Assembly (NCBI RefSeq): GCF_021228295.1
Contig: NZ_JAJQPD010000005.1
Span: 248,001 to 312,000, forward strand
DNA length: 64,000 bases
Direction of reading: 5' to 3'
DNA from: Agromyces humatus
Lineage (GTDB): Bacteria; Actinomycetota; Actinomycetes; Actinomycetales; Microbacteriaceae
Of this stretch, positions 1 through 64,000 are shown one piece after another. A program made the position numbers and the translations under genes. Under the pieces are notes generated by a model. The model was not told where the DNA came from. It worked only from the letters and a program-made list of their open reading frames with translations, and did no database searches. Each line of letters begins with the position of its first letter. Positions within the stretch are counted from its first letter, which is position 1.

Positions 1-416
1 TGGTTGCGCGGGTCCGCGGAGTTCCAGCAGTTGATGCTGTTCTCGAAGATCCGCTGAGTGGGGTAGACGACGATGAAACCCTCTCTGTCGGCGAGTGCGT
101 TGAATTGCGTGGTGTCCTTCATCGAGTTCCACCCGAACCCGGTCATGCCGCATCCGTGGATCGCCATCATCACCGGAAGCTTCGCGGATCCGTCGTGCTG
201 GGGCGGAAGGTGGACCTGGTAGTGCTGCTGGGCGCCGTCCTGCGAGACGTGGATGTGATTGCGGTCGCCGTCGCCGCTCCACCACGCCAGGCCGAACTGG
301 AACACGAGGGTGAGCACGACGCCGAAGGCCGCGAGTGCCGCCGCCGCACCGCCGACGATCCACGGCCACCGACGCCGCCGCCCACGACCGGCGGGCCGCT
401 CGTCGCGGTCACGCAT
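1..416 (-). CDS. PHB-depolymerase/LpqC-type esterase, partial (C-terminus outside window)
   Basis: The visible 138 residues start at ATG 416 with a basic N-terminus (RGRRRRWP), one hydrophobic segment at about residues 18-40, then a beta-rich start of an alpha/beta hydrolase with the oxyanion-hole motif AIHGCG near residues 85-90. That motif and the following region (FVVYPTQ-like strand, FIVVYP) are typical of carbohydrate esterase family 1 / polyhydroxybutyrate depolymerase-like esterases. The catalytic Ser, Asp and His lie beyond the window edge. The start overlaps the stop of the upstream ABC permease by 8 bases, so translation is probably coupled and the esterase is the third gene of the exporter operon. 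It is probably membrane-anchored, facing out. The substrate is unknown. Confidence 0.75.
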   Translation of the reverse strand, partial: MRDRDERPAGRGRRRRWPWIVGGAAAALAAFGVVLTLVFQFGLAWWSGDGDRNHIHVSQDGAQQHYQVHLPPQHDGSAKLPVMMAIHGCGMTGFGWNSMKDTTQFNALADREGFIVVYPTQRIFENSINCWNSADPRN

Positions 417-1284
417 CGCGTCGCCGGAGCAGCACGGCCGCGGCGGTGAACAGCACCACCACCCAGACGATGAGGACCAGCGCGCCCTGCCACGGCTCGG
501 TGAGCCAGCCGTCGTCAGCCGTCACGGTGGAGAGGTTCACCCAGCTCTGCGTCGTCGGGTAGCTGTACAGCACCGTGCCCGCCAGGGACGGCAGCAGCGT
601 CGAGACCGTCTCGAGCCAGGTCGAAGGCGTCAAGCCGAGCACCAGGCCGAGGGCGACCGGCGCTGCAAGGAGCAGCGCGAGCGCCACCGCGATTCCGCCG
701 GCCGTGTTGCGCAGCACCGCGCCGATGGAGAAGGCGATGAGACCGACCAGCACGAGGTATCCCGTGCCGCCGAGCAGCGCGAGCCAGTACTGCGGGTCGT
801 CGAGGCGAACGGCGACACCATTGCCGGCGAGCAGTCCGACGGAGATCGGGACCGTGACGGCGAAAGCGACCGCGCTGACGACGAAGATCGCGGCGGCGAG
901 GACGAGCGCTTTCGCGAAGAGGACCGGCACCCGCATCGGTACGGCGGTGAGGGTCGATCGGATCATGCCGGTGCCGTACTCTCCCGCGATGACGATGACG
1001 CCGAGCACTCCGACGATCAGAGCACCGAAGTCGGTGCTGACCATGACGGCGTACACCGCCAGGTCCTGAACCGCGTCTTGCGTGGGAACACCCGCGACAC
1101 CCTGGAAGCTGAGCGACGACGATACCTGTGCTCCGAGTCCGACGGTGAGCGCCAGCAGGATCGCGAGCGACCACCAGGTGGAGCGGACGCTGCGGAGCTT
1201 GATCCACTCCGAACGGATGATGCCGGCGAAGCCGAGGTCGCGAGCGACGGGGGTGATCTCCTGGGGCATTGTCGCGGTCGTCAT
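409..1284 (-). CDS. ABC-2 type transporter permease
   Basis: A 291-residue integral membrane protein with about six hydrophobic helices. The N-terminal cytoplasmic stretch IIRSEWIKLRSVRSTWW is the hallmark of actinobacterial ABC-2 permeases that pair with a separate DrrA/NatA-like ATPase. The start ATG at 1284 overlaps the ATPase stop as ATGA; the much longer open frame running upstream is antisense noise over the ATPase. It should form the membrane channel of an exporter with the preceding ATPase. The cargo cannot be read from sequence. The TetR gene directly upstream suggests induction by a small molecule, as in drug or lipid exporters. Confidence 0.88.
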   Translation of the reverse strand: MTTATMPQEITPVARDLGFAGIIRSEWIKLRSVRSTWWSLAILLALTVGLGAQVSSSLSFQGVAGVPTQDAVQDLAVYAVMVSTDFGALIVGVLGVIVIAGEYGTGMIRSTLTAVPMRVPVLFAKALVLAAAIFVVSAVAFAVTVPISVGLLAGNGVAVRLDDPQYWLALLGGTGYLVLVGLIAFSIGAVLRNTAGGIAVALALLLAAPVALGLVLGLTPSTWLETVSTLLPSLAGTVLYSYPTTQSWVNLSTVTADDGWLTEPWQGALVLIVWVVVLFTAAAVLLRRRDA

Positions 1285-2207
1285 CGGTTCGCCTCCACGG
1301 CGATCCGCTCGGCGCGGTACTCGACGTCGTCCCGCGTCAGCGCCATGTAGGCCTCTTCGAGCGAGCGGGTCACCGGGGTGAGCTCGTGAACGACCACTCC
1401 GGCGCCGGCGGCGATCTCCGCGATGCGCGGCGCTGCGAGCCCGGTCACCGATACCAGGTCGGGCTCGGCGCCGGACACGGTCGCACCGTCCGCCTCGAGC
1501 AGCGGCACGAGGCGCGCGATATGCGGCGTGCGCACCTGCACCGACGCGCTGCCGGCTCCCGCGACGATCTCGCTCATCGGGGCGTCGGCGACGATCCGGC
1601 CTCGACCGAGGATGAGGACGTGGTCCGCCGTCTGCGCCATCTCGCTCATGAGGTGCGAGGAGAGGAAGACGGTGCGCCCCTCCGCCGCCAGCTGCCGCGC
1701 CAACAGGCGGACCCACACGACACCGTCGGGGTCGAGCCCGTTGACGGGCTCGTCGAGGATGAGCGTTGCGGGGTCGCCGAGCAGCGCGACCGCGAGACCG
1801 AGTCGCTGGCTCATCCCGAGCGAGAACCCGCCGACTCGTGTGCGCGCCACCGATTCGAGTCCCGTGAGCTCGATCACCTCGTCGACGCGCGAGGGGGGGA
1901 TGCGATGGGTGGCGGCGATGGCGAGGAGGTGATTGCGGGCCGTCCGCCCGGGATGCACCGCTTTCGCGTCGAGCAGCGCGCCGACCTGCCGCACCGGAGC
2001 GCGATGCTGCGCGTACGGCTTGCCGTTCACGGTGACCGAGCCGCCCGATGGTCGGTCGAGGTTCATGATCATGCGCATCGTCGTGGACTTGCCGGCGCCG
2101 TTCGGGCCGAGGAACCCGGTGACGACGCCCGGGCGGACGGTGAAGTCGACACCGTCGACCGCGGTCTTCGCGCCGTACCGTTTCGTGAGGGATCGGGCCT
2201 GGATCAT
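1281..2207 (-). CDS. ABC transporter ATP-binding protein (DrrA/CcmA-like)
   Basis: A 308-residue ATPase. Walker A is GPNGAGKST at about residues 34-42, the signature is FSLGMSQRL, Walker B is LILDEP followed by VNGLDP, and the switch His is in SSHLMSEM. Order and length match the DrrA/NatA group that energises ABC-2 permeases; the C-terminal 80 residues form the usual extra domain of this group. ATP hydrolysis at the cytoplasmic face would drive export through the permease encoded next, with which it overlaps by four bases. The gene lies about 180 bases downstream of the TetR stop on the same strand and may share its transcript or have its own promoter. Confidence 0.92.
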   Translation of the reverse strand: MIQARSLTKRYGAKTAVDGVDFTVRPGVVTGFLGPNGAGKSTTMRMIMNLDRPSGGSVTVNGKPYAQHRAPVRQVGALLDAKAVHPGRTARNHLLAIAATHRIPPSRVDEVIELTGLESVARTRVGGFSLGMSQRLGLAVALLGDPATLILDEPVNGLDPDGVVWVRLLARQLAAEGRTVFLSSHLMSEMAQTADHVLILGRGRIVADAPMSEIVAGAGSASVQVRTPHIARLVPLLEADGATVSGAEPDLVSVTGLAAPRIAEIAAGAGVVVHELTPVTRSLEEAYMALTRDDVEYRAERIAVEANR

Positions 2208-2390
2208 GGGCGATCTTCGTTTCTCTTCGATGGTCGGGATGGCCGGCGGTCACTCGCCGGCGCGAGCGGGGCCGATGGCGCGCCGCATCCGTGTCTGCGA
2301 CGAGTCCACACCGTGTTGTCGGAACACGGTCAAATCCGGGCGGCGACGGGTGCCGCCGCCTCGAGAACTTCACCGCACGAGACCGTCGGG

Positions 2391-3020
2391 TCAGCTCGTC
2401 CCAGCGCGCTGGTCTTGTTCGTGAAGTACTCCTGAGATGAGGAGTCGGACGAGCGGACGAGGGTCGTACCCCTCGTCCTCGGGAGCGCGGATGCAGAGGT
2501 TCCCGATCCCTCGCATGAACTGGTATGCGCTGATCGCCGGCTCGGCTGTATCGGGTGTCGTCGCGGTGAGGAGCTCGCCGCAGACGGGAACCAGGCGATC
2601 GAGGAAGTAGTCGTGCAGCGCGTCGAAGCCGGTGCGGTCGTCGCGAAGCGCTTGGGCGAGCCCGTGCTTCGTGACGAGGAATTCGACGAAGAGGTCGACC
2701 CATGCATGAAGCGCCGCAGCCGGTGACGAGGACTCGGCAAGCAGTACCCGCCCTGCTGCGGCGCAGCTCTCGACTTGATGCCGGTACACGGCGATGACCA
2801 GGTCGGCGCGGGTCGGGAAGTGTCGGTAGATCGTGCCCATGCCCACGCCTGCGGCGACGGCGATCAGACGAACGGGCGCGTTCACGCCGCGCTCGGCGAA
2901 GACGCCGGCGGCTGCCTCGAGCAGAATCCGTTCGTTTCGGCTCGCGTCAACCCGCCTGGCCCTGACCGAGGTCGATTCGGTCGGTCGGACTCGGGACAAT
3001 TCGGCTCCATCGGTTCGCAT
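2391..3020 (-). CDS. TetR/AcrR family transcriptional regulator
   Basis: A 209-residue TetR repressor. The N-terminal helix-turn-helix ends in the classic GMGTIYRHFPTRADL near residues 60-75, followed by a helical ligand-binding domain without close recognisable relatives. I chose ATG 3020; an upstream GTG at 3083 would start inside the palindromic operator region and is less likely. The gene is divergent from the alpha/beta hydrolase at 3116, and the 95-base gap holds inverted repeats (see 3027-3073), so autoregulation and control of the hydrolase, and perhaps of the downstream ABC exporter, are the natural inference. Confidence 0.9.
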   Translation of the reverse strand: MRTDGAELSRVRPTESTSVRARRVDASRNERILLEAAAGVFAERGVNAPVRLIAVAAGVGMGTIYRHFPTRADLVIAVYRHQVESCAAAGRVLLAESSSPAAALHAWVDLFVEFLVTKHGLAQALRDDRTGFDALHDYFLDRLVPVCGELLTATTPDTAEPAISAYQFMRGIGNLCIRAPEDEGYDPRPLVRLLISGVLHEQDQRAGTS

Positions 3021-3026
3021 GCTTGC

Positions 3027-3073
3027 AAAACGGAACACTGCTCCGTATCGTATTCGGAGCGGCGCTCCGTTTT
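3027..3073. promoter_or_regulatory. Nested inverted repeats, likely TetR operator
   Basis: AAAACGGA at 3027-3034 pairs with TCCGTTTT at 3066-3073, and inside it GCTCCG at 3040-3045 pairs with CGGAGC at 3055-3060. The element sits between divergent TetR and hydrolase genes and has recurring TCCG/CGGA half-sites, as expected for a TetR dimer (or pair of dimers). Binding is inferred. Confidence 0.6.
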
Positions 3074-3115
3074 CATTATCCACTCAGATGCGCCTGTGAC
3101 GAAAGGACGCTCTGG

Positions 3116-4117
3116 ATGAGCACAGTGACCGCCCAGCCTTCGACCGCACCAATCGTGGGTGCGCTGGACGCCATCATCGGGGGTGCCGACCCGGTGGTTT
3201 CAGTGGCACCGGTGACGTTGGCGACGCCCGGTCGCGCCGTGCCCTTGGAGGCGCGCGTTTCGGCGCCGCTCACGGGTTCGAATCTTCCGGTGATCGTGTT
3301 CTCGCACGGGAACGGCTGGCCCCTGGATGGGTATGCGCCGCTGGCATCGTTCTGGGCCTCGCGAGGCTTCGTCGTCGTTCAGCCCACGCATCTGGACTCT
3401 CGGCGTCTCGGCATCGGCTTCGGCGATCCGCGCTTCGCGCGGATCTGGCTCGAACGGATCGACGACATGACCCGTATCCTCGACGAGTTCGGCCTGATCG
3501 AGGCCGCCGTGCCGGGACTCGAGGGCCGGGTGAACCGCGACTGCATCGCGGCAGTCGGTCATTCCTGGGGCGCACAGACCGTGCAGACGCTGCTTGGCGC
3601 ACGTGTCCTTGACGCCGACGGTGAACCGGGGCCGGACATGTCTGATCCGCGAGTCAAGGCGGGCGTCTTGCTGGCAGCGACAGGCCTGGCGGGCGCGCAA
3701 CTCCACCCATTCGCTGCCGAGAACTTCCCGTTCATGTCGCCGTCGTTCGCCGAGCTGAGCACGCCGACGCTGGTGGTGGCCGGCGACCGCGATCAGTCGC
3801 GGATGTCCAGCCGGGGACCGGACTGGTTCACAGACGCGTTCACGTTCAGTCCCGGTGCGACGGACCTGCTCACCCTGTTCGGCGCGGAGCATTCACTCGG
3901 CGGCATCCCGGGGTACGAGGTCGCCGAGACGACGGATGAGAACCCGGTGCGCGTCGCCGTGCTGCAGCGGCTCACGTCGGCGTACCTGCGCAGTGCGCTG
4001 AACCCCGACGATCACAGTTGGAGCGCCGCCAGCGCGCTCCTGGCCGAAGTCGGCGATGAGATCGGACGGGTGGACCGCAAGCGTGGTGGCGCAACTCAGC
4101 AGCATCAAGCGGCGTGA
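3116..4117 (+). CDS. Alpha/beta hydrolase (chlorophyllase/dienelactone hydrolase-like)
   Basis: A 333-residue cytosolic alpha/beta hydrolase without signal peptide. The oxyanion region is VFSHGNGW (about residues 61-68), the nucleophile elbow is GHSWGA with Ser150, the acid is Asp224 or Asp226 in AGDRDQ, and the base is His259 in GAEHS. This layout fits the chlorophyllase/PET-hydrolase-like superfamily of small esterases. The start ATG is preceded by AAGGA eight bases upstream; the reading frame extends further upstream but without a ribosome site. It is divergent from a TetR gene with shared inverted repeats, suggesting that the esterase is induced by its substrate or product. The substrate is unknown. 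Confidence 0.87.
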   Translation: MSTVTAQPSTAPIVGALDAIIGGADPVVSVAPVTLATPGRAVPLEARVSAPLTGSNLPVIVFSHGNGWPLDGYAPLASFWASRGFVVVQPTHLDSRRLGIGFGDPRFARIWLERIDDMTRILDEFGLIEAAVPGLEGRVNRDCIAAVGHSWGAQTVQTLLGARVLDADGEPGPDMSDPRVKAGVLLAATGLAGAQLHPFAAENFPFMSPSFAELSTPTLVVAGDRDQSRMSSRGPDWFTDAFTFSPGATDLLTLFGAEHSLGGIPGYEVAETTDENPVRVAVLQRLTSAYLRSALNPDDHSWSAASALLAEVGDEIGRVDRKRGGATQQHQAA

Positions 4118-4159
4118 CCGCCTGACCTCGGCACGGCCGAGCGCGTGCGGGCGACCTGG

Positions 4160-4474
4160 TCAGAGCCCCTCCGCGATCTCCTTGATCGCGGCGAGACGGC
4201 GGTCCCACTCGGCGCCGATGGCGTCGAGCCGATGCGCGGTGTCGCTCAACTGCGATCCGATCACCCGGTAGCGCACCTCGCGCCCGACCCGGATCGGCTC
4301 GACGAGCCCCACGTCCTGCAGCACGGCGAGGTGCTTCGCGATCGCCTGTCGGGTCACCGGCAGGCGCCCGGCGAGGGCCGACGCCGACGCGTCGCCCTCG
4401 CCGAGTGCCGCCAGGATGCTCCACCTGGTCTCGTCTCCGAGTGCGGCGAACACCGGCACCAGCGTCGTCGTCAC
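4160..4474 (-). CDS. ArsR-family winged-helix regulator
   Basis: A 104-residue ArsR/SmtB fold protein: FAALGDETRWSILAAL, then the recognition helix region LPVTRQAIAKHLAVLQDVGLVEP and the wing VGREVRYRV. There is no cysteine, so it is not a classical metal sensor; this subgroup commonly pairs with SRPBCC (AHSA1) proteins. The GTG start at 4474 overlaps the SRPBCC stop by four bases (GTGA), so the two are co-translated. It probably binds the GCAAC-N6-GTTGC palindromes at the head of its own operon and controls the divergent MFS gene. Confidence 0.9.
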   Translation of the reverse strand: MTTTLVPVFAALGDETRWSILAALGEGDASASALAGRLPVTRQAIAKHLAVLQDVGLVEPIRVGREVRYRVIGSQLSDTAHRLDAIGAEWDRRLAAIKEIAEGL

Positions 4475-4947
4475 GCGTCGCCCTCGAGCAGGGCGACGAG
4501 CTTGTCGAGCTCGGCGACCCAGCCCTCGCCGTGGCTCGCCATGTTCGCCGCCGGGTCGGAGGTGCGGTCGAAGCCGGTCTCGACGACGGTGAGTCGAGTG
4601 CCGTCGGGCACCGGTTCGAGCGTGAAGGTGAAGACGGTCGACCGGTCGTCGAGCTCGTCGCGCAGGTGCCCGAGCGCATCGTCGTTGCCCCATCGGTACG
4701 ACACCGTGCGCGGCGCATCCAACACCTCGACCCGAATCGGCACCGACCCGTACTCGGGGAACGTGATGGTGCCGGTCGCACCGACGCCTGCGCCGTCGAG
4801 CACGGTGCGCCCGAACCAGCGGGAGATGTGCTCGGGCGCGGTGACGGCGGTCCACACCTTCTCGATGGGCGCGGCGATGCGGATGGTGCGCCGAACGGTG
4901 AAGGTGCCTTCGTCGATGACGGATGCCTCGTTGTCGGTCATGCTCAC
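4471..4947 (-). CDS. SRPBCC / AHSA1 domain protein
   Basis: A 158-residue START-like (SRPBCC) domain: IRIAAPIEKVWTAVTAPEHISRWFG near the N-terminus and the GWVAELDKLVALLE helix at the end are diagnostic of the AHSA1 group. These proteins form a hydrophobic cavity and are often co-transcribed with an ArsR repressor, possibly as ligand carrier. I prefer GTG 4947 because AAAGGA lies nine bases upstream; ATG 4941 is the alternative, and a longer frame from 4983 would start inside an operator palindrome. First gene of a two-gene operon with the ArsR gene. The ligand is unknown. Confidence 0.85.
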   Translation of the reverse strand: MSMTDNEASVIDEGTFTVRRTIRIAAPIEKVWTAVTAPEHISRWFGRTVLDGAGVGATGTITFPEYGSVPIRVEVLDAPRTVSYRWGNDDALGHLRDELDDRSTVFTFTLEPVPDGTRLTVVETGFDRTSDPAANMASHGEGWVAELDKLVALLEGDA

Positions 4948-4971
4948 AATGATCAGTCCTTTCGTGCTTGT

Positions 4972-4991
4972 CTGCAACTTCATGGTTGCAG
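4972..4991. promoter_or_regulatory. Palindromic operator site 1
   Basis: CTGCAAC at 4972-4978 and GTTGCAG at 4985-4991 form perfect seven-base arms around a six-base spacer. The core GCAAC-N6-GTTGC recurs at 5007-5022. It lies upstream of the ArsR/SRPBCC operon and is a candidate ArsR binding site. Confidence 0.65.
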
Positions 4992-5002
4992 ATTAATGAC
5001 CC

Positions 5003-6202
5003 TTGCGCAACCCTTTGGTTGCATATTGCGAAGCGGGAGAAGATCGGTGCATCGCCCTCGCGTTCGCCGGCATCGTCGACGGCTTCGAGGGCGGACTCGT
5101 CAACACCCTCTTCCCCGTCATCCGAGACTCGCTCGGCCTGCAGACGAGCGCTTTGGGCATCCTCACCGCCATCAGCCGCTTCGCGCGCATGCTGTTCGGG
5201 CCGGTCTGGGCGGCACTGGCCGACCGGTTCGGCCGTAAGAAGATCCTGTTCATCGCCACCGGGCTGTGGGGGTTGTGGACGGTTGCGGCCGGATTCGCGC
5301 AGGACGCCACGCAGTTGTTCATCCTGTACACGATCGGCGTCGGGGCATCCGTCATCGCGACGCCCATCATCGGCCAGTTCGCCAACGTCGAAGACGGATG
5401 GCGCTACGGCATGTTCGCGATAGGCGGCATCAGCATCTTCTCGGGCATCCTGATCCTGCTGCTCGTGCATGAGCCCAGGAAGCACACGCCCGTCGGCGCG
5501 ATCGACCCCGACGCCATGAGGTTCAACCTCCGCGACGCGGTCGGGCTGCTTCGCAACCGGACCATCCTGTTCATGGCGGTGCAGGTCGTGTTCACGACGA
5601 GCCTGGTGCTGTTCGCCTTCTTCATCACCTATTGGGTCGACGATCGCGGCTGGACCACCGCCGATGCCGCGCTGCTGATGTCGGCGTACATGCTCGGGGC
5701 GGTCATCAGCGGCTTCATCGGGGGCTTCCTCGGCGACTGGTTCGAACGGCGGTACGGCTCACGAGGTCGCGTCATGATGATGCAGGGCTACCTCGTGGCG
5801 TACGCGGTGTCGACGGCACTGCTGTTCCAGATCGACTGGGGTCACGGCGTCGCCGTGTACATCGCGGTGTTCGCCACCGGACTCATCAACTCGATCGGCC
5901 ACCCCGGCGCCGTGTTGCCGATCGTCGGATCAGTCGTGCACAAGAGCGTGGTGGCGACTGCCTATGCCTTCATCTTCTCGTTCGTCCAGGGACTGTTCGC
6001 GGCGCTCTTCAGCCTCGCGTTCGGCTTCCTCGCGGATGCGCTGGGCCTTCAGTTGCTGATGTTCTGGCTCATCTCCGTCCCGTACGCCATCAACGCGGTG
6101 CTGTGGACGATCATGTACCGCATCTACCCCAAGGATGCCGCCGCACAGCGCGCCATCGACGAGGCGGAAGCGGAGCAGGCGGTCGCCGCGACCAACGCCT
6201 GA
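5003..6202 (+). CDS. MFS transporter, start uncertain
   Basis: A major facilitator with about 12 transmembrane helices. The MFS loop motif appears as ALADRFGRKK after the second helix, and the second half starts near LRNRTILFMAVQVV. TTG 5003 opens the frame, and a second TTG is at 5015; neither has a clear ribosome site, and no ATG or GTG occurs in frame before the first helix (CIALAFAGIVDGFEGGLVNT). A typical member has 15-25 more residues before this helix, so the gene may be slightly truncated, leaderless, or started from TTG. It is divergent from ArsR/SRPBCC with shared palindromes. The substrate is unknown. Confidence 0.8.
   Translation: MRNPLVAYCEAGEDRCIALAFAGIVDGFEGGLVNTLFPVIRDSLGLQTSALGILTAISRFARMLFGPVWAALADRFGRKKILFIATGLWGLWTVAAGFAQDATQLFILYTIGVGASVIATPIIGQFANVEDGWRYGMFAIGGISIFSGILILLLVHEPRKHTPVGAIDPDAMRFNLRDAVGLLRNRTILFMAVQVVFTTSLVLFAFFITYWVDDRGWTTADAALLMSAYMLGAVISGFIGGFLGDWFERRYGSRGRVMMMQGYLVAYAVSTALLFQIDWGHGVAVYIAVFATGLINSIGHPGAVLPIVGSVVHKSVVATAYAFIFSFVQGLFAALFSLAFGFLADALGLQLLMFWLISVPYAINAVLWTIMYRIYPKDAAAQRAIDEAEAEQAVAATNA
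5007..5022. promoter_or_regulatory. Palindromic operator site 2
   Basis: GCAAC-N6-GTTGC, the same core as site 1, with centres 33 bases apart (about three helical turns). It overlaps possible TTG start codons of the MFS gene, so occupancy could block both transcription and initiation there. ArsR binding is inferred. Confidence 0.65.
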
Positions 6203-6305
6203 CCCCGGTGCTCGTCTGATCAAGCGCAACACGGACCCGTTCGAGACCCTCGACGACACGCTCGCGCTCTTGCAGAAGCCGCACATCTACTGAAAGCTGA
6301 CGGTC

Positions 6306-6689
6306 GTGCCGCGCAATCCCGACATCCCCGACGCGTTCGACGTCTACACGGTCGTCGTGCTGCGGCGGCCGGCCGATGCCCCCGAGTTGTCCGAAGACGA
6401 ACTCGATGAGCTCCAGGCACGCCACCTCGCCTACCGCGCCGAGCTGGGGCGCACGGGCGTGATCGTCGTGAACGGGCCGTTCGACGAGCAGAGCGACCCG
6501 ACGTATCGCGGCATGTCGATCTTCGCCTGCGACCCGGTCGAGGCCGCCCGCCTGTCCGACGGCGACCCGTCGGTCGCGGCCGGGCGCCTCGCCTACGACG
6601 TCATGGAGTGGTGGGTGCGCGCCGACTCGCTCGCATTCCCGCGCTCCGACCGCACGGTCGGCGACCGCCGCTCGATGCCCGACGACTGA
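6306..6689 (+). CDS. YciI-like (YCII-related) protein
   Basis: A 127-residue protein with a ferredoxin-like alpha/beta fold of the YCII family: YTVVVLRRPAD, then the helix DELQARHLAYRAELGRTGVIVVNGPF and the strand GMSIFACDPVEAARL. In this family a conserved His, here in LQARHLAY, sits in the putative active site. Its function is unresolved; relatives occur as dehydrochlorinase- or muconolactone-isomerase-like enzymes or as domains of sigma-factor systems. GTG 6306 is the start. It lies about 100 bases after the MFS gene on the same strand and could be co-transcribed with it. Confidence 0.75.
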   Translation: MPRNPDIPDAFDVYTVVVLRRPADAPELSEDELDELQARHLAYRAELGRTGVIVVNGPFDEQSDPTYRGMSIFACDPVEAARLSDGDPSVAAGRLAYDVMEWWVRADSLAFPRSDRTVGDRRSMPDD

Positions 6690-6728
6690 GGCCGAGCGCG
6701 CGACATCCGCATCGACCCCACGAGACAG

Positions 6729-6768
6729 CGGCGGCAGGATCCCGGCATCGCCGGAGACCCTGCCGCCG
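6729..6768. terminator. Bidirectional hairpin terminator
   Basis: CGGCGGCAGG at 6729-6738 pairs perfectly with CCTGCCGCCG at 6759-6768, and the loop contains a second small CCGGC/GCCGG hairpin. It lies between the convergent YciI-like and M14 peptidase genes. No T-tract is present, which is common in high-GC actinobacteria. Confidence 0.6.
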
Positions 6769-6791
6769 ACCTGATCAGCAGCGAGCGTGCG

Positions 6792-7940
6792 TCAGAAGGA
6801 AGCGGGGATCACGCCGTCGTCGGTCTGGTAACCGGTGACGGGTGCGTGCGGGATCTCCTCCCAGCGGGCCGCGTCCTCCTGCTGCACCTCTCCGGTGGCC
6901 ATGCCCAGCAGCAGCTCCTGCATCGCGAGCACGTTCTGTCGGATCGACTTGCCGCGGGCCTTCTGGCCGAGGCTGCCGTCGCTCGAGTTGCCGCTCGTCT
7001 CGAAGAAGACGGCGGGGTTGCTGTGGCCCTCGGGGTTGAGGCCCTTGTAGTCGAACCCGAGCATCATCGCCGAGACGACACCGCCCTTGATGTCGATCTC
7101 GAGGCTTCCGCCCACTTGATAGCGATCCATGTTGATGTTGCCGTACTTCGCGAGCTCGTCGAAGACGTGCACGTGCATCTGCCGGGTGAGGACGTCATAG
7201 GCTCCGCCCTCGATCGTCGGCAGCGTGGGCCCGCCGGGAGCGAGCGAGATGCCGAGCGACAGGGTCACCTCGTCACCGGTGCCGGCCTGCCGCTTCAGAC
7301 CCTGGTGGTGGATGTCGATGGCGAACACCGGGTCGACCATCGTCCAGTACTCGTAGAACGCCTCGGACTCGGCGGCGACGAACTTGCCCGCGCCCCAGTC
7401 GCGGTTCAGGTCGATGCGGGTACCCGAGCCGTCCTGCAGGATCGTCTGGCGGATGTTCAGCTCCGAACCATCGGGGTTGTACATCGGCACGACGTGGAAC
7501 GTGTAGGTCTCACGCAGCAGGTTCCAGTCGTGCGAGCCGTTCGTGCCCAGCTCCTTCAGCACGGCCAGCAGCGACTCGGTGCCGTAGGGCTCGTTGCCGT
7601 GGATGCGACCCTGCAGCCACACTGCCTCGGGCCCGTCGCCGACGGTGGCGACATGGAGGTCGCGGCCCTGCTCGGACGTGCTGACCTCGGTGCCGACCTC
7701 GGCGAGCGTCATGACGTCGAGGCCGAAGTTCGACGTGCGCTCGAGCCGGTCGAGCTCGGCGATCACGTCGTCGTAGGTGACGATGCTGGCGATGTTGGTG
7801 TTGCCGTTGGGAGAGGGGAAGTTCGCGTCGGCGAGAGCCGGGCCACTCGCGGTGAGCGGCACGGCGACGGCGAATGCGGCCGCCGCGGCGAGAAGGGTGG
7901 TGCGACGACGGTGATGCAGTGGGTTACGGCCAAAGCTCAT
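6792..7940 (-). CDS. Secreted M14-family zinc carboxypeptidase
   Basis: A 382-residue secreted protein. The signal sequence has a basic start (NPLHHRRRTT), a hydrophobic core and a cleavage-like ASGPALA. The M14 fold shows zinc ligands His and Glu in GRIHGNEP and His in DIHHQG, substrate-binding Arg/Asn in DLNRDWG, and the catalytic Glu in FFETSGN. ATG 7940 is chosen because GAGGAG lies eight bases upstream, inside the longer frame. The short catalytic region lacks a pro-domain and resembles bacterial succinylglutamate-desuccinylase/M14-like peptidases acting on cell-wall or environmental peptides. It is monocistronic, between a convergent hairpin and a divergent ASCH gene. Confidence 0.88.
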   Translation of the reverse strand: MSFGRNPLHHRRRTTLLAAAAAFAVAVPLTASGPALADANFPSPNGNTNIASIVTYDDVIAELDRLERTSNFGLDVMTLAEVGTEVSTSEQGRDLHVATVGDGPEAVWLQGRIHGNEPYGTESLLAVLKELGTNGSHDWNLLRETYTFHVVPMYNPDGSELNIRQTILQDGSGTRIDLNRDWGAGKFVAAESEAFYEYWTMVDPVFAIDIHHQGLKRQAGTGDEVTLSLGISLAPGGPTLPTIEGGAYDVLTRQMHVHVFDELAKYGNINMDRYQVGGSLEIDIKGGVVSAMMLGFDYKGLNPEGHSNPAVFFETSGNSSDGSLGQKARGKSIRQNVLAMQELLLGMATGEVQQEDAARWEEIPHAPVTGYQTDDGVIPASF

Positions 7941-8160
7941 CAGGATGCTCCTCATCGAGTCGGACATGCCGCCGGGAGCGACACGAGCCCCTCGGGATCG
8001 AGCAAGGAAGACGCTTTCCCCGAGGGCTTCCTCGGAGCCTATGGAGACGGCTTCGCACGCGTCAAGGGCCGCTCGTCCGCACCTCGGGCCCGAGCCGCGC
8101 CGATCGTCCGGCCGAGCCCGCCTTCGGCGCGTTCCGCGGCCTCACTGCCAGACTGATCTC

Positions 8161-8658
8161 ATGCAGAACGCCCCCATCGATCAGGCCGCTGCGAGCGAGA
8201 TGTGGGAGGAGTATCGCGCGGCGCGACCGGATCGCGCCACCGACCCGGAGCCGCCGCCGGCGGAGGTCTTCGGCGACAACCCCGAACTCACCGATGAGCT
8301 CCTCGGACTCGTGCTCGACGGCACCAAGCGAGCCACCGCCGCGCTGGTCGCCGAGTTCGCCCTCGATGGCCAACCCCTTCCGCGCATCGGCGGTCATTGG
8401 ATCGCCTGCGACTCGACCGGCCGCCCTCGCGTCATCCTCCGTGACACCGAACTGCGCATCGGCACGTTCGCGAGCGTCGACGCCGCCTTCGCGTTCGACG
8501 AGGGCGAAGACGACCGTTCGCTCGAATCGTGGCGCGAGAACCACAGCCGGTACTGGCGGCGGGTGAGCGCCCATCTCGGTTTCGAGTGGACGGAACAGCA
8601 CGAGATCGTGTTCGAGCGGTTCGAGATCGCCTGGCCGGAACCCGCCGGCGAGGACTGA
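8161..8658 (+). CDS. ASCH domain protein
   Basis: A 165-residue ASCH-fold (PUA-like) protein. A helical lead (MWEEYRAARP) is followed by LGLVLDGTKRATAALVAEF, which carries the conserved GxKxxT-type signature of the family, then the strand IACDSTGRPRVILRDTELRI and C-terminal helices with YWRRVSAHLGFEWTEQHEIVFERFEI. ASCH proteins bind RNA or nucleotides, and some are amidohydrolases acting on acylated cytidines; this architecture (about 160 residues with a terminal VFERF) is the common bacterial stand-alone form. The start ATG 8161 was chosen over in-frame upstream codons because the conserved region begins there. Confidence 0.82.
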   Translation: MQNAPIDQAAASEMWEEYRAARPDRATDPEPPPAEVFGDNPELTDELLGLVLDGTKRATAALVAEFALDGQPLPRIGGHWIACDSTGRPRVILRDTELRIGTFASVDAAFAFDEGEDDRSLESWRENHSRYWRRVSAHLGFEWTEQHEIVFERFEIAWPEPAGED

Positions 8659-8743
8659 CCGCGCGCCCCGCGCACCGGGCACCCAGCCGGACGTTCTAGG
8701 CTCGAAGGATCCCCGCCATCCCCTGAGAAGGAGCCCGCACGCC

Positions 8744-10018
8744 ATGAGCGACGCCGCAGCCCTGGACGTCTTCGACCGCCGCGAATCCGAGGTCCGTGGG
8801 TACATCCGCGCCTTCCCGACGGTCTTCGACCGCGCGAGCGGCTCGACCCTCGTCGACACCGACGGCCGGGAGTACCTCGACTTCTTCGCCGGCGCGGGGG
8901 TGCTGAACTACGGGCACAACAACCCGGTGTTCACGCGTGCGCTCGTCGAGTACCTCGAGCGCGGCGGCATCATCCACGGGCTCGACATGGCCACGTCGGC
9001 CAAGAAGGCGTTCATCGAGGCGTTCGAGCAGTACGTGCTCGCGCCGCGCGGGTTCGACCACAAGCTGCAGTTCACGGGGCCGACGGGTGCGAACGCCGTC
9101 GAGGCGGCGCTCAAGGTCGCCCGCCAGGCCACGGGCCGCTCGAACGTCGTCGCGTTCACGAATGCATTCCACGGCCTCAGCATCGGCGCGCTCGCCGCGA
9201 CCGGGAACAGCACGTATCGGGATGCCGCGGGCATCGCGCTCGGCGACATCACGCGACTGCCCTACGACGGCTACCTCGGGCCCGACGTCGACACGCTCGA
9301 CCTGCTCGAGAAGATGCTCGACGACCCCGGCTCGGGGCTCGACCTGCCCGCAGCGGTCATCGTCGAGGCGGTGCAGGGCGAGGGCGGCATCAACGTCGCG
9401 AGCGTGCCGTGGCTGGCACGGCTTCGCGAGATCACCGCGGCGCGAGGCATCCTGCTGATCCTCGATGAGATCCAGGCGGGCGTCGGCCGCACCGGCACGT
9501 TCTTCGCCTTCGAGGACTCGGGCATCGTCCCCGACATCATCACCGTGTCGAAGTCGATCTCGGGATCCGGGCTGCCGATGTCGCTCGTGCTGCTGCGCCC
9601 CGAAGTCGACGTGTGGAAGCCGGGCGCGCACACCGGCACGTTCCGAGGCAACAACCTGGCATTCGTGTCGGCGCGCGTCGCGCTCGAGGCCTACTGGGCA
9701 GACTCGGCCTTCACCGACGGCGTCGCCGCCAAGTCGGCACTGCTGCGCGCCGAGCTCGACCGCATCGCCGCCGACCACCCCGAACTCGGCCTCGCGCCGC
9801 GCGGCCGAGGTCTCATGTACGGGCTCGCCTGCGACGGCGACCGCACCCTCGCGGGTCGCATCTCGGCCGAGGCCTTCCGGCGCGGCCTCATCATCGAGAC
9901 ATCCGGCGCCTTCGACGAGGTGTTGAAGTTCCTCCCGGCGCTCACGATCACCGACGACGAACTCACCCGTGGCCTCGCGATCGTGCGTGAGAGCCTCGAC
10001 GCGGTGCTCGCCCGCTGA
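8744..10018 (+). CDS. ectB: EctB-like diaminobutyrate-2-oxoglutarate transaminase
   Basis: A 424-residue class III PLP aminotransferase. DFFAGAGVLNYGHNNP near the N-terminus, GPTGANAVEAALK at 112-124, Asp241 in ILDEIQAG (pyridine nitrogen) and the Schiff-base Lys270 in TVSKSISG match diaminobutyrate transaminase, which turns aspartate semialdehyde and glutamate into 2,4-diaminobutyrate and 2-oxoglutarate. AAGGAG lies 11 bases before ATG 8744. No ectA, ectC or ectD follows; the neighbours are an ASCH gene and NTF2-like genes. It may therefore feed another use of diaminobutyrate (for example a siderophore or peptidoglycan cross-bridge), or the rest of the pathway lies elsewhere. Microbacteriaceae often carry diaminobutyrate in their walls, which fits. 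Confidence 0.82.
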   Translation: MSDAAALDVFDRRESEVRGYIRAFPTVFDRASGSTLVDTDGREYLDFFAGAGVLNYGHNNPVFTRALVEYLERGGIIHGLDMATSAKKAFIEAFEQYVLAPRGFDHKLQFTGPTGANAVEAALKVARQATGRSNVVAFTNAFHGLSIGALAATGNSTYRDAAGIALGDITRLPYDGYLGPDVDTLDLLEKMLDDPGSGLDLPAAVIVEAVQGEGGINVASVPWLARLREITAARGILLILDEIQAGVGRTGTFFAFEDSGIVPDIITVSKSISGSGLPMSLVLLRPEVDVWKPGAHTGTFRGNNLAFVSARVALEAYWADSAFTDGVAAKSALLRAELDRIAADHPELGLAPRGRGLMYGLACDGDRTLAGRISAEAFRRGLIIETSGAFDEVLKFLPALTITDDELTRGLAIVRESLDAVLAR

Positions 10019-10030
10019 CCGCCCGCGGCC

Positions 10031-10408
10031 TCAGCGCGAGAGCTCGACGGTGTACGAGACGATCTCGGTGATGCGTCCGTTGTCGAAGTCGTAGACGTCG
10101 CACGAGGCGACGATCGAGACGTCTCCCGTGGCGTCGGTGTACCTGGCGAGGCTGTCGACCGCGACGCTGTCCTCACCCACCACGGTGCGCTGCCGCTGGA
10201 ACTCGGTCGTCACCCCGGCGAGATCTTTCGCGGTGCGCTCGGTCGCCTTCCTCACGGCCTTGAGCCCGATCAGCGGATCGGAGCCGACGAGGGTCCACAC
10301 GACGTCGTCGGCCAGGTGCGGCAGAGCGACCTCGAATCGGTGACTCGAGAACGCGCACGCGATCTTCTCGGTCGTGAGGTCGGTGGTGAGTTCAGCCGTG
10401 GGGTTCAT
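10031..10408 (-). CDS. NTF2-like / SnoaL-type polyketide cyclase-fold protein
   Basis: A 125-residue cone-shaped NTF2-like domain: an N-terminal helix (EKIACAFSSHRFEVALPHLADDVVWTLVG), then beta strands ending in IVASCDVYDFDNGRITEIVSYTVEL, the typical end of SnoaL-like proteins. The short length and lack of fused domains fit ketosteroid isomerase-like enzymes or ligand-binding proteins of unknown role. The ATG at 10408 overlaps a TGA as ATGA in the frame that a repaired upstream gene would use. The reading frame continues upstream without a stop into another NTF2-like domain, see the disrupted gene at 10405-10807. Confidence 0.75.
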   Translation of the reverse strand: MNPTAELTTDLTTEKIACAFSSHRFEVALPHLADDVVWTLVGSDPLIGLKAVRKATERTAKDLAGVTTEFQRQRTVVGEDSVAVDSLARYTDATGDVSIVASCDVYDFDNGRITEIVSYTVELSR

Positions 10409-10807
10409 GAGACCTGCCCTCTCGCGCGGGATCCCGCGCCGTTGCGGTTGACGTATGCGATCAGCGTGCCCCCGACACGGGCAGGCGTCAAGGGCAGAGC
10501 GCCGGTCGCCGGGGGAGGTGACGCCCCGCACCTCGAACGGCTGCTCATCGGCGCGAGTGCCCGACCAGACCCATTCGCACCAGGTCGTATCGCCGTGCTG
10601 CGCCGATCGAAGGAGTTCAGCCCGTAAGTCGGGTATGCCGGCGAACATCGCCTCCCAGTTCGCTCGGACCTGGGAGCGGCCGACGAAGGCGCGCGCCGGG
10701 TGAGCCGGTTGCCGGCTGTCGTAGTCGGGGTCGAAGAGCGCGACCAGCGCCTCCAGGTCGTGATCGTTCACCGCCACCACCAACCTGCCAATGACCTCGT
10801 CAGGCAT
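10405..10807 (-). pseudogene. NTF2-like gene with disrupted C-terminus
   Basis: The first about 97 residues are a good NTF2-like domain (IGRLVVAVNDHDLEALVALFDPDY, then WCEWVWSGTRADEQPFEVRGV). After FEVRGVT, where relatives continue with a strand and an Asp-Gly turn ending in YMEP, the sequence becomes unrelated and Cys/Arg-rich. In the +1 frame the last 28 codons read LTPARVGGTLIAYVNRNG and end in TGA exactly overlapping the next ATG. This suggests a frameshift or small deletion near 10490-10510. As sequenced, the first frame reads through and fuses to the next NTF2-like domain as one 258-residue protein. Sequencing error, pseudogene or a real fusion are all possible. Confidence 0.5.
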
Positions 10808-10816
10808 GTCGTCCCC

Positions 10817-11494
10817 CTACGCAGCGTCATTCTGCAGGAACGCGAGCACCGCTGCCACCCGCCGATGCACGCCTGACTCGGGCAGCCGCAGCTTCGTGAA
10901 GATCGCGTTGACGTGCTTCTCGACGGTCGAGGTCGACAGGAACAGCGACTGCTCGATGCCCGCATTCGACTTGCCCTGCGCCATCTCGCGCAGCACCTCG
11001 AGCTCGCGCGGCGACAGTGCGGCGAGCGGGCTCGCCGCACCCGCGCTGCGGCGGCGAACGAGGGTGTCGACGATCTGGGGGTCGATGACGGAACCGCCGG
11101 TGCACACCTCGCGCAGCGCATGCACGAGGTCTTCGAGGTCGCCGATGCGGTCCTTCAGCAGGTAGCCGAGCCCGGCCGAGCCGTCGGCGAAGAGGGCGAG
11201 CGCGTAGCTCTCGTCGGCGTGCTGCGAGAGCACCACGACACCCGTTTCAGGGTGGGCGGCACGGATGTCGCGGGCGGCCTCGATGCCCTCCATGTGGTGG
11301 CCGGGCGGCATGCGGATGTCGGTGAGCACCGCCTGGGGGTTGAGTCGTCGCACCGCGTCGAGCAACTCGGCGGCGTTGCCGGTCGAGGCGACCACATCGA
11401 TCTCGCCGGAGTCCTCGAGCAGGCGGCGCAGGCCTTCTCGCACGAGGTAGTTGTCCTCGGCGATCACGACGCGCAGCTTGACCGAGTCATCCAA
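10817..11494 (-). CDS. NarL/FixJ-type response regulator (LuxR HTH)
   Basis: A 225-residue regulator. Receiver domain: acidic pocket EDN at 13-15, phospho-acceptor Asp59 in VLTDIRMPP, conserved Thr/Ser position in VVVLSQH and Lys in LLKDRIGD. C-terminal LuxR helix-turn-helix: LSPRELEVLREMAQGKSNAGIEQSLFLSTSTVEKHVNAIFTKL. The TTG start overlaps the kinase stop (TTGGATGA), so the pair is translationally coupled. It should be phosphorylated by the adjacent DesK/NarX-type kinase, and probably also by the second paralogous kinase upstream. Targets are unknown; the divergent multicopper oxidase operon and the downstream NTF2-like genes are the nearest candidates. Confidence 0.93.
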   Translation of the reverse strand: MDDSVKLRVVIAEDNYLVREGLRRLLEDSGEIDVVASTGNAAELLDAVRRLNPQAVLTDIRMPPGHHMEGIEAARDIRAAHPETGVVVLSQHADESYALALFADGSAGLGYLLKDRIGDLEDLVHALREVCTGGSVIDPQIVDTLVRRRSAGAASPLAALSPRELEVLREMAQGKSNAGIEQSLFLSTSTVEKHVNAIFTKLRLPESGVHRRVAAVLAFLQNDAA

Positions 11495-13586
11495 CGCGGT
11501 CCGCCTCGCGCTCGGCGGCGACCGCTGGGGGGCGATCCACGGGAATGTCGACGAGCACCGTCGTGCCCGACGGCTCGGCCGCCGACACCCGCAGCGTGCC
11601 GCGCAGTGCCGCCACCCGGTCTCGGATGTTGGCCAGCCCGCCCGCCGTGACCGACGCGGGCTCGACGCTGCCGATTCCGCGACCGTCGTCGCTGATCGCG
11701 ATGCGCAGGTGCCCGTTGTTGCGGCGCAGCGCGACCGAGGCGTGGGTCGCACCAGCGTGCTTCGCGGTGTTCGCGAGCGCTTCGCGCACGACGTAGTACG
11801 CCGTCGTCTCGACGTCGTCGGGGAACCGCTCGGCGCGCACCGCGGCGTCGGCCACGACCGACAGCGGGATCGGGTACCGCGCCACACCCGACTCGACCGC
11901 CGCCACGAGCCCATTGTCGCTCAGCACCGGCGGGTGGATGCCCTGCGCCAGTTCGCGCAGGTCGGTGAGGGTCTCGCGCGCCTGGTCTTGCAGCTCGGCG
12001 AGCTCGGCGGGCGTGAGCTCGCCGCGCTCCAGCCGGTTGCGAGCGAGACGAAGTGCGGCGATCTGCGCCACCACGTTCTGCTGGATGCCGTCGTGCAGGT
12101 CGCGTTCGAGGCGGCGGCGTTCGTCGTCCTGCGCGGCCACGAGCCGTTCGCGCGACGCGGTCAGTTCGTCGAGTTGCGCGGCGAGCTGCGCGGTGAGGCG
12201 CACGTTGGCGACGGATGCCGCTGCCTGGCCCGCGACGGTGTGCAGCAGCGTTCGCTCGGACTCGCTGTAGTCGCCGCGGCGGCGGGGGCCGGCCTCGATG
12301 CGCCCGAGCGTCTCGTCGCCGCGCACGAGATCGGCCGCGAGCACGACATCCTCGGCATCCGCGAGAACGCGCGGTTCGACTGCATCCCCGGCGACGCCCA
12401 CGGGGGTTGCGGCGAGGGCGCCGTCACTCGTCGCAAGCCGGATCCGCACCCACGAGGCATCGACGCCGCCGCGCACCGCCTCGGCGAGCCTGGTGAGCAG
12501 GTCACGCGGCTCGCCGGCCTCCTCGAGGCGGGCGCCGAGTTCGCTGAGCATCTCGAACTGCCGCTCGCGGTCACCGAAGAGCCTGCGGTGGATCCACCGC
12601 TGCACCCACGTGCGCACCGGCAGCAGCCCGACCGCGACGAGCGCCGTGAGGAGCACCGCGGGCACCACCCGGAGCTGCCCCGACAGCACGATGGCGGGTG
12701 TCGCGACCCCGATGCCGTAGAACACCGTGATGAGCAGGTTCGACGAACGCGCCACGCTGCGCCCGCGGTCGCCGGGCGCGATGTCGAACGCGCCGTAGCG
12801 GAAGATGCCGTGCACGGCGGCGATCGGCAGGGCGATGAGGCACGCGAACACGAGGAACTGCCCGACCGCCGGCCACGGCAGGATCGGCCAGAGCATGAAC
12901 GCCACGCACGCCGCGGCGACCGTGATCGCCATGACGCGCGTGCGCGCACGCACCTCGGGCGCTCCGAACAGGGCACGGGTGCCGAGCACCACCAACCCGA
13001 GCGCCACAGCCGGCCACGCCTGATAGACGAGGAAGTTCACCGCCGGCGCCGCCCACTCGAGCCACGGCACGACGTAGGGGTTGGGGATGGCGTCGCCGCT
13101 GATGCCGATGTAGGGCGACATCACCACGTGCGACGTGGTGAGCAGGGTCAAGGGACCGACCAGCATGGGCGTCCAGAGGAACACCACGGCGATACGCTGC
13201 CACCGCTTCTCGGGCACGCCGTCGGGGAAGGAGGCGAACACGACGAGCAGGGCGGAGGTGGCCGTGGCATCCGCCGTCAGGCTGATCAGGTTGAACAGCG
13301 GGAACCACGGCTCCGTCACGACCTCGATGTTCCGTTGCAGGAACGTCTCGTAGGCCGAGCCGACGAGCATCGCCGTGGCGGCGAGCGCCACGAGCACCGC
13401 GATGCGCGAGCGCGTCACGGTGAGCAGCCACATGCCGAGCACGAAGAAGGGCAGCGCACCGAGGAGCGGCCAGGCGAGCGCATGGTCGGCGTCGCCCTCG
13501 ATGAAGCCCCGCACGACGACGATGTACACCAGCGCCGCGACCCCGATCGGGCCCAGCGTTGCGATGCACACCCACCTTCGGTCCAC
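11487..13586 (-). CDS. Membrane sensor histidine kinase A (HisKA_3, GAF)
   Basis: A 699-residue sensor kinase. About ten hydrophobic helices fill the first 340 residues, then a GAF-like region (LLTRLAEAVRGGVDASWVRIRL), a coiled helix, the HisKA_3 phospho-acceptor RRRLERDLHDGIQQ, and an HATPase with N box REALANTAKHA and G boxes DDGRGIG and GGLANIRDRV. GTG 13586 is chosen because AGGAGG lies 11 bases upstream, the same layout as its paralogue next door. It is about 60 percent identical by eye to that paralogue over the kinase core. It overlaps the response regulator gene by eight bases. The stimulus is unknown; the polytopic sensor suggests a membrane or lipid signal. Confidence 0.9.
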   Translation of the reverse strand: MDRRWVCIATLGPIGVAALVYIVVVRGFIEGDADHALAWPLLGALPFFVLGMWLLTVTRSRIAVLVALAATAMLVGSAYETFLQRNIEVVTEPWFPLFNLISLTADATATSALLVVFASFPDGVPEKRWQRIAVVFLWTPMLVGPLTLLTTSHVVMSPYIGISGDAIPNPYVVPWLEWAAPAVNFLVYQAWPAVALGLVVLGTRALFGAPEVRARTRVMAITVAAACVAFMLWPILPWPAVGQFLVFACLIALPIAAVHGIFRYGAFDIAPGDRGRSVARSSNLLITVFYGIGVATPAIVLSGQLRVVPAVLLTALVAVGLLPVRTWVQRWIHRRLFGDRERQFEMLSELGARLEEAGEPRDLLTRLAEAVRGGVDASWVRIRLATSDGALAATPVGVAGDAVEPRVLADAEDVVLAADLVRGDETLGRIEAGPRRRGDYSESERTLLHTVAGQAAASVANVRLTAQLAAQLDELTASRERLVAAQDDERRRLERDLHDGIQQNVVAQIAALRLARNRLERGELTPAELAELQDQARETLTDLRELAQGIHPPVLSDNGLVAAVESGVARYPIPLSVVADAAVRAERFPDDVETTAYYVVREALANTAKHAGATHASVALRRNNGHLRIAISDDGRGIGSVEPASVTAGGLANIRDRVAALRGTLRVSAAEPSGTTVLVDIPVDRPPAVAAEREADRVG

Positions 13587-13664
13587 GGTCCTATCGTCCT
13601 CCTGCCGTGGCCCTCGCGGGAGAGGGCCATCCATGCCCGCGCGTGGGGGTTGTCCTCCATCCCC

Positions 13665-15737
13665 TCATGGGCTCGGCGATCCCGCCCGGTCGGCCGCGGC
13701 GAAATCCCGGACCGGGAGATCGACGTCCACCGTCGTGCCGCCGCCCGAGGGGCTCCCCGAAGAGATCCGGACCGTGCCGCGCAGCACCGCGACGCGGTCG
13801 CGGATGTTCGCGAGCCCGCCGCTCGCCGCCGACGACGGAAGGACGGCACCCAGGCCGCATCCGTCGTCGCGGATCGAGACGCGCAGCCGGCCGTCGGTCC
13901 GGGCCAGCGCCACGGTCGCCATCGTGGCGTTCGCGTGCTTCGCGGTGTTCGCCAGTGCCTCCCGCACCACGTAGTAGGTAGTCGTCTCCACATCGTCGGG
14001 ATACCGCTCGGAGCGGACCCGCGCGTCGGCGTCCACGGCCAGCGGGATCGGGTACCGCGCCGCCCCAGACTCGATCGCGGCGACGAGCCCGTTGTCGCTC
14101 AGCACCGGCGGGTGGATGCCGTGCGCGAGCTCGCGCAGGTCGGTGAGGGTCTGACGGGCCTGCTGCTGCAGCTCCGACAACTCGGCAGGGCCGAGCTGAC
14201 CGCGCTCCAGACGGTTGCGCGCCAGCCTGAGGCCGGCGATCTGCGCCACGATGTCCTGCTGGATGCCGTCGTGCAGATCGCGCTCCAAACGGCGGCGCTC
14301 GTCATCCTGCGCCGCCATGAGGCGCTCGCGCGAGGCGGTCAACTCGACGAGCTGCTCGGCGAGCCGCGCCGTCAGGCGAATGTTGGCAACGGATGCCGCG
14401 GCCTGGCCGGCGACCGTGCGCAGCAGCGTCCGCTCGGCGTCGCTGTACTCCCCGCGATGGCGCGGCCCGACGTCGATGCGCCCGAGGACCTCGTCCGCGT
14501 GGACGAGGTCGACTGCCTCGATCGGCTCACCCACCACGTCGCCGGCGACCCCCGCGGGCGACGTGGTGAGCGCACCGTCCGAGGCCGCGAGGCGGATGCG
14601 CACCCACGACGCGCCGAGTCCGTCGGCCACGGCAGCCGCCAGGTGCGTCAGAAGGTCGTTGGGCTCGGCCGTGCGCTCGAGCTCCGAGCCGAGCTGGCTG
14701 AGCATCGCGAGCTGGCGGTCGCGGTCGCCGAAGACGACCCGATGGATCCACCGCTGCAGCCACCCCCGCACCGGAAGCAGGGCGAGCGCGATGAGCCCCG
14801 TGAGGAAGGCGATCCCAAGGGGTGTCAGTCGATCGACGAGCAGCACGGCGGGGGCCACGACGGCGATGCCGTAGAGCACGGTGATGAGCACGTTCGACGA
14901 CCGCGTGACGAGGCGCGCGCGGTCGGCCGCGGCCACGTCGAATGCGCCGTGGCGGAGGATGCCGTGGATCGCCACGAGCGGGATCGCCGTGAGGAGCACG
15001 AGCACCGCGGCGTTCGCGATCACGTTCTCGGGGATGAACAGCGTGAGCGAGTAGCTCACGACCATCGCGAAGGTGAGCCACGCCATCAGGCGCGTGCGGA
15101 CGCGCACCTCTGGATCCCCGAAGAACGCACGCGAGATCAGCACGGCGAGTGCGAGGAACACCGCCGGCCACAGGTAGACGATCCACTCCACGATCGGGTC
15201 CGCCCAGGCGAGGACCGGCAGGGCGAACGGATTCGGGATGCCGGCTCCCTGCTCGGCGTGCACCTGCACCGTGAGCACGTGCGGCACCACGAGGAGCGAG
15301 AACGGGACGGCGACGACCGGGACCCAGAACAACCCGACCGAGATCCGCTGCCACCGCCGCTCCGGGATGCCCGTCGGGAAGGTCGCGAACATGCTGACGA
15401 ACGCCGCTGACGCGACCGTGGAGGCGGTCAACCCGACGAGGTTGAAGATCGGGTACCAGGGCTCCCGGAGCACGTCGGGGTTCGTCAGCACGAACGTCTC
15501 GTACGCGGAGCCCACCGCCATCGCGGTCGCCGCCCACGCGAGGAACAGCGCCGAGCGTGCCGTGGAGGCGGTCAAGAGCCACATGCTGAACGCGAACAGC
15601 GGCAGGATGCCGAGCAGGGGCCAGCCGAGGCTCGGATCCACCGCTCCCGCGAGGAATCCGCGCGCGATCACGACGTACAGCAGGGACGCCGCTCCGAGCG
15701 GCGCCAGGGCTGCGAGCCATCCCCACCTGCGGAGCAC
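13665..15737 (-). CDS. Membrane sensor histidine kinase B (HisKA_3, GAF), paralogue of A
   Basis: A 690-residue kinase with the same plan as its downstream neighbour: ten or so helices, GAF-like region, HisKA_3 motif RRRLERDLHDGIQQD, N box REALANTAKHA, G boxes DDGCGLG and GGLANIRDRV. One G-box residue is Cys instead of Arg/Gly-rich surroundings, but the fold is intact. GTG 15737 follows AGGAGGACGAT, identical over 11 bases to the leader of kinase A. The gap to kinase A is 78 bases and no second response regulator is present, so both kinases probably converge on one NarL-type regulator. Tandem duplication followed by divergence of the sensor part is the simplest origin. Confidence 0.9.
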   Translation of the reverse strand: MLRRWGWLAALAPLGAASLLYVVIARGFLAGAVDPSLGWPLLGILPLFAFSMWLLTASTARSALFLAWAATAMAVGSAYETFVLTNPDVLREPWYPIFNLVGLTASTVASAAFVSMFATFPTGIPERRWQRISVGLFWVPVVAVPFSLLVVPHVLTVQVHAEQGAGIPNPFALPVLAWADPIVEWIVYLWPAVFLALAVLISRAFFGDPEVRVRTRLMAWLTFAMVVSYSLTLFIPENVIANAAVLVLLTAIPLVAIHGILRHGAFDVAAADRARLVTRSSNVLITVLYGIAVVAPAVLLVDRLTPLGIAFLTGLIALALLPVRGWLQRWIHRVVFGDRDRQLAMLSQLGSELERTAEPNDLLTHLAAAVADGLGASWVRIRLAASDGALTTSPAGVAGDVVGEPIEAVDLVHADEVLGRIDVGPRHRGEYSDAERTLLRTVAGQAAASVANIRLTARLAEQLVELTASRERLMAAQDDERRRLERDLHDGIQQDIVAQIAGLRLARNRLERGQLGPAELSELQQQARQTLTDLRELAHGIHPPVLSDNGLVAAIESGAARYPIPLAVDADARVRSERYPDDVETTTYYVVREALANTAKHANATMATVALARTDGRLRVSIRDDGCGLGAVLPSSAASGGLANIRDRVAVLRGTVRISSGSPSGGGTTVDVDLPVRDFAAADRAGSPSP

Positions 15738-15934
15738 ACTCCCATCGTCCTCCTCGGCGGCCGCCTGCGGGAGGGGGTGACCCCCGACATCCCTTAGCGG
15801 CTGTCCTCCATCGGCAGTGCGGCGCTCCCCCACGCGGCATCCGGTCTGCCGTGTTCCGGCGGGCGCCGCCGTCGGCGAGCGTTCTTCCAGGCGGAGGCCG
15901 CGCCACGGCGCCGCACGAACAGGGAGTGAACCTC

Positions 15935-16417
15935 ATGTGCAAGCTCTACGCGGGCCTGGCCTGGATCATCGCCGCGGCCGTCGTCGTGCAGGCCGCCGCG
16001 ATCGCCTTCGCGTTCGGCGGCGTGCTCAACAACGTCGCTGGGGGCGGGGTGGTCGACAAGGCGCTCCTCGAGAGCGGCGGGGCCGGCGGCACCGGTGAGC
16101 TCGGCTTCTGGATCCACGGGATCGTGGGCGCCGGGGTCATCCCGCTGCTCGCCGTCGCGCTGCTCGCCGTCTCGTTCTTCGCCCGCGCGAAGGGCGCGCG
16201 CCTGTGGGCCGCGATCACCCTCGGGCTCGTCGTACTGCAGGTGACCCTCGGCTTCTCGATCACCGACATGCCCTTCCTCGGCCTCATCCACGGTGCGAAC
16301 GCGTTCGCCGTCGTGGTGTCCGCGGTCGCGGCCGCGCTGCTCGCACGCCGCTCCCGTCGCGCCCGCGCGACGCGCGCGACCGCCGAGGAGGCGACCGAAG
16401 ATGCCATCGCGGCGTGA
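15935..16417 (+). CDS. DUF6220-like four-helix membrane protein
   Basis: A 160-residue protein with four transmembrane helices (about 8-30, 58-80, 86-105, 110-130). His residues lie in helix-proximal positions (GFWIHGIVGAG, LGLIHGANAF), which resembles DUF6220 and, distantly, heme- or quinone-binding membrane subunits such as CtaA; the heme role is speculation. A GGGAG ribosome site precedes ATG 15935. The gene overlaps the multicopper oxidase start by 17 bases, so the two are one unit and the membrane protein may serve the oxidase, for example by electron or copper handling. The C-terminus is Arg/Ala rich and cytosolic. Confidence 0.78.
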   Translation: MCKLYAGLAWIIAAAVVVQAAAIAFAFGGVLNNVAGGGVVDKALLESGGAGGTGELGFWIHGIVGAGVIPLLAVALLAVSFFARAKGARLWAAITLGLVVLQVTLGFSITDMPFLGLIHGANAFAVVVSAVAAALLARRSRRARATRATAEEATEDAIAA

Positions 16418-17909
16418 CCTCGTGCGGTGCGCCGTCGTCGGCGTCGCGGTCGCGACCGCGCTCGGCGCCGGGGCGCTCGCGTGGAGTTCCACGCTGCTCG
16501 GCGAGTACTCCGTGATGGACATGGGAAGCAGCGACCACGGGCACGCCGGGCACGGCGAACCCGTGTCGGCGGGCGCGTCACCCACCGGGGCATCCGGCAC
16601 CCTCACGGCGACCGGCGACGTCAGCGTGACGTCGCTCGCCGCCGACCCCGACCGCCCCGCCGACGTGCGCGTCGAACTCGTCGCCCGGCAGCAGCTCGTC
16701 GAGGTGCCCGGCGGGCGCTCGGTCGACGGCTACACGCTCAACGGCACGTCGCCGGGCCCCGAGATCCGCGCCCGGCAGGGCGACCTCGTCGAGGCGACGT
16801 TCGTGAACGAGTCGGTCGCCGCCGGCGCCACCCTGCACTGGCACGGCATCGACGTGCCCAACGCGGCCGACGGGGTCGCGGGCATCACGCAGGACGCGGT
16901 GCCGGTCGGCGGCCGCCACGTCTACCGCTTCGAGGCCACCGATGCCGGCACCTACTGGTACCACTCCCACCAGGTGTCGCACGAGCAGGTCAAGGGCGGG
17001 CTGCTCGGCGCGATCGTGATCGACCCCGCCGCACCCCCGGAGGTCGCCGCCGACGTCGAGGTCACCGCACTGCTGCACGTGTACGGCGGGCAGCACACAC
17101 TCAACGGACGCGTCGGGGACGAGCAGGTGGCCGCTTCGGCAGGCGAGACCGTGCGGGTGCGCGTCATCAACTCCGATCCGGGCACCGCCGCCGTGTGGTC
17201 GGCGTCGCCGTTCCGGGTGCTCGCGACCGACGGGCACGAGGTGGACGCACCGACCCCGGTCGATGGGCAGCGGCTCCTCATCCCCGCCGGCGGGCGGGCG
17301 GATGTCGCGGTGCAGGCCCCGCCACGTGGAGCCGTGCGCCTGCACGTGGGTGGAGCTCGCAGCATCGAGATCGGCGAGCCAGGGACATCCGCCGCTCGTA
17401 CACCGCAGCCGGCGCAGACGCTCGACCTGCTCGCCTACGGCGACCCGACGCCCCTGGGGTTCGATGCGTCATCGCCCGACCGCACGTACGACTACGTCAT
17501 CGGCCGCCGCTTCGGCGTCATCGACGGCCGCCCCGGCAACTTCTGGACCATCAACGGCCGGCTCTTCCCCGACGTGCCCATGTTCCACGTGCGCGAGGGC
17601 GATGTCGTCGCGATGCGCATCGTCAACGACTCCGGCGAGGTGCACCCCATGCACCTGCACGGCCACCACATCGCCGTGCTGTCACGTGACGGCGTCGCGG
17701 CATCCGGAAGCCCATGGATCGTCGACTCGCTCGACGTGCACCCGGGCGAGTCGTACGAGATCGCGTTCGTCGCCGACAACCCCGGGATCTGGAGCGACCA
17801 CTGCCATACGCTCCCCCACGCCGTCGACGGGCTCATCGCCCACGTGATGTACGAGGGCGTCACGACCCCCTTCACGATCAACGGCGACGCCGGCAACCAG
17901 CCCGAGTAG
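16401..17909 (+). CDS. Multicopper oxidase, laccase-like
   Basis: A 502-residue secreted or membrane-anchored multicopper oxidase. The N-terminal Arg-rich start with a hydrophobic segment (residues 9-29) is a signal anchor, followed by a His/Met-rich linker (MDMGSSDHGHAGHG). All four copper motifs are present: TLHWHGI, YWYHSHQ, HPMHLHGHH and DHCHTLPHAVDGL. The axial position ten residues after the type 1 Cys is Leu, not Met, which in laccases goes with high redox potential. It would couple substrate or metal oxidation to reduction of O2 to water outside the membrane. GAGGAGG precedes ATG 16401, and the gene overlaps the DUF6220 gene. Confidence 0.92.
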   Translation: MPSRRDLVRCAVVGVAVATALGAGALAWSSTLLGEYSVMDMGSSDHGHAGHGEPVSAGASPTGASGTLTATGDVSVTSLAADPDRPADVRVELVARQQLVEVPGGRSVDGYTLNGTSPGPEIRARQGDLVEATFVNESVAAGATLHWHGIDVPNAADGVAGITQDAVPVGGRHVYRFEATDAGTYWYHSHQVSHEQVKGGLLGAIVIDPAAPPEVAADVEVTALLHVYGGQHTLNGRVGDEQVAASAGETVRVRVINSDPGTAAVWSASPFRVLATDGHEVDAPTPVDGQRLLIPAGGRADVAVQAPPRGAVRLHVGGARSIEIGEPGTSAARTPQPAQTLDLLAYGDPTPLGFDASSPDRTYDYVIGRRFGVIDGRPGNFWTINGRLFPDVPMFHVREGDVVAMRIVNDSGEVHPMHLHGHHIAVLSRDGVAASGSPWIVDSLDVHPGESYEIAFVADNPGIWSDHCHTLPHAVDGLIAHVMYEGVTTPFTINGDAGNQPE

Positions 17910-17947
17910 CCGCGGCACCCAGCCTGAGTGACGGCGACGGCGAACGC

Positions 17948-18625
17948 TCAGCGGGCGCCGTAGGCGGCGAGGAACACCCGCACGGCCGCCCGCACCTGCG
18001 CACGCCGCTCGGCGGTCGAAGGGATCGCCGCGTCGCCGAGCAGCATGGCGCGGTTCAGGGACTCGCCCATGACCAGCCAGTTGAACGCGGTCGCGGCCGC
18101 GGTGGCGTCGTCGGCGTGGAGCATGCCGCGTTCGGTGAGTCGCGCGAACATCGCCGCCAGCATGCCGATCGCCCGCTTCGGCCCGTGCTCGTACAGCGCC
18201 TCGGCCAGGTCGGGAAACCTGCCGACCTCGCCGATCACGAGGCGCCGCAGCTGCAGCAGCTTCGGCGTCATCACGATGTCGAGCTGCCGGTCGGCGTACG
18301 ACTCGAGGAATCCGACGAGATCGTCGCCGTCGGCAGGGTCGGCGACCTCGTTGTGCACGCGGTCGCCCGCGGCGTCGGTCATCGACGTGACGAGTTCGAC
18401 GAACAGCGCCTCCTTGCTGCCGAAGTGCTTGTACACGGTCTGCTTCGACACGCTCGACCGCGCGGCGAGCTCGTCCATGTTCGTGCCGAGGTAGCCGCCG
18501 GCGAGGAACATCTCTTGTGCTGCGGCGAGGATCGCGCGGTGCTTCCGCTCGGAACGCCCCATCTCGTCCCCGGCCGGGGTACCAGCTGTCGCCCCGTCGA
18601 GCGGCGCCGCGACTCGATCACCCAT
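17948..18625 (-). CDS. TetR family regulator
   Basis: A 225-residue TetR protein. The helix-turn-helix reads NMDELAARSSVSKQTVYKHFGSKEALF near residues 47-72, and the C-terminal domain (TAAATAFNWLVMGESLNRAMLLG) belongs to the AcrR/TetR_C group. ATG 18625 is the start; the longer frame would cross the operator and promoter of the divergent hydrolase. The gap between the divergent genes contains the palindromes ACTGATCAGT and AACTA-N7-TAGTT, so it most likely represses both itself and the hydrolase. Its stop faces that of the multicopper oxidase gene, so it is not in that operon. Confidence 0.9.
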   Translation of the reverse strand: MGDRVAAPLDGATAGTPAGDEMGRSERKHRAILAAAQEMFLAGGYLGTNMDELAARSSVSKQTVYKHFGSKEALFVELVTSMTDAAGDRVHNEVADPADGDDLVGFLESYADRQLDIVMTPKLLQLRRLVIGEVGRFPDLAEALYEHGPKRAIGMLAAMFARLTERGMLHADDATAAATAFNWLVMGESLNRAMLLGDAAIPSTAERRAQVRAAVRVFLAAYGAR

Positions 18626-18640
18626 TGCACCCACCCGTCG

Positions 18641-18669
18641 TTGACATCCAGTACTGATCAGTCTAGTCT
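18641..18669 (+). promoter_or_regulatory. Promoter of the alpha/beta hydrolase with operator in spacer
   Basis: A consensus -35 TTGACA at 18641-18646, a 17-base spacer and a -10-like TAGTCT at 18664-18669. The perfect palindrome ACTGATCAGT (18653-18662) fills the spacer, the classic placement for a TetR repressor operator. Confidence 0.6.
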
Positions 18670-18681
18670 GCCGCGTAACGG

Positions 18682-18698
18682 AACTATACGGTCTAGTT
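18682..18698. promoter_or_regulatory. Second inverted repeat at the TetR/hydrolase gap
   Basis: AACTA (18682-18686) and TAGTT (18694-18698) are separated by seven bases. With CTAG-containing half-sites similar to the first palindrome, it may be a second TetR site; the support is weaker. Confidence 0.4.
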
Positions 18699-18713
18699 TG
18701 ATTGGATTCCCTG

Positions 18714-19535
18714 ATGACCGACTTCATCACCACCGCACGCGGCGACCGCATCGCCTACGACCTCCGCGGCGACGGGCCCGCCCTGATCTTCATCGCCGGG
18801 GCCGGGCCGTACCGGGCGATCGACCCGTGGACCACCGAGACGGCCGAGCTCGCGGCCCAAGCCGGCATCCGCACACTCGTGTACGACCGGCTGGGGCGCG
18901 GCGAGAGTCCGGCGAGTGGGCGCCTCGATCTCGATCGTGAACTGACCGCGCTGGCCGCCCTCATCGAACTCGCGGGCGGCAGCGCCGTGCTCTGCGGGCA
19001 CTCCTCGGGCTGCTCGATCAGCCTCGCCGCGGCGGCTCGCGGCCTGCCCGTCACCGGCCTGGTGCTCTGGGAGGCGCCGTTCGGCCCGCAAGACGGCCCC
19101 GCACGCGAGTGGGCCGCCGAGGTCGAGCGTCGCATCGACGCGGGCAACCTCGAGGGCGCGCTCGAGTACTACATGAAGGACATGCCGCCCGAGTGGCTCG
19201 AAGGAGCGCGCCAGTCGCCCGACTACCCCGACTACGTCGCGCAGGTCGTCAGCTACCGGGCCGACGGCGAATCGCTCGCATGGGTCGAGTCGGCTCCGAT
19301 GGCCGAGCTCTTCCGCGACATCCGGGTGCCCGTCGAAGTGCTCCTCGGCGACGAGACGTTCCCCGCGCTCTTCGACGCCGCCAAGGCGATCACGGCCGCC
19401 ATCCCCGGAGCGACCTGGAAGCAGGTGCCCGGCGCCGACCACTCGTGGGAACCCGCGTCGATGGCGCGCGAGCTCGTGGAGTTCGTGACCGCGGCAGCGG
19501 TGGCGGCGTCGGCGCGGGCCGCTCGCTCCGCCTGA
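18714..19535 (+). CDS. Alpha/beta hydrolase
   Basis: A 273-residue alpha/beta hydrolase. The oxyanion strand is LIFIAGAGP (instead of the usual HG), the nucleophile elbow is CGHSSGCS with the Ser near residue 99, the acid lies in VLLGDET and the His in GADHSWEP near the end. The DRLGRGESP motif after the second strand is typical of haloperoxidase/epoxide-hydrolase relatives. ATG 18714 follows the promoter-operator region directly; there is no strong ribosome site, so a short leader or TTG 18702 is possible. It is probably repressed by the divergent TetR protein. The substrate is unknown; esterase or lactonase activity is the reasonable guess. Confidence 0.85.
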   Translation: MTDFITTARGDRIAYDLRGDGPALIFIAGAGPYRAIDPWTTETAELAAQAGIRTLVYDRLGRGESPASGRLDLDRELTALAALIELAGGSAVLCGHSSGCSISLAAAARGLPVTGLVLWEAPFGPQDGPAREWAAEVERRIDAGNLEGALEYYMKDMPPEWLEGARQSPDYPDYVAQVVSYRADGESLAWVESAPMAELFRDIRVPVEVLLGDETFPALFDAAKAITAAIPGATWKQVPGADHSWEPASMARELVEFVTAAAVAASARAARSA

Positions 19536-19603
19536 TCGCCTCGCATGAGCCGGCAAAGCTCATCTTCGCCTCAGCGTGCTTTGGTCACACGGAATCTGTG
19601 AAT

Positions 19604-19623
19604 TGCATGAATCTGCATGAATC
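19604..19623. repeat. Two tandem copies of a 10-base repeat
   Basis: TGCATGAATC occurs twice head to tail (19604-19613, 19614-19623), upstream of the FMN reductase gene. One helical turn per copy makes a protein-binding site plausible. Confidence 0.5.
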
Positions 19624-19663
19624 AGATTGTTGATCCGACAACCATTGTGAGATAGTTGACGCG

Positions 19664-19678
19664 TCACCGATTCGGTGA
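19664..19678. promoter_or_regulatory. Perfect palindrome upstream of FMN reductase
   Basis: TCACCGA-T-TCGGTGA, seven-base arms around one base, ends 24 bases before the GTG start at 19703. A redox- or ligand-responsive repressor site is plausible; no regulator gene lies next to it. Confidence 0.5.
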
Positions 19679-19702
19679 TCGGTTCTCATGAAAGGGTTCT
19701 CA

Positions 19703-20296
19703 GTGTCTGACCTCAAGATCGGCATCATCGTCGGAAGCACTCGTCCTGGCCGTCTCGGCCCCCTCGTCGGAGAGTGGGTGCAGCGCAACGCGAAGGCTCA
19801 GGGCGTGTCGTTCGAGCTCGTCGACCTGCACGACTTCAAGCTGCCGATGCTCGAGGAGCCCTTCCCCGCCGGCGCGGGCAACTACCAGGGCGCCGGTGCC
19901 AACGCGTGGGCGCACAAGGTCGCCGAGTTCGACGGCTTCATCTTCGTCACCGCCGAGTACAACCACTCGATTCCCGCCGCGCTCAAGAACGCGCTCGACT
20001 ACGTCAGTGCCGAGTGGAACAACAAGGCCGCCGGCATCGTGAGCTACGGCTCGATGGGCGGCGTGCGCGCCGGCGAGCACCTTCGCCAGATCTTCGGAGA
20101 ACTGCAGATCGCCGACGTTCGCCAGCACGTCATGTTCTCGCTGTTCACCGACTTCGAGGGCGCGATGACGGGCAGCCCTGCCTTCACCCCCGCCGAGCAG
20201 AAGGCCGGCGAGCTGCAGACGCAGGTCGACCAGGTCGTCGCCTGGGCCGACGCGCTGCGATCGGTCCGCGAGGACGTCGAGCAGATCGCCGCGTAA
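19703..20296 (+). CDS. NADPH-dependent FMN reductase (flavodoxin-like)
   Basis: A 197-residue flavodoxin-like protein of the FMN_red family. The phosphate-binding loop is GIIVGSTRPGRLGP at the N-terminus, and the FMN ring-binding loop is AEYNHSIPAALKNALDYV, followed by GSMGGVRAGEHLRQ. Such enzymes reduce FMN, quinones, azo compounds or chromate with NADPH in the cytosol. GTG 19703 is preferred because AAAGGG lies six bases upstream; ATG 19688 has no ribosome site. The upstream region carries a perfect palindrome and a 10-base tandem repeat, suggesting tight regulation. It is followed by a strong hairpin shared with the convergent catabolic operon. Confidence 0.9.
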   Translation: MSDLKIGIIVGSTRPGRLGPLVGEWVQRNAKAQGVSFELVDLHDFKLPMLEEPFPAGAGNYQGAGANAWAHKVAEFDGFIFVTAEYNHSIPAALKNALDYVSAEWNNKAAGIVSYGSMGGVRAGEHLRQIFGELQIADVRQHVMFSLFTDFEGAMTGSPAFTPAEQKAGELQTQVDQVVAWADALRSVREDVEQIAA

Positions 20297-20308
20297 CCCC
20301 GCGAGATC

Positions 20309-20342
20309 GGATGCCCCTGCCGCACCTGCGGCGGGGGCATCC
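20309..20342. terminator. Bidirectional terminator hairpin
   Basis: A 15-base stem (20309-20323 with 20328-20342, one G-U pair) around the loop ACCT. It lies between the convergent FMN reductase gene and the end of the seven-gene catabolic operon and should serve both. Confidence 0.8.
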
Positions 20343-20359
20343 GTCGTCTCAGCCCGTCG

Positions 20360-21793
20360 TCAAGAGTCGAACCCGAGGCCGAGCGCGTCGAGCCCCTTCA
20401 GCAGCAGGTTGCGGCGCCCCTCGCGGTGATCGGCCCGGTCGAGCGACCATCGCGTGAGCTGGATGCCGATCGAGGCGACCGGCTCGGGAGGGAACGGCCA
20501 CGGGCGATCCTCGACCATCGCGAGCGACGTGCGCTCGGTCTCGTGCCCGCCGAGCCGGTCGAGCATCACGTCGGCGGCGAATCGGGCGGCACCGACACCG
20601 AGACCCGTGAATCCGGCCGCGTAGGCGACGCGACCGCGCCGGGCCAAACCGTAGAACGCGCAGAAGCGGGTACTGGCGTCGATCGCGCCCGACCAGCGAT
20701 GCGTGAAGCCGACCGCCTCGAGCTGCGGGAACGTCGTGGCGAAGTGGCTCGCGAGCTTCTCGAACGACGAACGGCGATCCTCGTACTCGGCCCTGACCTT
20801 GCGGCCCGCATGGTAGATCGCGTCGTAGCCGCCGAACAGGATGCGGTTGTCGGCGCTGAGCCGGTAGTAGTGGAACTGGTTCGCGAGATCGCTCACGCCC
20901 TGACGGTTCGCCCAGCCGATCTCTGCGAGCTGCGCCGCCGACAGCGGCTCCGTCATGAGCACGTAGTCGTAGACCGGCACGGTCATGAGCCGGTTGCGCT
21001 TCAGCAGCGACGGGAACGCGTTCGTCGCGAGCGCCACGCGCGGCGCTCGCAGGGTGCCGCGATCGGTGACGACCTCGACGCCGCCGTCCGCATCGTCGAT
21101 GCGCCGCACCGCGGTGCCCTCATGCACCACGACCCCGAGGCCGGTGATCACCCGCGCGAGCTCGGCGGCGAGCCTCGCCGGATGCACCATGGCGGTGCTG
21201 CGCCGATCCCAACGCCCGGCGAGGTAGGTGGGTGACGCGATCTCGCCACGCACGGTGTCGCCGTCGAGGAAGACGTCACTCCCGTCCGCGGCATCCGGCT
21301 CGGCCAGCCAGTTCAGCTGGTGCGGCTCGATCGCGACCGCGAGCATGCCGGTGCGTTCGAAATCGCAGTCCATCCCGTAACGTGCGACCGTCTGCTCGAT
21401 GGAGTCGAGGTTCTCGAGGCCGAGCCGCGTCAGCGCCTCCATCTCGCCGGGCCAGCGCGACCGGCCGTTCTCCTCGCCGTGCGTGAGGCTCGCCTCGCAG
21501 AATCCGCCGTTGCGTCCCGACGCCGCCCAGCCGACGTGCTGCGCCTCGAGGAGCACGACGCGCAGCCCGGGCTCCCGCTCGATGGCGCGCAACGCCGTCC
21601 AGAGTCCGGTGTACCCGCCGCCGACCACCACGAGATCCGCCTTCGCGTCTCCCGCGAGCGCCGGATATCGGGCCACGTCCGCACCGAGATCGTCGATCCA
21701 GAAGGGGCGCGCGACCGTGTCGGCGAGCGCGCGTTCGACGGCGGCGGATGTCGCGGGGTCGCGCTCGAAGACCGTCGTGTGCTTCGGGCTCAT
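20360..21793 (-). CDS. FAD-dependent oxidoreductase (DAO fold, PuuB-like)
   Basis: A 477-residue flavoprotein. The dinucleotide-binding motif is VVVGGGYTGLWTA near residues 55-67, followed by LLEAQHVGWAASGRNGGFC, the signature of the D-amino-acid/glycine oxidase-like family close to gamma-glutamylputrescine oxidase. The C-terminal GFTGLGVGAARFAADVMLD is the second FAD contact. Such enzymes oxidise C-N bonds of amines to imines, releasing aldehyde and ammonia after hydrolysis. The start overlaps the upstream monooxygenase stop as ATGA. It is the last gene of the operon, before a strong hairpin. In context it probably oxidises an amine released by the amidohydrolase; the substrate is inferred, not shown. 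Confidence 0.88.
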   Translation of the reverse strand: MSPKHTTVFERDPATSAAVERALADTVARPFWIDDLGADVARYPALAGDAKADLVVVGGGYTGLWTALRAIEREPGLRVVLLEAQHVGWAASGRNGGFCEASLTHGEENGRSRWPGEMEALTRLGLENLDSIEQTVARYGMDCDFERTGMLAVAIEPHQLNWLAEPDAADGSDVFLDGDTVRGEIASPTYLAGRWDRRSTAMVHPARLAAELARVITGLGVVVHEGTAVRRIDDADGGVEVVTDRGTLRAPRVALATNAFPSLLKRNRLMTVPVYDYVLMTEPLSAAQLAEIGWANRQGVSDLANQFHYYRLSADNRILFGGYDAIYHAGRKVRAEYEDRRSSFEKLASHFATTFPQLEAVGFTHRWSGAIDASTRFCAFYGLARRGRVAYAAGFTGLGVGAARFAADVMLDRLGGHETERTSLAMVEDRPWPFPPEPVASIGIQLTRWSLDRADHREGRRNLLLKGLDALGLGFDS

Positions 21794-23079
21794 GCCAGCT
21801 GTCCTCTCGCGGATGCCGGAACCGAGAGGCTCGCACGGCGGTTGAGCTGCTCGGGCACGAAGCCGCCGGCCGACTTGTACCGAGCGGCGATCGCCGCTCG
21901 CTCGGCGAACGGCACGACGAGCTCGATGTCGTCGAAGCCGCCCGGGGCGCGCTCGTAGGCGAGCTGCATGACCCGCTCGGGTCCCATCGAGCGGTTGCTG
22001 AGGGTGAGCTGCGTCGTGCGCGGCCGACGCTCGGCCTCGTAGGCGTCGAGCGCGAGCTGGGTCGGCCCCTTCGTACCCAGTTCGTACCCCAGGGTCCGGG
22101 CGTCGATGATCGCCTGCGATGCGCCGTTCGACCCGATCGGGTACATCGCATGTGCAGCGTCGCCGAGCAGGGTCTGCCTGCCGAACGTCCAACGCGGGAT
22201 CGGGTCGCGGTCGACCATCGGGTACTCGAGGATCTCGTCGGCCGCACCGATGACGGCCGGCACGTCGAGCCAGCCGAAGCCCCAGTCGACGAAGCGACCG
22301 AGCACGGTGGATGGATCGGCGCTGCGGTTCCAGTTGCTCGCACCCGGTTCGTCATCGTCGGAACGGTACTCGGCGATGAAATTCACGACCTGCAGCCCGT
22401 CATCGCCGGGTGCCGACAACGGGTATGCGACGAACTTCTGTTGCGCGTCGCCCGCCATGATCATGGTTCGCCCGTCGAGGTACGGCGCGACGCGCGCGGT
22501 GCCGCGCCAGAGGATCAGCCCGTTCCACACCGGTGCCCCCTCACCCGGGTGGCGCTGGCGGCGGAGGGCGCTGTGGATTCCGTCGGCGCCGACCACGACA
22601 TCGGCCGACGCGCGCCGCACCGTGCCGCCCTTCTCGGGGCCGCCGTGCTCGGTGACCCGCACGCTCGCGCGCTCACCGTCATCCTGAGCGTCATCGACCG
22701 TGCAACCGAGCCGAATGGCGTCGGCGCCGAGGCGTTCGACGACCGCGTCGCGCAGCATGAGCTGCAACCGGCCGCGGTGCACCGAGTACTGCGCCCAGTC
22801 GTACCCGGCGGCCAGGCCTCGCGGCTCGCTCCAGATCTCCTGGCCGTACCGGTTGAAGTACGTCAGGGTGCTCGTGGCCACCCCGATCGTGGCGAGGCGC
22901 TCGCCCAGCCCGAGCTCGGTGAGCTCGCGCACCGCGTGCGGCAACAGGTTGATGCCGACGCCGAGCGGTCGGAGCTCGGGCGCCGACTCGTACAGGGTCA
23001 CGTCGTCGATGCCTGCCGCGTGCAGCGCGAGCGCCGTCGTCAGGCCGCCGATGCCGGCGCCCGCGATGATGACGTCCAT
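21790..23079 (-). CDS. FAD-dependent monooxygenase (PhzS/salicylate hydroxylase-like)
   Basis: A 429-residue class A flavin monooxygenase. The three family motifs are present: GAGIGGLTTALALHAAG at 5-21, VVGADGIHSALRRQ in the middle and LLGDAAHAMYPIGSNGASQAI. The last, with PIGSNGASQAI, is characteristic of the PhzS-like flavin-dependent oxidoreductases that hydroxylate N-heteroaromatic or aromatic acids with NAD(P)H and O2. ATG 23079. It is translationally coupled to the DAO-type oxidase downstream and 57 bases behind the ABC ATPase. Within this operon it argues that the imported compound has, or yields, an aromatic ring. Confidence 0.9.
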   Translation of the reverse strand: MDVIIAGAGIGGLTTALALHAAGIDDVTLYESAPELRPLGVGINLLPHAVRELTELGLGERLATIGVATSTLTYFNRYGQEIWSEPRGLAAGYDWAQYSVHRGRLQLMLRDAVVERLGADAIRLGCTVDDAQDDGERASVRVTEHGGPEKGGTVRRASADVVVGADGIHSALRRQRHPGEGAPVWNGLILWRGTARVAPYLDGRTMIMAGDAQQKFVAYPLSAPGDDGLQVVNFIAEYRSDDDEPGASNWNRSADPSTVLGRFVDWGFGWLDVPAVIGAADEILEYPMVDRDPIPRWTFGRQTLLGDAAHAMYPIGSNGASQAIIDARTLGYELGTKGPTQLALDAYEAERRPRTTQLTLSNRSMGPERVMQLAYERAPGGFDDIELVVPFAERAAIAARYKSAGGFVPEQLNRRASLSVPASARGQLA

Positions 23080-23136
23080 GGTGGTGGGTCTCCAGTTCGG
23101 TGATTCGGTGGTTTCGTTCGTCGAGGGGACGTTCGG

Positions 23137-24831
23137 TCAGTTCTGCGGTACCGCCTCGCGTCCCCAGTCGGGTCGCGGCACCGAGTCGATGAGCAGCCGC
23201 GTGTAGGGCTGCTGCGGAGCGCTGAGGAGCTCGATCGTGCGACCGCGCTCGACGATCTCGCCCGTCCTCATGACGACGGTCTCGTCGCACAACCGGCGCA
23301 CGACGGCGAGATCGTGGCTGATGAAGAGCACCGTCAGTCCGCGGTCGCGGCGGATGCGCTCGACCACGCCGAGCACCTGCGCCTGCACCGACACATCGAG
23401 GGCGCTCGTCGCCTCGTCCATGACGAGCAGGTCGGGCTCGATCGCGAGGGCTCGCGCGATCGCGACCCGCTGGCGCTGTCCGCCCGAGAGCGTGCGCGGG
23501 CGTGCCTGCGCGTGCCGGTCGCCGAGACCGACCTGCTCGAGCAGCTCGACCACGCGCGCTCGGGCATCGGCCGTGGTCAGGCGTGCGTGCAGGCGAAGCG
23601 CATCCTCGATCGCACGACCCGCGGTGATCCGCGGGTCGAGTGAGAGGTACGGGTCCTGGAACACCATCTGCACCGAGCGCGCGTGCGCGAGGCGGGCCAC
23701 GCGGGTGGTCGGCGCGCCGGTGCGTTCGCGTCCGGCGATGCGGATGTCCCCGGCATCGGCCTGCTCGAGGCCGACGATCATGCGGGCGAGCGTCGATTTT
23801 CCCGACCCCGATTCGCCGACGATACCGAGGGCACCACCACGAGGGATCTCGATGGATGCGTCGATGACGGCGTGCACCGGCGCCTTGCCGCGCCGCAGGT
23901 AGGTCTTGGAGACCCCGCTCGCGACGAGCATCGGCTCGGTCGACGCCGGAGTCGCGACGACGCCGGCCCCGGCCGGGAGCGAGCTCGCCGGGGCTGCGGT
24001 CGATGCGCGCCCCGGGACATCCGCCCGCGCTTCGATCGCGTCGATCTCGGCGTCGGCGACGACGATCGTGGGCGTCGCCGCGACGAGCCGCTTCGTGTAC
24101 GCGGCCTGGGGATCGCGGAACACCTGCCGGGCGTCGCCCTGCTCCTCGACCCGGCCGGCGTTCATGACGTAGACGCGATCGCAGATCGAGGCCGCGAGGT
24201 TCAGGTCGTGCGTGATGAAGAGCATGCCCATGCCACGACTCGCCCGCTGCTCGGCGAGCACCGCGATGATCTCGGCCTGCGTGGTCACGTCGAGCGCCGT
24301 GGTCGGCTCGTCGCAGATGAGCAGGCGGGGCGAACTCGAGAGCGCGCCCGCGATCATGACGCGCTGGAGCATGCCGCCCGACAGCTCGTGCGGGTACTGG
24401 CGCAGGTGTTCGTCGGGTCGCGGCATCCGCACCGCCGCCAGCAGCGACGAGGCCGCCGCCCTCGCGTCGGCGGCCGAGCGCTGCTCGCACAACCGCATCG
24501 CCTCGGTGAGGTGGTCGCCGACCGTGCGCATCGGGTTGATGCCCGCGCGCGGGTCCTGGAAGATCATCGACGCAGTCGTGCGCCGCAGGTCGAGCAGTTC
24601 GCTGCGGCTCGCGCCGAGCACCGACCGCCCCAGCAGGTGCACGGAACCACCGGTCTCGGCGCGGTCGGGCAGCAACCCGAGCACCGAGCGCGCCGTGAGC
24701 GACTTGCCCGAGCCGGACTCGCCGACGAGCCCGACCGTCTCGCCCTCGGCGACCGTGATGCTGATGGCGTCGAGCAGCCTGGTGCCGTTCGGCAGGTCGA
24801 GCGTCAGCCCGGAGATGTCGAGGAGTGTCAT
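23137..24831 (-). CDS. Fused ABC transporter ATPase (two nucleotide-binding domains)
   Basis: A 564-residue protein with two complete OppD/OppF-type ATPase domains. Domain 1 (about 1-250) has Walker A GESGSGKS, signature LSGGM and LLICDEPTTALD. Domain 2 (about 300-545) has GESGSGKST, LSGGQRQR and LLVMDEATSALD. A Pro/Ala-rich linker joins them. Such fusions power oligopeptide/nickel-type importers. The start ATG at 24831 overlaps the DppC-like permease stop as ATGA. The long upstream extension of the frame is antisense to the permease gene and not real. Confidence 0.94.
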   Translation of the reverse strand: MTLLDISGLTLDLPNGTRLLDAISITVAEGETVGLVGESGSGKSLTARSVLGLLPDRAETGGSVHLLGRSVLGASRSELLDLRRTTASMIFQDPRAGINPMRTVGDHLTEAMRLCEQRSAADARAAASSLLAAVRMPRPDEHLRQYPHELSGGMLQRVMIAGALSSSPRLLICDEPTTALDVTTQAEIIAVLAEQRASRGMGMLFITHDLNLAASICDRVYVMNAGRVEEQGDARQVFRDPQAAYTKRLVAATPTIVVADAEIDAIEARADVPGRASTAAPASSLPAGAGVVATPASTEPMLVASGVSKTYLRRGKAPVHAVIDASIEIPRGGALGIVGESGSGKSTLARMIVGLEQADAGDIRIAGRERTGAPTTRVARLAHARSVQMVFQDPYLSLDPRITAGRAIEDALRLHARLTTADARARVVELLEQVGLGDRHAQARPRTLSGGQRQRVAIARALAIEPDLLVMDEATSALDVSVQAQVLGVVERIRRDRGLTVLFISHDLAVVRRLCDETVVMRTGEIVERGRTIELLSAPQQPYTRLLIDSVPRPDWGREAVPQN

Positions 24832-25688
24832 GCGGGGATCCCTCCACCGATGCGGTCCGAGAGTTCTTCGCCGATCACATTCACGGCGACGACCACGATC
24901 ACGACCGCGATCGCGGGAACGATCGCGGGAAGGAAGTAGCCGCCGACGACTCCCGCCTGGCCCTCGTTGATCATCGCGCCCCAATCGGCGGTCGGTGCCT
25001 GCACGCCCAGGCCGAGGAACGAGAGCGCGGCCAGTTCGGCGAGGACGTAGCCGAAGTTCAGCGTCGACTGCGCGCCGACGATGGGCGTCACGTTCGGCAG
25101 GACGCGGCGCAGTGCGATCCAGCTGCCGGAGAACCCCTGCACCCGGTACGCCGCGACGTACGGCCGACTGCGCTCGGACGCGACGAGTGTTCGGGTGAGG
25201 CGGGCCACGAATGGCGCGTACGCGATGCTCATCGCGACGACCGGCGCCACGAGGCCCTTGCCGAACAGCGCGACCGCCATGATCGCGATGAGCAGCGCGG
25301 GGAACGCGAATACGACGTCGAAGATGCGGCCCAGCACCGCGTCGATCCACCCGCCTCGCCATCCGGCGAGCAGGCCGAGCAGGATGCCGATGACGGTCGA
25401 GGCGACCACCACGAGCAACGGCCCCAGCAGGGCGGGGCGGGCACCGAAGATCATGCGGCTCAGGATGTCGCGACCCAGCGCATCCGTCCCGAGCCAGTGC
25501 GCCGCGGTCGGCCCCGAGTAGATCGCCGCGAAGTCCACGGCATCGGGGTCGTACGGCGCGATGAGCGGGGCGAACATCGCGGCGAGCGTCATCACGGCCA
25601 GGATGGCCAGGCTGATGTCGAACGAGAGGTTCCCGCGGCGAACGCGGGGTGCGCGCAGGACCTTGACGGCCATCGTCGGGGTGGTCAT
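24828..25688 (-). CDS. ABC importer permease, DppC/OppC-like
   Basis: A 286-residue permease with five or six helices. The cytoplasmic coupling loop shows VRLTRTLVASERSRPYVAAYR and the following RRVLPN, the EAA-like motif of binding-protein-dependent permeases. An N-terminal helix precedes the conserved IYSGPTAAHWLGTDALGRDI stretch, diagnostic of the DppC branch. Both ends overlap neighbouring genes by four bases (ATGA), giving a tightly coupled permease-permease-ATPase unit. Confidence 0.94.
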   Translation of the reverse strand: MTTPTMAVKVLRAPRVRRGNLSFDISLAILAVMTLAAMFAPLIAPYDPDAVDFAAIYSGPTAAHWLGTDALGRDILSRMIFGARPALLGPLLVVVASTVIGILLGLLAGWRGGWIDAVLGRIFDVVFAFPALLIAIMAVALFGKGLVAPVVAMSIAYAPFVARLTRTLVASERSRPYVAAYRVQGFSGSWIALRRVLPNVTPIVGAQSTLNFGYVLAELAALSFLGLGVQAPTADWGAMINEGQAGVVGGYFLPAIVPAIAVVIVVVAVNVIGEELSDRIGGGIPA

Positions 25689-26641
25689 CGGGCACCAGCT
25701 CCTGCAGCGGATCGGGGGTCGACCCAGGGTTCGAGGATGTCGATGATCGCGTTCACGACGACGAACGCGGTCACGATGAGCAGCACGATCGCCTGCACCA
25801 CGGGGAAGTCGAGACGGTCGACCGACTGCACGAGCAGCGACCCGATGCCGGAGAGGCCGAAGGCGGCCTCGACGATCGAGCTCGCCACGAGGAGGCCCGC
25901 GACGAGCAGTCCGCTCACGGTGAGGATCGGCCCGATCGCGTTGCGGAACACGTGGCGTCGGATGACGGTGCCGCGGGTGAGTCCGCGACTGGTCGCGACC
26001 TCGACGTGCTCGCGCCCCAGCTGGTCGATCATGGACGACCTCGTCACCTTCGCGATGAGTACCACGAACACGACGGCGAGCGCGATCGAGGGAAGCACCA
26101 GGTGGTACACGGTGTCCAGGAACCCCTCGCCCGAGCCGAACGAGGGGAACCAGCCGAGTTGCACCGCGAATACCGCGATCAGCACGATCGATCCGACGAA
26201 CGACGGGATGGCACCGAGCACGGTCAGCCCGACGAGCACGGCGCGGTCGAGCACGCGCCCGCGGTTCAGGGCCGCGACGGCGCCGGCGATCAGGCCGACG
26301 ACGGCGATCATCGTGCCCGCCATGACGACGAGCCCCAGCGTCACCGGCAGCCGCTCGCCGATCACCACCGAGACGTCCTGCCGGAACTGCAGCGAGCGAC
26401 CGAAGTCACCCTGCAGGATTCCCCCGACCCAATCGAGGTACTGCTGCCACGGCGGAAGGCCGAGCCCGTACTGGGCCGCGACCTGTGCGATCGCCTCAGG
26501 GCTCGGCTTGCGTCCTCGGAGCAGGAAGCTGACGGGGTCGCCGGGCACGAGGAATCGAGAGAAGAAGACGAGCAGAGACGCGAGGAACAGCGTGAGCAGC
26601 AGGCCGCCGAGTTTGCCGGCCACCTGGCGGAGCGTGGTCAT
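25685..26641 (-). CDS. ABC importer permease, DppB/OppB-like
   Basis: A 318-residue permease with six helices. The N-terminal helix (LGGLLLTLFLASLLVFFSRF) is followed by the periplasmic DPVSFLLRGRKPSPEAIAQV, a DppB hallmark, and the C-terminal part contains RSSMIDQLGREHVEVATSRG, the coupling-helix region. It forms the heterodimeric channel with the DppC-like protein and follows the binding-protein gene after 48 bases. Confidence 0.94.
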   Translation of the reverse strand: MTTLRQVAGKLGGLLLTLFLASLLVFFSRFLVPGDPVSFLLRGRKPSPEAIAQVAAQYGLGLPPWQQYLDWVGGILQGDFGRSLQFRQDVSVVIGERLPVTLGLVVMAGTMIAVVGLIAGAVAALNRGRVLDRAVLVGLTVLGAIPSFVGSIVLIAVFAVQLGWFPSFGSGEGFLDTVYHLVLPSIALAVVFVVLIAKVTRSSMIDQLGREHVEVATSRGLTRGTVIRRHVFRNAIGPILTVSGLLVAGLLVASSIVEAAFGLSGIGSLLVQSVDRLDFPVVQAIVLLIVTAFVVVNAIIDILEPWVDPRSAAGAGAR

Positions 26642-26689
26642 GATCCGGCCGCCGTTCCGCCGAACCCGTCCGAACGCTGCCGGGCGACG

Positions 26690-28348
26690 TCAGCGTGCGC
26701 CAATTGCGGCCGCCCATGGGTAGTAGAGGAAGGCGATCGACGGCGCGACTCCCGAGATGCGCTCGCCGAGGAACACCGACATGGGTGCGGTGGAGAGGGG
26801 CAGCCACGGCAGTTGCTCGTTCGCGATGCGCTGCGCCTCCGCGGTCTTCTCGGACCGTGCGGCGGGGTCGTCAGTGGCGATCGCCTCATTCACGACCTGG
26901 TCGAACTCCGCGTTGCTCCAGCCGCCGTAGTTGCTGAACTCGCCCGTGCGCAGCACGCTGTACATCTCGAGGGGGTCGGGGCTCGACAGGTACCAGACGG
27001 TGTAGAACAGGTCGACGCCCTCGCGTGCGGCCGGATCCGAGAACAGCGCGGTGTACGCGTTCGGCGTGACCGTCTCGATCGTCGCCTTCAGGCCGATCGA
27101 CTCGGCCGCCGCCGCGGTCGCCTGTGCGATCACCGCGAAATCGCTGCTGATCGGCGCGGTCGCGAGCACGATCTCCTCACCGGTCGCGCCGGCCTCATCG
27201 ATGAGCTGCTTCGCCGCCTCGACGTCGTAGGGGTACTCCTCGAGGCCCTCGAAGGCGTCGGCCAGACCCTGTTCGCTGGCGCCGACCCACACCGACTCCG
27301 TGGTCAGGGCGTTCGTGACTTCTCCATAACCCTTCGATGCCGCCTCGACGATGCCCTCGCGGTCGAGTGCCATCAGCATGGCCCTGCGAACACGTTCATC
27401 CCCCAGCGGACCCTCGAGGTTCGACACGATGAGGCTCGAGACCGCGGTGTTCAGGCCGAAGTACACCTCGCCGGTGCCGGCTGAGGTGAGCTGGGCGATC
27501 CCCTCGTACGGGAGCATCCACCCGCCGTCGACGTCGCCCGACTTCAGCGCGTTGACCCGGGCGTTGGCATCGTTCATGAAGACGAACTCGACTTCGGCCG
27601 CCTTGGCGCGCAGCGTTTCATCCCAGTAGTCGTCGTATCGCGCGAGCGTGATGCGTTCGCCCGACTTCCACTCCTCGAGGCTGAATGGGCCGGTGCAGTT
27701 CACGCCGCCGGTCGAGTTGCCGTAGTCGGCGCCCTTCTCGGTGAGCGTCGCGCCCGATTCGATGACGCCGGCCGAGCCGCCCATCGCGAGATTGAACTGC
27801 GAGTCGGCGGATGCCTCGGTCACGGTCACCTGGCGGTCGCCGGTCTGCTCGATCGACACCACGTTCTGGTAGACCGAGTACCACGACGAGCCCACTGCGG
27901 GGTCGAGGTGGCGGTTCATCGAAGCGACCACGTCGGCCGCCGTCAGCGGCGTGCCGTCGTGGAAGGTCACTCCATCGCGGATCGTGTAGACCCATGTCTC
28001 GGGCGTCGGGTGGTCGAAGGACTCGGCGAGCCCCGGCGAGAGCGTGTAGTCGGGGTTCAGCCGCAGCAGGGATTCGCACACGTTCGCGAGCACCTGGTTG
28101 TCGGCGTAGTCGAAGGCGTACGCGTAGTCGAGCGAGTACGGCTCGGCATAGCTCACCCACGAGTACGAGTCGATGTCGCCTGCCGGCGCTCCGGTCTCGG
28201 TCGTGTACTCCCAGTCGGGGGCGGCGGCGCTGTCGGGTGCGGGTGCGGTGCAGGATGACAGGGCCAGCGCCGCGCCGAGGCCGCCCGCGACGATCGCGGT
28301 GATCCGGGTGGTCCGGCGACGTACGCCGGGAGTGTGGGGATTGGGCAT
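26690..28348 (-). CDS. ABC importer substrate-binding lipoprotein (SBP_bac_5 family)
   Basis: A 552-residue extracytoplasmic solute-binding protein of the peptide/nickel/opine family. The signal ends in the lipobox LSSC at about residue 33, so it is a lipoprotein. Family landmarks are VCESLLRLNPDYTLSPGLAESF, WVYTIRDGVTFHDGTPLTAADVV and the C-terminal WSNAEFDQVVNEA. GAGGAG five bases before ATG 28348 fixes the start. This family binds peptides but also opines, glycosides, aromatic amides and other small molecules; genome context rather than sequence suggests the cargo here. It follows the amidohydrolase by 16 bases. Confidence 0.93.
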   Translation of the reverse strand: MPNPHTPGVRRRTTRITAIVAGGLGAALALSSCTAPAPDSAAAPDWEYTTETGAPAGDIDSYSWVSYAEPYSLDYAYAFDYADNQVLANVCESLLRLNPDYTLSPGLAESFDHPTPETWVYTIRDGVTFHDGTPLTAADVVASMNRHLDPAVGSSWYSVYQNVVSIEQTGDRQVTVTEASADSQFNLAMGGSAGVIESGATLTEKGADYGNSTGGVNCTGPFSLEEWKSGERITLARYDDYWDETLRAKAAEVEFVFMNDANARVNALKSGDVDGGWMLPYEGIAQLTSAGTGEVYFGLNTAVSSLIVSNLEGPLGDERVRRAMLMALDREGIVEAASKGYGEVTNALTTESVWVGASEQGLADAFEGLEEYPYDVEAAKQLIDEAGATGEEIVLATAPISSDFAVIAQATAAAAESIGLKATIETVTPNAYTALFSDPAAREGVDLFYTVWYLSSPDPLEMYSVLRTGEFSNYGGWSNAEFDQVVNEAIATDDPAARSEKTAEAQRIANEQLPWLPLSTAPMSVFLGERISGVAPSIAFLYYPWAAAIGAR

Positions 28349-28364
28349 GATGACTCCTCGGGAA

Positions 28365-30026
28365 TCAGGCGGTGCGCGAGTAGACGAGTTCGCCCTCGAT
28401 CCAGGTCGAGGCCACCGTCGAGCGGTGGATCTCGTCCTGCGGGAGGGAGAAGGGGTCGGGTTCGAGGACGACGAGATTCGCCAGGTAGCCCTCGCGGATG
28501 TGACCGGTGTCATGGTCACGGTGGTTCACGTAGGCGGTGCCCGAGGTGTAGGCGGCCATCGCCGTCTCCAGGTCGAGGCGCTGGTGGGCGCCGCCGAGCG
28601 GCTCGGCGTCGATTCCGGGGGCGACCCGGTTCACCGCGACGTGGATCGCGTCGACCGGGTCGGCACTCGAGACCGGCCAGTCACTGCCGGCAGCGAGTCT
28701 GGCACCGTCGCGAACGAGGTCGCCGAACGGGTACTGGCGAGCCTCGGCGCCGTCCTGCAGGAACGGCAGCGTGAGTTCGTCGATCTGGTCTTCGTGCGTC
28801 GCCCAGAGCGCCTGGAGGTTGGCGACGGCGTCGAGTTCGGCGAACCGGGCGGTCTCGGCCTCGGCGACGACCTGCAGGTGGGCGAGGTGGTGGCGGCCGT
28901 CGCTCGGGCCGTTCGCGTGGCGAGCCGCCTCGACCGCGTCGAGCGCTTCCCGCACGGCACGGTCGCCGAGCGCGTGGAAGTGCACCTGGAAGCCCGCCGC
29001 GTCGAGCGCCGTCACGATCGCGCGCAGTTGCGTCGGATCGATGAATGACAGCCCGCGGTTGTCGGTGTCGTGCCCGTGCGAATCACGGTAGGGCGTGAGC
29101 ATCGCTGCGGTCTGGTTCTCGGCGACGCCGTCGACCATGATCTTCGTCGTGCCGAGCTCGTAGCGGCACGTTCCGCCGAGCGTCGCCACGGCGTCACGGC
29201 GGGCCGTCATGGCCTCGACCTGGTCGAGACCGCCGTCACGCTCCCACCATTGCGCACCGACGACATGGGCCCGCAGTGCGCCTTCGGCGAGGGCGCGTCG
29301 ATACACACCGTCGATATCCTGGATGCCGCCGAGTCCCCCGCCGACGAAGGCGTCCTGCCATCCGGTGATGCCGAGGGCGAGCAGTTCCTCCTGCGCACGG
29401 AGCAGACCGGCGTACGCGAGGTCGTCGGAGATCTGCGGACGCACCTCGCGGAACAGGTGCTCGGCGCCTTCGTGGAAGGTGCCCGCCGGGAAGCCGTCGG
29501 ATTCGCGCTCGATCCGACCGTCGGCGGGATCAGGGGTCGACGCGTCGAGCCCGGCCAGCCTGATCGCCGCGGTGTTGGCCCATGCGCTGTGGTGATCGCG
29601 ACTCATGAGCAGCACCGGTCGATCGGGCACGACCCCGTCGAGCAGCGCACGCACCGGTGCGCCGCCGGGGAAGTGGTCCATCGACCATCCTCCGCCGATG
29701 ATCCACGCCTCGTCGGGGTGCGCCTCGGCGTACGCCGCGACCGTCGCGACCGCGCCGGCGGCGTCGACCGCGTCGCTGAGGTTGCATTTCAGCAGTTCGA
29801 CACCGGCACCGATCGGGTGCACGTGCGCGTCCTGGAATCCGGGGCTGAGCAGCGCGCCTTCGAGCCGGACGACCCGGGTGCGCTCGTCGACGAAGTCGTC
29901 CGCCGCCGCATCGGGCACGACGGCGACGATGCGACCGGCGGTGACGGCCACGGCGTGGTCATGGATGGGCCGGCCGGTTCCGGTGAACACGGCTGCTCCG
30001 GTGAACAGCAGCTCAGCAGCTGGCAT
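28365..30026 (-). CDS. YtcJ/NfdA-like metal-dependent amidohydrolase
   Basis: A 553-residue amidohydrolase of the urease superfamily. The metal-binding HxH is in FQDAHVHPIG near residue 67, then KIMVDGVAENQ (bridging Lys position), HFHALGDRA with the further His, HLAHLQ, and the acid in AGSDWPVSS. The fold and length fit the YtcJ subgroup, which includes the N-substituted formamide deformylase NfdA, an enzyme known from actinobacteria that releases formate from N-benzylformamide-type compounds. No signal peptide is seen, so it acts in the cytosol on the imported compound. It is the first gene of the seven-gene operon, opposite TetR. Confidence 0.87.
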   Translation of the reverse strand: MPAAELLFTGAAVFTGTGRPIHDHAVAVTAGRIVAVVPDAAADDFVDERTRVVRLEGALLSPGFQDAHVHPIGAGVELLKCNLSDAVDAAGAVATVAAYAEAHPDEAWIIGGGWSMDHFPGGAPVRALLDGVVPDRPVLLMSRDHHSAWANTAAIRLAGLDASTPDPADGRIERESDGFPAGTFHEGAEHLFREVRPQISDDLAYAGLLRAQEELLALGITGWQDAFVGGGLGGIQDIDGVYRRALAEGALRAHVVGAQWWERDGGLDQVEAMTARRDAVATLGGTCRYELGTTKIMVDGVAENQTAAMLTPYRDSHGHDTDNRGLSFIDPTQLRAIVTALDAAGFQVHFHALGDRAVREALDAVEAARHANGPSDGRHHLAHLQVVAEAETARFAELDAVANLQALWATHEDQIDELTLPFLQDGAEARQYPFGDLVRDGARLAAGSDWPVSSADPVDAIHVAVNRVAPGIDAEPLGGAHQRLDLETAMAAYTSGTAYVNHRDHDTGHIREGYLANLVVLEPDPFSLPQDEIHRSTVASTWIEGELVYSRTA

Positions 30027-30071
30027 GGGCGCCCTCGCTTTCGTCGTTGAAGGGTGGGTGAGGCGAGAGTA

Positions 30072-30104
30072 GTTGAGTTCAACACCACTGTCAACACTGT
30101 TGAC
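30072..30104. promoter_or_regulatory. Two palindromic operators between TetR and the catabolic operon
   Basis: GTTGAGTTCAAC (30072-30083) is a perfect 12-base palindrome and GTCAAC-ACT-GTTGAC (30090-30104) a perfect 15-base inverted repeat. They share GTTGA/TCAAC half-sites and sit in the 186-base divergent gap, so they are the probable sites of the TetR protein at 30213. Confidence 0.7.
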
Positions 30105-30212
30105 ATCGGTGATGACACACTCGCTAGGCTGAATTCGCCACGACCACGCTGGGTGCACCCGACGCGGTCACGCGCATGGCACCATGGGACGATCGGCGAG
30201 AGGACAGGGGCG

Positions 30213-30908
30213 ATGGCGACAGCGACAGGCTCCGCGCGCGGACGGGAAGCCCGCGGCTCGACCAGGGCGCGACTCGATCGCGAGTCGATCATCGCCGCCG
30301 GCCTCGAGCTCGCCGCGTCGGGCACGTCCTCGATCTCGGTTCGCGAACTGGGCACCCACCTCGGCGCCGATCCGACGGCCATCTACCGGCACTTCCGCAG
30401 CAAGGAGCACCTCATGCAGGCGCTCCTCGATGAGCTTTCGTCGCGCACTGTCGCCGCGGTCACTGCCGACCGGGCGGACTGGCGAGAGCGACTGCGGCAG
30501 CTCGCCCAAGCGACCCTCGCGCTGTACGTCGAGTATCCGGCCGTCGGCGCCGAGGCGGTCGTGCTCACCACGCACGGCCCGGGCGAGCTCGACGCCATCG
30601 AGCTCATGCTCGAGGCCTTCTCGTCAGCAGGACTCAGTGGCGACGACGTCGTGCGCCACTACGCGCTGCTCGCTTCGCACGTGCTCTCGAGCGCCGCAGG
30701 CATCGCCCGTGCGCACGGTCAGCGGGCGGCGCCGGGCGAGGCGAGCCCCTGGTTCGATGGCCCCATCCTCGCGGACCCGCGCAAGTACCCCCTCATCCAC
30801 GCGTTCAACACGCAGATCGCCGACCTCGAGGACCGCGAGCTCTTCACCATGGGTGTCGAGTCCATCATCCAGTCGGCCGAGCAGGGCGCGGCGCGCGATT
30901 CGGCCTGA
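30213..30908 (+). CDS. TetR family regulator of the catabolic operon
   Basis: A 231-residue TetR protein. An Arg/Gly-rich N-terminal arm precedes the helix-turn-helix SISVRELGTHLGADPTAIYRHFRSKEHLMQ (about 40-68). The C-terminal domain (TetR_C-like, TLALYVEYPAVGAEAVVLTTHGPGELDAIELML) is typical of ligand-sensing TetR proteins. The ATG follows ACAGGGGCG. It is divergent from the amidohydrolase operon with shared palindromes, so it most likely represses that operon and itself until the imported compound or a metabolite binds. Confidence 0.9.
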   Translation: MATATGSARGREARGSTRARLDRESIIAAGLELAASGTSSISVRELGTHLGADPTAIYRHFRSKEHLMQALLDELSSRTVAAVTADRADWRERLRQLAQATLALYVEYPAVGAEAVVLTTHGPGELDAIELMLEAFSSAGLSGDDVVRHYALLASHVLSSAAGIARAHGQRAAPGEASPWFDGPILADPRKYPLIHAFNTQIADLEDRELFTMGVESIIQSAEQGAARDSA

Positions 30909-30986
30909 GCTTCAGGGGTCGGTGAGCGCAGCCGACCGGTCACGGACCCGATCGGCGGTGTCCGAGGCTGGTGGCAGACTGGCCGA

Positions 30987-31559
30987 ATGGCGATCGAGGT
31001 ACGGCCCGCGACGGTGTTCGCCGACGTCAAGGCGATGGTCGGGCCCAAGCGGCCCGACGCGAACGTGTGCTGGTGCCTGAGCTACCGCGTCCCGTCGAAA
31101 GAGAATCTCGCGCTCAAGGGCACCGATCGAGGCGACCGGGTTCGCGAGCTCGTCGCCCAAGACCCGCCGCCCGGTGTCGTCGCGTACGACGGCGATGAGG
31201 TCGTCGGATGGGCGGGCGTGCATCCGCGGGCCGACACGAGCTTCGCGACGAACCGCCGGATTCCGCACGTCGACGACCTCGACGTCTGGTCGGTGTGGTG
31301 CGTCCGGGTGCGGCCGGGGCATCGCGGCGAGGGCATCTCGCACCGACTGCTCGCCGGCGCCGTCGAGTTCGCCCGCCACCACGGCGCACCGGCGATCGAG
31401 GGGTATCCGCTCGACAACGAGGGCGCGAAGATCGACCTGACCATGGCATACGTCGGCACGCGTGCACTCTTCGAGAGGGCGGGCTTCACGAAGGCCGCCG
31501 ACACCGACTCGGTGCTCAACGGGTTCCCGCGGGTGCTCATGCGGCTCGACCTGCGCTGA
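30987..31559 (+). CDS. GNAT family N-acetyltransferase
   Basis: A 190-residue GNAT acetyltransferase. The acetyl-CoA pyrophosphate loop is VRVRPGHRGEGISHRLL near residues 112-128 (R/Q-x-x-G-x-G/A pattern), preceded by the strand VVAYDGDEVVGWAGV and followed by the helix and strand GAPAIEGYPLDN. The C-terminal GTRALFERAGFTKAA is the usual last helix of this group. It begins with ATG 30987. The subgroup with ANVCWCLSYRVPSKEN near the N-terminus is widespread in actinobacteria with unknown substrate. Confidence 0.88.
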   Translation: MAIEVRPATVFADVKAMVGPKRPDANVCWCLSYRVPSKENLALKGTDRGDRVRELVAQDPPPGVVAYDGDEVVGWAGVHPRADTSFATNRRIPHVDDLDVWSVWCVRVRPGHRGEGISHRLLAGAVEFARHHGAPAIEGYPLDNEGAKIDLTMAYVGTRALFERAGFTKAADTDSVLNGFPRVLMRLDLR

Positions 31560-31581
31560 GCCGCCCGCCCCCGGCGACCCA

Positions 31582-31600
31582 ACCCGCGGCGTGCGCGGGT
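31582..31600. terminator. Hairpin after GNAT gene
   Basis: ACCCGCG (31582-31588) pairs with CGCGGGT (31594-31600) around GCGTG. No T-tract; a weak intrinsic terminator ahead of the next gene on the same strand. Confidence 0.4.
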
Positions 31601-31696
31601 GCCGTGCGCATGGCGCCGCTCCGACCCTCTCGCCGCAGGCTATGGTCGACGGGGAGTGCGCCGAGCCGCACACGTTCGAGACGGAGAAAGCCAGAC

Positions 31697-33658
31697 ATGA
31701 GAGTTCGTGCGCTCGTCGCCGCCGTTGCCATGATCGGGCTGGCGCTGCCCATGGCGGTCGCCCAGTCCGCGACGACGGCCGACGCGGCGCAGGTTTCCCC
31801 ATCGGCTGCGATCACCCCGCTCCCCGACGGGGTCACGCGGCTGAGCGGGGCGACCCGCTATGAGACCGCGGTCGCGGTGTCGCAGCGATATGCGCCGGGC
31901 GTGCCCGTGGCCTTCGTCGCTACCGGAGCGGACTTTCCCGACGCGCTCTCGGCGGCGGCCGCCGCAGCGGTCGCCGGCGGCCCGCTCCTGCTGACGCAGT
32001 CGACGAAGGTTCCCGATGCCGTGCGCGTCGAACTCGGGCGCTTGAAACCCGGTCGCATCGTCGTTGTCGGCGGCGCAGGCGTCGTGAGCGCCGGCGTCGT
32101 GGCGACGTTGCACGGCGTCGCACCCACCAGCCGCATCTCCGGGCGCGACCGCTACGCGACCGGACTCGGAGTCGTGCGTTCGACGTTCACCGGCGGCGCC
32201 GACCACGCGATCATCGCCACCGGCCGATCGTTCCCCGATGCCCTCGCCGCCACCGGTGCGGCCGGAGCGCGCCAGGCCCCGGTGATCCTGGTCGACGGTG
32301 CGAAGAGCACCGTGCCCGCGGCGACGCTCACCGCGCTCACGCAACTCGGGGTGTCCTCGGTCTCGATCGCCGGCGGCACGGGAGTCGTCAGTCGCGGCAT
32401 CCAGTCGCAGCTCGCGAACTCGGGATTCCAGGTGACCCGCCACGGCGGCGCGTCCCGTTTCGACACCGCCGCGCTCATCAACCGGGCCTACTTCCCGGCG
32501 AACTCGGCGACGACGTCGTTCCTCGCGACGGGCCTCGACTTTCCCGACGCGCTCGCCGCAGGCGCGCTGGCAGGCCATCTCGCCGCACCGCTCTATCTGA
32601 CACCGCGCAACTGCGCCGACCACGCGGTGAGCGATGCGATCACCGAACTGGGGGCGCCCAGTCGCGCCGTCATGGGCGGCACCGCGATCGTCTCGAACGC
32701 GGCGGCCGCCAATGCGAGATGCGTCTACCCCGTCACCGGGGAGCCGCTCGACGACTGGACCGTCTCGGGGGTGACGCTGCGAGCCGACGTCGCCGCCCCA
32801 TATTCCGACCGCCCACCGGTCGACGTGCACGACCCCTCGATCCGCCTCGACTCGACCGGGTTGCTCATCTATCTGCGCCGCGACACCGGCACCCGTTCCG
32901 ATCACCCCGTCGCCTACGCCCAGTACGCCATCTCGGCGCTGCTCGAGCACGAACGCACGGGCGACTCGCTCTGGCTCGAGCGGGCCATCCGGCACGGCCA
33001 GCGGCTCATCGACATCCACGTCGAACGCAGCGGTGCGTGGTGGTTCCCCTACAAGCACCCGTGGACCTACCTGCAGCGCACGATGACCCCGCCCTGGTAT
33101 TCGGGCATGGCTCAAGGAGAGGCACTGTCGCTGTTCGTTCGGCTCGCCGAGGCCACCGGTCAGTCGAAGTGGGATGTCGCGGCCGACCGCACGTGGCAGA
33201 GCTTCGCCCAGCCCCACTCGACGACCGCCCCCTGGTCGTCGCTCGTGATCGATCGTCACCTCTACTTCGAGGAGTTCGCCGGCAAGCAGATTCCGTTGCT
33301 GGTGCTGAACGGCCATCTCTTCGCGACGTTCGGCCTCTACGACTACTGGCGGCACACGGGCAACGCCGAGGTCGCCCGCTACATCGACGGCGCGGTGACG
33401 ACGGTCGCGAACCGCATGGTGCCCCTCATCCGGGTCGAGGGAGGCGTGTCGTACTACTGCGTTCAGGCCGACTACTGCCAGATACCGCGTTGGCAGAGCG
33501 AGAAGTACCACGTCATCCACTCGTGGCAGTTCGACACGGTCGCCCGTATCACGGGCGACGCCCGCTTCTCGACCTGGGCCGAACAGTTGCGGGCCGACTG
33601 GTCGCCCGCCACGGCGGCCCCGTTCACGAGCACCGGGTCCGACTGGATGGCGCCGTAG
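31697..33658 (+). CDS. Secreted protein: three cell-wall-binding repeats 2 fused to D-glucuronyl C5-epimerase-type C-terminal domain (copy 1)
   Basis: A 653-residue exported protein. A signal peptide (residues 1 to about 30, ending AQSATTADAA) is followed by three cell wall binding repeat 2 units at about 48-140, 145-238 and 240-335, each starting R-x-x-G-x-x-R-Y/F-x-T and containing the FPDALxAxxAA motif. The rest (about 345-645) matches the D-glucuronyl C5-epimerase C-terminal region: YSGMAQGEALSLFVRLAEATG, FPYKHPWTYLQ, LNGHLFATFGLYDYWRHTG and SYYCVQADYCQIPRWQSEKYH elements, an (alpha/alpha) barrel of a uronic-acid epimerase. It may anchor at the wall and modify a uronate-containing cell-wall polymer. 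A highly similar copy follows 144 bases downstream. Confidence 0.85.
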   Translation: MRVRALVAAVAMIGLALPMAVAQSATTADAAQVSPSAAITPLPDGVTRLSGATRYETAVAVSQRYAPGVPVAFVATGADFPDALSAAAAAAVAGGPLLLTQSTKVPDAVRVELGRLKPGRIVVVGGAGVVSAGVVATLHGVAPTSRISGRDRYATGLGVVRSTFTGGADHAIIATGRSFPDALAATGAAGARQAPVILVDGAKSTVPAATLTALTQLGVSSVSIAGGTGVVSRGIQSQLANSGFQVTRHGGASRFDTAALINRAYFPANSATTSFLATGLDFPDALAAGALAGHLAAPLYLTPRNCADHAVSDAITELGAPSRAVMGGTAIVSNAAAANARCVYPVTGEPLDDWTVSGVTLRADVAAPYSDRPPVDVHDPSIRLDSTGLLIYLRRDTGTRSDHPVAYAQYAISALLEHERTGDSLWLERAIRHGQRLIDIHVERSGAWWFPYKHPWTYLQRTMTPPWYSGMAQGEALSLFVRLAEATGQSKWDVAADRTWQSFAQPHSTTAPWSSLVIDRHLYFEEFAGKQIPLLVLNGHLFATFGLYDYWRHTGNAEVARYIDGAVTTVANRMVPLIRVEGGVSYYCVQADYCQIPRWQSEKYHVIHSWQFDTVARITGDARFSTWAEQLRADWSPATAAPFTSTGSDWMAP

Positions 33659-33725
33659 CCGTCTCACGCTGCGGGTGATGCCGGCTCGGGCAGGGAGCAG
33701 GTGCGGCGTGCCGTGCGGAGCCCTG

Positions 33726-33746
33726 CCCATCGGCCGGCCGAATGGG
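33726..33746. terminator. Weak hairpin between the two epimerase-like genes
   Basis: CCCAT (33726-33730) and ATGGG (33742-33746) enclose the palindrome CGGCCGGCCG with one bulged A. It could end the first transcript or attenuate read-through into the second. Confidence 0.35.
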
Positions 33747-33802
33747 TAGGCTCGGGCCAATGCGCGTGCGATCGCGCGTTTCGCCCGACGAAGGGTTCCG
33801 AT

Positions 33803-35830
33803 ATGCGACTCCGCGCACCGCGTGCGACCATCGTTTCCGGGCTGGCGCTCGCCCTCGCCCTCGCAGCGCCGACGGCCGCCATGCCGACGAGCGCCACCGC
33901 TGCGGCACCGGCCACGGCGAGTGCCGCGATGCTGGCAGACGTCGAACCGATCCCCGATGGCGTCACCAGGCTGGGCGGGGCGTCGCGCTATGAAACGGCC
34001 GTCGCCGTGTCGCAGCGACACTCGCCCGGCGTGCCCGTGGTGTTCGTCGCGTCGGGTGCCGACTTCCCCGACGCGCTCGCGGCCGCCTCTGCTGCCGCGC
34101 TCGCCGGTGGACCTCTGCTGCTGACGCATCCCACGCGACTGCCCGCGGTCGTGTTCGAAGAGCTGCAGCGCCTCGACCCCGCACGTATCTCGCTCATCGG
34201 CGGAACCGGCGCGATCGGCGCCGGTGTGCAGAACGCCCTGAACGGCATCGCCCCGACCACCCGCCTCGCCGGACGGGACCGCTACACCACCGGGCTGGCC
34301 ATCACGAGGTCGGCGTTCACCACCGCCGACCATGCCATCGTCGCGACCGGTCGGGCCTTCCCCGACGCGCTCGCCGCCACCGGGGCGGCGGGGGCGCGCA
34401 ATGCGCCGGTCATGCTGGTCGATGGAACGAGGCCGACCGTGAGCGCGGCGACGCTCGCCGAACTCGAGCGCCTCGGCGTGTCGTCGATCTCGATCGCCGG
34501 CGGCACCGGCGCCGTCAGCGACGGCATCCACGCACAGCTCACGGCCCGCGGGTACTCCGTGACGCGGTACGGCGGCGCCACCCGCTACGACACGGCGGCG
34601 ATCATCAACGGCGCGTACTTCGGTGCCGGTTCGGCGACGAGCACGTTCCTCGCCACCGGTGTCGATTTCCCCGACGCCATTGCGGGCGCCGCGCTCGCCG
34701 GGCAGCTCGGCGCACCGCTCAACGTGACGCTCCGCAGCTGCGTGCACCCTCCGGTCAGCGATGTCATCAATGCCGTCGGTGCCTCGAGTCTCGTGGTGCT
34801 CGGCGGTGTCGCAGCGGTCTCCGACACGGCCGCGTCGGGGGCTCGGTGCATCTACCCCGTGACCGACGAGCCCATCGACAGCTGGACCGTATCCGGCATG
34901 ACGCTCGCCGACGGCGTCGAGCCGCCGTACTTCGACCGGCCGCCCGCGAACGTCAACGACCCCAGCCTCGGCATCGATGCGACCGGGCTGCGCATCTACC
35001 TGCGCCTCGACAACGGCGTGCGCGCCGACCACCCCGTCGTCTACGCGCAGTACGGCCTCTCGGCGCTCATCGAGTACGAGCGCACCGGCGAGCCGATGTG
35101 GCTCGCACGTGCCCTGCGCCACGCCGAACGGCTCACCGAGATCCGCGTCGAGCACGACGGCGCGTGGTGGTATCCGTACCGATTCCCCTGGACGTATGTC
35201 GATCGCACCCTCACCACGCCGTGGTGGTCGGCGATGGCGCAGGGTGAGGCCCTGTCGCTGTTCACCCGACTCGCCGAGACGACCGGCGATGCCCGCTGGT
35301 CCGAGGCGGCCGATCGTACTTGGGCGAGCTTCGCCCAAGAGCACACGACGGGCTCGCCGTGGGGCACCCTGGTCATCGACGATCATCTCTACTTCGAGGC
35401 GTTCGCCGGAAACCAGCCGCCGCTGCTCGTGCTGAACACGCATGTCTTCGCCATGTTCGGCGTCTACGACTACTGGCGCTACACGGGCGACGCAGAGGCC
35501 AGGCGCTATTTCGACGGTAGTGCGACCAGTGTGCTCGAACGCATGCTGCCCGTCGCGCGAGTCGAGGGCGGTATCTCGTTCTACTGCGTTCAGGCCGAGT
35601 ACTGCCATCGCCCGCGTTGGCAGAGCGACCGCTACCACCTCATCGTCATCTGGCAACTCGACACGCTCGCACGCATCACCGGCGATGCCCGCTTCGCGGA
35701 ATGGGCCGACCAGCTGCGAGCCGACTGGCAACCGTCGCCGTTCGGTGCCACACGCGAGTTCCAGCAGCACTTCGAACCCGGCGTCGAGCCCTTCGACACA
35801 GGCCCCGCGGGCGGCGCCATCGAGCCGTAG
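33803..35830 (+). CDS. Secreted protein: three cell-wall-binding repeats 2 fused to D-glucuronyl C5-epimerase-type C-terminal domain (copy 2)
   Basis: A 675-residue paralogue of the preceding gene with the same order: signal peptide (LALALAAPTAA core), three cell wall binding repeats from about residue 56 (RLGGASRYETAVAVSQR first, RLAGRDRYTTGLA second, RYGGATRYDTAAI third), then the epimerase-type domain with WWSAMAQGEALSLFTRLAE, YPYRFPWTYVD, LNTHVFAMFGVYDYWRYTG and FYCVQAEYCHRPRWQSDRYH. It has a longer C-terminal tail (after ADWQPSPF) than copy 1. GAAGGG lies upstream of ATG 33803. About 65-70 percent identity by eye over the enzyme domain indicates tandem duplication, with changes that could mean different substrates. 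Confidence 0.85.
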   Translation: MRLRAPRATIVSGLALALALAAPTAAMPTSATAAAPATASAAMLADVEPIPDGVTRLGGASRYETAVAVSQRHSPGVPVVFVASGADFPDALAAASAAALAGGPLLLTHPTRLPAVVFEELQRLDPARISLIGGTGAIGAGVQNALNGIAPTTRLAGRDRYTTGLAITRSAFTTADHAIVATGRAFPDALAATGAAGARNAPVMLVDGTRPTVSAATLAELERLGVSSISIAGGTGAVSDGIHAQLTARGYSVTRYGGATRYDTAAIINGAYFGAGSATSTFLATGVDFPDAIAGAALAGQLGAPLNVTLRSCVHPPVSDVINAVGASSLVVLGGVAAVSDTAASGARCIYPVTDEPIDSWTVSGMTLADGVEPPYFDRPPANVNDPSLGIDATGLRIYLRLDNGVRADHPVVYAQYGLSALIEYERTGEPMWLARALRHAERLTEIRVEHDGAWWYPYRFPWTYVDRTLTTPWWSAMAQGEALSLFTRLAETTGDARWSEAADRTWASFAQEHTTGSPWGTLVIDDHLYFEAFAGNQPPLLVLNTHVFAMFGVYDYWRYTGDAEARRYFDGSATSVLERMLPVARVEGGISFYCVQAEYCHRPRWQSDRYHLIVIWQLDTLARITGDARFAEWADQLRADWQPSPFGATREFQQHFEPGVEPFDTGPAGGAIEP

Positions 35831-35855
35831 TGCGACGATTCGGCCGCGGTTCGGC

Positions 35856-35877
35856 TCGGCCGGCGTGAGCCGGCCGA
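35856..35877. terminator. Hairpin after the second epimerase-like gene
   Basis: TCGGCCGGC (35856-35864) and GCCGGCCGA (35869-35877) are perfect arms around GTGA, 23 bases after the stop. No T-tract. Confidence 0.65.
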
Positions 35878-36192
35878 CGACGACGCCGTCAGGTACCGTC
35901 GCGCGAGCTCGCCGACCCGACCGACGCGGGGTCGGCGCTGATCTGCACCGTCGGCGAACTCCATGTCGTTCTCGAAGAGGACCTCCCGCGGCGCGCGCGG
36001 CGCCGCTATCGTTGAAGGGTCGAACGAGAATCGGTCAGTCGCGAGGTAAGAGCGGGAAACCGGGTTTCAGACGACCTCCGGGTTGCGTCAAGCAGAGCGC
36101 GACTGGTCCCACCCGCCACCGACTCCAATTCATTCGCCCCGACCACACGGTGCGGCGACTCGGGAAGACGCGTGTCGGGGACATCGCCTCGG
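35878..36192. other. Intergenic region without recognisable gene
   Basis: About 315 bases between the terminator hairpin and the end of the MarR gene (convergent side). Composition is slightly lower in G+C around 36030-36150. Short frames in it have no family features. I see no RNA gene or repeat. Confidence 0.5.
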
Positions 36193-36699
36193 CTAGTCGG
36201 GATCCTGCACGAGGCGACGCAGCAACCGGACGAGCGTCGCCTGGTCCTCGCGGGACAGGCCGCGCAGTTCGTTGCCCTCGCGTGCCGCGAGCTGTCGCAT
36301 CGCATCATCGACGTGCGTGGCGCCCTCGGACGTGAGCCGTACGAGCACGCTGCGACCGTCGCGGGGATTGGGTCGCCGGTCGACGAACCCGCGCCGCGAC
36401 AGGTTGTCGAGACGATTGGTCATGGCCGCGCTGCCGATCATCGTGGCCTCGATCAGCTGCGCGGGATTCAGTTCGTGTGGCGGCTCCTCGCGCCGCAGTG
36501 CCGCGAGCACGTCGAACTCCCATGCCGCGAGTCCGGCCGACTTGAAGGCGTCGGCGCGCAGTCGCGCGAGCCGGTTCGCGGCGCGCCGCAGTCGCGACAT
36601 GACGTCGAGCGGCGTCAGGTCGACGTCGGGAAGGCGGCGCGACCACGCGTCGATGAGCAGGTCGACTTCGTCGTCGCGCTCACTCGCCGTCGGGGACAT
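36193..36699 (-). CDS. MarR family regulator
   Basis: A 168-residue MarR winged-helix protein. LRRAANRLARLRADAFKSAGLAAWEFDVLAALRR leads into the recognition helix LIEATMIGSAAMTNRLDNLSRRGFVDRRPNPRDGRSVLVRLT, which contains the classic wing DGRSVLVRLT. ATG 36699 is chosen; the upstream frame is antisense to the next gene. It is divergent from the MerB-like gene with only 40 bases between the starts, so both promoters overlap and the MarR protein probably regulates both. Confidence 0.9.
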   Translation of the reverse strand: MSPTASERDDEVDLLIDAWSRRLPDVDLTPLDVMSRLRRAANRLARLRADAFKSAGLAAWEFDVLAALRREEPPHELNPAQLIEATMIGSAAMTNRLDNLSRRGFVDRRPNPRDGRSVLVRLTSEGATHVDDAMRQLAAREGNELRGLSREDQATLVRLLRRLVQDPD

Positions 36700-36739
36700 A
36701 CCTCGAACGTACCGCGACTCATCGGCGTAGCCTTCACCC

Positions 36740-37435
36740 ATGGACGCTGAGGTGAGCGAACGAGCGCAGACGGACATCGAGCGGGTTCGGGTCGAGGTCT
36801 ATCGAAGCTACGCCGAGCAGGGACATCCGCCCTCTCGTCCCGCCATCGAGGCAGCGACCCGCCTGTCGCCCGCAGAGGTCGAGCACGCGCTCACCACGCT
36901 TGCGGAAACCCGTCACGTGGTGCTCGACGACGACGGCCGCATCATCATGGCGCACCCGTTCGCGAGCATCGACCTGCACTTCTCGGTGAAGGGCACGCAC
37001 ACCCTCTGGTGGGGCGGGTGCGCATGGGACGCGTTCGCGATCCCCCACCTCGTGCCGGGCGAGCACGAGGTGCTCGTCGCGACGACGTGTGCGGCGTGCG
37101 GCACTCCTCACGCGTATGTCGTCGGCACCGCCGAGCCGCCTGCGGGTGACGAGGTCGCGCACTTCCTCGTTCCAGCGGCCCACTCGTGGGACGACGTGGT
37201 GCACACGTGCTCGAACCAGCGCATCTTCTGCACTGAGAAATGCGTCGACGACTGGCTCGCCGCCACGGGCAACGAGCGAGGGTCGGTCTTCGATCTCGCG
37301 ACGCTCTGGCGACTCGCGGCCCACTGGTACGAGGGCCGGCTCGACTCCCCCTACGTGCGGCGTGAGCCGTCGGAGGCGAAGGCGTACTTCGCGCAGGTCG
37401 GCCTGAAGGGCGCGTTCTGGGGGTTGGAGGAGTAG
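36740..37435 (+). CDS. Alkylmercury lyase (MerB)-like protein
   Basis: A 231-residue protein with an N-terminal winged-helix-like part (SYAEQGHPPSRPAIEAATRLSPAEVEHAL) and a MerB-type C-terminal domain. Cys94 and Asp97 in GGCAWDAFAIPHL match the C-x-x-D active-site pair of organomercurial lyase, which splits carbon-mercury bonds by protonation, and Cys157, Cys164 and Cys168 in TCSNQRIFCTEKCVDDW lie where the second catalytic Cys is expected. No merA, merR, merT or merP is nearby; instead a MarR gene is divergent. It may be a real organomercurial lyase without reductase or a MerB-fold protein with another role. Confidence 0.78.
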   Translation: MDAEVSERAQTDIERVRVEVYRSYAEQGHPPSRPAIEAATRLSPAEVEHALTTLAETRHVVLDDDGRIIMAHPFASIDLHFSVKGTHTLWWGGCAWDAFAIPHLVPGEHEVLVATTCAACGTPHAYVVGTAEPPAGDEVAHFLVPAAHSWDDVVHTCSNQRIFCTEKCVDDWLAATGNERGSVFDLATLWRLAAHWYEGRLDSPYVRREPSEAKAYFAQVGLKGAFWGLEE

Positions 37436-37471
37436 GGGCGCCGGCTTCAGCGCCGACGACGCAGCTGCCGC

Positions 37472-38143
37472 TCAACCCGATTCAGGTCCGACGAGCACGG
37501 CCACCATCGCGCGGCGCAGCCATGCGGTGTACTCATCGCTCGAGAGGCCCGCGACGACCTTCATGCGCTCATAGGTCTCGGCCATCGTGAGCAGCCACAC
37601 GGCGGCGACCTGCTCGTCGCGAGGCACATCGGCACGCCACCAGCCGCGGTCGTCGAAGAATGCGAGATACCGGGCCCATTCGGCACGGATGTCGGCCATC
37701 TGGGCCTCCCAGCGCGCGCGGAGTTCTGGGTCGTCGGTGTTCGCCCACGCACGCCACATGCCATACGAGCGCTCGTTCCACTCGGTGGTCAGCGTCGCGA
37801 TGCTCGTGAGGAACTCGTCGCGGGTCAGGTTCATCGCCGTCGTCTCGAGCTCGTCTCGCGCTCGGTCGACCGTGCGCTGTTGTGGACCGACGGTGACACG
37901 CTCGATGGCCAGGACGAACAGGTCGGCCTTCGTGCCGAACTTCTGGAAGTAGGGCACCGAGACGCCCGCGGCCGTGGCGATGTCGGCGATCGTCGTTCCG
38001 TCGAAGCCCTGTGCGGCGAAGACCGAGGCCGCCGCGTCGATCACGGCCGCTCGACGCTCTTCTGCGCGGCGGCGTCGCCCGCTCGCATCGTAGGAGCGCT
38101 TGTCTCGAGCGGTCGCTCCACGGCTCTTCGTCCCTTGACCCAT
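37472..38143 (-). CDS. TetR family regulator
   Basis: A 223-residue TetR protein with a basic N-terminus (RRRRAEERRAAVIDAAASVFAAQGF), helix-turn-helix TIADIATAAGVSVPYFQKFGTKADLF and a long helical C-terminal domain. ATG 38143 lies within a palindrome (38141-38153) and has no ribosome site, consistent with a leaderless start or tight autoregulation. It is divergent from the glycosyltransferase gene, and its operator overlaps the probable promoter of that gene. Confidence 0.9.
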   Translation of the reverse strand: MGQGTKSRGATARDKRSYDASGRRRRAEERRAAVIDAAASVFAAQGFDGTTIADIATAAGVSVPYFQKFGTKADLFVLAIERVTVGPQQRTVDRARDELETTAMNLTRDEFLTSIATLTTEWNERSYGMWRAWANTDDPELRARWEAQMADIRAEWARYLAFFDDRGWWRADVPRDEQVAAVWLLTMAETYERMKVVAGLSSDEYTAWLRRAMVAVLVGPESG

Positions 38144-38165
38144 ATTAGATATGAGGATACCATAT
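38135..38165 (+). promoter_or_regulatory. Promoter/operator of the glycosyltransferase gene
   Basis: A -35 TTGACC (38135-38140), 17-base spacer and -10 TACCAT (38158-38163). In and beside the spacer CATAT-TAG-ATATG (38141-38153) and ATATG-N7-CATAT (38149-38165) form overlapping AT-rich inverted repeats. Position and A+T contrast with the surrounding sequence favour a TetR operator. Confidence 0.55.
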
Positions 38166-38196
38166 TGAAATAATCATCCGGAAGAGCGGAGGCGTC

Positions 38197-39510
38197 ATGT
38201 CCTCGATTCTCGTTTGCATCAATCCCACGGAATCGCACGTCGGCCCAGTGCTGACCGTGGCGAAGGGGTTCGTCGACAAGGGATGGCGGGTGCGCGTGCT
38301 CACCGGCGCACGCTTCGCCGATCGCGTCGACGCGACCGGTGCGACCGCCATCGCCCTCCCACCAGAGGGGGACGTGCTCGACTCGATCGACCTCAAGGGA
38401 AACGCGCGGGGCGTGAAGGCCCTGAATGACGGCATCTACCGCACCTTCATCGAGCCGACCCCTCCGCAATTCCAGGCGTTGTGCGAGGCCCTCGACGCAG
38501 AGCCCGTCGACGCCGTCACCGGCGACCCGAGCTTCCTCGCGATGTCGCTGCTCAATTCGCTCCCGGCGCGTCCGGTGCTCGCCACGTGCGGGATCTTCCC
38601 GCTCATGGTCTCGAGCGTCGACACCCCGCCCTTCGGGCTGGGGGCGACACCGAAGCGAGGCGCCATCGGCAGGTTGCAGCACCGCATGATGTCGTGGACG
38701 GCGCGCAAGGTGATCCTGGCCCGCGTGCAGCGCCAGATCGATGAGTTCTACCGGTCATTCGGGCTCCCGGGGCTGGGCAGCACGTTCTTCACCGACTACA
38801 TGCTCCGAGACGGCATGATCGACCTGCTCGGGCAGTTCACGGTCCCGGCGTTCGAGTACCCGCGCTCCGACCTGCCGTCGGTGGTGCGCTTCTTCGGTCC
38901 GTTGAGCGTTCCCGCACGGCCCGACTGGCGACCGCCCGAGTGGTGGAGCGAACTCGACGGATCACGCCCGGTCGTGCACGTGTCGCAGGGCACCGTCGCG
39001 AATACCGACTTCGGTGAGCTGGTCGGCCCGACCCTCGAAGCGCTGGCCGACGAGCCGGTACTCGTCGTCGTGGCGACCGGCCGAACCGATGGCCGCCCGA
39101 TCGGGGATCTTCCGCCTCTGCCTGCGAACGCGCGCGTCGCGGAGTTCCTCCCGCATGCCGAACTCATGCCCAAGGTGTCTGCGTTCGTCACGAACGGCGG
39201 CTACGGCGGTCTCCACGAGGCGATGCGACACGGCGTGCCCATCGTCGTGGCAGGCGACACCGAGGACAAGCTCGAGACCTCCGCGCGAGTGGCGTGGTCG
39301 GGTGTCGGGGTGAACCTCAAGACGGGGCATCCGACCCGCGAGGCGATCCGAGCGGCGGTGAGCGACGTGCTCGCGAACCCGCGATTCCGTGACGCCTCAT
39401 CCCGCATCGGCGAGGAGATCGCCGCCTCCCCCGGCGCGGCGGGCTTCGTCGACGCTGTAGAGGAGCTCGTCGCTGCGCGCGCATCGGCACCCGCGTCCGG
39501 GGGTGCGTGA
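38197..39510 (+). CDS. Family 1 glycosyltransferase (macrolide/UDP-glycosyltransferase-like)
   Basis: A 437-residue GT-B glycosyltransferase. The N-terminal domain starts ILVCINPTESHVGPVLTVAKGFVDKGWRV, typical for acceptor-binding of the MGT/YjiC group. The C-terminal sugar-nucleotide site reads FVTNGGYGGLHEAMRHGVPIVVAGDTEDKLE, the conserved PSPG-like box. GGAGG-like AGCGGAGGCG precedes ATG 38197. Such enzymes transfer glucose or related sugar to small hydrophobic acceptors such as macrolides, flavonoids or other xenobiotics. Control by the divergent TetR suggests a detoxification or self-protection role. There is no membrane segment. Confidence 0.9.
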   Translation: MSSILVCINPTESHVGPVLTVAKGFVDKGWRVRVLTGARFADRVDATGATAIALPPEGDVLDSIDLKGNARGVKALNDGIYRTFIEPTPPQFQALCEALDAEPVDAVTGDPSFLAMSLLNSLPARPVLATCGIFPLMVSSVDTPPFGLGATPKRGAIGRLQHRMMSWTARKVILARVQRQIDEFYRSFGLPGLGSTFFTDYMLRDGMIDLLGQFTVPAFEYPRSDLPSVVRFFGPLSVPARPDWRPPEWWSELDGSRPVVHVSQGTVANTDFGELVGPTLEALADEPVLVVVATGRTDGRPIGDLPPLPANARVAEFLPHAELMPKVSAFVTNGGYGGLHEAMRHGVPIVVAGDTEDKLETSARVAWSGVGVNLKTGHPTREAIRAAVSDVLANPRFRDASSRIGEEIAASPGAAGFVDAVEELVAARASAPASGGA

Positions 39511-39576
39511 TGCGCATCTGGGTCTCGGCCGCTTTCACGGTGCCCCATGAGACACAGCCGCACGCGGCCGGCGGCC

Positions 39577-40386
39577 CTACGCGCCCTGCGCGAAGAACTC
39601 CACCGCCGCCTGCCGGAACACCCGCGAGCCCGGCGCATTGAAGTGGTGGCGACCGGGCAGCTCGACGAACGTGCCGCCCGGCGTGGCAGCGGCCAAGGCC
39701 CTCGACTGTTCGAGGATTGCGTCGTCGCTGCCGGTGGCGAACAGGATCGGCTGGCGTGGCGGACGCGCCGGGTCGGGATCGGCGTCAGCCGTTCGCATGC
39801 CCTCGGCGAGCGCGACGACCGCTCGCAGGTCGTTCCCGTCGACCCGTTCGGCGAGCGTCACGTAGTTGCGCGTCACCTGGTCGCCGACGGGCGTGCCCTG
39901 CTCGGCGTACGCGCGCGCCTGCTCGATCTGCAGGCGGGCGAGCGGACGCCCGTCGGGGATGCCGCCGAGTACGGCCCGCTCGACATGCTCGGGGGCCTGT
40001 ACCGCGAGCTGCCAGCCGACGCGCGCGCCCAGCGAGTACCCGGCGTAGAGCACCCGGTCGAGCAGGTACGTGTCGAGCACCGTGATGAGGTCGGCGACGA
40101 GCGCGTCCATGGCGTACTCGGCCGCGTCGTAGGGCTTGTCGCTCGCGCCGTGGCCGAGCTGGTCGACGCCGAGCACGCGGTACCCGGCGCGGGTGAGGTC
40201 GCGCACCCACCCCGTGTTCACCCAGTTGTCTCGGCAGCTCGACGCGAACCCGTGCACGCACAGCACCGTCGGTGCGACGTCGTCGCCCCACGAATAGGTC
40301 GCGATGCGGCGGCCCTCGGCCGACATCACGAACTTCGGCTTCGGCATCTCGGTCAGGGCTGGGATCGCGGCATCCATGTCGGCCAT
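39577..40386 (-). CDS. Alpha/beta hydrolase
   Basis: A 269-residue alpha/beta hydrolase. The oxyanion motif is VLCVHGFASSCRDNW, the acid-side region VLGVDQLGHGASD, the nucleophile elbow GYSLGARVGWQ, and the base is in GRHHFNAPGS near the C-terminus. This is the common epoxide-hydrolase/lipase-like type. ATG 40386, with ATG 40377 possible. It follows tmsB by 62 bases on the same strand and may be co-transcribed with the branched fatty-acid genes, perhaps as an acyl hydrolase, but that link is only positional. Confidence 0.85.
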   Translation of the reverse strand: MADMDAAIPALTEMPKPKFVMSAEGRRIATYSWGDDVAPTVLCVHGFASSCRDNWVNTGWVRDLTRAGYRVLGVDQLGHGASDKPYDAAEYAMDALVADLITVLDTYLLDRVLYAGYSLGARVGWQLAVQAPEHVERAVLGGIPDGRPLARLQIEQARAYAEQGTPVGDQVTRNYVTLAERVDGNDLRAVVALAEGMRTADADPDPARPPRQPILFATGSDDAILEQSRALAAATPGGTFVELPGRHHFNAPGSRVFRQAAVEFFAQGA

Positions 40387-40448
40387 TCTTCCCGGCGAAC
40401 GGATGCCGCGGCCAGCGCCGCGCGCGGGAGCGGGTGGGTCGGGCAGGT

Positions 40449-41813
40449 TCAGGGAGTCCACCACGGCCGCAACGGCAGGTCGCCGACATCGCCGCGGTCG
40501 TCGGGGTTGACGGCCAGCACCTGGTGCAACTGGATCCCGCCGGTCTCGAAGGCGAGCCGTGATCCGGCCATGTACAGACCCCATACCTTCGCGGTGGGAA
40601 GCCCGACCTCGGCGACGGCATCTTCCCAGTGCTCGACGAGGTTGGCGCACCAGTCGCGCAACGTCAACGCGTAGTGCGGGCGCAGGTTCTCCTCGTGCAG
40701 CACCTCGAGTCCCACGTCCTGCGCCTCGCGGATGATGCGGCCCGAGCCGGTGAGCTCGCCGTCGGGGAAGACGTACCGGTCGATGAATCCGCGGGTCGAG
40801 GGTTCGGACCGGTTGTCGGGGCGGGTGATGCAGTGGTTGAGCAGCAGCCCGCCGGCGCGCAACCTCGACTGCAGGAACCGGAAGTACGACGGATAGTTGC
40901 GAACGCCGATGTGCTCGAGCAGCCCGATCGACGACACCGCGTCGAAGCCGTCATCGCGGATGTCGCGGTAGTCGCCGAAGCGCACCTCGGCCAGGTCGGC
41001 CAAGCCCTCCTCGGCGATGGCGTGCTGCGCCCACGAGGTCTGCTCGCGCGACAGGGTCACGCCGATGGCCCGCACGCCGCGCCGGGCAGCGTACCGCACC
41101 ATGCCGCCCCAGCCGCACCCGACGTCGAGCAAGCGGTCGCCGGGCTTCAGCCGCAGCTTCTCGAAGACCAGTCGGTACTTGTTCTCCTGTGCCTCGTCGA
41201 GCGATGCATCGGGGCGCGGGTAGCACGCACAGGTGTACGTCATCGACGGCCCGAGCACCCACTCGTAGAACGTGTTCGAGACGTCGTAGTGGTGGTGGAT
41301 CGCCTCGGCGTCACGCGACTTGCTGTGCCGCAGCCCCTCGGCGACGCGACGCCACCGCGGCGGCACCTCCTGCGGCGGCGGCGCGATCGGCCGCAGGTGC
41401 TCGACCCCGATCGACCGGACGATGTGCGCCATCGCGCGCGGTGGCGGCATCCTGAAGACCAGTTCGTCGGCGAGCGCCTTGAGCAACTCGTAGGGGTCGC
41501 CGGGGTGCACGCCATGGATCTCGAGATCACCGGCGATGTAAGCGCGCGCCAGGCCGAGGTCGCCGCGGCCGGTGGCGAGGTAGGTCGTTCCCCGCGGCGT
41601 CTTCAGCTCGATGCCGAGCGCGGCATCGGGCGGCCCGGCCGAACTTCCGTCGTACGCGGTGAACCGCAGGGGCAGCCGGCCGCCTGCGAAGAGCTCGAGG
41701 ATCTCGGCGAGGGTGAGCTTTCCGCCGGCCTCGCTCGCGGCCGGGACATCCGTCTTCGTCGGATCTTCCGGCGCCTGCGCCGTGTCGGGAGCCTGCCCCT
41801 TGATCGACGTCAT
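40449..41813 (-). CDS. tmsB: CFA-synthase-type methyltransferase, 10-methylene/10-methyl fatty acid synthesis
   Basis: A 454-residue cyclopropane-fatty-acid-synthase-family methyltransferase. AdoMet motif I is LLDVGCGWGGMVRYAARRGV, preceded by HHHYDVSNTFYEWVLG and MTYTCACYPRPD, family signatures. In actinobacterial tms/bfa operons this protein (TmsB/BfaB, UfaA1) methylates oleoyl chains of phospholipids to the 10-methylene product, which the FAD protein then reduces to 10-methylstearate (tuberculostearate). Overlap with the adjacent FAD gene (ATGA) reproduces this two-gene order, which is my basis for the name. A plain cyclopropane synthase is the alternative. Confidence 0.82.
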   Translation of the reverse strand: MTSIKGQAPDTAQAPEDPTKTDVPAASEAGGKLTLAEILELFAGGRLPLRFTAYDGSSAGPPDAALGIELKTPRGTTYLATGRGDLGLARAYIAGDLEIHGVHPGDPYELLKALADELVFRMPPPRAMAHIVRSIGVEHLRPIAPPPQEVPPRWRRVAEGLRHSKSRDAEAIHHHYDVSNTFYEWVLGPSMTYTCACYPRPDASLDEAQENKYRLVFEKLRLKPGDRLLDVGCGWGGMVRYAARRGVRAIGVTLSREQTSWAQHAIAEEGLADLAEVRFGDYRDIRDDGFDAVSSIGLLEHIGVRNYPSYFRFLQSRLRAGGLLLNHCITRPDNRSEPSTRGFIDRYVFPDGELTGSGRIIREAQDVGLEVLHEENLRPHYALTLRDWCANLVEHWEDAVAEVGLPTAKVWGLYMAGSRLAFETGGIQLHQVLAVNPDDRGDVGDLPLRPWWTP

Positions 41814-43198
41814 CGTCGTTGCACCGCCTTCGCATAGAGGTCGAGGAGCCGTGAATCGGGGTCGTAGCGCGCTTTCGCAGACCGATAGGTCGGTGCGCCG
41901 TAGAGTTCGTCGAACTCGTCACGCGAGTAGTACGCGTCGGAGTACAGCGACTTGTGCCCGTCGAGCTCGCTGACCTTGCGTTCGATCAGCCGGTTCGTCT
42001 CGCCCTCGGTCGCCCCGACCGGCACGGTCGACCAGAAGCCGACGTTGACGTAGGTGCGGTTCGGCTTCAACGGATACAGTGGCCAGCGATCGTCGTCACG
42101 AAGGCGCAGCGGGCACAACCAGATCGGCTCGATCGGCACGTTCTGGAGGAACCAGTCGACGAATTCGGCGCACCGCTCGATCGGCACCTCGACGTCTTGG
42201 ATCACGCGTTCGCGGGGTGGGCGCCCTTTGAGCTTCTCGAGGCGATCGCCGATGTCGAATCGCCGTTCGAATCGCATGAGCGTCGAGTAGGCGCTGCTGC
42301 GCCGGTAACGTCGCGGCCAGAACCGACGAACGAGCGGATGCTGCGCCCCGAACGCTTTCGAACACCAGAACCAGTCCGTGTCCCACCTCCACAGGTAGTC
42401 GTGGATGGTGACGCGGTCGTGCTGCTCGGGGTCATCGTGCTGGATCGAACGGTAGAAGATGCGCTGGCCGGTGTAGTCGCTGACGGGGCCCGGCTCGGCA
42501 GTCTGCGTGCCGACGCACAGATAGCTCTCGTCGGCGCTGAAGACCACGCCGTCGAGGTAGTCGACGGTCACTCCGTCGACGCGGCCGGTCTCGATGATGC
42601 GACCCATCGCGGCGACGAGGTCGGTGACCGCATGGAACCGCAGGTGCGTGAGCTCGACGAACGGCTCGACCGGCTCGAGTTCGATGCGCAGGCGCACCGC
42701 GTAGCCGAGCGTCCCATACGAGTTGGGGAAGGCTCGGAACAGGTCGGCGTGCTCGCTCCGCTCGTCCCGCGAGACGGTGAGCACCTCGCCGGCGCCGGTG
42801 AGGATGTCCATCTCGAGCACCGATTCGTGCGGCAGCCCGTTGCGGAACGAGGTCGACTCGATGCCGAGGCCGGTCACGGCGCCGCCGAGGGTGATGGTCT
42901 TCAGCTGCGGCACGACCAGCGGCGCCAACCCATGGGGCAGCGTCGCGGCGACGAGGTCCTCGTAGGTGCACATGCCGGCCACGTCGGCCGTGCGAGCCTC
43001 GGGGTCGACAGCGATGACGTGCGACAGCCCCGACGTGTCGAGGCCTGCGGCGCCTGTCGACGCGCGAGTTCGGAACAGGTTCGACGTCGGCTTGGCGAGT
43101 CGAACCGGCGCCGTCGGGGGAACTGCCCGATAGCTCTCGAGCAGACGCTCCACGCCGACGGCGTGAGCGGCCCGTGCGTCGGTTCGTGTGACGGACAC
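41810..43198 (-). CDS. tmsA: FAD-linked reductase, 10-methyl fatty acid synthesis
   Basis: A 462-residue flavoprotein of the DHCR24/BfaA type. The N-terminal FAD-binding domain has NLFRTRASTGAAGLDTSGL, VIAVDPEARTADVAGMCTYEDLV and LKTITLGGAVTGLGIESTSFRNGLPHE split over the PP-loop region; the rest is the substrate/cap domain ending LYAKAVQRR. In Mycobacterium and relatives this enzyme reduces the 10-methylene group with NADPH. ATG 43198. The stop overlaps the tmsB start as ATGA. Together they would introduce a mid-chain methyl branch that lowers membrane viscosity, similar in effect to unsaturation. Confidence 0.83.
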   Translation of the reverse strand: MSVTRTDARAAHAVGVERLLESYRAVPPTAPVRLAKPTSNLFRTRASTGAAGLDTSGLSHVIAVDPEARTADVAGMCTYEDLVAATLPHGLAPLVVPQLKTITLGGAVTGLGIESTSFRNGLPHESVLEMDILTGAGEVLTVSRDERSEHADLFRAFPNSYGTLGYAVRLRIELEPVEPFVELTHLRFHAVTDLVAAMGRIIETGRVDGVTVDYLDGVVFSADESYLCVGTQTAEPGPVSDYTGQRIFYRSIQHDDPEQHDRVTIHDYLWRWDTDWFWCSKAFGAQHPLVRRFWPRRYRRSSAYSTLMRFERRFDIGDRLEKLKGRPPRERVIQDVEVPIERCAEFVDWFLQNVPIEPIWLCPLRLRDDDRWPLYPLKPNRTYVNVGFWSTVPVGATEGETNRLIERKVSELDGHKSLYSDAYYSRDEFDELYGAPTYRSAKARYDPDSRLLDLYAKAVQRR

Positions 43199-43265
43199 GC
43201 CTCAACGCTAGCCCTCAGCCGCATCGGCCGCGACTGATTCGTCACGCGCGGTGCTCACGACGGCT

Positions 43266-43760
43266 TCAGCCCTGGAAGTCCTCGGGGTCGACGTCGTCGA
43301 GGAAGTGCTTGAACTCGTCGACCTTCTCTTCATCGTCGCGCAGGTCGGCCATCTCGGCGGGGATGCCCGCGTCGTCGAGCACCTCGTCGGCGACGAAGAT
43401 CGGGGCGTCGGCCCGCACGGCGAGTGCGACGGCGTCGGACGGCCGGGCGTCGAGCACCTGCGGCCCGGTGGGCGTGGTGAGGGTGAGCTCGGCGTAGAAG
43501 GTTCCGTCGTCGATTCGGGTCACCTCGACCCGATCGACTTTGGCGCCGACCGCGCCGAACAGGGTCGTGATGAGGTCATGCGACAGCGGACGCGGCGCGT
43601 GCTCGCCCTCGACCGCGATCAGAATGGACGTCGCCTCCTGCCCGCCGATCCAGATCGGGAGCACACGCCCCGCGCCCTCGTCCTGGCCGATCGGTTTCAG
43701 CAGCACGATGTGCTGCCCGGCAGGGTCGAGCGCGATCCCGAGGACGCGGACTTCGATCAT
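43266..43760 (-). CDS. Bifunctional nuclease (BFN) family protein
   Basis: A 164-residue protein of the bifunctional nuclease (DUF151) family. The core VLPIWIGGQEATSILIAVEG and the C-terminal VLDARPSDAVALAVRADAPIFVADEV are the most conserved parts. Plant and Thermotoga relatives have nuclease activity; in actinobacteria the gene usually sits near MerR/FHA or near lipid genes and its role is unclear. GGGAGG lies four bases upstream of ATG 43760. Acidic C-terminal tail (DDEEKVDEFKHFLDDVDPEDF). Confidence 0.9.
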   Translation of the reverse strand: MIEVRVLGIALDPAGQHIVLLKPIGQDEGAGRVLPIWIGGQEATSILIAVEGEHAPRPLSHDLITTLFGAVGAKVDRVEVTRIDDGTFYAELTLTTPTGPQVLDARPSDAVALAVRADAPIFVADEVLDDAGIPAEMADLRDDEEKVDEFKHFLDDVDPEDFQG

Positions 43761-43809
43761 GGCGCCTCCCGTCGAGCGATGAGCGATCGGGCGTGACACT
43801 GCCATGGTA

Positions 43810-43854
43810 CGGCCGGCGGTCCGTCGCCGCTTGGGGCGACGGACCCGCCGGCCG
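43810..43854 (-). terminator. Very strong hairpin downstream of the large M14 gene
   Basis: A 19-base stem with one bulged C: 43810-43828 pairs with 43835-43854 around a six-base loop. On the minus strand it lies about 140 bases after the M14 stop and just before the BFN gene. Confidence 0.75.
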
Positions 43855-43991
43855 ATCCACGGGGTCAGCTGTCATCAGACGGGAACGGATGAGGAACCGC
43901 CCTCCCTCCGGCGCTTCGAGCGAGAAACCCGCTGCAGCGGCCGCGGCATCCACAGGGGATCGCCGCGGCCGCCGCCCTCATCGACGTCGGA

Positions 43992-46433
43992 TCAGCGGGG
44001 GGCCATCACCGTCGTCGAGTTGTGGTTCTTCCCGTTCCCATCGGGACGGTAGTTCTTCTCGACGTTGCCCGCCGAGTCGACCGAGAACCAGTTCAGCGTC
44101 GTGCCGGCCGGCACGGTGACCACTTCGGCGCCCTCCCGGAGCCCGGCGGTGCCGTAGAGGGCCGACTCGTACGTGGGCTTGGACCCGTCGAGGGTGTAGA
44201 ACACCGCCGCCGACTCGGAGACGTCGAACGTCACGTCGACCATGCCGGCCTCGGAGCTCGCGGACGCCTTCACCGAGCTCGTCGGGCGCTGCGAGTCCTT
44301 GTCGAAGTCGTACGCCACCCGCATGAGCTCGATGAGCCCGTTGGCGAACTCCTGCGACTCGGCGTGCGCCGATGCGCCCGTCGGGTCCTCATTCTCGAAC
44401 GGCGGCTGGAACTGGGTGCCGACCTCGAAGTTCCACGCGTAGATCCCGTGCTTGTACCAGAGCATGTCGCCGGAGTTGCCGGCGGCGGAGTACAGCACAT
44501 CCGAGATCGGGCCCGTGCGTGCCGGGGTCACCGACATGCCGCGGTACCGCTTGATCTCGGTGAGGATCCTCGATGAGGCGCCCCAGAAGTAGGACTCCTC
44601 TTCGAGCGTCGGGCGCGGTGTCGAGATGCGACCGGGCGTGATGTACGCGCCGGGCGACCACATGAAGTAGTTGCCCGAGCTGTGCAGGTTCATCGCGAAC
44701 TTGATGTTGGGGTTGGCCCCCGCGATCCAGTCGATGTTCGCGCTCTCGGGCTCACTGAGCTCGGCCGGGCCCGCGTACGTGCCGCTCGTGCATGACGATG
44801 ATGCCCCGTTGTACCCGTCGAACAGGCTGTAGGTGTCGTAGTTGCGGTTGTTGTCGACACCCCAGCTCGTCCGTGCGAGGAAGTCGGCGTTGCCGCTGCG
44901 CTCGCAGTGGTTGGTCATGTTCTTGCGCTGCGACGCGAAGTCGTAGAACGAGAAGTGGCCGCCGTCGGGGTTGACCGACGGGACGATCCAGATGTCCAGG
45001 TTGTTGACCAGTCGCTTCGTGTCGGCATCCTGCGCGTAGTTGCGCAGCAGGCGCTCCGCGGACTCGACCGCCACGAGCGGCGGCACCCATTCACGGGCGT
45101 GCTCCTGGGCGTACGCGAGCACGCCGGGCTTCGAGCCGTCGCGCGTCTTGCCGATGCGGATCGCGTATACCGGGTGCGGGTCGCGCGAAACCGTCTCCGG
45201 CGCCGACAGACCGTCACTGAGCGCGGCCGACGTCGGCGCGACGACGCCCGCGCCGGCGTTCCCGCGGTACGTGTACGCGACGATCAATGCGGATGCCGCG
45301 GGCGAGGCGTTGATCGCGGCGACCACCTGTGCCGCGGTGCTCGTGACTGCGCCGCTGGCGTTCGTCGCCAGTGACACCGTGACGCTCGGGCCGTCGACGG
45401 CGACCGAGAGCGGTGCGTCCGCGACGCCGGGCGAGGTCAGCGCGACGCTGACGTCGTTGCCCCCCTCGTGCCCCCAGGCGACCGAGTCGACCGCGACGCG
45501 GCTCGCGTTGGCGGTGCCGAGCACGGCCTGCGCGTTGCGCCGGTATCCGTTGGTCTCGTTCGGCAGTTCGACGATCTCCGAGATCCCGGGGAACTCGGCC
45601 GCAAGGGCCTTGACCCGGTCGTAGAGCTCGGTCGGCGTGAGGTACGACGTGATGAAGTCGGTCTGGTAGTTCGGACCCCACGTGGCGTCGCCCTCGATCG
45701 GCAGCCAGTCGTTCACCTTGGCGGTGGCGACGTCGCCGGTCGGGCTCGTGATCTGGATCGTGTCGGGCCGGGTCTCGACGACCGCGGCACCTCGGTGGTA
45801 GAGGTACACGCTCGCGTCGACGAAGCGGCTGATGTTCTGGCTGCCGCCACTGCCGATCGCCGTACCCGCTCCGCTGTCGCGCTGCACGGTCAGCTGGGCG
45901 GAGTTGGTCTGCCCGTCGGCCCACTTGGCCTCGACCGAGAGGTACCCCACCCCGAAGGAGGTGTAGTAGTCGGCGCGGATGATCTTGACGTCGGAGACCG
46001 CGGCCGCGTCCGCAGCGGCGGCGAACTCCTCGTTCTCCTCGACCGCGGCCGCGATGGTCGCGTCGCGCTCCGCGAGCACGGCTTCGGTGTCATCCTCGTC
46101 GTGCAGGGTGTCGCCGACCGCGAACCCGCGCGCCCGCAGGGCGTCGGCCTCGCCGGCGCTGATCACCGCATGGGCGGTGATGGTCCCATCGGCGTTCAGG
46201 TGGGCGGCGTGATCGAGATCCACTCCCGTGTCGACCAGCTTGTCGAGCTCCGTGTGATCCGCGAGGTTCACCTCGACGACGCTGACCGCCTCATCGGCGT
46301 TCCGCGCGAGCTCGGGCTCCGATTCGGAACCGGCAGCCGGTCCCATCGGCGTCATCGAGGTCAGAACGAGCCCCAGGAGCGCGGCGAACGCCGCCGAGCC
46401 CCCTATGACTCTTCTTCGTTTCATCGTGTACAT
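43992..46433 (-). CDS. Large secreted M14-family zinc carboxypeptidase
   Basis: An 813-residue secreted metallopeptidase. Signal peptide (KRRRVIGGSAAFAALLGLVLTS), then a pro-domain-like region (residues about 30-250), then the M14 domain. Zinc ligands: His and Glu in QEHAREW and His in MNLHSSGN; substrate Asn/Arg in VDNNRNYD; catalytic Glu in WNFEVGTQ. The first part of the catalytic domain has an inserted Ala/Val/Ser-rich segment of about 110 residues before PVYAIRIGKTRDG. The C-terminus (AVFYTLDGSKPTYESALYG) resembles a chitobiase/beta-hexosaminidase C-terminal carbohydrate-binding-like module. GAGGAGG lies nine bases upstream of ATG 46433. It probably degrades environmental or wall-linked peptides. 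Confidence 0.87.
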   Translation of the reverse strand: MYTMKRRRVIGGSAAFAALLGLVLTSMTPMGPAAGSESEPELARNADEAVSVVEVNLADHTELDKLVDTGVDLDHAAHLNADGTITAHAVISAGEADALRARGFAVGDTLHDEDDTEAVLAERDATIAAAVEENEEFAAAADAAAVSDVKIIRADYYTSFGVGYLSVEAKWADGQTNSAQLTVQRDSGAGTAIGSGGSQNISRFVDASVYLYHRGAAVVETRPDTIQITSPTGDVATAKVNDWLPIEGDATWGPNYQTDFITSYLTPTELYDRVKALAAEFPGISEIVELPNETNGYRRNAQAVLGTANASRVAVDSVAWGHEGGNDVSVALTSPGVADAPLSVAVDGPSVTVSLATNASGAVTSTAAQVVAAINASPAASALIVAYTYRGNAGAGVVAPTSAALSDGLSAPETVSRDPHPVYAIRIGKTRDGSKPGVLAYAQEHAREWVPPLVAVESAERLLRNYAQDADTKRLVNNLDIWIVPSVNPDGGHFSFYDFASQRKNMTNHCERSGNADFLARTSWGVDNNRNYDTYSLFDGYNGASSSCTSGTYAGPAELSEPESANIDWIAGANPNIKFAMNLHSSGNYFMWSPGAYITPGRISTPRPTLEEESYFWGASSRILTEIKRYRGMSVTPARTGPISDVLYSAAGNSGDMLWYKHGIYAWNFEVGTQFQPPFENEDPTGASAHAESQEFANGLIELMRVAYDFDKDSQRPTSSVKASASSEAGMVDVTFDVSESAAVFYTLDGSKPTYESALYGTAGLREGAEVVTVPAGTTLNWFSVDSAGNVEKNYRPDGNGKNHNSTTVMAPR

Positions 46434-46882
46434 CGGGCATTTCCTCCTCGTTGCGGTGGCGCTGTCGTGCAGTCGAGCCGGAGTCATACGTGTGGAGTCA
46501 TGCAGAGAGTGGTCACTCCGACGGGGCACCGACTCGCTCCAGGTGGAGTCGGGTCGGCGCTTGCGTTCTGTCTATCGGACGGCGACTTGAAGCGTCAATA
46601 CTGCGGCGCACGCCATTCGTCCCTGCGCAGTGTGCGAAGTTGTGCCAATCGTTCGGCGTAAGCTGCAATATTCGAGACGAAACGATGCGAATGAACCGGA
46701 TGGCGCTCTCCGGAACTGGAAGCGCTGGCAGTGCGCCACGAGCGTTCGAGTTCACCGCCGGATCACGGCGCACCTGATGCATGCCGGCGTGTGCATGGGC
46801 TCGTCACGGGCAGTCGAAGTAAGCGTTTTCCCGCTTGCAGGCGAAGACGAGCCGTGTTCGGCGTGCGTCGTGGGGCGTGCGG
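46434..46882. other. Intergenic region upstream of the M14 gene
   Basis: About 450 bases without a convincing gene. It carries the promoter region of the M14 gene. GGAGTCAT occurs twice with a 14-base period (46480-46487, 46494-46501), close to the start. The remaining frames show no family features. Confidence 0.5.
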
Positions 46883-47785
46883 CTATCCGGCTGCCGCCGC
46901 GTACTCGATCGCGACGGACGCGACCTTGTCGACGTAGTCGTTGTCGTGATTGTACGAGTAGATCGCGGCTCGCCAGCCTTCAGGGGTCGTCATCGATCCC
47001 GACGCGCACAGGTACTGCGCCGCGGCCTGAGCCGCATCGTCGATCTGATTCGGGTCGGCGACCCCGTCGTCGTTCGCGTCGGTCCCCCACCGGTCCCACG
47101 TCGAGGGGATGAACTGCATCGGTCCGACCGCTCGGTCCCAGGTGGAATCACCGTCGAGGACACCACCGTCGGTGTCCCTGATCGTGGCAACCCCGTCGCC
47201 GTCGAGCGCCCGACCGATGATCGCCGGCGTCGGGTACCCGTCGTCGCCGAGCACGGAGTCGGCGTGGAACCCGTGGTCGGACTCGATCGATCCGATGGCC
47301 GCGATCGTGGTCCAGTCGACACCGCACGTCGGCTCATCCTCGGCGATCGCGACGTGCGCGAGCGCATATGCCGACAAGGCGCGCGTCGGGATGCCGGTGG
47401 CTTCGGACATGGCCGCGGTCCATGCTGGATCGACCTGCGGCAACGGCACCACCGTCGACTCGGATACCTCGGCCGGCTCCTCCTGCGTCGCCTCGAGTTG
47501 GTCGCCTGGGTTCGCCTGCTGCGTCGGTTCGATCGGCTGCACCACCGGCGGGAGCGCCACTCTCGGCCCATCGGCGACCGGTGACCCGAATCCGTCGGGG
47601 CTCGTGGCGACCCCTGCGAAGTTCACCCCGACGACCACGCCGACGATCAGTGCGATGACACCGACCACCAGGCCCGCATAGGCGGCGACGCGGCGAACGA
47701 ACTGCCAGCCCGCGGCCCGCCCGGTCGCCCGCGCGCGACGACCTTCGCCGAACTCATCGGCGGAGAAATCATCATCCCAGGACAT
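46883..47785 (-). CDS. Membrane-anchored lytic transglycosylase (SLT_2/MltB-like)
   Basis: A 300-residue type II membrane protein: short cytosolic part, transmembrane helix at about 36-58, Pro/Glu-rich stalk to about 118, then a lytic transglycosylase domain. Catalytic Glu168 is in IGSIESDHG, and GPMQFIPSTWDRWG, DPNQIDDAAQAAAQYLC and YSYNHDNDYVDKV are the other family landmarks. It cleaves the glycan strands of peptidoglycan with formation of anhydromuropeptides outside the membrane. ATG 47785 has CGATG nearby but no clear ribosome site. Confidence 0.92.
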   Translation of the reverse strand: MSWDDDFSADEFGEGRRARATGRAAGWQFVRRVAAYAGLVVGVIALIVGVVVGVNFAGVATSPDGFGSPVADGPRVALPPVVQPIEPTQQANPGDQLEATQEEPAEVSESTVVPLPQVDPAWTAAMSEATGIPTRALSAYALAHVAIAEDEPTCGVDWTTIAAIGSIESDHGFHADSVLGDDGYPTPAIIGRALDGDGVATIRDTDGGVLDGDSTWDRAVGPMQFIPSTWDRWGTDANDDGVADPNQIDDAAQAAAQYLCASGSMTTPEGWRAAIYSYNHDNDYVDKVASVAIEYAAAAG

Positions 47786-47931
47786 CGGTGAACCGCTCCG
47801 TTCGGGCTCTGGTGCGTAGGTCGCCCGCCCGGGTCGCCGTGCCCCTCGGAGGGCGCGCGACCGACCCGCCCCTACAGACTACCCGCCCCCTCGTGTACCG
47901 ACCACCCGACCGGAGACGCGCGTGCGGCTCC

Positions 47932-48333
47932 TCACGGACTGAGCAGGGCTTCGAACGGCGCGATCGTGACGATGCCGTCCACCTGGCGAGCGAGGTCCGC
48001 GTCGAGGGTCACGAAGACGTCGGCCTGCAATTCAGCCACCGCGACGAACTCGGCATTCGTCGTGTCATCCCAGTCGAGTTGCTCGGCGATCTTCCATGCG
48101 ACCGCGCGCGAGACCCGGTCACCCAGAAGTCGGACGCGCAACGTCGTGAGCCTCTCCAGCTGCTCACGGGCGTCTTCGCGGCTCAACCTTCCGTCTCGTA
48201 CCTCTCGGTAGAGGGAGGAGAGCACCCGCGAACGCAGCACGTTGGGCGCGACGAGTCGGTGACCCTCGGGCACCCTGATATCGTCACGCACCAGTCGCAG
48301 CGCCGTGAGCGCGTCGATCGCGAATCGTGTCAT
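47932..48333 (-). CDS. PIN-domain nuclease, no adjacent antitoxin
   Basis: A 133-residue PIN-like protein. The acidic set is Asp7 (FAIDALTALRL), Glu44 (LYREV), Asp90 and Glu95 (DDTTNAEF) and Asp111/Asp113 (TLDADLA), in the spacing usual for RNase toxins. GAGGAGGGG precedes ATG 48333. No small antitoxin gene lies directly upstream; the upstream neighbour is the strong hairpin after the GH3 gene. It may be an orphan toxin, or its antitoxin is elsewhere. Confidence 0.75.
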   Translation of the reverse strand: MTRFAIDALTALRLVRDDIRVPEGHRLVAPNVLRSRVLSSLYREVRDGRLSREDAREQLERLTTLRVRLLGDRVSRAVAWKIAEQLDWDDTTNAEFVAVAELQADVFVTLDADLARQVDGIVTIAPFEALLSP

Positions 48334-48386
48334 GGCCCCTCCTCGGTTTCGCCGTCTCGATGGTACGTCGACGGCATCAATGCGAA

Positions 48387-48416
48387 ACGGCGGGCCACCG
48401 TCCGGTGGCCCGCCGT
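48387..48416 (-). terminator. Intrinsic terminator after GH3 gene
   Basis: A perfect 14-base stem (48387-48400 with 48403-48416) followed on the minus strand by TTTCG. It ends the GH3 transcript 19 bases after the stop. Confidence 0.8.
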
Positions 48417-48434
48417 CTCATTGGAAGAGCAGCG

Positions 48435-50783
48435 TCACTCCTCGTAGCTGAGGCCGAAGCCGTAGGGGTAAAGTGCCCCGTCTTCGGTCTCGTCGTAGCC
48501 CGGCGTGTCGCTGTGCTGCTCGATGATCGCATCGCGGGTGCCGGCCAGCGCGAACGGCAACTTGCCCTGCGGGTTGAACTCACCCGACACGACATCCATG
48601 AGCGCCGCAGTGCTGTTGCCGAAGTTGGCGAGGATCGCACCGGCGTCACGCAGGCCGCTGGCCTCGTCGAGCACGAACGGCTGGCGGAAGTAGATGTCGA
48701 GAACGGTGTTCTCGGCACCGACCTCGGCCATGACCTCGTTCACCCGGTCGAGTGAGGGAGTGACCTCCCACGACTCGGCGTCCTTCATGCCGGTGAAGTC
48801 GAGGATGCTCGTCTCCCACGGGAAGGAACCACCGAAGCCCAGCCGGTTGTCGGTGCACGAGGTGCCGGGGGTGATGACGCACCGGTCCGACTCGCCGTAC
48901 AGGCTCTGCCCGTCGAGGCCGTCGAAGCCCTCGATGACGCTCGGGTTGATGTGCTCGGGGTTGAGACCGTACGTCGTGCTGTTGCTGACGTAGGAGCCGG
49001 TGTTCACGTTCCGCGCGGTCATCGAGACGAGCGCGACGTCGGCGTCTGCAGCAGTGCGCGACTCGGCCGGGTCGTTGCCGTCGATGACGTCGTAGCCGGC
49101 GGCCGCGACCTGGTCGGCGTCGACGTTGCCGAGCACGTACAGGGTCTCGCCGCCCTCGAGCGGGAGGACGGTGTCACCCTCGACCTCCTGGTTCTGCAGG
49201 AGGACGGTGGACTTGCGCTGCAGGTCGACGGCGGTCGCACGGTTCTCGTCGCTGCCGACCGTGGCCGTGGCGACGGCGGGGTCGACGTACGGGTCCTCGA
49301 ACAGGCCCAGCTCGAACAGCGGGGCGAGCAGTCGCTCGGCGGCGAGGTCCACGCGCTCAACGCTCACGAGGTCCTGGTCGACGAGGTCGATGATCGTCTG
49401 CACGCGGTTGAACCCGGAGAGCGTGTCGGTCCCGCTGTTGATCGCAGCTGCGACACGCTCGGGAACGGTCGCGTCTTCGAGGCCCCAGGCACGGTCGTTG
49501 ATGATGCCCGTGTCGGAGTTCACGTAGCCGGCGAAGCCCATCTGGTCGCGCAGCAGTCCGTTGACGATCTGGTCGGAGAAGGCCATGCCGACCTCGTCGT
49601 AGTCCACGCCCTCGTAGGTGACGTCGACCGGCACGCCGTAGTACGGCATGATCGACGAGACACCGGCCTCGATGGCCGCTTCGAAGGGCTTGAGGTGGTA
49701 CCCGAAGGCGTCACCGGGGTAGACCTGCGCCTTGCCGAAGGCGTAGTGCGGGTCGAAGCCGAGCTCCTGCGGGCCGCCGCCGGGGAAGTGCTTCATCGTG
49801 AGCGCGACGTCGGTCTCGGCGCTCAGGGAGTTGCCGTCCTTGCCGACCTCGCCCTGCAGCGACTTGACGAGCTGGCCCATGATGTTCGCACCCAGATCGG
49901 CGTCCTCGGTGAACGTCTCGTGCGTGCGGTACCAGCGCGGTTCGGTCGACAGGTCGGCCATGTAGCCGTACATGCCGCGGAGGCCGATCGACGACCACTC
50001 CTCGCCCATGACCTCGGCGAATTCCTCGACGACCGACATGTCGCCGTCGGTCGCCTCACCCGTGGCCAGGGCCTGCTCGCCGAGCGCGGCTGCCGCGATG
50101 CCGGCCTCCTTCGGGAACGCCGAGAAGGCGCCGGGGGCCTCGTTGATGCCGACGCGCACCTGGGCGTCGATGTGGTTGCGCGCGTTCGACTTGTAGAGCA
50201 CCGGGATTCCGAGACGGGTCACCTCGCTCAGCTCCTGCATGCTGTTGGTGAAGGTCGCGGCCTCTGCCGGCGTGATCCTCGGCGTGCCGGTGCACGTGGC
50301 CTGGTCATCGCTGGTCACCACGTTGCGGAAGATGAACCGGTGCATCTGCTGGTTGTTGATGAAGTTGAGCCCGTTGGCCGGCACCGTGCCTCGTGTGCCG
50401 TCGGGCCCACAGGCCGCGTTCACCGTGTCGATGAGCATGAGGCCGGCCTTCTCTTCGAGCGTCATCTGCTCGACGAGGTCGTCGACGCGCTGCTCGACCG
50501 GCTTGCGCCAGTCCTCATACACGTCGAGCGAGCCGTTGGCGTTCAGGTCCTTGAACTCCCGGCCCTTGACCGTGATGATCTCCTTGGCACGCGCCTCGAG
50601 TGTCGGGGGCTTTCCATGGTTGCCCTCGTTCGTGGCCGACGCGGCGGCCGCGGCCTCGTTTCCCGTGCCGGGTTGGGGTGCGGCGGCGACGGCGCCGACT
50701 CCCACTGCAAACGTGAGTGGCAATGCCACGGCGAGGCCCACGAGGCCCCGCCGTCGAATTCCACGCGAAGCTGCTCTGATCAA
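48435..50783 (-). CDS. Secreted glycoside hydrolase family 3 protein
   Basis: A 782-residue exported GH3 enzyme. A signal peptide with an Arg-rich start is followed by an EF-hand-like DLNANGSLDVYEDW before the barrel. The catalytic (alpha/beta)8 domain has MTLEEKAGLML, MKHFPGGGPQELGFDPH and the nucleophile Asp in GYVNSDTGI, where many relatives have SDW. The second domain carries STVLLQNQ and the end motif YPYGFGLSYEE, without the extra fibronectin-like domain. Activity is beta-glucosidase/xylosidase type. A LacI-like palindrome lies upstream (50922-50939), suggesting sugar control. Confidence 0.9.
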   Translation of the reverse strand: MIRAASRGIRRRGLVGLAVALPLTFAVGVGAVAAAPQPGTGNEAAAAASATNEGNHGKPPTLEARAKEIITVKGREFKDLNANGSLDVYEDWRKPVEQRVDDLVEQMTLEEKAGLMLIDTVNAACGPDGTRGTVPANGLNFINNQQMHRFIFRNVVTSDDQATCTGTPRITPAEAATFTNSMQELSEVTRLGIPVLYKSNARNHIDAQVRVGINEAPGAFSAFPKEAGIAAAALGEQALATGEATDGDMSVVEEFAEVMGEEWSSIGLRGMYGYMADLSTEPRWYRTHETFTEDADLGANIMGQLVKSLQGEVGKDGNSLSAETDVALTMKHFPGGGPQELGFDPHYAFGKAQVYPGDAFGYHLKPFEAAIEAGVSSIMPYYGVPVDVTYEGVDYDEVGMAFSDQIVNGLLRDQMGFAGYVNSDTGIINDRAWGLEDATVPERVAAAINSGTDTLSGFNRVQTIIDLVDQDLVSVERVDLAAERLLAPLFELGLFEDPYVDPAVATATVGSDENRATAVDLQRKSTVLLQNQEVEGDTVLPLEGGETLYVLGNVDADQVAAAGYDVIDGNDPAESRTAADADVALVSMTARNVNTGSYVSNSTTYGLNPEHINPSVIEGFDGLDGQSLYGESDRCVITPGTSCTDNRLGFGGSFPWETSILDFTGMKDAESWEVTPSLDRVNEVMAEVGAENTVLDIYFRQPFVLDEASGLRDAGAILANFGNSTAALMDVVSGEFNPQGKLPFALAGTRDAIIEQHSDTPGYDETEDGALYPYGFGLSYEE

Positions 50784-50921
50784 CAGTTCTCCTTTGAACA
50801 GGGTGTCGGGACACCCGCAGCCGGTCGGCTCCCCGTGCTGCTCGGATCATCCGATACGGAGCGCTCGCCGGCTCCCGGGCCGTTCCCGGGTTGAGCCAAG
50901 TGTCGGTGCGCCTCCGCCCGG

Positions 50922-50939
50922 GTGGCAAGCGGTTGCCAC
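50922..50939. promoter_or_regulatory. LacI-like operator upstream of GH3 gene
   Basis: GTGGCAA-GCGG-TTGCCAC has perfect seven-base arms and a CG-containing centre, like operators of LacI/GalR repressors that control sugar genes. It ends about 140 bases upstream of the GH3 start; no LacI gene is in the window. Confidence 0.55.
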
Positions 50940-50953
50940 GGGTTGCATCGCGG

Positions 50954-51229
50954 CTACTTGTCCCCGACCTCAAACCACTCCGTGCCGTCACCCGGGCGAA
51001 TCCGAGCGAGCCCCGCCAGTCCAAGCCCGTTGAGCACGCTCAGCACGCGGTCGACCACCTCGTCCCGCGCTGCCGCGGGGTCGATGTCGACATCGAGGTG
51101 CGCGCCGAACGCTCCGGAACCGGCACCGCTGACCTCGCCCAGGCCGGCAAGTGCCTCGTTCAACTCGTCCTCGACGTCGTCCCGGTCGATCGGTAGCGCG
51201 CGGTCGAAGCGAACCTCCATGAAGTCCAT
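50954..51229 (-). CDS. Small hypothetical protein
   Basis: A 91-residue acidic protein (MDFMEVRFDRALPIDRDD start) with a predicted alpha/beta fold and the C-terminal strand GTEWFEVGDK. I do not recognise a family. GGAG lies shortly before ATG 51229. It is 46 bases downstream of the helical-repeat gene on the same strand, so the two probably form one operon. Confidence 0.6.
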   Translation of the reverse strand: MDFMEVRFDRALPIDRDDVEDELNEALAGLGEVSGAGSGAFGAHLDVDIDPAAARDEVVDRVLSVLNGLGLAGLARIRPGDGTEWFEVGDK

Positions 51230-51275
51230 GGCTCCATCCTCACCCGAGCAGGTCGCCGAGGAACGGCTTGATCAC

Positions 51276-51557
51276 TCAGGTACCGTCGTCGGTCGCATCC
51301 TCCTCGGCGAGTTCGGCGAGCACGTCGGTTGCATCGCGACTGCCACCCGCCGCGAGTCGTCGGAGCACGTCGAGGTCGCCCGTTTCTGCGGCGAGCTGAA
51401 CGAGCTCGTCCATCGCATCGGTGCGGCCACTCTCGGCGAGCTGACGCAGTTCGGCCGCGTCCCCCCGCTCACCGGCCAGCTCCACCAGTTGTGCGGCCGC
51501 GTCCTGGTCGCCGCGAGCTGCTCGTTCTCGCAGGTCCGCGAGCTCGGCATCCGACAT
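51276..51557 (-). CDS. Small helical-repeat protein
   Basis: A 93-residue acidic protein with about 2.5 degenerate repeats of the type L-x-x-L-A-x-x-x-G-D-x-x-x-L-R-x-L-A (ELAGERGDAAELRQLAESG, QLAAETGDLDVLRRLAAGG), similar to ankyrin or Sel1-like helical hairpins. It is probably a cytosolic protein-protein interaction module. GGAGG lies before ATG 51557. First gene of a likely two-gene unit with the hypothetical protein downstream. Confidence 0.65.
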   Translation of the reverse strand: MSDAELADLRERAARGDQDAAAQLVELAGERGDAAELRQLAESGRTDAMDELVQLAAETGDLDVLRRLAAGGSRDATDVLAELAEEDATDDGT

Positions 51558-51676
51558 GACGCCTCCATTCGTTGACTCGACGGGGTCAACGTAGCGCTCG
51601 GCGGCCCCCGCCGCATCCGGCCCGTGCACCTCAGGGATGGCGTCGCTCGGTCGGTGGCCGCTGGCAGACTCATGCC

Positions 51677-52357
51677 ATGACCACGAGCATCGGCACCCCG
51701 GGCGGCACCCCCGAGCGGCCGGCCATCTTCTTCTCCGGGCCCGACGAGTTCCGCGCCTGGCTCGAGGTCAACCACGCCACCGAGACTGAACTGTGGATGG
51801 GCCTGTTCAAGAAGCACGTGCCCGACGGCGGCCTGACCTGGGAACAGGCGGTACCCGAGGCATTGTGCTTCGGATGGATCGACTCGGTGTCGCAACGCAT
51901 CGACGACGATGCGCGACGTCAGCGCTGGACGCCGCGCAAACCCTCGAGCATCTGGTCGAGCGTCAACATCGCCCTCGTCGAGCGACTCACCGCCGAGGGC
52001 CGCATGCGCCCGGCGGGGGTCGCCGCCTTCGAACGGCGGCGCGAAGATCGCTCGGGCGTGTACTCGCACGAGAATCCGAACAGCGAGTTTCCACCCGAGG
52101 CGGCTGCACGCCTGTCATCCGATGCCGCTGCCTCCGCATTCTGGAACGCAGCGACCGCGACCTACCGACGCCAGGTCACCCACTGGGTGCTTTCCGCGAA
52201 GCAGGAGGCCACGCGTGAACGACGGCTCGCGCAACTCATCGACGACAGCGCGGCGGGGCGGCTGGTGTCGTTCCAGCGCTACAGCGAGACCCCGAGATGG
52301 GTCGAGCGCGCCGCCGCGGCGGCGCGTGAAGCGGCATCCGATTCGAAGCAGGCGTGA
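51677..52357 (+). CDS. YdeI/OmpD-associated family protein
   Basis: A 226-residue protein of the YdeI family. The core DEFRAWLEVNHATETELWMGLFKK, LCFGWIDSVSQRIDDDARRQRWTPRK and the C-terminal part RRQVTHWVLSAKQEATRERRLAQLID match this group. Relatives are linked to bacteriocin or peptide resistance in some bacteria, but the molecular role is unknown. ATG 51677 is chosen over frames starting upstream, which are antisense to the neighbouring gene. Confidence 0.85.
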   Translation: MTTSIGTPGGTPERPAIFFSGPDEFRAWLEVNHATETELWMGLFKKHVPDGGLTWEQAVPEALCFGWIDSVSQRIDDDARRQRWTPRKPSSIWSSVNIALVERLTAEGRMRPAGVAAFERRREDRSGVYSHENPNSEFPPEAAARLSSDAAASAFWNAATATYRRQVTHWVLSAKQEATRERRLAQLIDDSAAGRLVSFQRYSETPRWVERAAAAAREAASDSKQA

Positions 52358-52613
52358 CGACGCAGGTGATACGAGACGATCTGCCCCGGTACGTGGGGTC
52401 AACGAGGCTGCCGGCGTCTTCGTCGACCCCCCGGACCCTCACGACCCAGGCTGCGGCAACAGCTTAGAGCCGCCGCTCGCGCTCAATCCGGGAGTTTGCT
52501 TCGAACTTCTTCGGCCGGGCGACGAACTGCGGGTGGACGCACACCATCGTGAGGAGCACAGTGAGGAGGGCATCCGAACAACAGTGTGATCCGCGTCCGA
52601 CGAAGGAGTCACC

Positions 52614-53711
52614 ATGGCCGGCGACACGACCTCGGCATCCGCGGCTGACGGTCCAGCCGACTACGCGCGCTTCGGGCTCGACCCGGTGACCATCGCCCCG
52701 TGGGAGGACGGCGCCCGCACCGACAACCGGCCCGGCACCTACGAGTGGTGGTACTTCGACGCGCATCTCGACGACGGGGCGAAGCTCGTGGTGGTGTTCC
52801 AGAACAAGGACGTCGTGAACCCGAATCAGCCCCTGTCGCCGCTGCTGCGCCTGAGCCTCGACCTGCCCGACGGCCGCTCGTTCGAGAAGCTGCTGAACCT
52901 GCCCGCAGAGTCGTGGGCTGCCGCGACCGACCGTGCCGATGTGCGGCTCGGCGATAACCGATTCGAGGGCGACCTGCACACGTACCGCATCACGGCGACG
53001 GCCGACGAGGTGTCGGTCGACGTGACGCTCACGGGTCAGATCCGACCGTGGCGGCCCGGCACCGGGCACATGCTCTTCGGCGCGAACCGCGAGCTCGAGT
53101 TCGCGTGGCTTCCCGCAGTGCCGCAGGGCGCGGTGACCGGCAGCTACACCGTCGACGGCGTGACGACTCCCGTCACCGGCGTCGGCTATCACGACCACAA
53201 CTGGGGCAACGTGAGCCTGCTCAAGATCATTCACGACTGGTACTGGGCGCGTGGCCAGGCCGGCCCGTACAGCGTCATCGCGTCGTACATCACCGCGGTC
53301 GAGAAGTTCGGCCACGAGGCGATCCCGGTCTTCATGCTCGCGCGCGATGGCGAGATCGTGGCGGATGACCCATCGCTCGTGCGGTTCGAGACCGAGCGCG
53401 TGTACACCGACGACCTCACTGGCAAGCCCGTGGCATCCGTCGTTCGCTATTTCTACGAGCACGGCGACGATCAGGTGGTGGTCACGTTCACTCGGGAGCG
53501 CGACCTCACGCGAGCCCTGATGGTCGACGAATTGCCGCGCGCGAAGCGCTTATTGGCGAGGCTCATACGGTTCGACGGCGCGTACCTGCGTTTCGCCGGG
53601 CCGATGACCGTGACCGTGTTCCGGTCGGGGCAGCGGGTCGAGGAGTACTCCGACGACGCCATCTGGGAGCTGATGTACTTCGGGCACGCGCGGGTGCCTG
53701 CGACATCCTGA
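52614..53711 (+). CDS. AttH/CrtC-type lipocalin-like hydrolase or hydratase
   Basis: A 365-residue protein with two lipocalin-like halves. TYEWWYFDAHLDDGAKLVVVF near residues 42-62 and GVGYHDHNWGNVSLLKIIHDWYWARGQ are the family signatures shared with AttH and carotenoid 1,2-hydratase CrtC; several such proteins in natural product clusters catalyse cyclisations. There is no signal peptide. GAAGGAG lies before ATG 52614. It converges on the KASIII-diiron oxidase-DUF6999 operon with 11 bases between the stops. Conservation of that neighbourhood elsewhere would support a joint pathway. Confidence 0.8.
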   Translation: MAGDTTSASAADGPADYARFGLDPVTIAPWEDGARTDNRPGTYEWWYFDAHLDDGAKLVVVFQNKDVVNPNQPLSPLLRLSLDLPDGRSFEKLLNLPAESWAAATDRADVRLGDNRFEGDLHTYRITATADEVSVDVTLTGQIRPWRPGTGHMLFGANRELEFAWLPAVPQGAVTGSYTVDGVTTPVTGVGYHDHNWGNVSLLKIIHDWYWARGQAGPYSVIASYITAVEKFGHEAIPVFMLARDGEIVADDPSLVRFETERVYTDDLTGKPVASVVRYFYEHGDDQVVVTFTRERDLTRALMVDELPRAKRLLARLIRFDGAYLRFAGPMTVTVFRSGQRVEEYSDDAIWELMYFGHARVPATS

Positions 53712-53722
53712 AAAGGAGGGCG

Positions 53723-54574
53723 TCAGTCGAACTCGACGCTGGTGTGGCGCGGATAGGCTCCGTGGGCGAGCTTCACGAGGCGGGCGTGCGCGTACTCGCA
53801 CACGAGCGCGTGCCGGTAGACCATGCGTGGCACGTCGACATTGGAGTCCATCCAGAGACTCATGCCCGCGAGCTTCCAGTGCCGGAACGTGTCATCGTCG
53901 GTGACGAGGGCGAGGATCTCGAGGAACGAGTCGTCGAACCGGATGGAGTGCACCGCACGTCGGTACTCCTCGACCGTGAGCGCCATCGAGAACGGGATGT
54001 TCATGAAGCAGAGGGCGGTCTGGATGTCGAGGCGCAGCAGCCGGCGCCGCTGCCGTTCGGCGTCGAGCGGCGGGATGTCGAGCTGCGTGAAATCGAGCGT
54101 CTCGGGTCGCGTCACTTGTACCGCGTCGAGCGCGATGAGCAGGTCGTAGACGTTGACGTCGTGCTCGACGACGGCCTGGTCGCCGAGCCCGGCGAGGGCC
54201 TCGGGTCGCAGCGTGACCGGCTCCATCGAGACCGGCGTGTTGCGGATGATGAAGTTGACGAGGTTCGTCTCGACGACGAAGTGCCTGATGAGCAGCTCGA
54301 CCGCGTCGGGCGACACGAACCGCCGAAGGAACCAGACGCACAGCACGTCCATCGTGTGCAGCGGCATCCACCGGAACGGCAGCACGCGCTTGACGATCGA
54401 GATGAGCGCGACCAAGATGCGCGAGACCACTCGCGCGATCGGGTAGAGCCAGCGCCGCGAGAGGCGGCGCTGGTCGTCGATGATCAGGCGCACCAGCGCG
54501 CGGTCGAGCGGCACCGAGGGGTCTGCGTACACCGCCTCCCACATGCTGGGATCGGAGCGCACGAACTCGGCCAT
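53723..54574 (-). CDS. DUF6999 family protein
   Basis: A 283-residue protein; I recognise it only as DUF6999-like. It has a hydrophobic amphipathic N-terminal part (ARVVSRILVALISIVKRVLPFRW, written here in part), several conserved blocks (HFVVETNLVNFIIRNT, DLLIALDAVQ, MNIPFSMALTVEEYRRAVHSIRFD) and the C-terminal YRHALVCEYAHARLVKLAHGAYPRH with His and Glu that could bind metal. No known catalytic signature. It starts one base after the diiron oxidase stop, third gene of the operon, so it probably works with the other two. Confidence 0.75.
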   Translation of the reverse strand: MAEFVRSDPSMWEAVYADPSVPLDRALVRLIIDDQRRLSRRWLYPIARVVSRILVALISIVKRVLPFRWMPLHTMDVLCVWFLRRFVSPDAVELLIRHFVVETNLVNFIIRNTPVSMEPVTLRPEALAGLGDQAVVEHDVNVYDLLIALDAVQVTRPETLDFTQLDIPPLDAERQRRRLLRLDIQTALCFMNIPFSMALTVEEYRRAVHSIRFDDSFLEILALVTDDDTFRHWKLAGMSLWMDSNVDVPRMVYRHALVCEYAHARLVKLAHGAYPRHTSVEFD

Positions 54575-54575
54575 G

Positions 54576-55298
54576 TCAGCGATCCAGCTCTTCCAGCTGC
54601 AGCGCGTACAACCGGGCGACGACCTCCGCGCAGCGGACGATCTCGTCGGCTGCGGTGTCGTCGATGATCCCCGAGATCAGGATCGCCTCGAGGTCGCCAG
54701 TGTGCTCGCTATCGGCCTGCTGGTGGTACTGCATGAAGTGCACCTGGTTGTCGGCGAGCCCGAGCACCTCCTGGAACCTCGACGCCCAGCCCGCCGCGCG
54801 CTTCGCGCCGAGTCCCTCGATGATGAACATCGCGCCGAGCAGCCCGACCGGGTTGGGCCGGTCGGCGTAGGTGAACATGTACCCCGAGAGCGCTTCGGAG
54901 CCGACGTTCTTGCGGCCCCGGCGCAGCTCGTCGAGCGTGCCGCCGATCGCGACGTAGTCGCGCTCGATCATGAGGAAGTCGCGGTGCTCCTCTTCAGCGT
55001 GGCGGATCGCCGCCGACCGCAGCTCGAAGTGGTCGATGTCGAAATTGGATGCCGCGCGCGAGATCCACGGCGACCCGTCGACGACCTGCTGGCGGAGGTT
55101 GAAGAGCAGCCGCTGGTAGTCGTCGATCGTCACGGTACCGTCGGCGAGCCGACGCAGCACGGGCACGTGCGCGAGGCGCTCCTCGAGTTCGATCCACACC
55201 TCGGCGAGCCGGTCTGCGAGGGTGTCCGCGCCGGCGGCTGCGTCCGCGTCGGCGGCGGATGTCGCAGCGGTGGTCGTGCTCGTCGACGTGTCAGTCAT
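54576..55298 (-). CDS. Heme-oxygenase-like diiron oxidase candidate (iron-containing redox enzyme family)
   Basis: A 240-residue all-helical protein after a disordered Thr/Ala/Asp-rich N-terminus of about 25 residues. Possible metal ligands are Glu102 and His105 (EEEHRDF), Glu161 (FIIEGLG), and His192, Asp196 and His199 (YHQQADSEH). This E-x2-H, E, H-x3-D-x2-H layout matches the heme-oxygenase-like diiron oxidases, such as UndA, CADD or SznF, which perform varied oxygenations and decarboxylations. AAGGAG lies before ATG 55298, and the start overlaps the KASIII stop. It likely modifies the product of the ketosynthase. Confidence 0.8.
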   Translation of the reverse strand: MTDTSTSTTTAATSAADADAAAGADTLADRLAEVWIELEERLAHVPVLRRLADGTVTIDDYQRLLFNLRQQVVDGSPWISRAASNFDIDHFELRSAAIRHAEEEHRDFLMIERDYVAIGGTLDELRRGRKNVGSEALSGYMFTYADRPNPVGLLGAMFIIEGLGAKRAAGWASRFQEVLGLADNQVHFMQYHQQADSEHTGDLEAILISGIIDDTAADEIVRCAEVVARLYALQLEELDR

Positions 55299-56437
55299 GT
55301 CGGGGCTCCTTGTTGATCCGGTGGGGCGACCACGGTGAGGTGGGCGAAGGCGAACGAGAATCGCCCCGACTCCGGCACCGCGAGCAGCACCGTCTCCCCC
55401 GGGGCGAATCGGCCGGTGCGCCACGCCTCCTCGAGCGCGATGAAGATGCTTGCCGAGCCGGTGTTGCCGCGCGTCTCGAGGTTCGAGAACCAGCGGTCGG
55501 TGTCGAGCGTCGGAATCCTGCGGCGCAGCCCATCGAACGCGAGGTCGCGGAAGACGTTGGTGCTGTAGTGGCACACGACGTGGTCGAGATGCGTGACGTC
55601 GACGAGACCGATGTCGACGAGCTCCTCGAACTGGCGAAGCCCGGCCTCGGCGAGCTCGTCGAGCATGCTGACATCCTGTCGCAGCACGAACATGCCGGCC
55701 GCCTCGGCGTCGGTGATGTCGACATCCTGCCACGTGCGGCCCACGCTCGTCTCGGCACCGGTCATGCCCGAACGCATGCAGACGTCATGCTCGTGTGCGA
55801 GCGAGACGTGCCGAACCCAGTCGAGTCGCAGCGACGGTCTGGTCGGGTGCGGCTGGAACTCGAGGACGACGGCACCGGCACCGTCGGACAGCATCCAGCG
55901 GAGGAAGTGCGAGTCCATGCCGGCGCGGATGCCGTCGAATCGAAGCTGACGGAGGCTGCGGCTCGCCAGCTCGGAGCCGACGACCGCGGCCCGCGGGTGG
56001 TCGCCGAGGCGGATCTTGGCGGCGGCGGCATCGAGCGCGGAAAGGCTTGATGCGCATACCCCGGACGCGGTCAGCAGTTGCATCGGTCCGCCGCCCAACC
56101 GACCGTGCACCATCGACGCGAAGCCCGGCACGAGCACGTCGCCCATCGTGGTCGCGCATGCCAGCATTCGCAGGTCGTCGGCGTCGATGCCCCGATCGTC
56201 GAGCGCCGCGCGGAGCGCCTTCACCGCGAGCTCCTCGTTGAGCTCGGTCGGCTCGCCGTGCTCGTCGAGTGCATAGTGCCGCTGCCGGATGCCATTGGCT
56301 TCGAGCACGCGGCGGCGGATGCGATCGGTGACCGGGTCGTCGCCGCCGAGCCGCGCCGCGATGCCGTCGTTGTCGACCGGATCTCCGGGCAGATACCGGC
56401 CGAAGCCCGTGAGGTATGCGGTCGCCGTCGTGCCCAT
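55295..56437 (-). CDS. 3-oxoacyl-ACP synthase III-like protein (KASIII/FabH fold)
   Basis: A 380-residue thiolase-fold condensing enzyme with Cys128 (ASGVCASSLSALD), His290 (VVCHYSTNVF) and Asn325 (RGNTGSAS), the complete KASIII triad, so it should be active. Length is more than the 320 of FabH, closer to the specialised-metabolism CerJ/OleA-like group. ATG 56437 lacks a clear ribosome site. It is the first gene of the KASIII-diiron oxidase-DUF6999 operon, divergent from the CHY zinc finger gene. It may condense or transfer an acyl chain onto a specific acceptor; neither substrate is known. Confidence 0.85.
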   Translation of the reverse strand: MGTTATAYLTGFGRYLPGDPVDNDGIAARLGGDDPVTDRIRRRVLEANGIRQRHYALDEHGEPTELNEELAVKALRAALDDRGIDADDLRMLACATTMGDVLVPGFASMVHGRLGGGPMQLLTASGVCASSLSALDAAAAKIRLGDHPRAAVVGSELASRSLRQLRFDGIRAGMDSHFLRWMLSDGAGAVVLEFQPHPTRPSLRLDWVRHVSLAHEHDVCMRSGMTGAETSVGRTWQDVDITDAEAAGMFVLRQDVSMLDELAEAGLRQFEELVDIGLVDVTHLDHVVCHYSTNVFRDLAFDGLRRRIPTLDTDRWFSNLETRGNTGSASIFIALEEAWRTGRFAPGETVLLAVPESGRFSFAFAHLTVVAPPDQQGAPT

Positions 56438-56564
56438 GGTGATGACAGTAAGCCACGCGGCCGCACCGGTCCTATATCCGCGCACAGCGCGTCAGTCGCC
56501 GATCGCGCGCGGGTGTGTCGTTGAGCACGGAAGCCGCGGGGCATCCGCTGCGATGATGGATGGC

Positions 56565-56930
56565 ATGACCGAGGCCACGACACCCACAGCGCATTCGCGC
56601 GGGGCCGGCCGGCCGCGCGTGCGCGGCCTCGTCGTCGACGACATGACGCGTTGCGTGCACTACCGGACCGAGGTCGACATCGTGGCGATCCGCTTCGCGT
56701 GCTGCGGCGAGTACTACCCGTGCCACCTGTGCCACACTGACACGGCCGACCACCCCGCCGAGCAGTGGCCCGTCGCGGAACGCGACCGCGAGGCCGTGCT
56801 CTGCGGGGCATGCGGCGCCGAGCTCACGATCGCGGCGTACCTCGCCACCACGGGGTGCCCGGAGTGCGGGGCGGCATTCAACGAGCGCTGCCGGCTGCAC
56901 ACGCACCTCTACTTCGAGACCGAGGCCTGA
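56565..56930 (+). CDS. CHY-type zinc finger protein
   Basis: A 121-residue protein with the CHY zinc finger: CVHY, then CCGEYYPCHLCH, a conserved His, CGACGAELTIAAYL, CPECGAAFNERCRLHTHLYF. The Cys and His set binds about three zinc ions. Bacterial members of this kind are small cytosolic proteins of unknown role, related in fold to a eukaryotic ubiquitin-ligase domain. ATG 56565 is chosen; ATGs at 56553 and 56556 are alternatives. Confidence 0.82.
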   Translation: MTEATTPTAHSRGAGRPRVRGLVVDDMTRCVHYRTEVDIVAIRFACCGEYYPCHLCHTDTADHPAEQWPVAERDREAVLCGACGAELTIAAYLATTGCPECGAAFNERCRLHTHLYFETEA

Positions 56931-56994
56931 AGGGCGAGGCCACCCGGCACTTCTGGGGCTGGCCGACCAAACTCTGCGTTTGGGAGAGTTGACC

Positions 56995-57364
56995 ATGGCC
57001 AGCACGCCGAGATCACCGTCGCCGGAAGACCTGCGCGAGTGCCTCGAGGAGACGCCACGAACCGTCTCGACGACTTCCGGAACTGTCGAGTACGCCGAGC
57101 GCGGAGACGGCGATGCGATCCTCGCCATCCACGGCACGCTCGGCGGATGGGACCAGGGCCTCGTGGGGGCGGAGTTCCTGCGCGTGAACGGGTTCCGGAT
57201 CATCGCTCCGAGCAGGCCTGGGTACCTGGGAACGCCGCTCTCGACGGGACGCACGTTCGCACAACCAGCGCACCTACGAGGGCCTCGCGCACTCGATCGC
57301 CGAGATCGAGCTGAGCGACGCGGCCGCGTTCATCGCGAAGCACCTCGCCCCGTCAGCCGGGTAG
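56995..57364 (+). pseudogene. Remnant of an alpha/beta hydrolase gene
   Basis: The first about 85 codons are a good alpha/beta hydrolase start (GTVEYAERGDGDAILAIHGTLGGWDQ, then FRIIAPSRPGYLGTPLSTG). After 57255 the frame shifts: in another frame, 57260-57361 reads HNQRTYEGLAHSIAEIEL and ends AKHLAPSAG before a stop, the normal C-terminus of a hydrolase. The middle, with nucleophile Ser and acid, is missing. An internal deletion of roughly 150 or more codons with a frame change is the best explanation. The long open frame past this point is antisense to the DUF5997 gene. Confidence 0.7.
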
Positions 57365-57429
57365 CGCGCAGCGTCCATCCTCGCCGGGCCGGTCGAGCAG
57401 CGCGCAGGGCGTATCGAGACCCGCGAGAC

Positions 57430-57852
57430 TCAGACCCCCGCGCCGCCTCCGCCGCCCCCGGACTCACGGCCGCGAGCGGCGCGCTCCTTGTCGCGCTCGG
57501 TGACGCGCACCTTCTCGGCGCGCACGGCGGCCTGCGTCGCCCGCTCCTGCACGAGCCACGCGGGCGGTGCGGCGAGCAGCGCCTTGATCTCGGCGGTCGT
57601 GAGCGCTTCGTCGATGCCGGCGCGCGACAGCCCCGAGTTCGAGACGCCGAGCTTGGCAGCCACCACGGTGCGCGGGTGCGGCCCCTCGCGGCGCAGCACC
57701 TGCAGCCACTCGGGCGGGTCGGCCTGCAGGGCGCTGAGCTCGTCGCGCGTGACGACACCCGTCCGGAACTCTTCGGGCGCGGCCTCGAGCAGGATGCCGA
57801 GCTTCTTGGCGGCGGTTTCGGGCTTCATCGACTGGGACTGACTCACCCTCAC
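57430..57852 (-). CDS. DUF5997 family protein
   Basis: A 140-residue protein known in actinobacteria as DUF5997: MKPETAAKKLGILLEAAPEEFR, ELSALQADPPEWLQVLRREGPHPRTVVAAKLG, and the C-terminal basic and Gly-rich tail ending in a run of glycines. A helix-turn-helix-like part (VVAAKLGVSNSGLSRAGI) suggests DNA binding. The gene starts with GTG 57852 or at ATG 57828. It is divergent from the LysR-effector-domain gene with 61 bases between, an arrangement that is recurrent in this group. Function is unknown. Confidence 0.8.
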   Translation of the reverse strand: MRVSQSQSMKPETAAKKLGILLEAAPEEFRTGVVTRDELSALQADPPEWLQVLRREGPHPRTVVAAKLGVSNSGLSRAGIDEALTTAEIKALLAAPPAWLVQERATQAAVRAEKVRVTERDKERAARGRESGGGGGGAGV

Positions 57853-57913
57853 ACCGTAGCCGATACCCTCTGAAGTACCGCCGATCGGCGGCGATGACGA
57901 CGCTGGGGGTGCC

Positions 57914-58591
57914 GTGCCGCTGAGGCTCCGCTACGTGGCGGGGGTGAGCCCCGCGAAGTGGTTGCGCGCGTGGGGCGAACGACGCGCCGACCTGCCGCTC
58001 GAGGCCGTGCGCGTCGAGCAGCACGAGCAGGCCGACGGCCTCGCGTCGGGCGACGTCGACCTCGCATTCGTCCGACTCCCGATCGACACCGACGGCCTGA
58101 ACGTCGTGCCGCTGTGGGAGGAGACCCCCGTGGCCGTGCTGCCGAGTGAGCACCCGCTCGCCGACCGGGCGACGCTCACCCTCGCCGACCTCGACGACGA
58201 GCCGCTCGCGCCGCAGCAACCCGACCCCGCGATGATCGTCGAACTCGTTGCCGCCGGCACCGGCTATGCCGTTCTGCCGCACGGCGTCGCGAGGTTGCAC
58301 CACCGCAAGGACGTGGTCGCGATTCCGCTGTCGGATGCCCCGATCACACGCATCGCGCTGGTGTGGCGCATCGAGCGCGACGACGACGACATCCAGGAGT
58401 TCGTGGCCGTCGTGCGCGGACGCACGGCTCGCAGTTCGCGCGGCGCGACCGACGAGGCACCCGCCGCCGACCCCAAGGCCACTCGGGCAGCGAAGCGCGC
58501 CACCGCGCAGCGGACGACCGCGAAGCAGGCCGCGGCGAAGCAGTCCGCCAAGCGGGCGAGCCGCGCCCGCTCGCGTCGGAGGGGCCGATGA
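57914..58591 (+). CDS. LysR effector-domain protein without helix-turn-helix
   Basis: A 225-residue protein that is the substrate-binding (periplasmic-binding-like) domain of a LysR regulator: LRLRYVAGVSPAKWLRAW, LASGDVDLAFVRLPI, VAVLPSEHPLADRATLTLADL, AAGTGYAVLPHGVARLH. The usual N-terminal DNA-binding domain is absent. Instead it ends in about 60 residues rich in Ala, Lys and Arg (TRAAKRATAQRTTAKQAA-like), resembling nucleoid protein tails. GTG 57914. It overlaps the amidotransferase gene as ATGA and is divergent from DUF5997. DNA contact could come from the basic tail or from DUF5997. Confidence 0.83.
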   Translation: MPLRLRYVAGVSPAKWLRAWGERRADLPLEAVRVEQHEQADGLASGDVDLAFVRLPIDTDGLNVVPLWEETPVAVLPSEHPLADRATLTLADLDDEPLAPQQPDPAMIVELVAAGTGYAVLPHGVARLHHRKDVVAIPLSDAPITRIALVWRIERDDDDIQEFVAVVRGRTARSSRGATDEAPAADPKATRAAKRATAQRTTAKQAAAKQSAKRASRARSRRRGR

Positions 58592-59325
58592 GCGCGCGAC
58601 CCTTCCTCTTCATCTCCGCGCGGCCCGAGGTCGAGGCCGTCGGCCCCGAGTACGAATCGGTGCGGCGGGCCAGCGGCCTCGACGCCTCGCGGCTCGAGCA
58701 CCTGCGCCTCGACATCGACCCGCTCGACGCGGTCGACCCCGACGCGTTCGCCGGCATCGTCGTCGGTGGCAGCCCGTTCAACGTCACCACGGCCGACGAA
58801 CGCAAGCATCCCGTGCAGCGCAGGGTCGAGGCCGAACTCGCGCAACTGGCCGAGCGCGCGTTCGATGCCGACCTGCCGTTGCTCTTCACGTGCTACGGCA
58901 TCGGCGTGCTGACGCTCGTGCTCGGTGGCACCGTGGGCACGCTGCATGGCGAGGAGACGGCGGCGGTCGAGATCGAGTTGACCCCGGACGGCCGCAGCGA
59001 CCCGCTCGTCGGGGTGCTGCCCGATCGGTTCGAGGCCCTCGTCGGCCACAAGGAGGCCACCGATCGCCTGCCCGACGGCGCCGTGCTGCTCGCCTCGTCG
59101 GCGGCCTGTCCGGTGCAGATCTATCGCGCGGGGGCGCGGGTGTATGCCACGCAGTTCCACCCCGAGGTGTCGACCACGGACTTCGTCGCCCGGGCCGAGG
59201 TGTACCGACACCACGGATACTTTCCGGCGAGCGAGCTTCGCGAGGTCAGCGAACGGCTCGCCGCGGCATCCGTCACCGAACCGCAACGACTGCTGCGCCG
59301 CTTCGTCGACCTCGCCGACGCGTGA
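58588..59325 (+). CDS. Class I glutamine amidotransferase
   Basis: A 245-residue protein with a single class I glutamine amidotransferase domain. The nucleophile is Cys102 in FTCYGIGVL and the pair is His191 and Glu193 in ATQFHPEVS; the oxyanion side VVGGSPFNV is at 58-66. It transfers or releases ammonia from glutamine or hydrolyses gamma-glutamyl bonds; without a synthetase domain the acceptor is unknown. Stand-alone GuaA-like forms are common in actinobacteria. It is co-translated with the LysR-effector protein (ATGA). Confidence 0.88.
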   Translation: MSARPFLFISARPEVEAVGPEYESVRRASGLDASRLEHLRLDIDPLDAVDPDAFAGIVVGGSPFNVTTADERKHPVQRRVEAELAQLAERAFDADLPLLFTCYGIGVLTLVLGGTVGTLHGEETAAVEIELTPDGRSDPLVGVLPDRFEALVGHKEATDRLPDGAVLLASSAACPVQIYRAGARVYATQFHPEVSTTDFVARAEVYRHHGYFPASELREVSERLAAASVTEPQRLLRRFVDLADA

Positions 59326-59354
59326 CGCGACGCGACGTCGCGTCGCGTCACGCG
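59319..59354. terminator. Perfect 36-base palindrome between convergent genes
   Basis: The 18 bases at 59319-59336 are the exact reverse complement of 59337-59354, with no spacer. The stop codon of the amidotransferase gene (59323-59325) lies in the left arm. It can form a hairpin on either strand and most likely terminates both convergent genes. Confidence 0.7.
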
Positions 59355-59361
59355 CAGACGA

Positions 59362-59634
59362 TCAGGCGCTCTTGCTGCGGCTTCCGCGGGTGATGAGACC
59401 CCAGATCAACAGCACGATGATCGACCCGGCGATCGCCAGCAGCCACGTGCCGAGATCCCAGAACTCGGTGAGCCCCCGACCGAAGATGAGGCCGCCGATC
59501 CACCCGCCGAGCATGGCGCCGATGACGCCGAGCAGCAGCGTGATGAACCAGCCGCCCGCCTGCTTGCCAGGCAGGATGAGCTTGGCGATGGCGCCGGCGA
59601 TGAGGCCGAGGATCAGAAACGCGAGGAAACCCAT
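59362..59634 (-). CDS. GlsB/YeaQ/YmgE family small membrane protein
   Basis: A 90-residue protein of three membrane helices with GLIAGAIAKLILPGKQAGGWF and GVIGAMLGGWIGGLIFG, the transglycosylase-associated/YeaQ signature. These proteins are linked to stress but have no proven function. GGAG lies five bases before ATG 59634. The C-terminal basic tail (TRGSRSKSA) is cytosolic. Confidence 0.88.
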   Translation of the reverse strand: MGFLAFLILGLIAGAIAKLILPGKQAGGWFITLLLGVIGAMLGGWIGGLIFGRGLTEFWDLGTWLLAIAGSIIVLLIWGLITRGSRSKSA

Positions 59635-59730
59635 CTTTGCTCCTTCGTTCAGGTAGCTGCACTCAATCACTCTGCGTGCCCGCTGGCAAGGACCTGCGAG
59701 CGTGTCGGCGACGACGAAGGCTCCGGGAGC

Positions 59731-60537
59731 TCACGCTGCGCTCGGCGCCGGCAACGGGTACACGCGGCGCAGCAGCATGCGCTGGCCGAGCGTCCATGCG
59801 ACCGTGACGAGCAGGTAGAGGCCGGCCGCGAGCGGGACGAACACCGCGATCACGGCGGTGATGAACTGCGCGAGGCCGAGGAGGCGCAGCGCGGTCGGGT
59901 TCTCGAGCGGCGAAGCGGATGCCCCGGGGCCGGAGCCGCCCGTCGTGGCCTGCGGTTGCGTGGCCTGCGGTTGCGTGGCCTGCGGCGTGAACACCCGGCG
60001 CGTCACCTCGCCGACCGCGGCGATCATCACGATCACGGCGCCGAAGACGAGCAGCACATCGAGCGTGACGGTACCCGAGGCGATCGAGCCCGCGAGACTC
60101 GACCCGAGCGGCACACCGAGGAACGTGTGCGTGAGCAGCTGGTTCGCGTGCCCGGCGATCGTGGGCAGGATGAAGAGTGCGTAGATGATGCCGACGACCG
60201 GCGCCTGGATGAGCATCGGCAGGCACCCGGCGAGCGGTGTCGTGCCCTCCGACCGGTAGAGCGACATCATCTCGCGCTGCAGACGTTCCGGGTTCTTCTG
60301 GTGCCTGCGCTGCAGCGCGGCGAGCTGTGGAGCCAGCCGCGCGCGGGTGCGCTCGGCTTTCGCCTGCGAGACCCCGACCGGGATCAGCGCGGCGCGCACG
60401 AGCAGGGTGACGAGGACGACGGCGGCGGCCGCGCTCGTGACGCCGACGAGCGGTTCGAGCAGGTCGGCGAGCCCCATGAGCACGGCGTGGGCGCCGTCGA
60501 GGAGTGCGGCGATGGGCGGGAAGGCGTAGAGGTCCAT
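59731..60537 (-). CDS. yidC: YidC/Oxa1 family membrane protein insertase (short paralogue)
   Basis: A 268-residue YidC-like insertase with five helices. The cytosolic hairpin after the first long helix is RARLAPQLAALQRRHQKNPERLQREMMSLYRSEG, followed by TTPLAGCLPMLIQAPVVGIIYALF, both hallmark blocks; the Arg in the groove is in LLVRAALIP. It lacks an N-terminal periplasmic domain. A short linker contains the repeated TPQATQPQATQPQAT, from a 15-base DNA repeat. It inserts proteins in the plasma membrane, alone or with Sec. The main yidC of such genomes lies near rnpA and dnaA, so this is probably the second copy, next to DUF6412 as usual. Confidence 0.87.
   Translation of the reverse strand: MDLYAFPPIAALLDGAHAVLMGLADLLEPLVGVTSAAAAVVLVTLLVRAALIPVGVSQAKAERTRARLAPQLAALQRRHQKNPERLQREMMSLYRSEGTTPLAGCLPMLIQAPVVGIIYALFILPTIAGHANQLLTHTFLGVPLGSSLAGSIASGTVTLDVLLVFGAVIVMIAAVGEVTRRVFTPQATQPQATQPQATTGGSGPGASASPLENPTALRLLGLAQFITAVIAVFVPLAAGLYLLVTVAWTLGQRMLLRRVYPLPAPSAA
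59945..59985. repeat. 15-base tandem repeat inside yidC
   Basis: GTGGCCTGCGGTTGC is repeated 2.7 times (59945-59959, 59960-59974, then the first 11 bases). It encodes the repeated ATQPQ linker on the minus strand and could vary in copy number. Confidence 0.75.
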
Positions 60538-60686
60538 GAGCTGAGGTGCTCCTTGCGGTCGAGGGATGCGGGATCCGTCTGGCCGCGAGGGGTCGCCGAC
60601 CCGCCCGCTGGGCGAGCGTCGGCTGGGCGAGAGGTTCGCTGGCGCGCAGTGCGCCGGCGCGGAGTGCGCTGGCGCGAACCGGTTCG

Positions 60687-60980
60687 CTACGCGGCCGGGA
60701 TGCCGCGGCCCGGGGCCCGGGGCCGGGCACGCCCCGGCGCGTCGGGGTCGCTCTGCGCGAGCAGGCGCCACGGGTCGGCCGTCTGACGGAACCGCGTCGA
60801 GGCACCGCTCGGATCGGCGGCGACGAGCGCCGGAAGAGCTCGACATGTGGTCACGATGACCGCGACGGCGGCCGCCCCGACGACGCCCAGCAGGAGCACC
60901 GCGAGGTGCGTGTTCGACGCCACCGCGAGCTCGAGCGATGCCTGGGTGAAGCGGAGGAACGCGGTGATGAGCTCGAACAC
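60687..60980 (-). CDS. DUF6412-like small membrane protein
   Basis: A 97-residue protein with one clear helix (about 24-46, HLAVLLLGVVGAAAVAVIV) and an Arg/Pro-rich cytosolic tail. GTG 60980 has GGAGGTGATC, an almost complete anti-ribosomal match, just upstream. This small family is regularly found next to short YidC paralogues in actinobacteria; a helper role in membrane insertion is plausible but unproven. It is 150 bases upstream of the yidC gene. Confidence 0.7.
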   Translation of the reverse strand: MFELITAFLRFTQASLELAVASNTHLAVLLLGVVGAAAVAVIVTTCRALPALVAADPSGASTRFRQTADPWRLLAQSDPDAPGRARPRAPGRGIPAA

Positions 60981-61068
60981 GCGATCACCTCCGGACGTCT
61001 CGTCGGCACCGTGCGGGTACCCGCGTCAACGGTAGCACCCGCGTTTCGCGATCCTTCCACGAAACGAA

Positions 61069-61099
61069 GAACCCCGCGATCGGCGCGATCGCGGGGTTC
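61069..61099 (-). terminator. Rho-independent terminator after tRNA-Ser
   Basis: A perfect 13-base stem (61069-61081 with 61087-61099) around five bases, followed on the minus strand by TTCGTTTCG. It is just four bases downstream of the tRNA 3' end. Confidence 0.85.
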
Positions 61100-61102
61100 T
61101 GA

Positions 61103-61192
61103 TGGCGGTACCGGTGGGATTTGAACCCACGGTGCGCTTTCACGCACACAACTTTTCGAGAGTTGCACCTTCGGCCGCTCGGACACGGTACC
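61103..61192 (-). tRNA. tRNA-Ser, anticodon CGA
   Basis: On the minus strand: acceptor GGTACCG with CGGTACC, D-loop with GAGCGGCCGAAGG, anticodon stem CAACT/AGTTG with loop CTCGAAA, so the anticodon is CGA (serine, UCG codon). A long variable arm (TGCGTGAAAGCGCA) is typical for class II tRNA-Ser. The T-loop is GTTCAAATC. The 3' CCA is encoded (61103-61105). UCG is frequent in high-GC genomes. Confidence 0.97.
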
Positions 61193-61289
61193 GAGGACGA
61201 TCTTAGACGACGACGCCCAGACCACCAAAACGAGCGGATGCCGACCCGCGTTCAGCTGTCGTTCAGCGTGCTCTCATACCTTCTTCGTC

Positions 61290-62060
61290 GTGGTTCAGTC
61301 GAGTCGAGTCGCTCGTGCGCTGGTGGTCGCCGCTGTCCTCGCCGCAGGGGGCGCGGTCGCGGCATCCGCATGGCGACGATTCCGAGCGCGACTGAAGGCC
61401 AACTCCCTCGTGCTCAACGAGACGCTGCCCGTGCACTCGAAATGGTGGCGCGACCATGCGAAGGAGAAGGGCGATCTGCTCTACGTCGCCATCGGCGACA
61501 GCGCGGCGCAGGGCATCGGGGCGAGCAGCCCGAACCGCAGCTACGTCGGCGTGCTGGCCGACGAGATCCGCGCGGTGACCGGGCGCACGCTGCGGGTCGT
61601 CAATCTCAGTGTCTCGGGGGCGACGGTCGAGCTCGCGGTGCGCGACCAGCTGCCGCGGTTCGTGAAGCTGAGTCCCGATATCGTGACGGTCGCGATCGGG
61701 GCGAACGACATCGCCCTGTGGGATCCGGCGGAGTTCGAACGCGGCATCCGTGAGATCTTCGCTGCGCTGCCGTCGCACGCGCTCGTCGCCGACCTGCCGT
61801 ACTTCTACTTCCCGAAGAACGAGCGCAAGGTCGCGGTGGCCAACGGCATCGTTCGGCGCGTGGCGGCCGAGCATCGGCTGACCGTCGTCCCGCTGCACGC
61901 CGAGACGAAGCATCAGGGCATCCCGGGCATGCTGACCCAGTTCGCGATCGATCTGTTCCACCCGAACGACCACGGCTACCGGGTGTGGGCGAACGCGTTC
62001 GCGCCGTCGCTCGCCGCCCAGCTCGTCGAGCGGTTCGAGACCCCAGAGACCGCGCCGTAG
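61290..62060 (+). CDS. SGNH/GDSL hydrolase
   Basis: A 256-residue protein. An uncleaved or cleavable N-terminal helix (residues 8-27) puts it outside or at the membrane. The GDSL block I is VAIGDSAAQGIG with Ser71, block II VVNLSVSGATVE, block III the Asn in AIGANDIALW, and block V FHPNDHGYRVW with the Asp-x2-His pair. It has all four catalytic blocks and should be an active esterase or lipase. GTG 61290. It stands divergent from the tRNA and upstream of radA, in many related genomes a stable neighbour. Confidence 0.9.
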   Translation: MVQSSRVARALVVAAVLAAGGAVAASAWRRFRARLKANSLVLNETLPVHSKWWRDHAKEKGDLLYVAIGDSAAQGIGASSPNRSYVGVLADEIRAVTGRTLRVVNLSVSGATVELAVRDQLPRFVKLSPDIVTVAIGANDIALWDPAEFERGIREIFAALPSHALVADLPYFYFPKNERKVAVANGIVRRVAAEHRLTVVPLHAETKHQGIPGMLTQFAIDLFHPNDHGYRVWANAFAPSLAAQLVERFETPETAP

Positions 62061-62126
62061 CCTGCGAGGTCGTCGCCGGCGGCACGGCGGCGATCGGATG
62101 TCGCAGGCCGAGCTTAGGCTCGGAGC

Positions 62127-63503
62127 ATGGCCCGTCCCACCTCCACGTTCCGCTGCACCGAGTGCGGTTGGAGCACCGTCAAATGGGTGGGCCGCTGCAG
62201 CGAATGCCAGCAGTGGGGCACCGTCGTCGATGTCGCCGAAGCCACCGGCATCGTGCGCGCGGTGCAGGCCGTGCAGCTCGGCGAGTCGCGCACGGCGCGG
62301 CCGATCGTCGACATCGAGACCACCGATGCCGCGCACCGTCCGACCGGCATCGGCGAGTTCGATCGGGTGCTCGGCGGCGGCATCGTCGCGGGCGCGGCCA
62401 TCCTGCTCTCGGGCGAGCCCGGGGTCGGCAAGTCGACCCTGCTGCTCGAGGTCGCGGCGAAGGTCGCGGCAACCGGGCGGCGCGTGCTCTACGTCACCGC
62501 CGAAGAGTCCACCGCGCAGGTGCGGCTGCGTGCCGGGCGAACGGGCGCACTGCACCCCGAGCTGTACCTCGCCGCCGAGACCGATCTCGCGACGGTCCTC
62601 GGGCAGGTCGACGCGGTCTCGCCCGACCTGCTCATCGTCGACTCGGTGCAGACCGTCGCGTCGTCGCTCAGCGACGGGCTGCCCGGCCAGCCCAGCCAGG
62701 TGCGTGAGGTCGCGTCCACGCTCATCCGCGTCGCGAAAGAGCGCCAGCTGCCGCTCCTGCTCGTCGGTCACGTCACCAAAGACGGCACGATCGCCGGGCC
62801 GCGCTTGCTCGAGCACCTCGTCGACGTCGTGTGCCAGTTCGAAGGCGACCGGCAGAACGCGCTGCGTTTCGTACGTGCACTGAAGAACCGGTTCGGGCCC
62901 ACCGACGAGGTGGGCTGCTTCGAGATGACGGGTGATGGCATCGCCGAGGTCGCCGACCCCTCGGGGCTGTTCCGTTCGAGCGGCCGCACGGCGGTCAGCG
63001 GAACCTGCGTCACGGTCGCCCTCGAGGGTCGGCGGGCTCTGGCCGTCGAGGTGCAGGCGCTCGTCGTCTCGACCACCGCGCCACAGCCACGCCGCATCGT
63101 CAACGGGGTCGACCCGTCACGAGTGGCCATGATCATCGCGGTGCTCGAACGCCGCGCGGCGTTCAAGGCGCTCGGCGCCAACGACGTCTACGTGTCGACC
63201 GTCGGCGGGGTGCGCCTCGCCGAACCCGGTGCCGACCTCGCCATCGCCGTCGCCATCGCCTCGGCGGTGCGCGACACCGCGGTGCCGCACGAGCTCGCCG
63301 CGTTCGGCGAGATCAGCCTCGCCGGCGAGGTGCGCCCCGTGAGCGCGGCCAAGCAGCGCGCCGCCGAGGCCAGGCGCCTCGGGTACACGATGATCCTCGA
63401 CGTCGAGGTCGGCACCGTGCGAGCGGCGGTCTCACGGGCGATGCTGAGCGCGGCCGAGCTGCTGGGCAGCGCGCGCGAGCGAGAACTCGACGCGGCGTTC
63501 TGA
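62127..63503 (+). CDS. radA: DNA repair protein RadA
   Basis: A 458-residue protein with the full RadA plan: a zinc finger with Cys10, Cys13, Cys24 and Cys27; a RecA-like ATPase with Walker A GEPGVGKST at 96-104, Walker B LLIVDSVQT, and the RadA-specific KNRFG motif in LKNRFGPTDEVG; then the Lon-protease-like C-terminal domain (VRLAEPGADLAIAVAIASA) without protease Ser activity. It acts in recombination repair as a branch-migration helicase on D-loops with RecA. ATG 62127. Confidence 0.97.
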   Translation: MARPTSTFRCTECGWSTVKWVGRCSECQQWGTVVDVAEATGIVRAVQAVQLGESRTARPIVDIETTDAAHRPTGIGEFDRVLGGGIVAGAAILLSGEPGVGKSTLLLEVAAKVAATGRRVLYVTAEESTAQVRLRAGRTGALHPELYLAAETDLATVLGQVDAVSPDLLIVDSVQTVASSLSDGLPGQPSQVREVASTLIRVAKERQLPLLLVGHVTKDGTIAGPRLLEHLVDVVCQFEGDRQNALRFVRALKNRFGPTDEVGCFEMTGDGIAEVADPSGLFRSSGRTAVSGTCVTVALEGRRALAVEVQALVVSTTAPQPRRIVNGVDPSRVAMIIAVLERRAAFKALGANDVYVSTVGGVRLAEPGADLAIAVAIASAVRDTAVPHELAAFGEISLAGEVRPVSAAKQRAAEARRLGYTMILDVEVGTVRAAVSRAMLSAAELLGSARERELDAAF

Positions 63504-63523
63504 GGTCGCCGCTCCGACGCGGG

Positions 63524-63553
63524 CTCGTCCGACGCCGACTCGTCCGACGCCGG
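63524..63553. repeat. 15-base tandem repeat downstream of radA
   Basis: CTCGTCCGACGCCGA (63524-63538) is followed directly by CTCGTCCGACGCCGG (63539-63553), one difference. It lies in the short gap between convergent radA and the SseB-like gene. Confidence 0.7.
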
Positions 63554-63566
63554 TCGTTTCCCGACG

Positions 63567-63974
63567 CTATGCCTCGAGCGCGCGCAGCAACTCCGAGGGC
63601 GGCGCCTGCATGGGGTGCGGCCCGGCGATGTCGAGGAACACCGTCGTGATGGTCGACTCGTGGTGCTGCAGGAAGGTGCGCAGCCACTGCGGACTGTGCA
63701 GCCCGACCGACTGGGGCAGGTTGGGTGGCAGGTTCGCCGCGTCGCTGAAGAGCAGCAGCGCGACTTCGCCCGTCTTCGGGTCGCGGTAGGTCCACACCTC
63801 GCCGTCGAGCGGCCGGTCGCGGGGCGCGGGCTTCATGAGCGGAACCACCGTGTTGCCATGTCGCAGCGCAAGCGCGACTGCGGCGACGTCGTGTCGTTCG
63901 AGCGCTTCAGCGAGCGCCTGCGACCGGAACTCCACCGGCGCGGGCGCCGCCTTCTTGCGTGACTTGCCTGCCAT
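63567..63974 (-). CDS. SseB-like domain protein
   Basis: A 135-residue protein. The core VVPLMKPAPRDRPLDGEVWTYRDPKTGEVALLLFSDAANLP and LHSPQWLRTFLQHHESTITTVFLDIAGPHPM match the SseB N-terminal-type domain seen in many short actinobacterial proteins, often misnamed dehydrogenase. The N-terminus is basic (MAGKSRKKAAP). There is no catalytic signature. Convergent with radA. Its function is unknown. Confidence 0.75.
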   Translation of the reverse strand: MAGKSRKKAAPAPVEFRSQALAEALERHDVAAVALALRHGNTVVPLMKPAPRDRPLDGEVWTYRDPKTGEVALLLFSDAANLPPNLPQSVGLHSPQWLRTFLQHHESTITTVFLDIAGPHPMQAPPSELLRALEA

Positions 63975-64000
63975 GGTTCAAGGCTAGCGAGGGTACGCCC

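What the first reader, a model, noticed from the sequence alone, without database searches (positions are those of the whole stretch)
53723..56437. KASIII, diiron oxidase and DUF6999 operon: candidate uncharacterised biosynthetic pathway
Three genes overlap or abut (ATGA, then one base): a ketoacyl synthase III with an intact Cys128-His290-Asn325 triad, a heme-oxygenase-like diiron oxidase candidate with Glu102/His105/Glu161/His192/Asp196/His199, and a DUF6999 protein. An AttH/CrtC-like lipocalin gene converges 11 bases away. Condensing enzyme plus diiron oxidase suggests an oxidised acyl-derived small molecule, for example a terminal alkene, methyl ketone or modified lipid. Catalytic residues are seen; the pathway is inferred.
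Basis: partly seen in the sequence, partly recalled or inferred. Interest (0 to 1): 0.78.

Follow-up and report, generated by a model that had tools for sequence, protein, structure and literature searches.

The report
DarB-like synthase with diiron oxidase operon
Three neighbouring genes, found in the same order in very different bacteria, probably make a ring-shaped lipid related to known bacterial signal molecules, using an iron enzyme and a protein of unknown function where the known pathway uses a different enzyme.

Summary
The operon is real. The order KS, haem-oxygenase-like protein (HDO), DUF6999 recurs in 80 of 81 loci from six phyla (the exception is cut by a contig end) and in 15 of 15 above-cut-off loci found through DUF6999 (some overlap the 81). 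In 33 of 81, KS and HDO are one fused protein. The KS is no generic FabH: its nearest solved relative is StlD, and DarA-linked DarB ketosynthases fall among its relatives in an unrooted tree. DarB makes 4-carboxy-cyclohexanediones; DarA aromatises (literature). Of 8 genomes with a DarB-like KS in one class sample, 5 have a DarA-like gene beside it and 3 the trio; none of 26 trio or variant genomes searched has DarA. Best reading: a DarA-less branch of dialkylcyclohexanedione/dialkylresorcinol biosynthesis in which the HDO oxidises, most simply by UndA-like oxidative decarboxylation. Product and chemistry are inferred. Caulobacter vibrioides matches all three families (adjacency unchecked).

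The parts
55295..56437 (-). StlD/DarB-like ring-forming ketosynthase, 380 aa; Cys128-His290-Asn325 triad and conserved Glu156
   Evidence: PDB sequence match to StlD 5gk0 E 2.9e-64; NF005293 321.8 bits, below its cut-off of 450; triad in all ungapped rows; tree
54576..55298 (-). Haem-oxygenase-like domain oxidase (PF14518), 240 aa; candidate metal-site residues Glu104, Asp107 and/or His105, Glu161, His192, Asp196, His199 (inferred)
   Evidence: Pfam; AF2 model mean pLDDT 89.6; Z 24.8 to CtCADD, 19.8 to UndA; residues invariant in 99 of 99 rows; fused to the KS in 33 of 81 loci
53723..54574 (-). DUF6999 protein, 283 aa, predicted all-helical; Arg97-His98, His138-Asp139, Asp214, His255, Glu260 also kept in a remote relative
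   Evidence: PF22523 319.5 bits; AF2 model mean pLDDT 88.1; no PDB match at Foldseek E<=0.001; conservation
55295..55298 (-). ATGA overlap of the KS stop and the HDO start (translational coupling is inferred)
   Evidence: sequence read directly

Best explanation
A three-gene pathway unit that is a DarA-less branch of dialkylcyclohexanedione/dialkylresorcinol biosynthesis. Step 1 (inferred from homology): the KS joins two fatty-acyl thioesters head to head and closes the ring, giving a 4-carboxy-2,5-dialkylcyclohexane-1,3-dione, as DarB does. Step 2 (inferred): the HDO, fused to the KS in many lineages, oxidises that product with O2. The most economical chemistry is UndA-like: removal of the C5 hydrogen with loss of the C4 carboxylate as CO2, which creates the ring double bond and so the 2,5-dialkylresorcinol, the job given to DarA in the known pathway. 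Step 3 (weakest): DUF6999, predicted helical with a hydrophobic stretch (residues 43-61), handles, further modifies or exports the product. Shown here: co-conservation, fusion, KS kinship, HDO fold, absence of a recognisable DarA.
For: Same gene order in 80 of 81 loci and in 15 of 15 above-cut-off loci found through DUF6999. KS-HDO fusion in 33 of 81. KS nearest to StlD; DarA-linked KSs nested among trio KSs, fork support 97/98. DarB forms 4-carboxy-2,5-dialkylcyclohexane-1,3-diones (PMC5515871, passage); DarA is listed as 'DAR-aromatase', DarB as 'DAR-cyclase' (PMC3949708, passage); darB plus darA expressed together gave a dialkylresorcinol (PMC3992019, passage); a darA mutant makes no resorcinol (PMC6403133, passages). 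Of 8 genomes with a DarB-like KS in one class sample, 5 have the DarA-like gene and 3 the trio; no DarA in 26 of 26 trio or variant genomes searched. HDO fold matches UndA, which turns fatty acids into 1-alkenes plus CO2 (PMC13108848 section 7). In planctomycete L126 an FMO-like and a P450 gene stand where the HDO would be, while KS and a DUF6999-like gene stay.
Against: No metabolite or assay. KS scores below both curated cut-offs, although the five DarA-linked KSs also miss the DarB cut-off of 550 (491-513 bits). The HDO has Asp107 where 3dde has His, so UndA chemistry may not carry over. The model is closer to CtCADD (Z 24.8), haem oxygenase HmuO (21.5), TenA (21.4), HrmI (21.1) and PqqC (20.8) than to UndA (19.8), so the fold does not single out UndA chemistry. 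The DarA profile may miss diverged DarA; the five genomes it hits helped to build it, and the gene is called DarA from position and recall only. DUF6999 has no assigned role.
Confidence: 0.5

Rival explanations
1. The HDO hydroxylates rather than aromatises: it oxidises the cyclohexanedione or resorcinol ring (or the alkyl chain) to a hydroxylated or quinone-like redox lipid; aromatisation, if any, is spontaneous or done elsewhere.
For: HDOs do many oxidations (PMC13108848 section 4). In L126 two oxygenase-type genes (FMO-like; P450, by recall) stand in the HDO's place. The candidate metal site differs from the canonical HDO one.
Against: Absence of a recognisable DarA leaves the aromatisation step unassigned.
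Confidence: 0.2
2. The HDO acts upstream, desaturating or hydroxylating an acyl thioester to supply the enoyl partner that the DarB-type KS needs; the product is a cyclohexanedione.
For: HDOs catalyse desaturation (PMC13108848 section 4); DarB uses a 2-butenoyl partner in the cited example (PMC5515871 passage). An acyl desaturase-like gene lies in or next to the unit in L084, L096 and L100 (named by recall).
Against: Fatty-acid synthesis already provides 2-enoyl thioesters (general knowledge). Upstream action does not explain why DarA is missing.
Confidence: 0.12
3. One reading: the KS makes a linear beta-ketoacyl product that the HDO cleaves to a terminal alkene or methyl ketone.
For: UndA fold similarity.
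Against: KS is far closer to ring-forming StlD/DarB than to FabH.
Confidence: 0.08

Closest known systems
DarA-DarB dialkylresorcinol / cyclohexanedione pathway (Photorhabdus, Pseudomonas chlororaphis, flexirubin producers)
   Same: Homologous ring-forming ketosynthase with the Cys-His-Asn triad; DarA-linked KSs nest among the trio KSs
   Different: No DarA found in 26 of 26 trio or variant genomes searched; instead an HDO, often fused to the KS, and DUF6999. Product not known.
StlD, ketosynthase of isopropylstilbene biosynthesis (PDB 5gk0)
   Same: Match over residues 6-370, E 2.9e-64, active Cys, His and Asn aligned
   Different: Below the NCBIfam StlD/DarB cut-off; different partner genes
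UndA, HrmI and other haem-oxygenase-like diiron oxidases
   Same: Fold (Z 19.8 to UndA, 21.1 to HrmI); Glu104, Glu161, His192, Asp196, His199 align with identical residues of 3dde
   Different: Asp107 where 3dde has His, plus an invariant His105; linked or fused to a ketosynthase, and the words ketosynthase and fusion do not occur in a 2026 review of the family
CtCADD (PDB 1rcw), self-sacrificing pABA synthase
   Same: Fold, Z 24.8
   Different: About 15% identity; here the partner is a ketosynthase

Membership tests
StlD/DarB ring-forming ketosynthases | Homology over the full length with Cys-His-Asn triad | tested here: met
   StlD alignment residues 6-370; triad in all ungapped rows
StlD/DarB ring-forming ketosynthases | NCBIfam cut-off (NF005293 450 bits; NF053539 550 bits) | tested here: not met
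   321.8 and 286.9 bits. The five DarA-linked KSs also miss the 550 cut-off (491-513 bits), so it is strict
StlD/DarB ring-forming ketosynthases | Forms a cyclohexanedione | not testable with these tools
   needs an assay
DarAB dialkylresorcinol operon | DarA aromatase gene with the KS | tested here: not met
   0 of 26 trio or variant genomes searched, own genome included; a diverged DarA could be missed
Haem-oxygenase-like dimetal oxidases (HDO) | Haem-oxygenase-like helical fold | tested here: met
   AF2 mean pLDDT 89.6; Foldseek and VIA-align. The fold is shared with haem oxygenases, TenA and PqqC
Haem-oxygenase-like dimetal oxidases (HDO) | 3 His / 3 carboxylate primary ligand set | tested here: inconclusive
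   Glu104, Glu161, His192, Asp196, His199 match 3dde; the remaining His position is Asp107, with an invariant His105 two residues before. Coordinates not available for geometry
Haem-oxygenase-like dimetal oxidases (HDO) | Binds two metals and activates O2 | not testable with these tools
   needs protein
DUF6999 (PF22523) | Score above gathering cut-off 27 | tested here: met
   319.5 bits

The most novel reading that the evidence does not exclude
A haem-oxygenase-like diiron enzyme is a new kind of aromatase: fused to or coupled with a DarB-type ketosynthase, it turns the 4-carboxy-cyclohexanedione into a dialkylresorcinol (or quinone) by O2-dependent oxidative decarboxylation, with an altered metal site (Asp107 for His). 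DUF6999 is a new enzyme fold acting on the product. The system is a DAR-like pathway spread over at least six phyla, with oxidases (HDO, FMO+P450, DarA) exchanged around a constant ketosynthase.
Probability: 0.3. Interest if true: 0.85.

Novelty: new variant of a known kind. Interest (0 to 1): 0.68.

Why it matters
Dialkylresorcinols and cyclohexanediones are signals, antifungals and pigment parts (passages). This would be a further, widely spread way to make them, in bacteria (Agromyces, Microbacterium, Glycomyces, Sphingomonas, Planctomycetota, Acidobacteriota) in which I recall none. It gives a domain of unknown function (DUF6999) a concrete pathway. It also adds a ketosynthase-linked haem-oxygenase-like oxidase to a family in which, by a 2026 review, only about a dozen members have known functions, mostly on fatty or amino acids. 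All three families have a match in Caulobacter vibrioides (the DarB match is below its curated cut-off, and adjacency was not checked), so gene deletion in a standard laboratory organism could test it.

Tried and rejected
Rejected: (1) lipocalin P0004 as a member: tblastn over all loci held by then finds it only in the own genome and, about 2.6 kb away and not adjacent, in one Agromyces (L023); the 10 relatives lack it within about 17 kb. (2) Glu102 as metal ligand: variable. (3) Plain FabH reading: FabH models score 101.9 and 75.5 bits against 321.8 and 286.9 for StlD/DarB models. (4) Phage origin: no PHROGs hit; no viral contig with a close relative of DUF6999 (the other two proteins were not searched there). 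(5) A known fold for DUF6999: no Foldseek match at E<=0.001; best VIA-align Z 3.3; this does not prove a new fold. (6) Other conserved neighbours: clustering of ORFs in 31 representative loci gave mostly antisense or shadow ORFs of the trio itself, an ABC-transporter ATPase group scattered over the loci, a desaturase-like gene next to the trio in three loci (a fourth, in L099, is far away), and small groups of three; part of that output was cut.

Led nowhere: one search used a wrong Pfam number (PF22522 instead of PF22523). The first neighbourhood script failed on an import. The first hit table used profiles contaminated by fused proteins and was redone. P0010 (the DarA-like protein) matches no Pfam or NCBIfam model at the limits used; it is called DarA from its place beside DarB and from recall. 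Paper searches: DUF6999, 0 papers; ketosynthase with haem-oxygenase-like or iron-containing redox enzymes, StlD/DarB and DarA, UndA/HDO, Caulobacter resorcinols: nothing on this unit in the listings seen (lists were capped at 10-25 rows). Only open-licence PMC papers are held; the primary DarB and StlD papers were not seen. No paper was read whole: passages of eight, two sections of PMC13108848; in PMC4578411 and PMC11547657 the passages gave nothing that is used here.
Full report
The observation. The three - strand genes lie exactly where stated. KS 56437-55295 ends in ATGA with the HDO start; HDO 55298-54576; DUF6999 54574-53723 starts one base after the HDO stop. Pfam finds ACP_syn_III_C and ACP_syn_III in the KS, Haem_oxygenas_2 (42.6 bits, cut-off 28.9) in the HDO and DUF6999 (319.5 bits, cut-off 27) in the third. 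The lipocalin (52614-53711, +) has a CrtC domain (33.3 bits). The window lies in a 4.04 Mb assembly, whose only PF14518 match is this HDO; the nearest named record for the HDO is Agromyces cavernae (94% identity).

Co-conservation. DUF6999 occurs in 4 of 396 sampled genomes of the phylum and 11 of 299 of the family (own genome counted in both, and three other genomes are in both lists). All 10 other loci taken from these carry KS, HDO and DUF6999 in the same order; none shows the lipocalin within about 17 kb. A relative on a Pseudoalteromonas plasmid (27% identity in DUF6999; the only plasmid record found) has the same order. A scan of genome contigs with the HDO alignment found 152 relatives, of which the best 80 were kept. 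With the plasmid locus this makes 81: KS in 81 of 81 (partial in L084, interrupted in L089), DUF6999 in 80 of 81 (L059 ends at the end of the held stretch). They come from Actinomycetota, Acidobacteriota, Planctomycetota, Pseudomonadota, Myxococcota and Melainabacteria (labels), the last two each from one metagenome bin in that tree. At least three of the 10 loci are the same genomes as loci among the 81 (equal contig lengths), so the sets are not independent. That scan was seeded by the HDO; a search seeded by DUF6999 in the class of a Sphingomonas genome hit 6 of 289, of which one was the centre, and the 5 new loci all hold the trio. A like search in the phylum of Gemmata hit 2 of 246: the centre and one match below the cut-off, which lacks the HDO (see 'A variant'). 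The unit is sporadic but tightly linked.

Fusion. In 33 of 81 loci the best KS and HDO domains lie in one open reading frame, about 600-680 residues where complete (Glycomyces, Trebonia, Acidobacteriota, Planctomycetota and others). On the KS tree the fused/split label needs four changes. Fusion is strong evidence that the HDO works on the KS product or its substrate.

What the KS is. Its best NCBIfam match is the StlD/DarB family (321.8 bits, below the cut-off of 450), then DarB (286.9, cut-off 550), far above FabH (101.9 for NF006829, 75.5 for TIGR00747). Its best PDB matches are two StlD sequences (E 2.9e-64 and 7.2e-63); the next protein has 2.8e-16. In the StlD alignment Cys128, His290 and Asn325 align with the StlD Cys, His and Asn; these and Glu156 are present in all ungapped rows (98, 97, 97 and 97 of 99; some genomes occur twice among these rows). 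In an unrooted tree of 43 KSs the DarA-linked KSs sit inside the spread of trio KSs (24-row fork, 97/98; five DarA-linked KSs and the Prevotella one together 100/99, the Streptomyces one apart). The long branches L126 and L141 are placed with little certainty.

The missing DarA. DarB is reported to form 4-carboxy-2,5-dialkylcyclohexane-1,3-diones (PMC5515871, passage). A published table names DarB 'DAR-cyclase' and DarA 'DAR-aromatase' (PMC3949708, passage). Expression of darB and darA of Chitinophaga gave a dialkylresorcinol (PMC3992019, passage). In Pseudomonas chlororaphis darA and darB mutants make no resorcinol, while a darC mutant still does (PMC6403133, passages). Cyclohexanediones are intermediates of the pathway and act as signals (PMC4414361, passages). 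In 143 genomes of the class of G693 (a Pseudomonadales bin), 8 had a DarB-like KS at E<=1e-40: 3 lie in trios (G693 itself, G1310, G1252) and 5 beside a relative of a gene that neighbours the KS on a Streptomyces plasmid and that I take for DarA. A profile of six such proteins finds the gene in those same 5 genomes (by construction, since they are in the profile) and in none of 26 others searched: 25 of the trio genomes and the variant below. So in this sample HDO+DUF6999 and DarA exclude each other. Nothing here shows that the HDO does what DarA does; that is the inference. A Prevotella plasmid KS of this family has neither within the 13 kb held.

A variant. In a planctomycete (G1193, locus L126) a KS is followed by an FMO-like gene, a cytochrome P450 gene (named by recall of its sequence) and a weak DUF6999 relative (20.7 bits, below the cut-off of 27; E 2.3e-4), without HDO. 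In the alignment this remote protein keeps Arg97, His98, Glu102, His138, Asp139, Asp214, His255 and Glu260 but not Phe108, Asn112 or Asp183. If it is a true relative, KS and DUF6999 are the constant pair and the oxidase the changing part; this rests on one genome.

The HDO. The AF2 model has mean pLDDT 89.6, with 87-98 in every block of ten after residue 30. The best PDB matches are 3dde (Z 26.5) and CtCADD 1rcw (24.8); haem oxygenase HmuO (21.5), TenA (21.4), HrmI (21.1), PqqC (20.8) and UndA (19.8) follow closely (Foldseek). The fold is thus clear, but it does not choose among these chemistries. The profile alignment with 3dde places Glu104 on Glu, Asp107 on His, Glu161 on Glu, His192 on His, Asp196 on Asp and His199 on His. 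In 99 sequences His100, Glu104, His105, Asp107, Glu161, His192, Asp196 and His199 are all invariant, while position 102 is Glu in 49 and position 103 in 75. A 2026 review gives 3 His / 3 carboxylates as the usual set and lists other variants; Asp in place of this His is not in the passages and sections seen (PMC13108848, sections 4 and 7 and passages). The words ketosynthase, polyketide, resorcinol and fusion do not occur in its main text.

DUF6999. The model is essentially all-helical, mean pLDDT 88.1. No PDB match has Foldseek E<=0.001, and the best VIA-align Z is 3.3. The most hydrophobic 19 residues start at 43 (mean 1.91), so membrane contact is possible. His98, Phe108, Asn112, Asp139 and Asp183 are invariant in 98 sequences; His138 in 97, His255 and Glu260 in 96 with two gaps. 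No paper in the library names it.

Mechanism proposed. [quoted passage not shown] hydrogen abstraction from C3 is one of two mechanisms considered, and its substrate carboxylate binds one iron (PMC13108848 section 7). The DarB product carries a carboxylate on C4 and a hydrogen on the next carbon, C5; the same reaction there would create the ring double bond and, after enolisation, the dialkylresorcinol. This is chemical inference, not a result. Rivals are ring or chain hydroxylation, and desaturation of the acyl partner before ring closure; an acyl desaturase-like gene in or beside the unit in L084, L096 and L100 would fit lipid tailoring.

A laboratory handle. Among 14 named control genomes, Caulobacter vibrioides has a match to DUF6999 (over the cut-off), to the DarB model (below its cut-off) and to PF14518 (over the cut-off). 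Adjacency there was not checked. Verdict: a real, widespread variant of the DarB pathway that I did not find described in the searches named under Tried and rejected; interest 0.68.

Noticed in passing
L126 5625-10620: Planctomycete variant: KS, FMO-like gene, P450 (by recall) and weak DUF6999 relative in a row, with no HDO; a membrane fatty-acid-hydroxylase-like gene (by recall) converges.
   Followed up: partly
L084 997-1863, L096 8597-9484, L100 3066-4130: Acyl desaturase-like gene (named by recall) in or next to the trio; it lies between the fusion gene and DUF6999 in L084 and L096.
   Followed up: no
L135 4370-18276: Streptomyces plasmid cluster with DarB-like KS, DarA-like protein, two ACPs, FAD ring hydroxylase, FabF, P450, FabG, F420 oxidoreductase and phosphopantetheinyl transferase: looks like an elaborated resorcinol-type pathway.
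   Followed up: no
L141 6971-8854: Diverged KS-HDO fusion with a weak HDO half (157 bits, against 290-388 in the other trios scored), on a long branch.
   Followed up: no
L089 511-2442: KS part of the fusion broken into two frames in a metagenome bin; may be a sequencing error or a decaying gene.
   Followed up: no
L136 5986-7122: Prevotella plasmid StlD/DarB-family KS with neither DarA nor HDO/DUF6999 beside it.
   Followed up: no
52614-53711: CrtC/AttH-like lipocalin with weak, below-cut-off similarity to Diels-Alderase domains; found in one other held locus and not tied to the operon.
   Followed up: partly
PDB 3bjd, match of the HDO model: A Pseudomonas aeruginosa structure with this fold is titled 'putative 3-oxoacyl-(acyl-carrier-protein) synthase' (Z 19.9): an odd name for a haem-oxygenase-like fold that may reflect a similar neighbourhood.
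   Followed up: no
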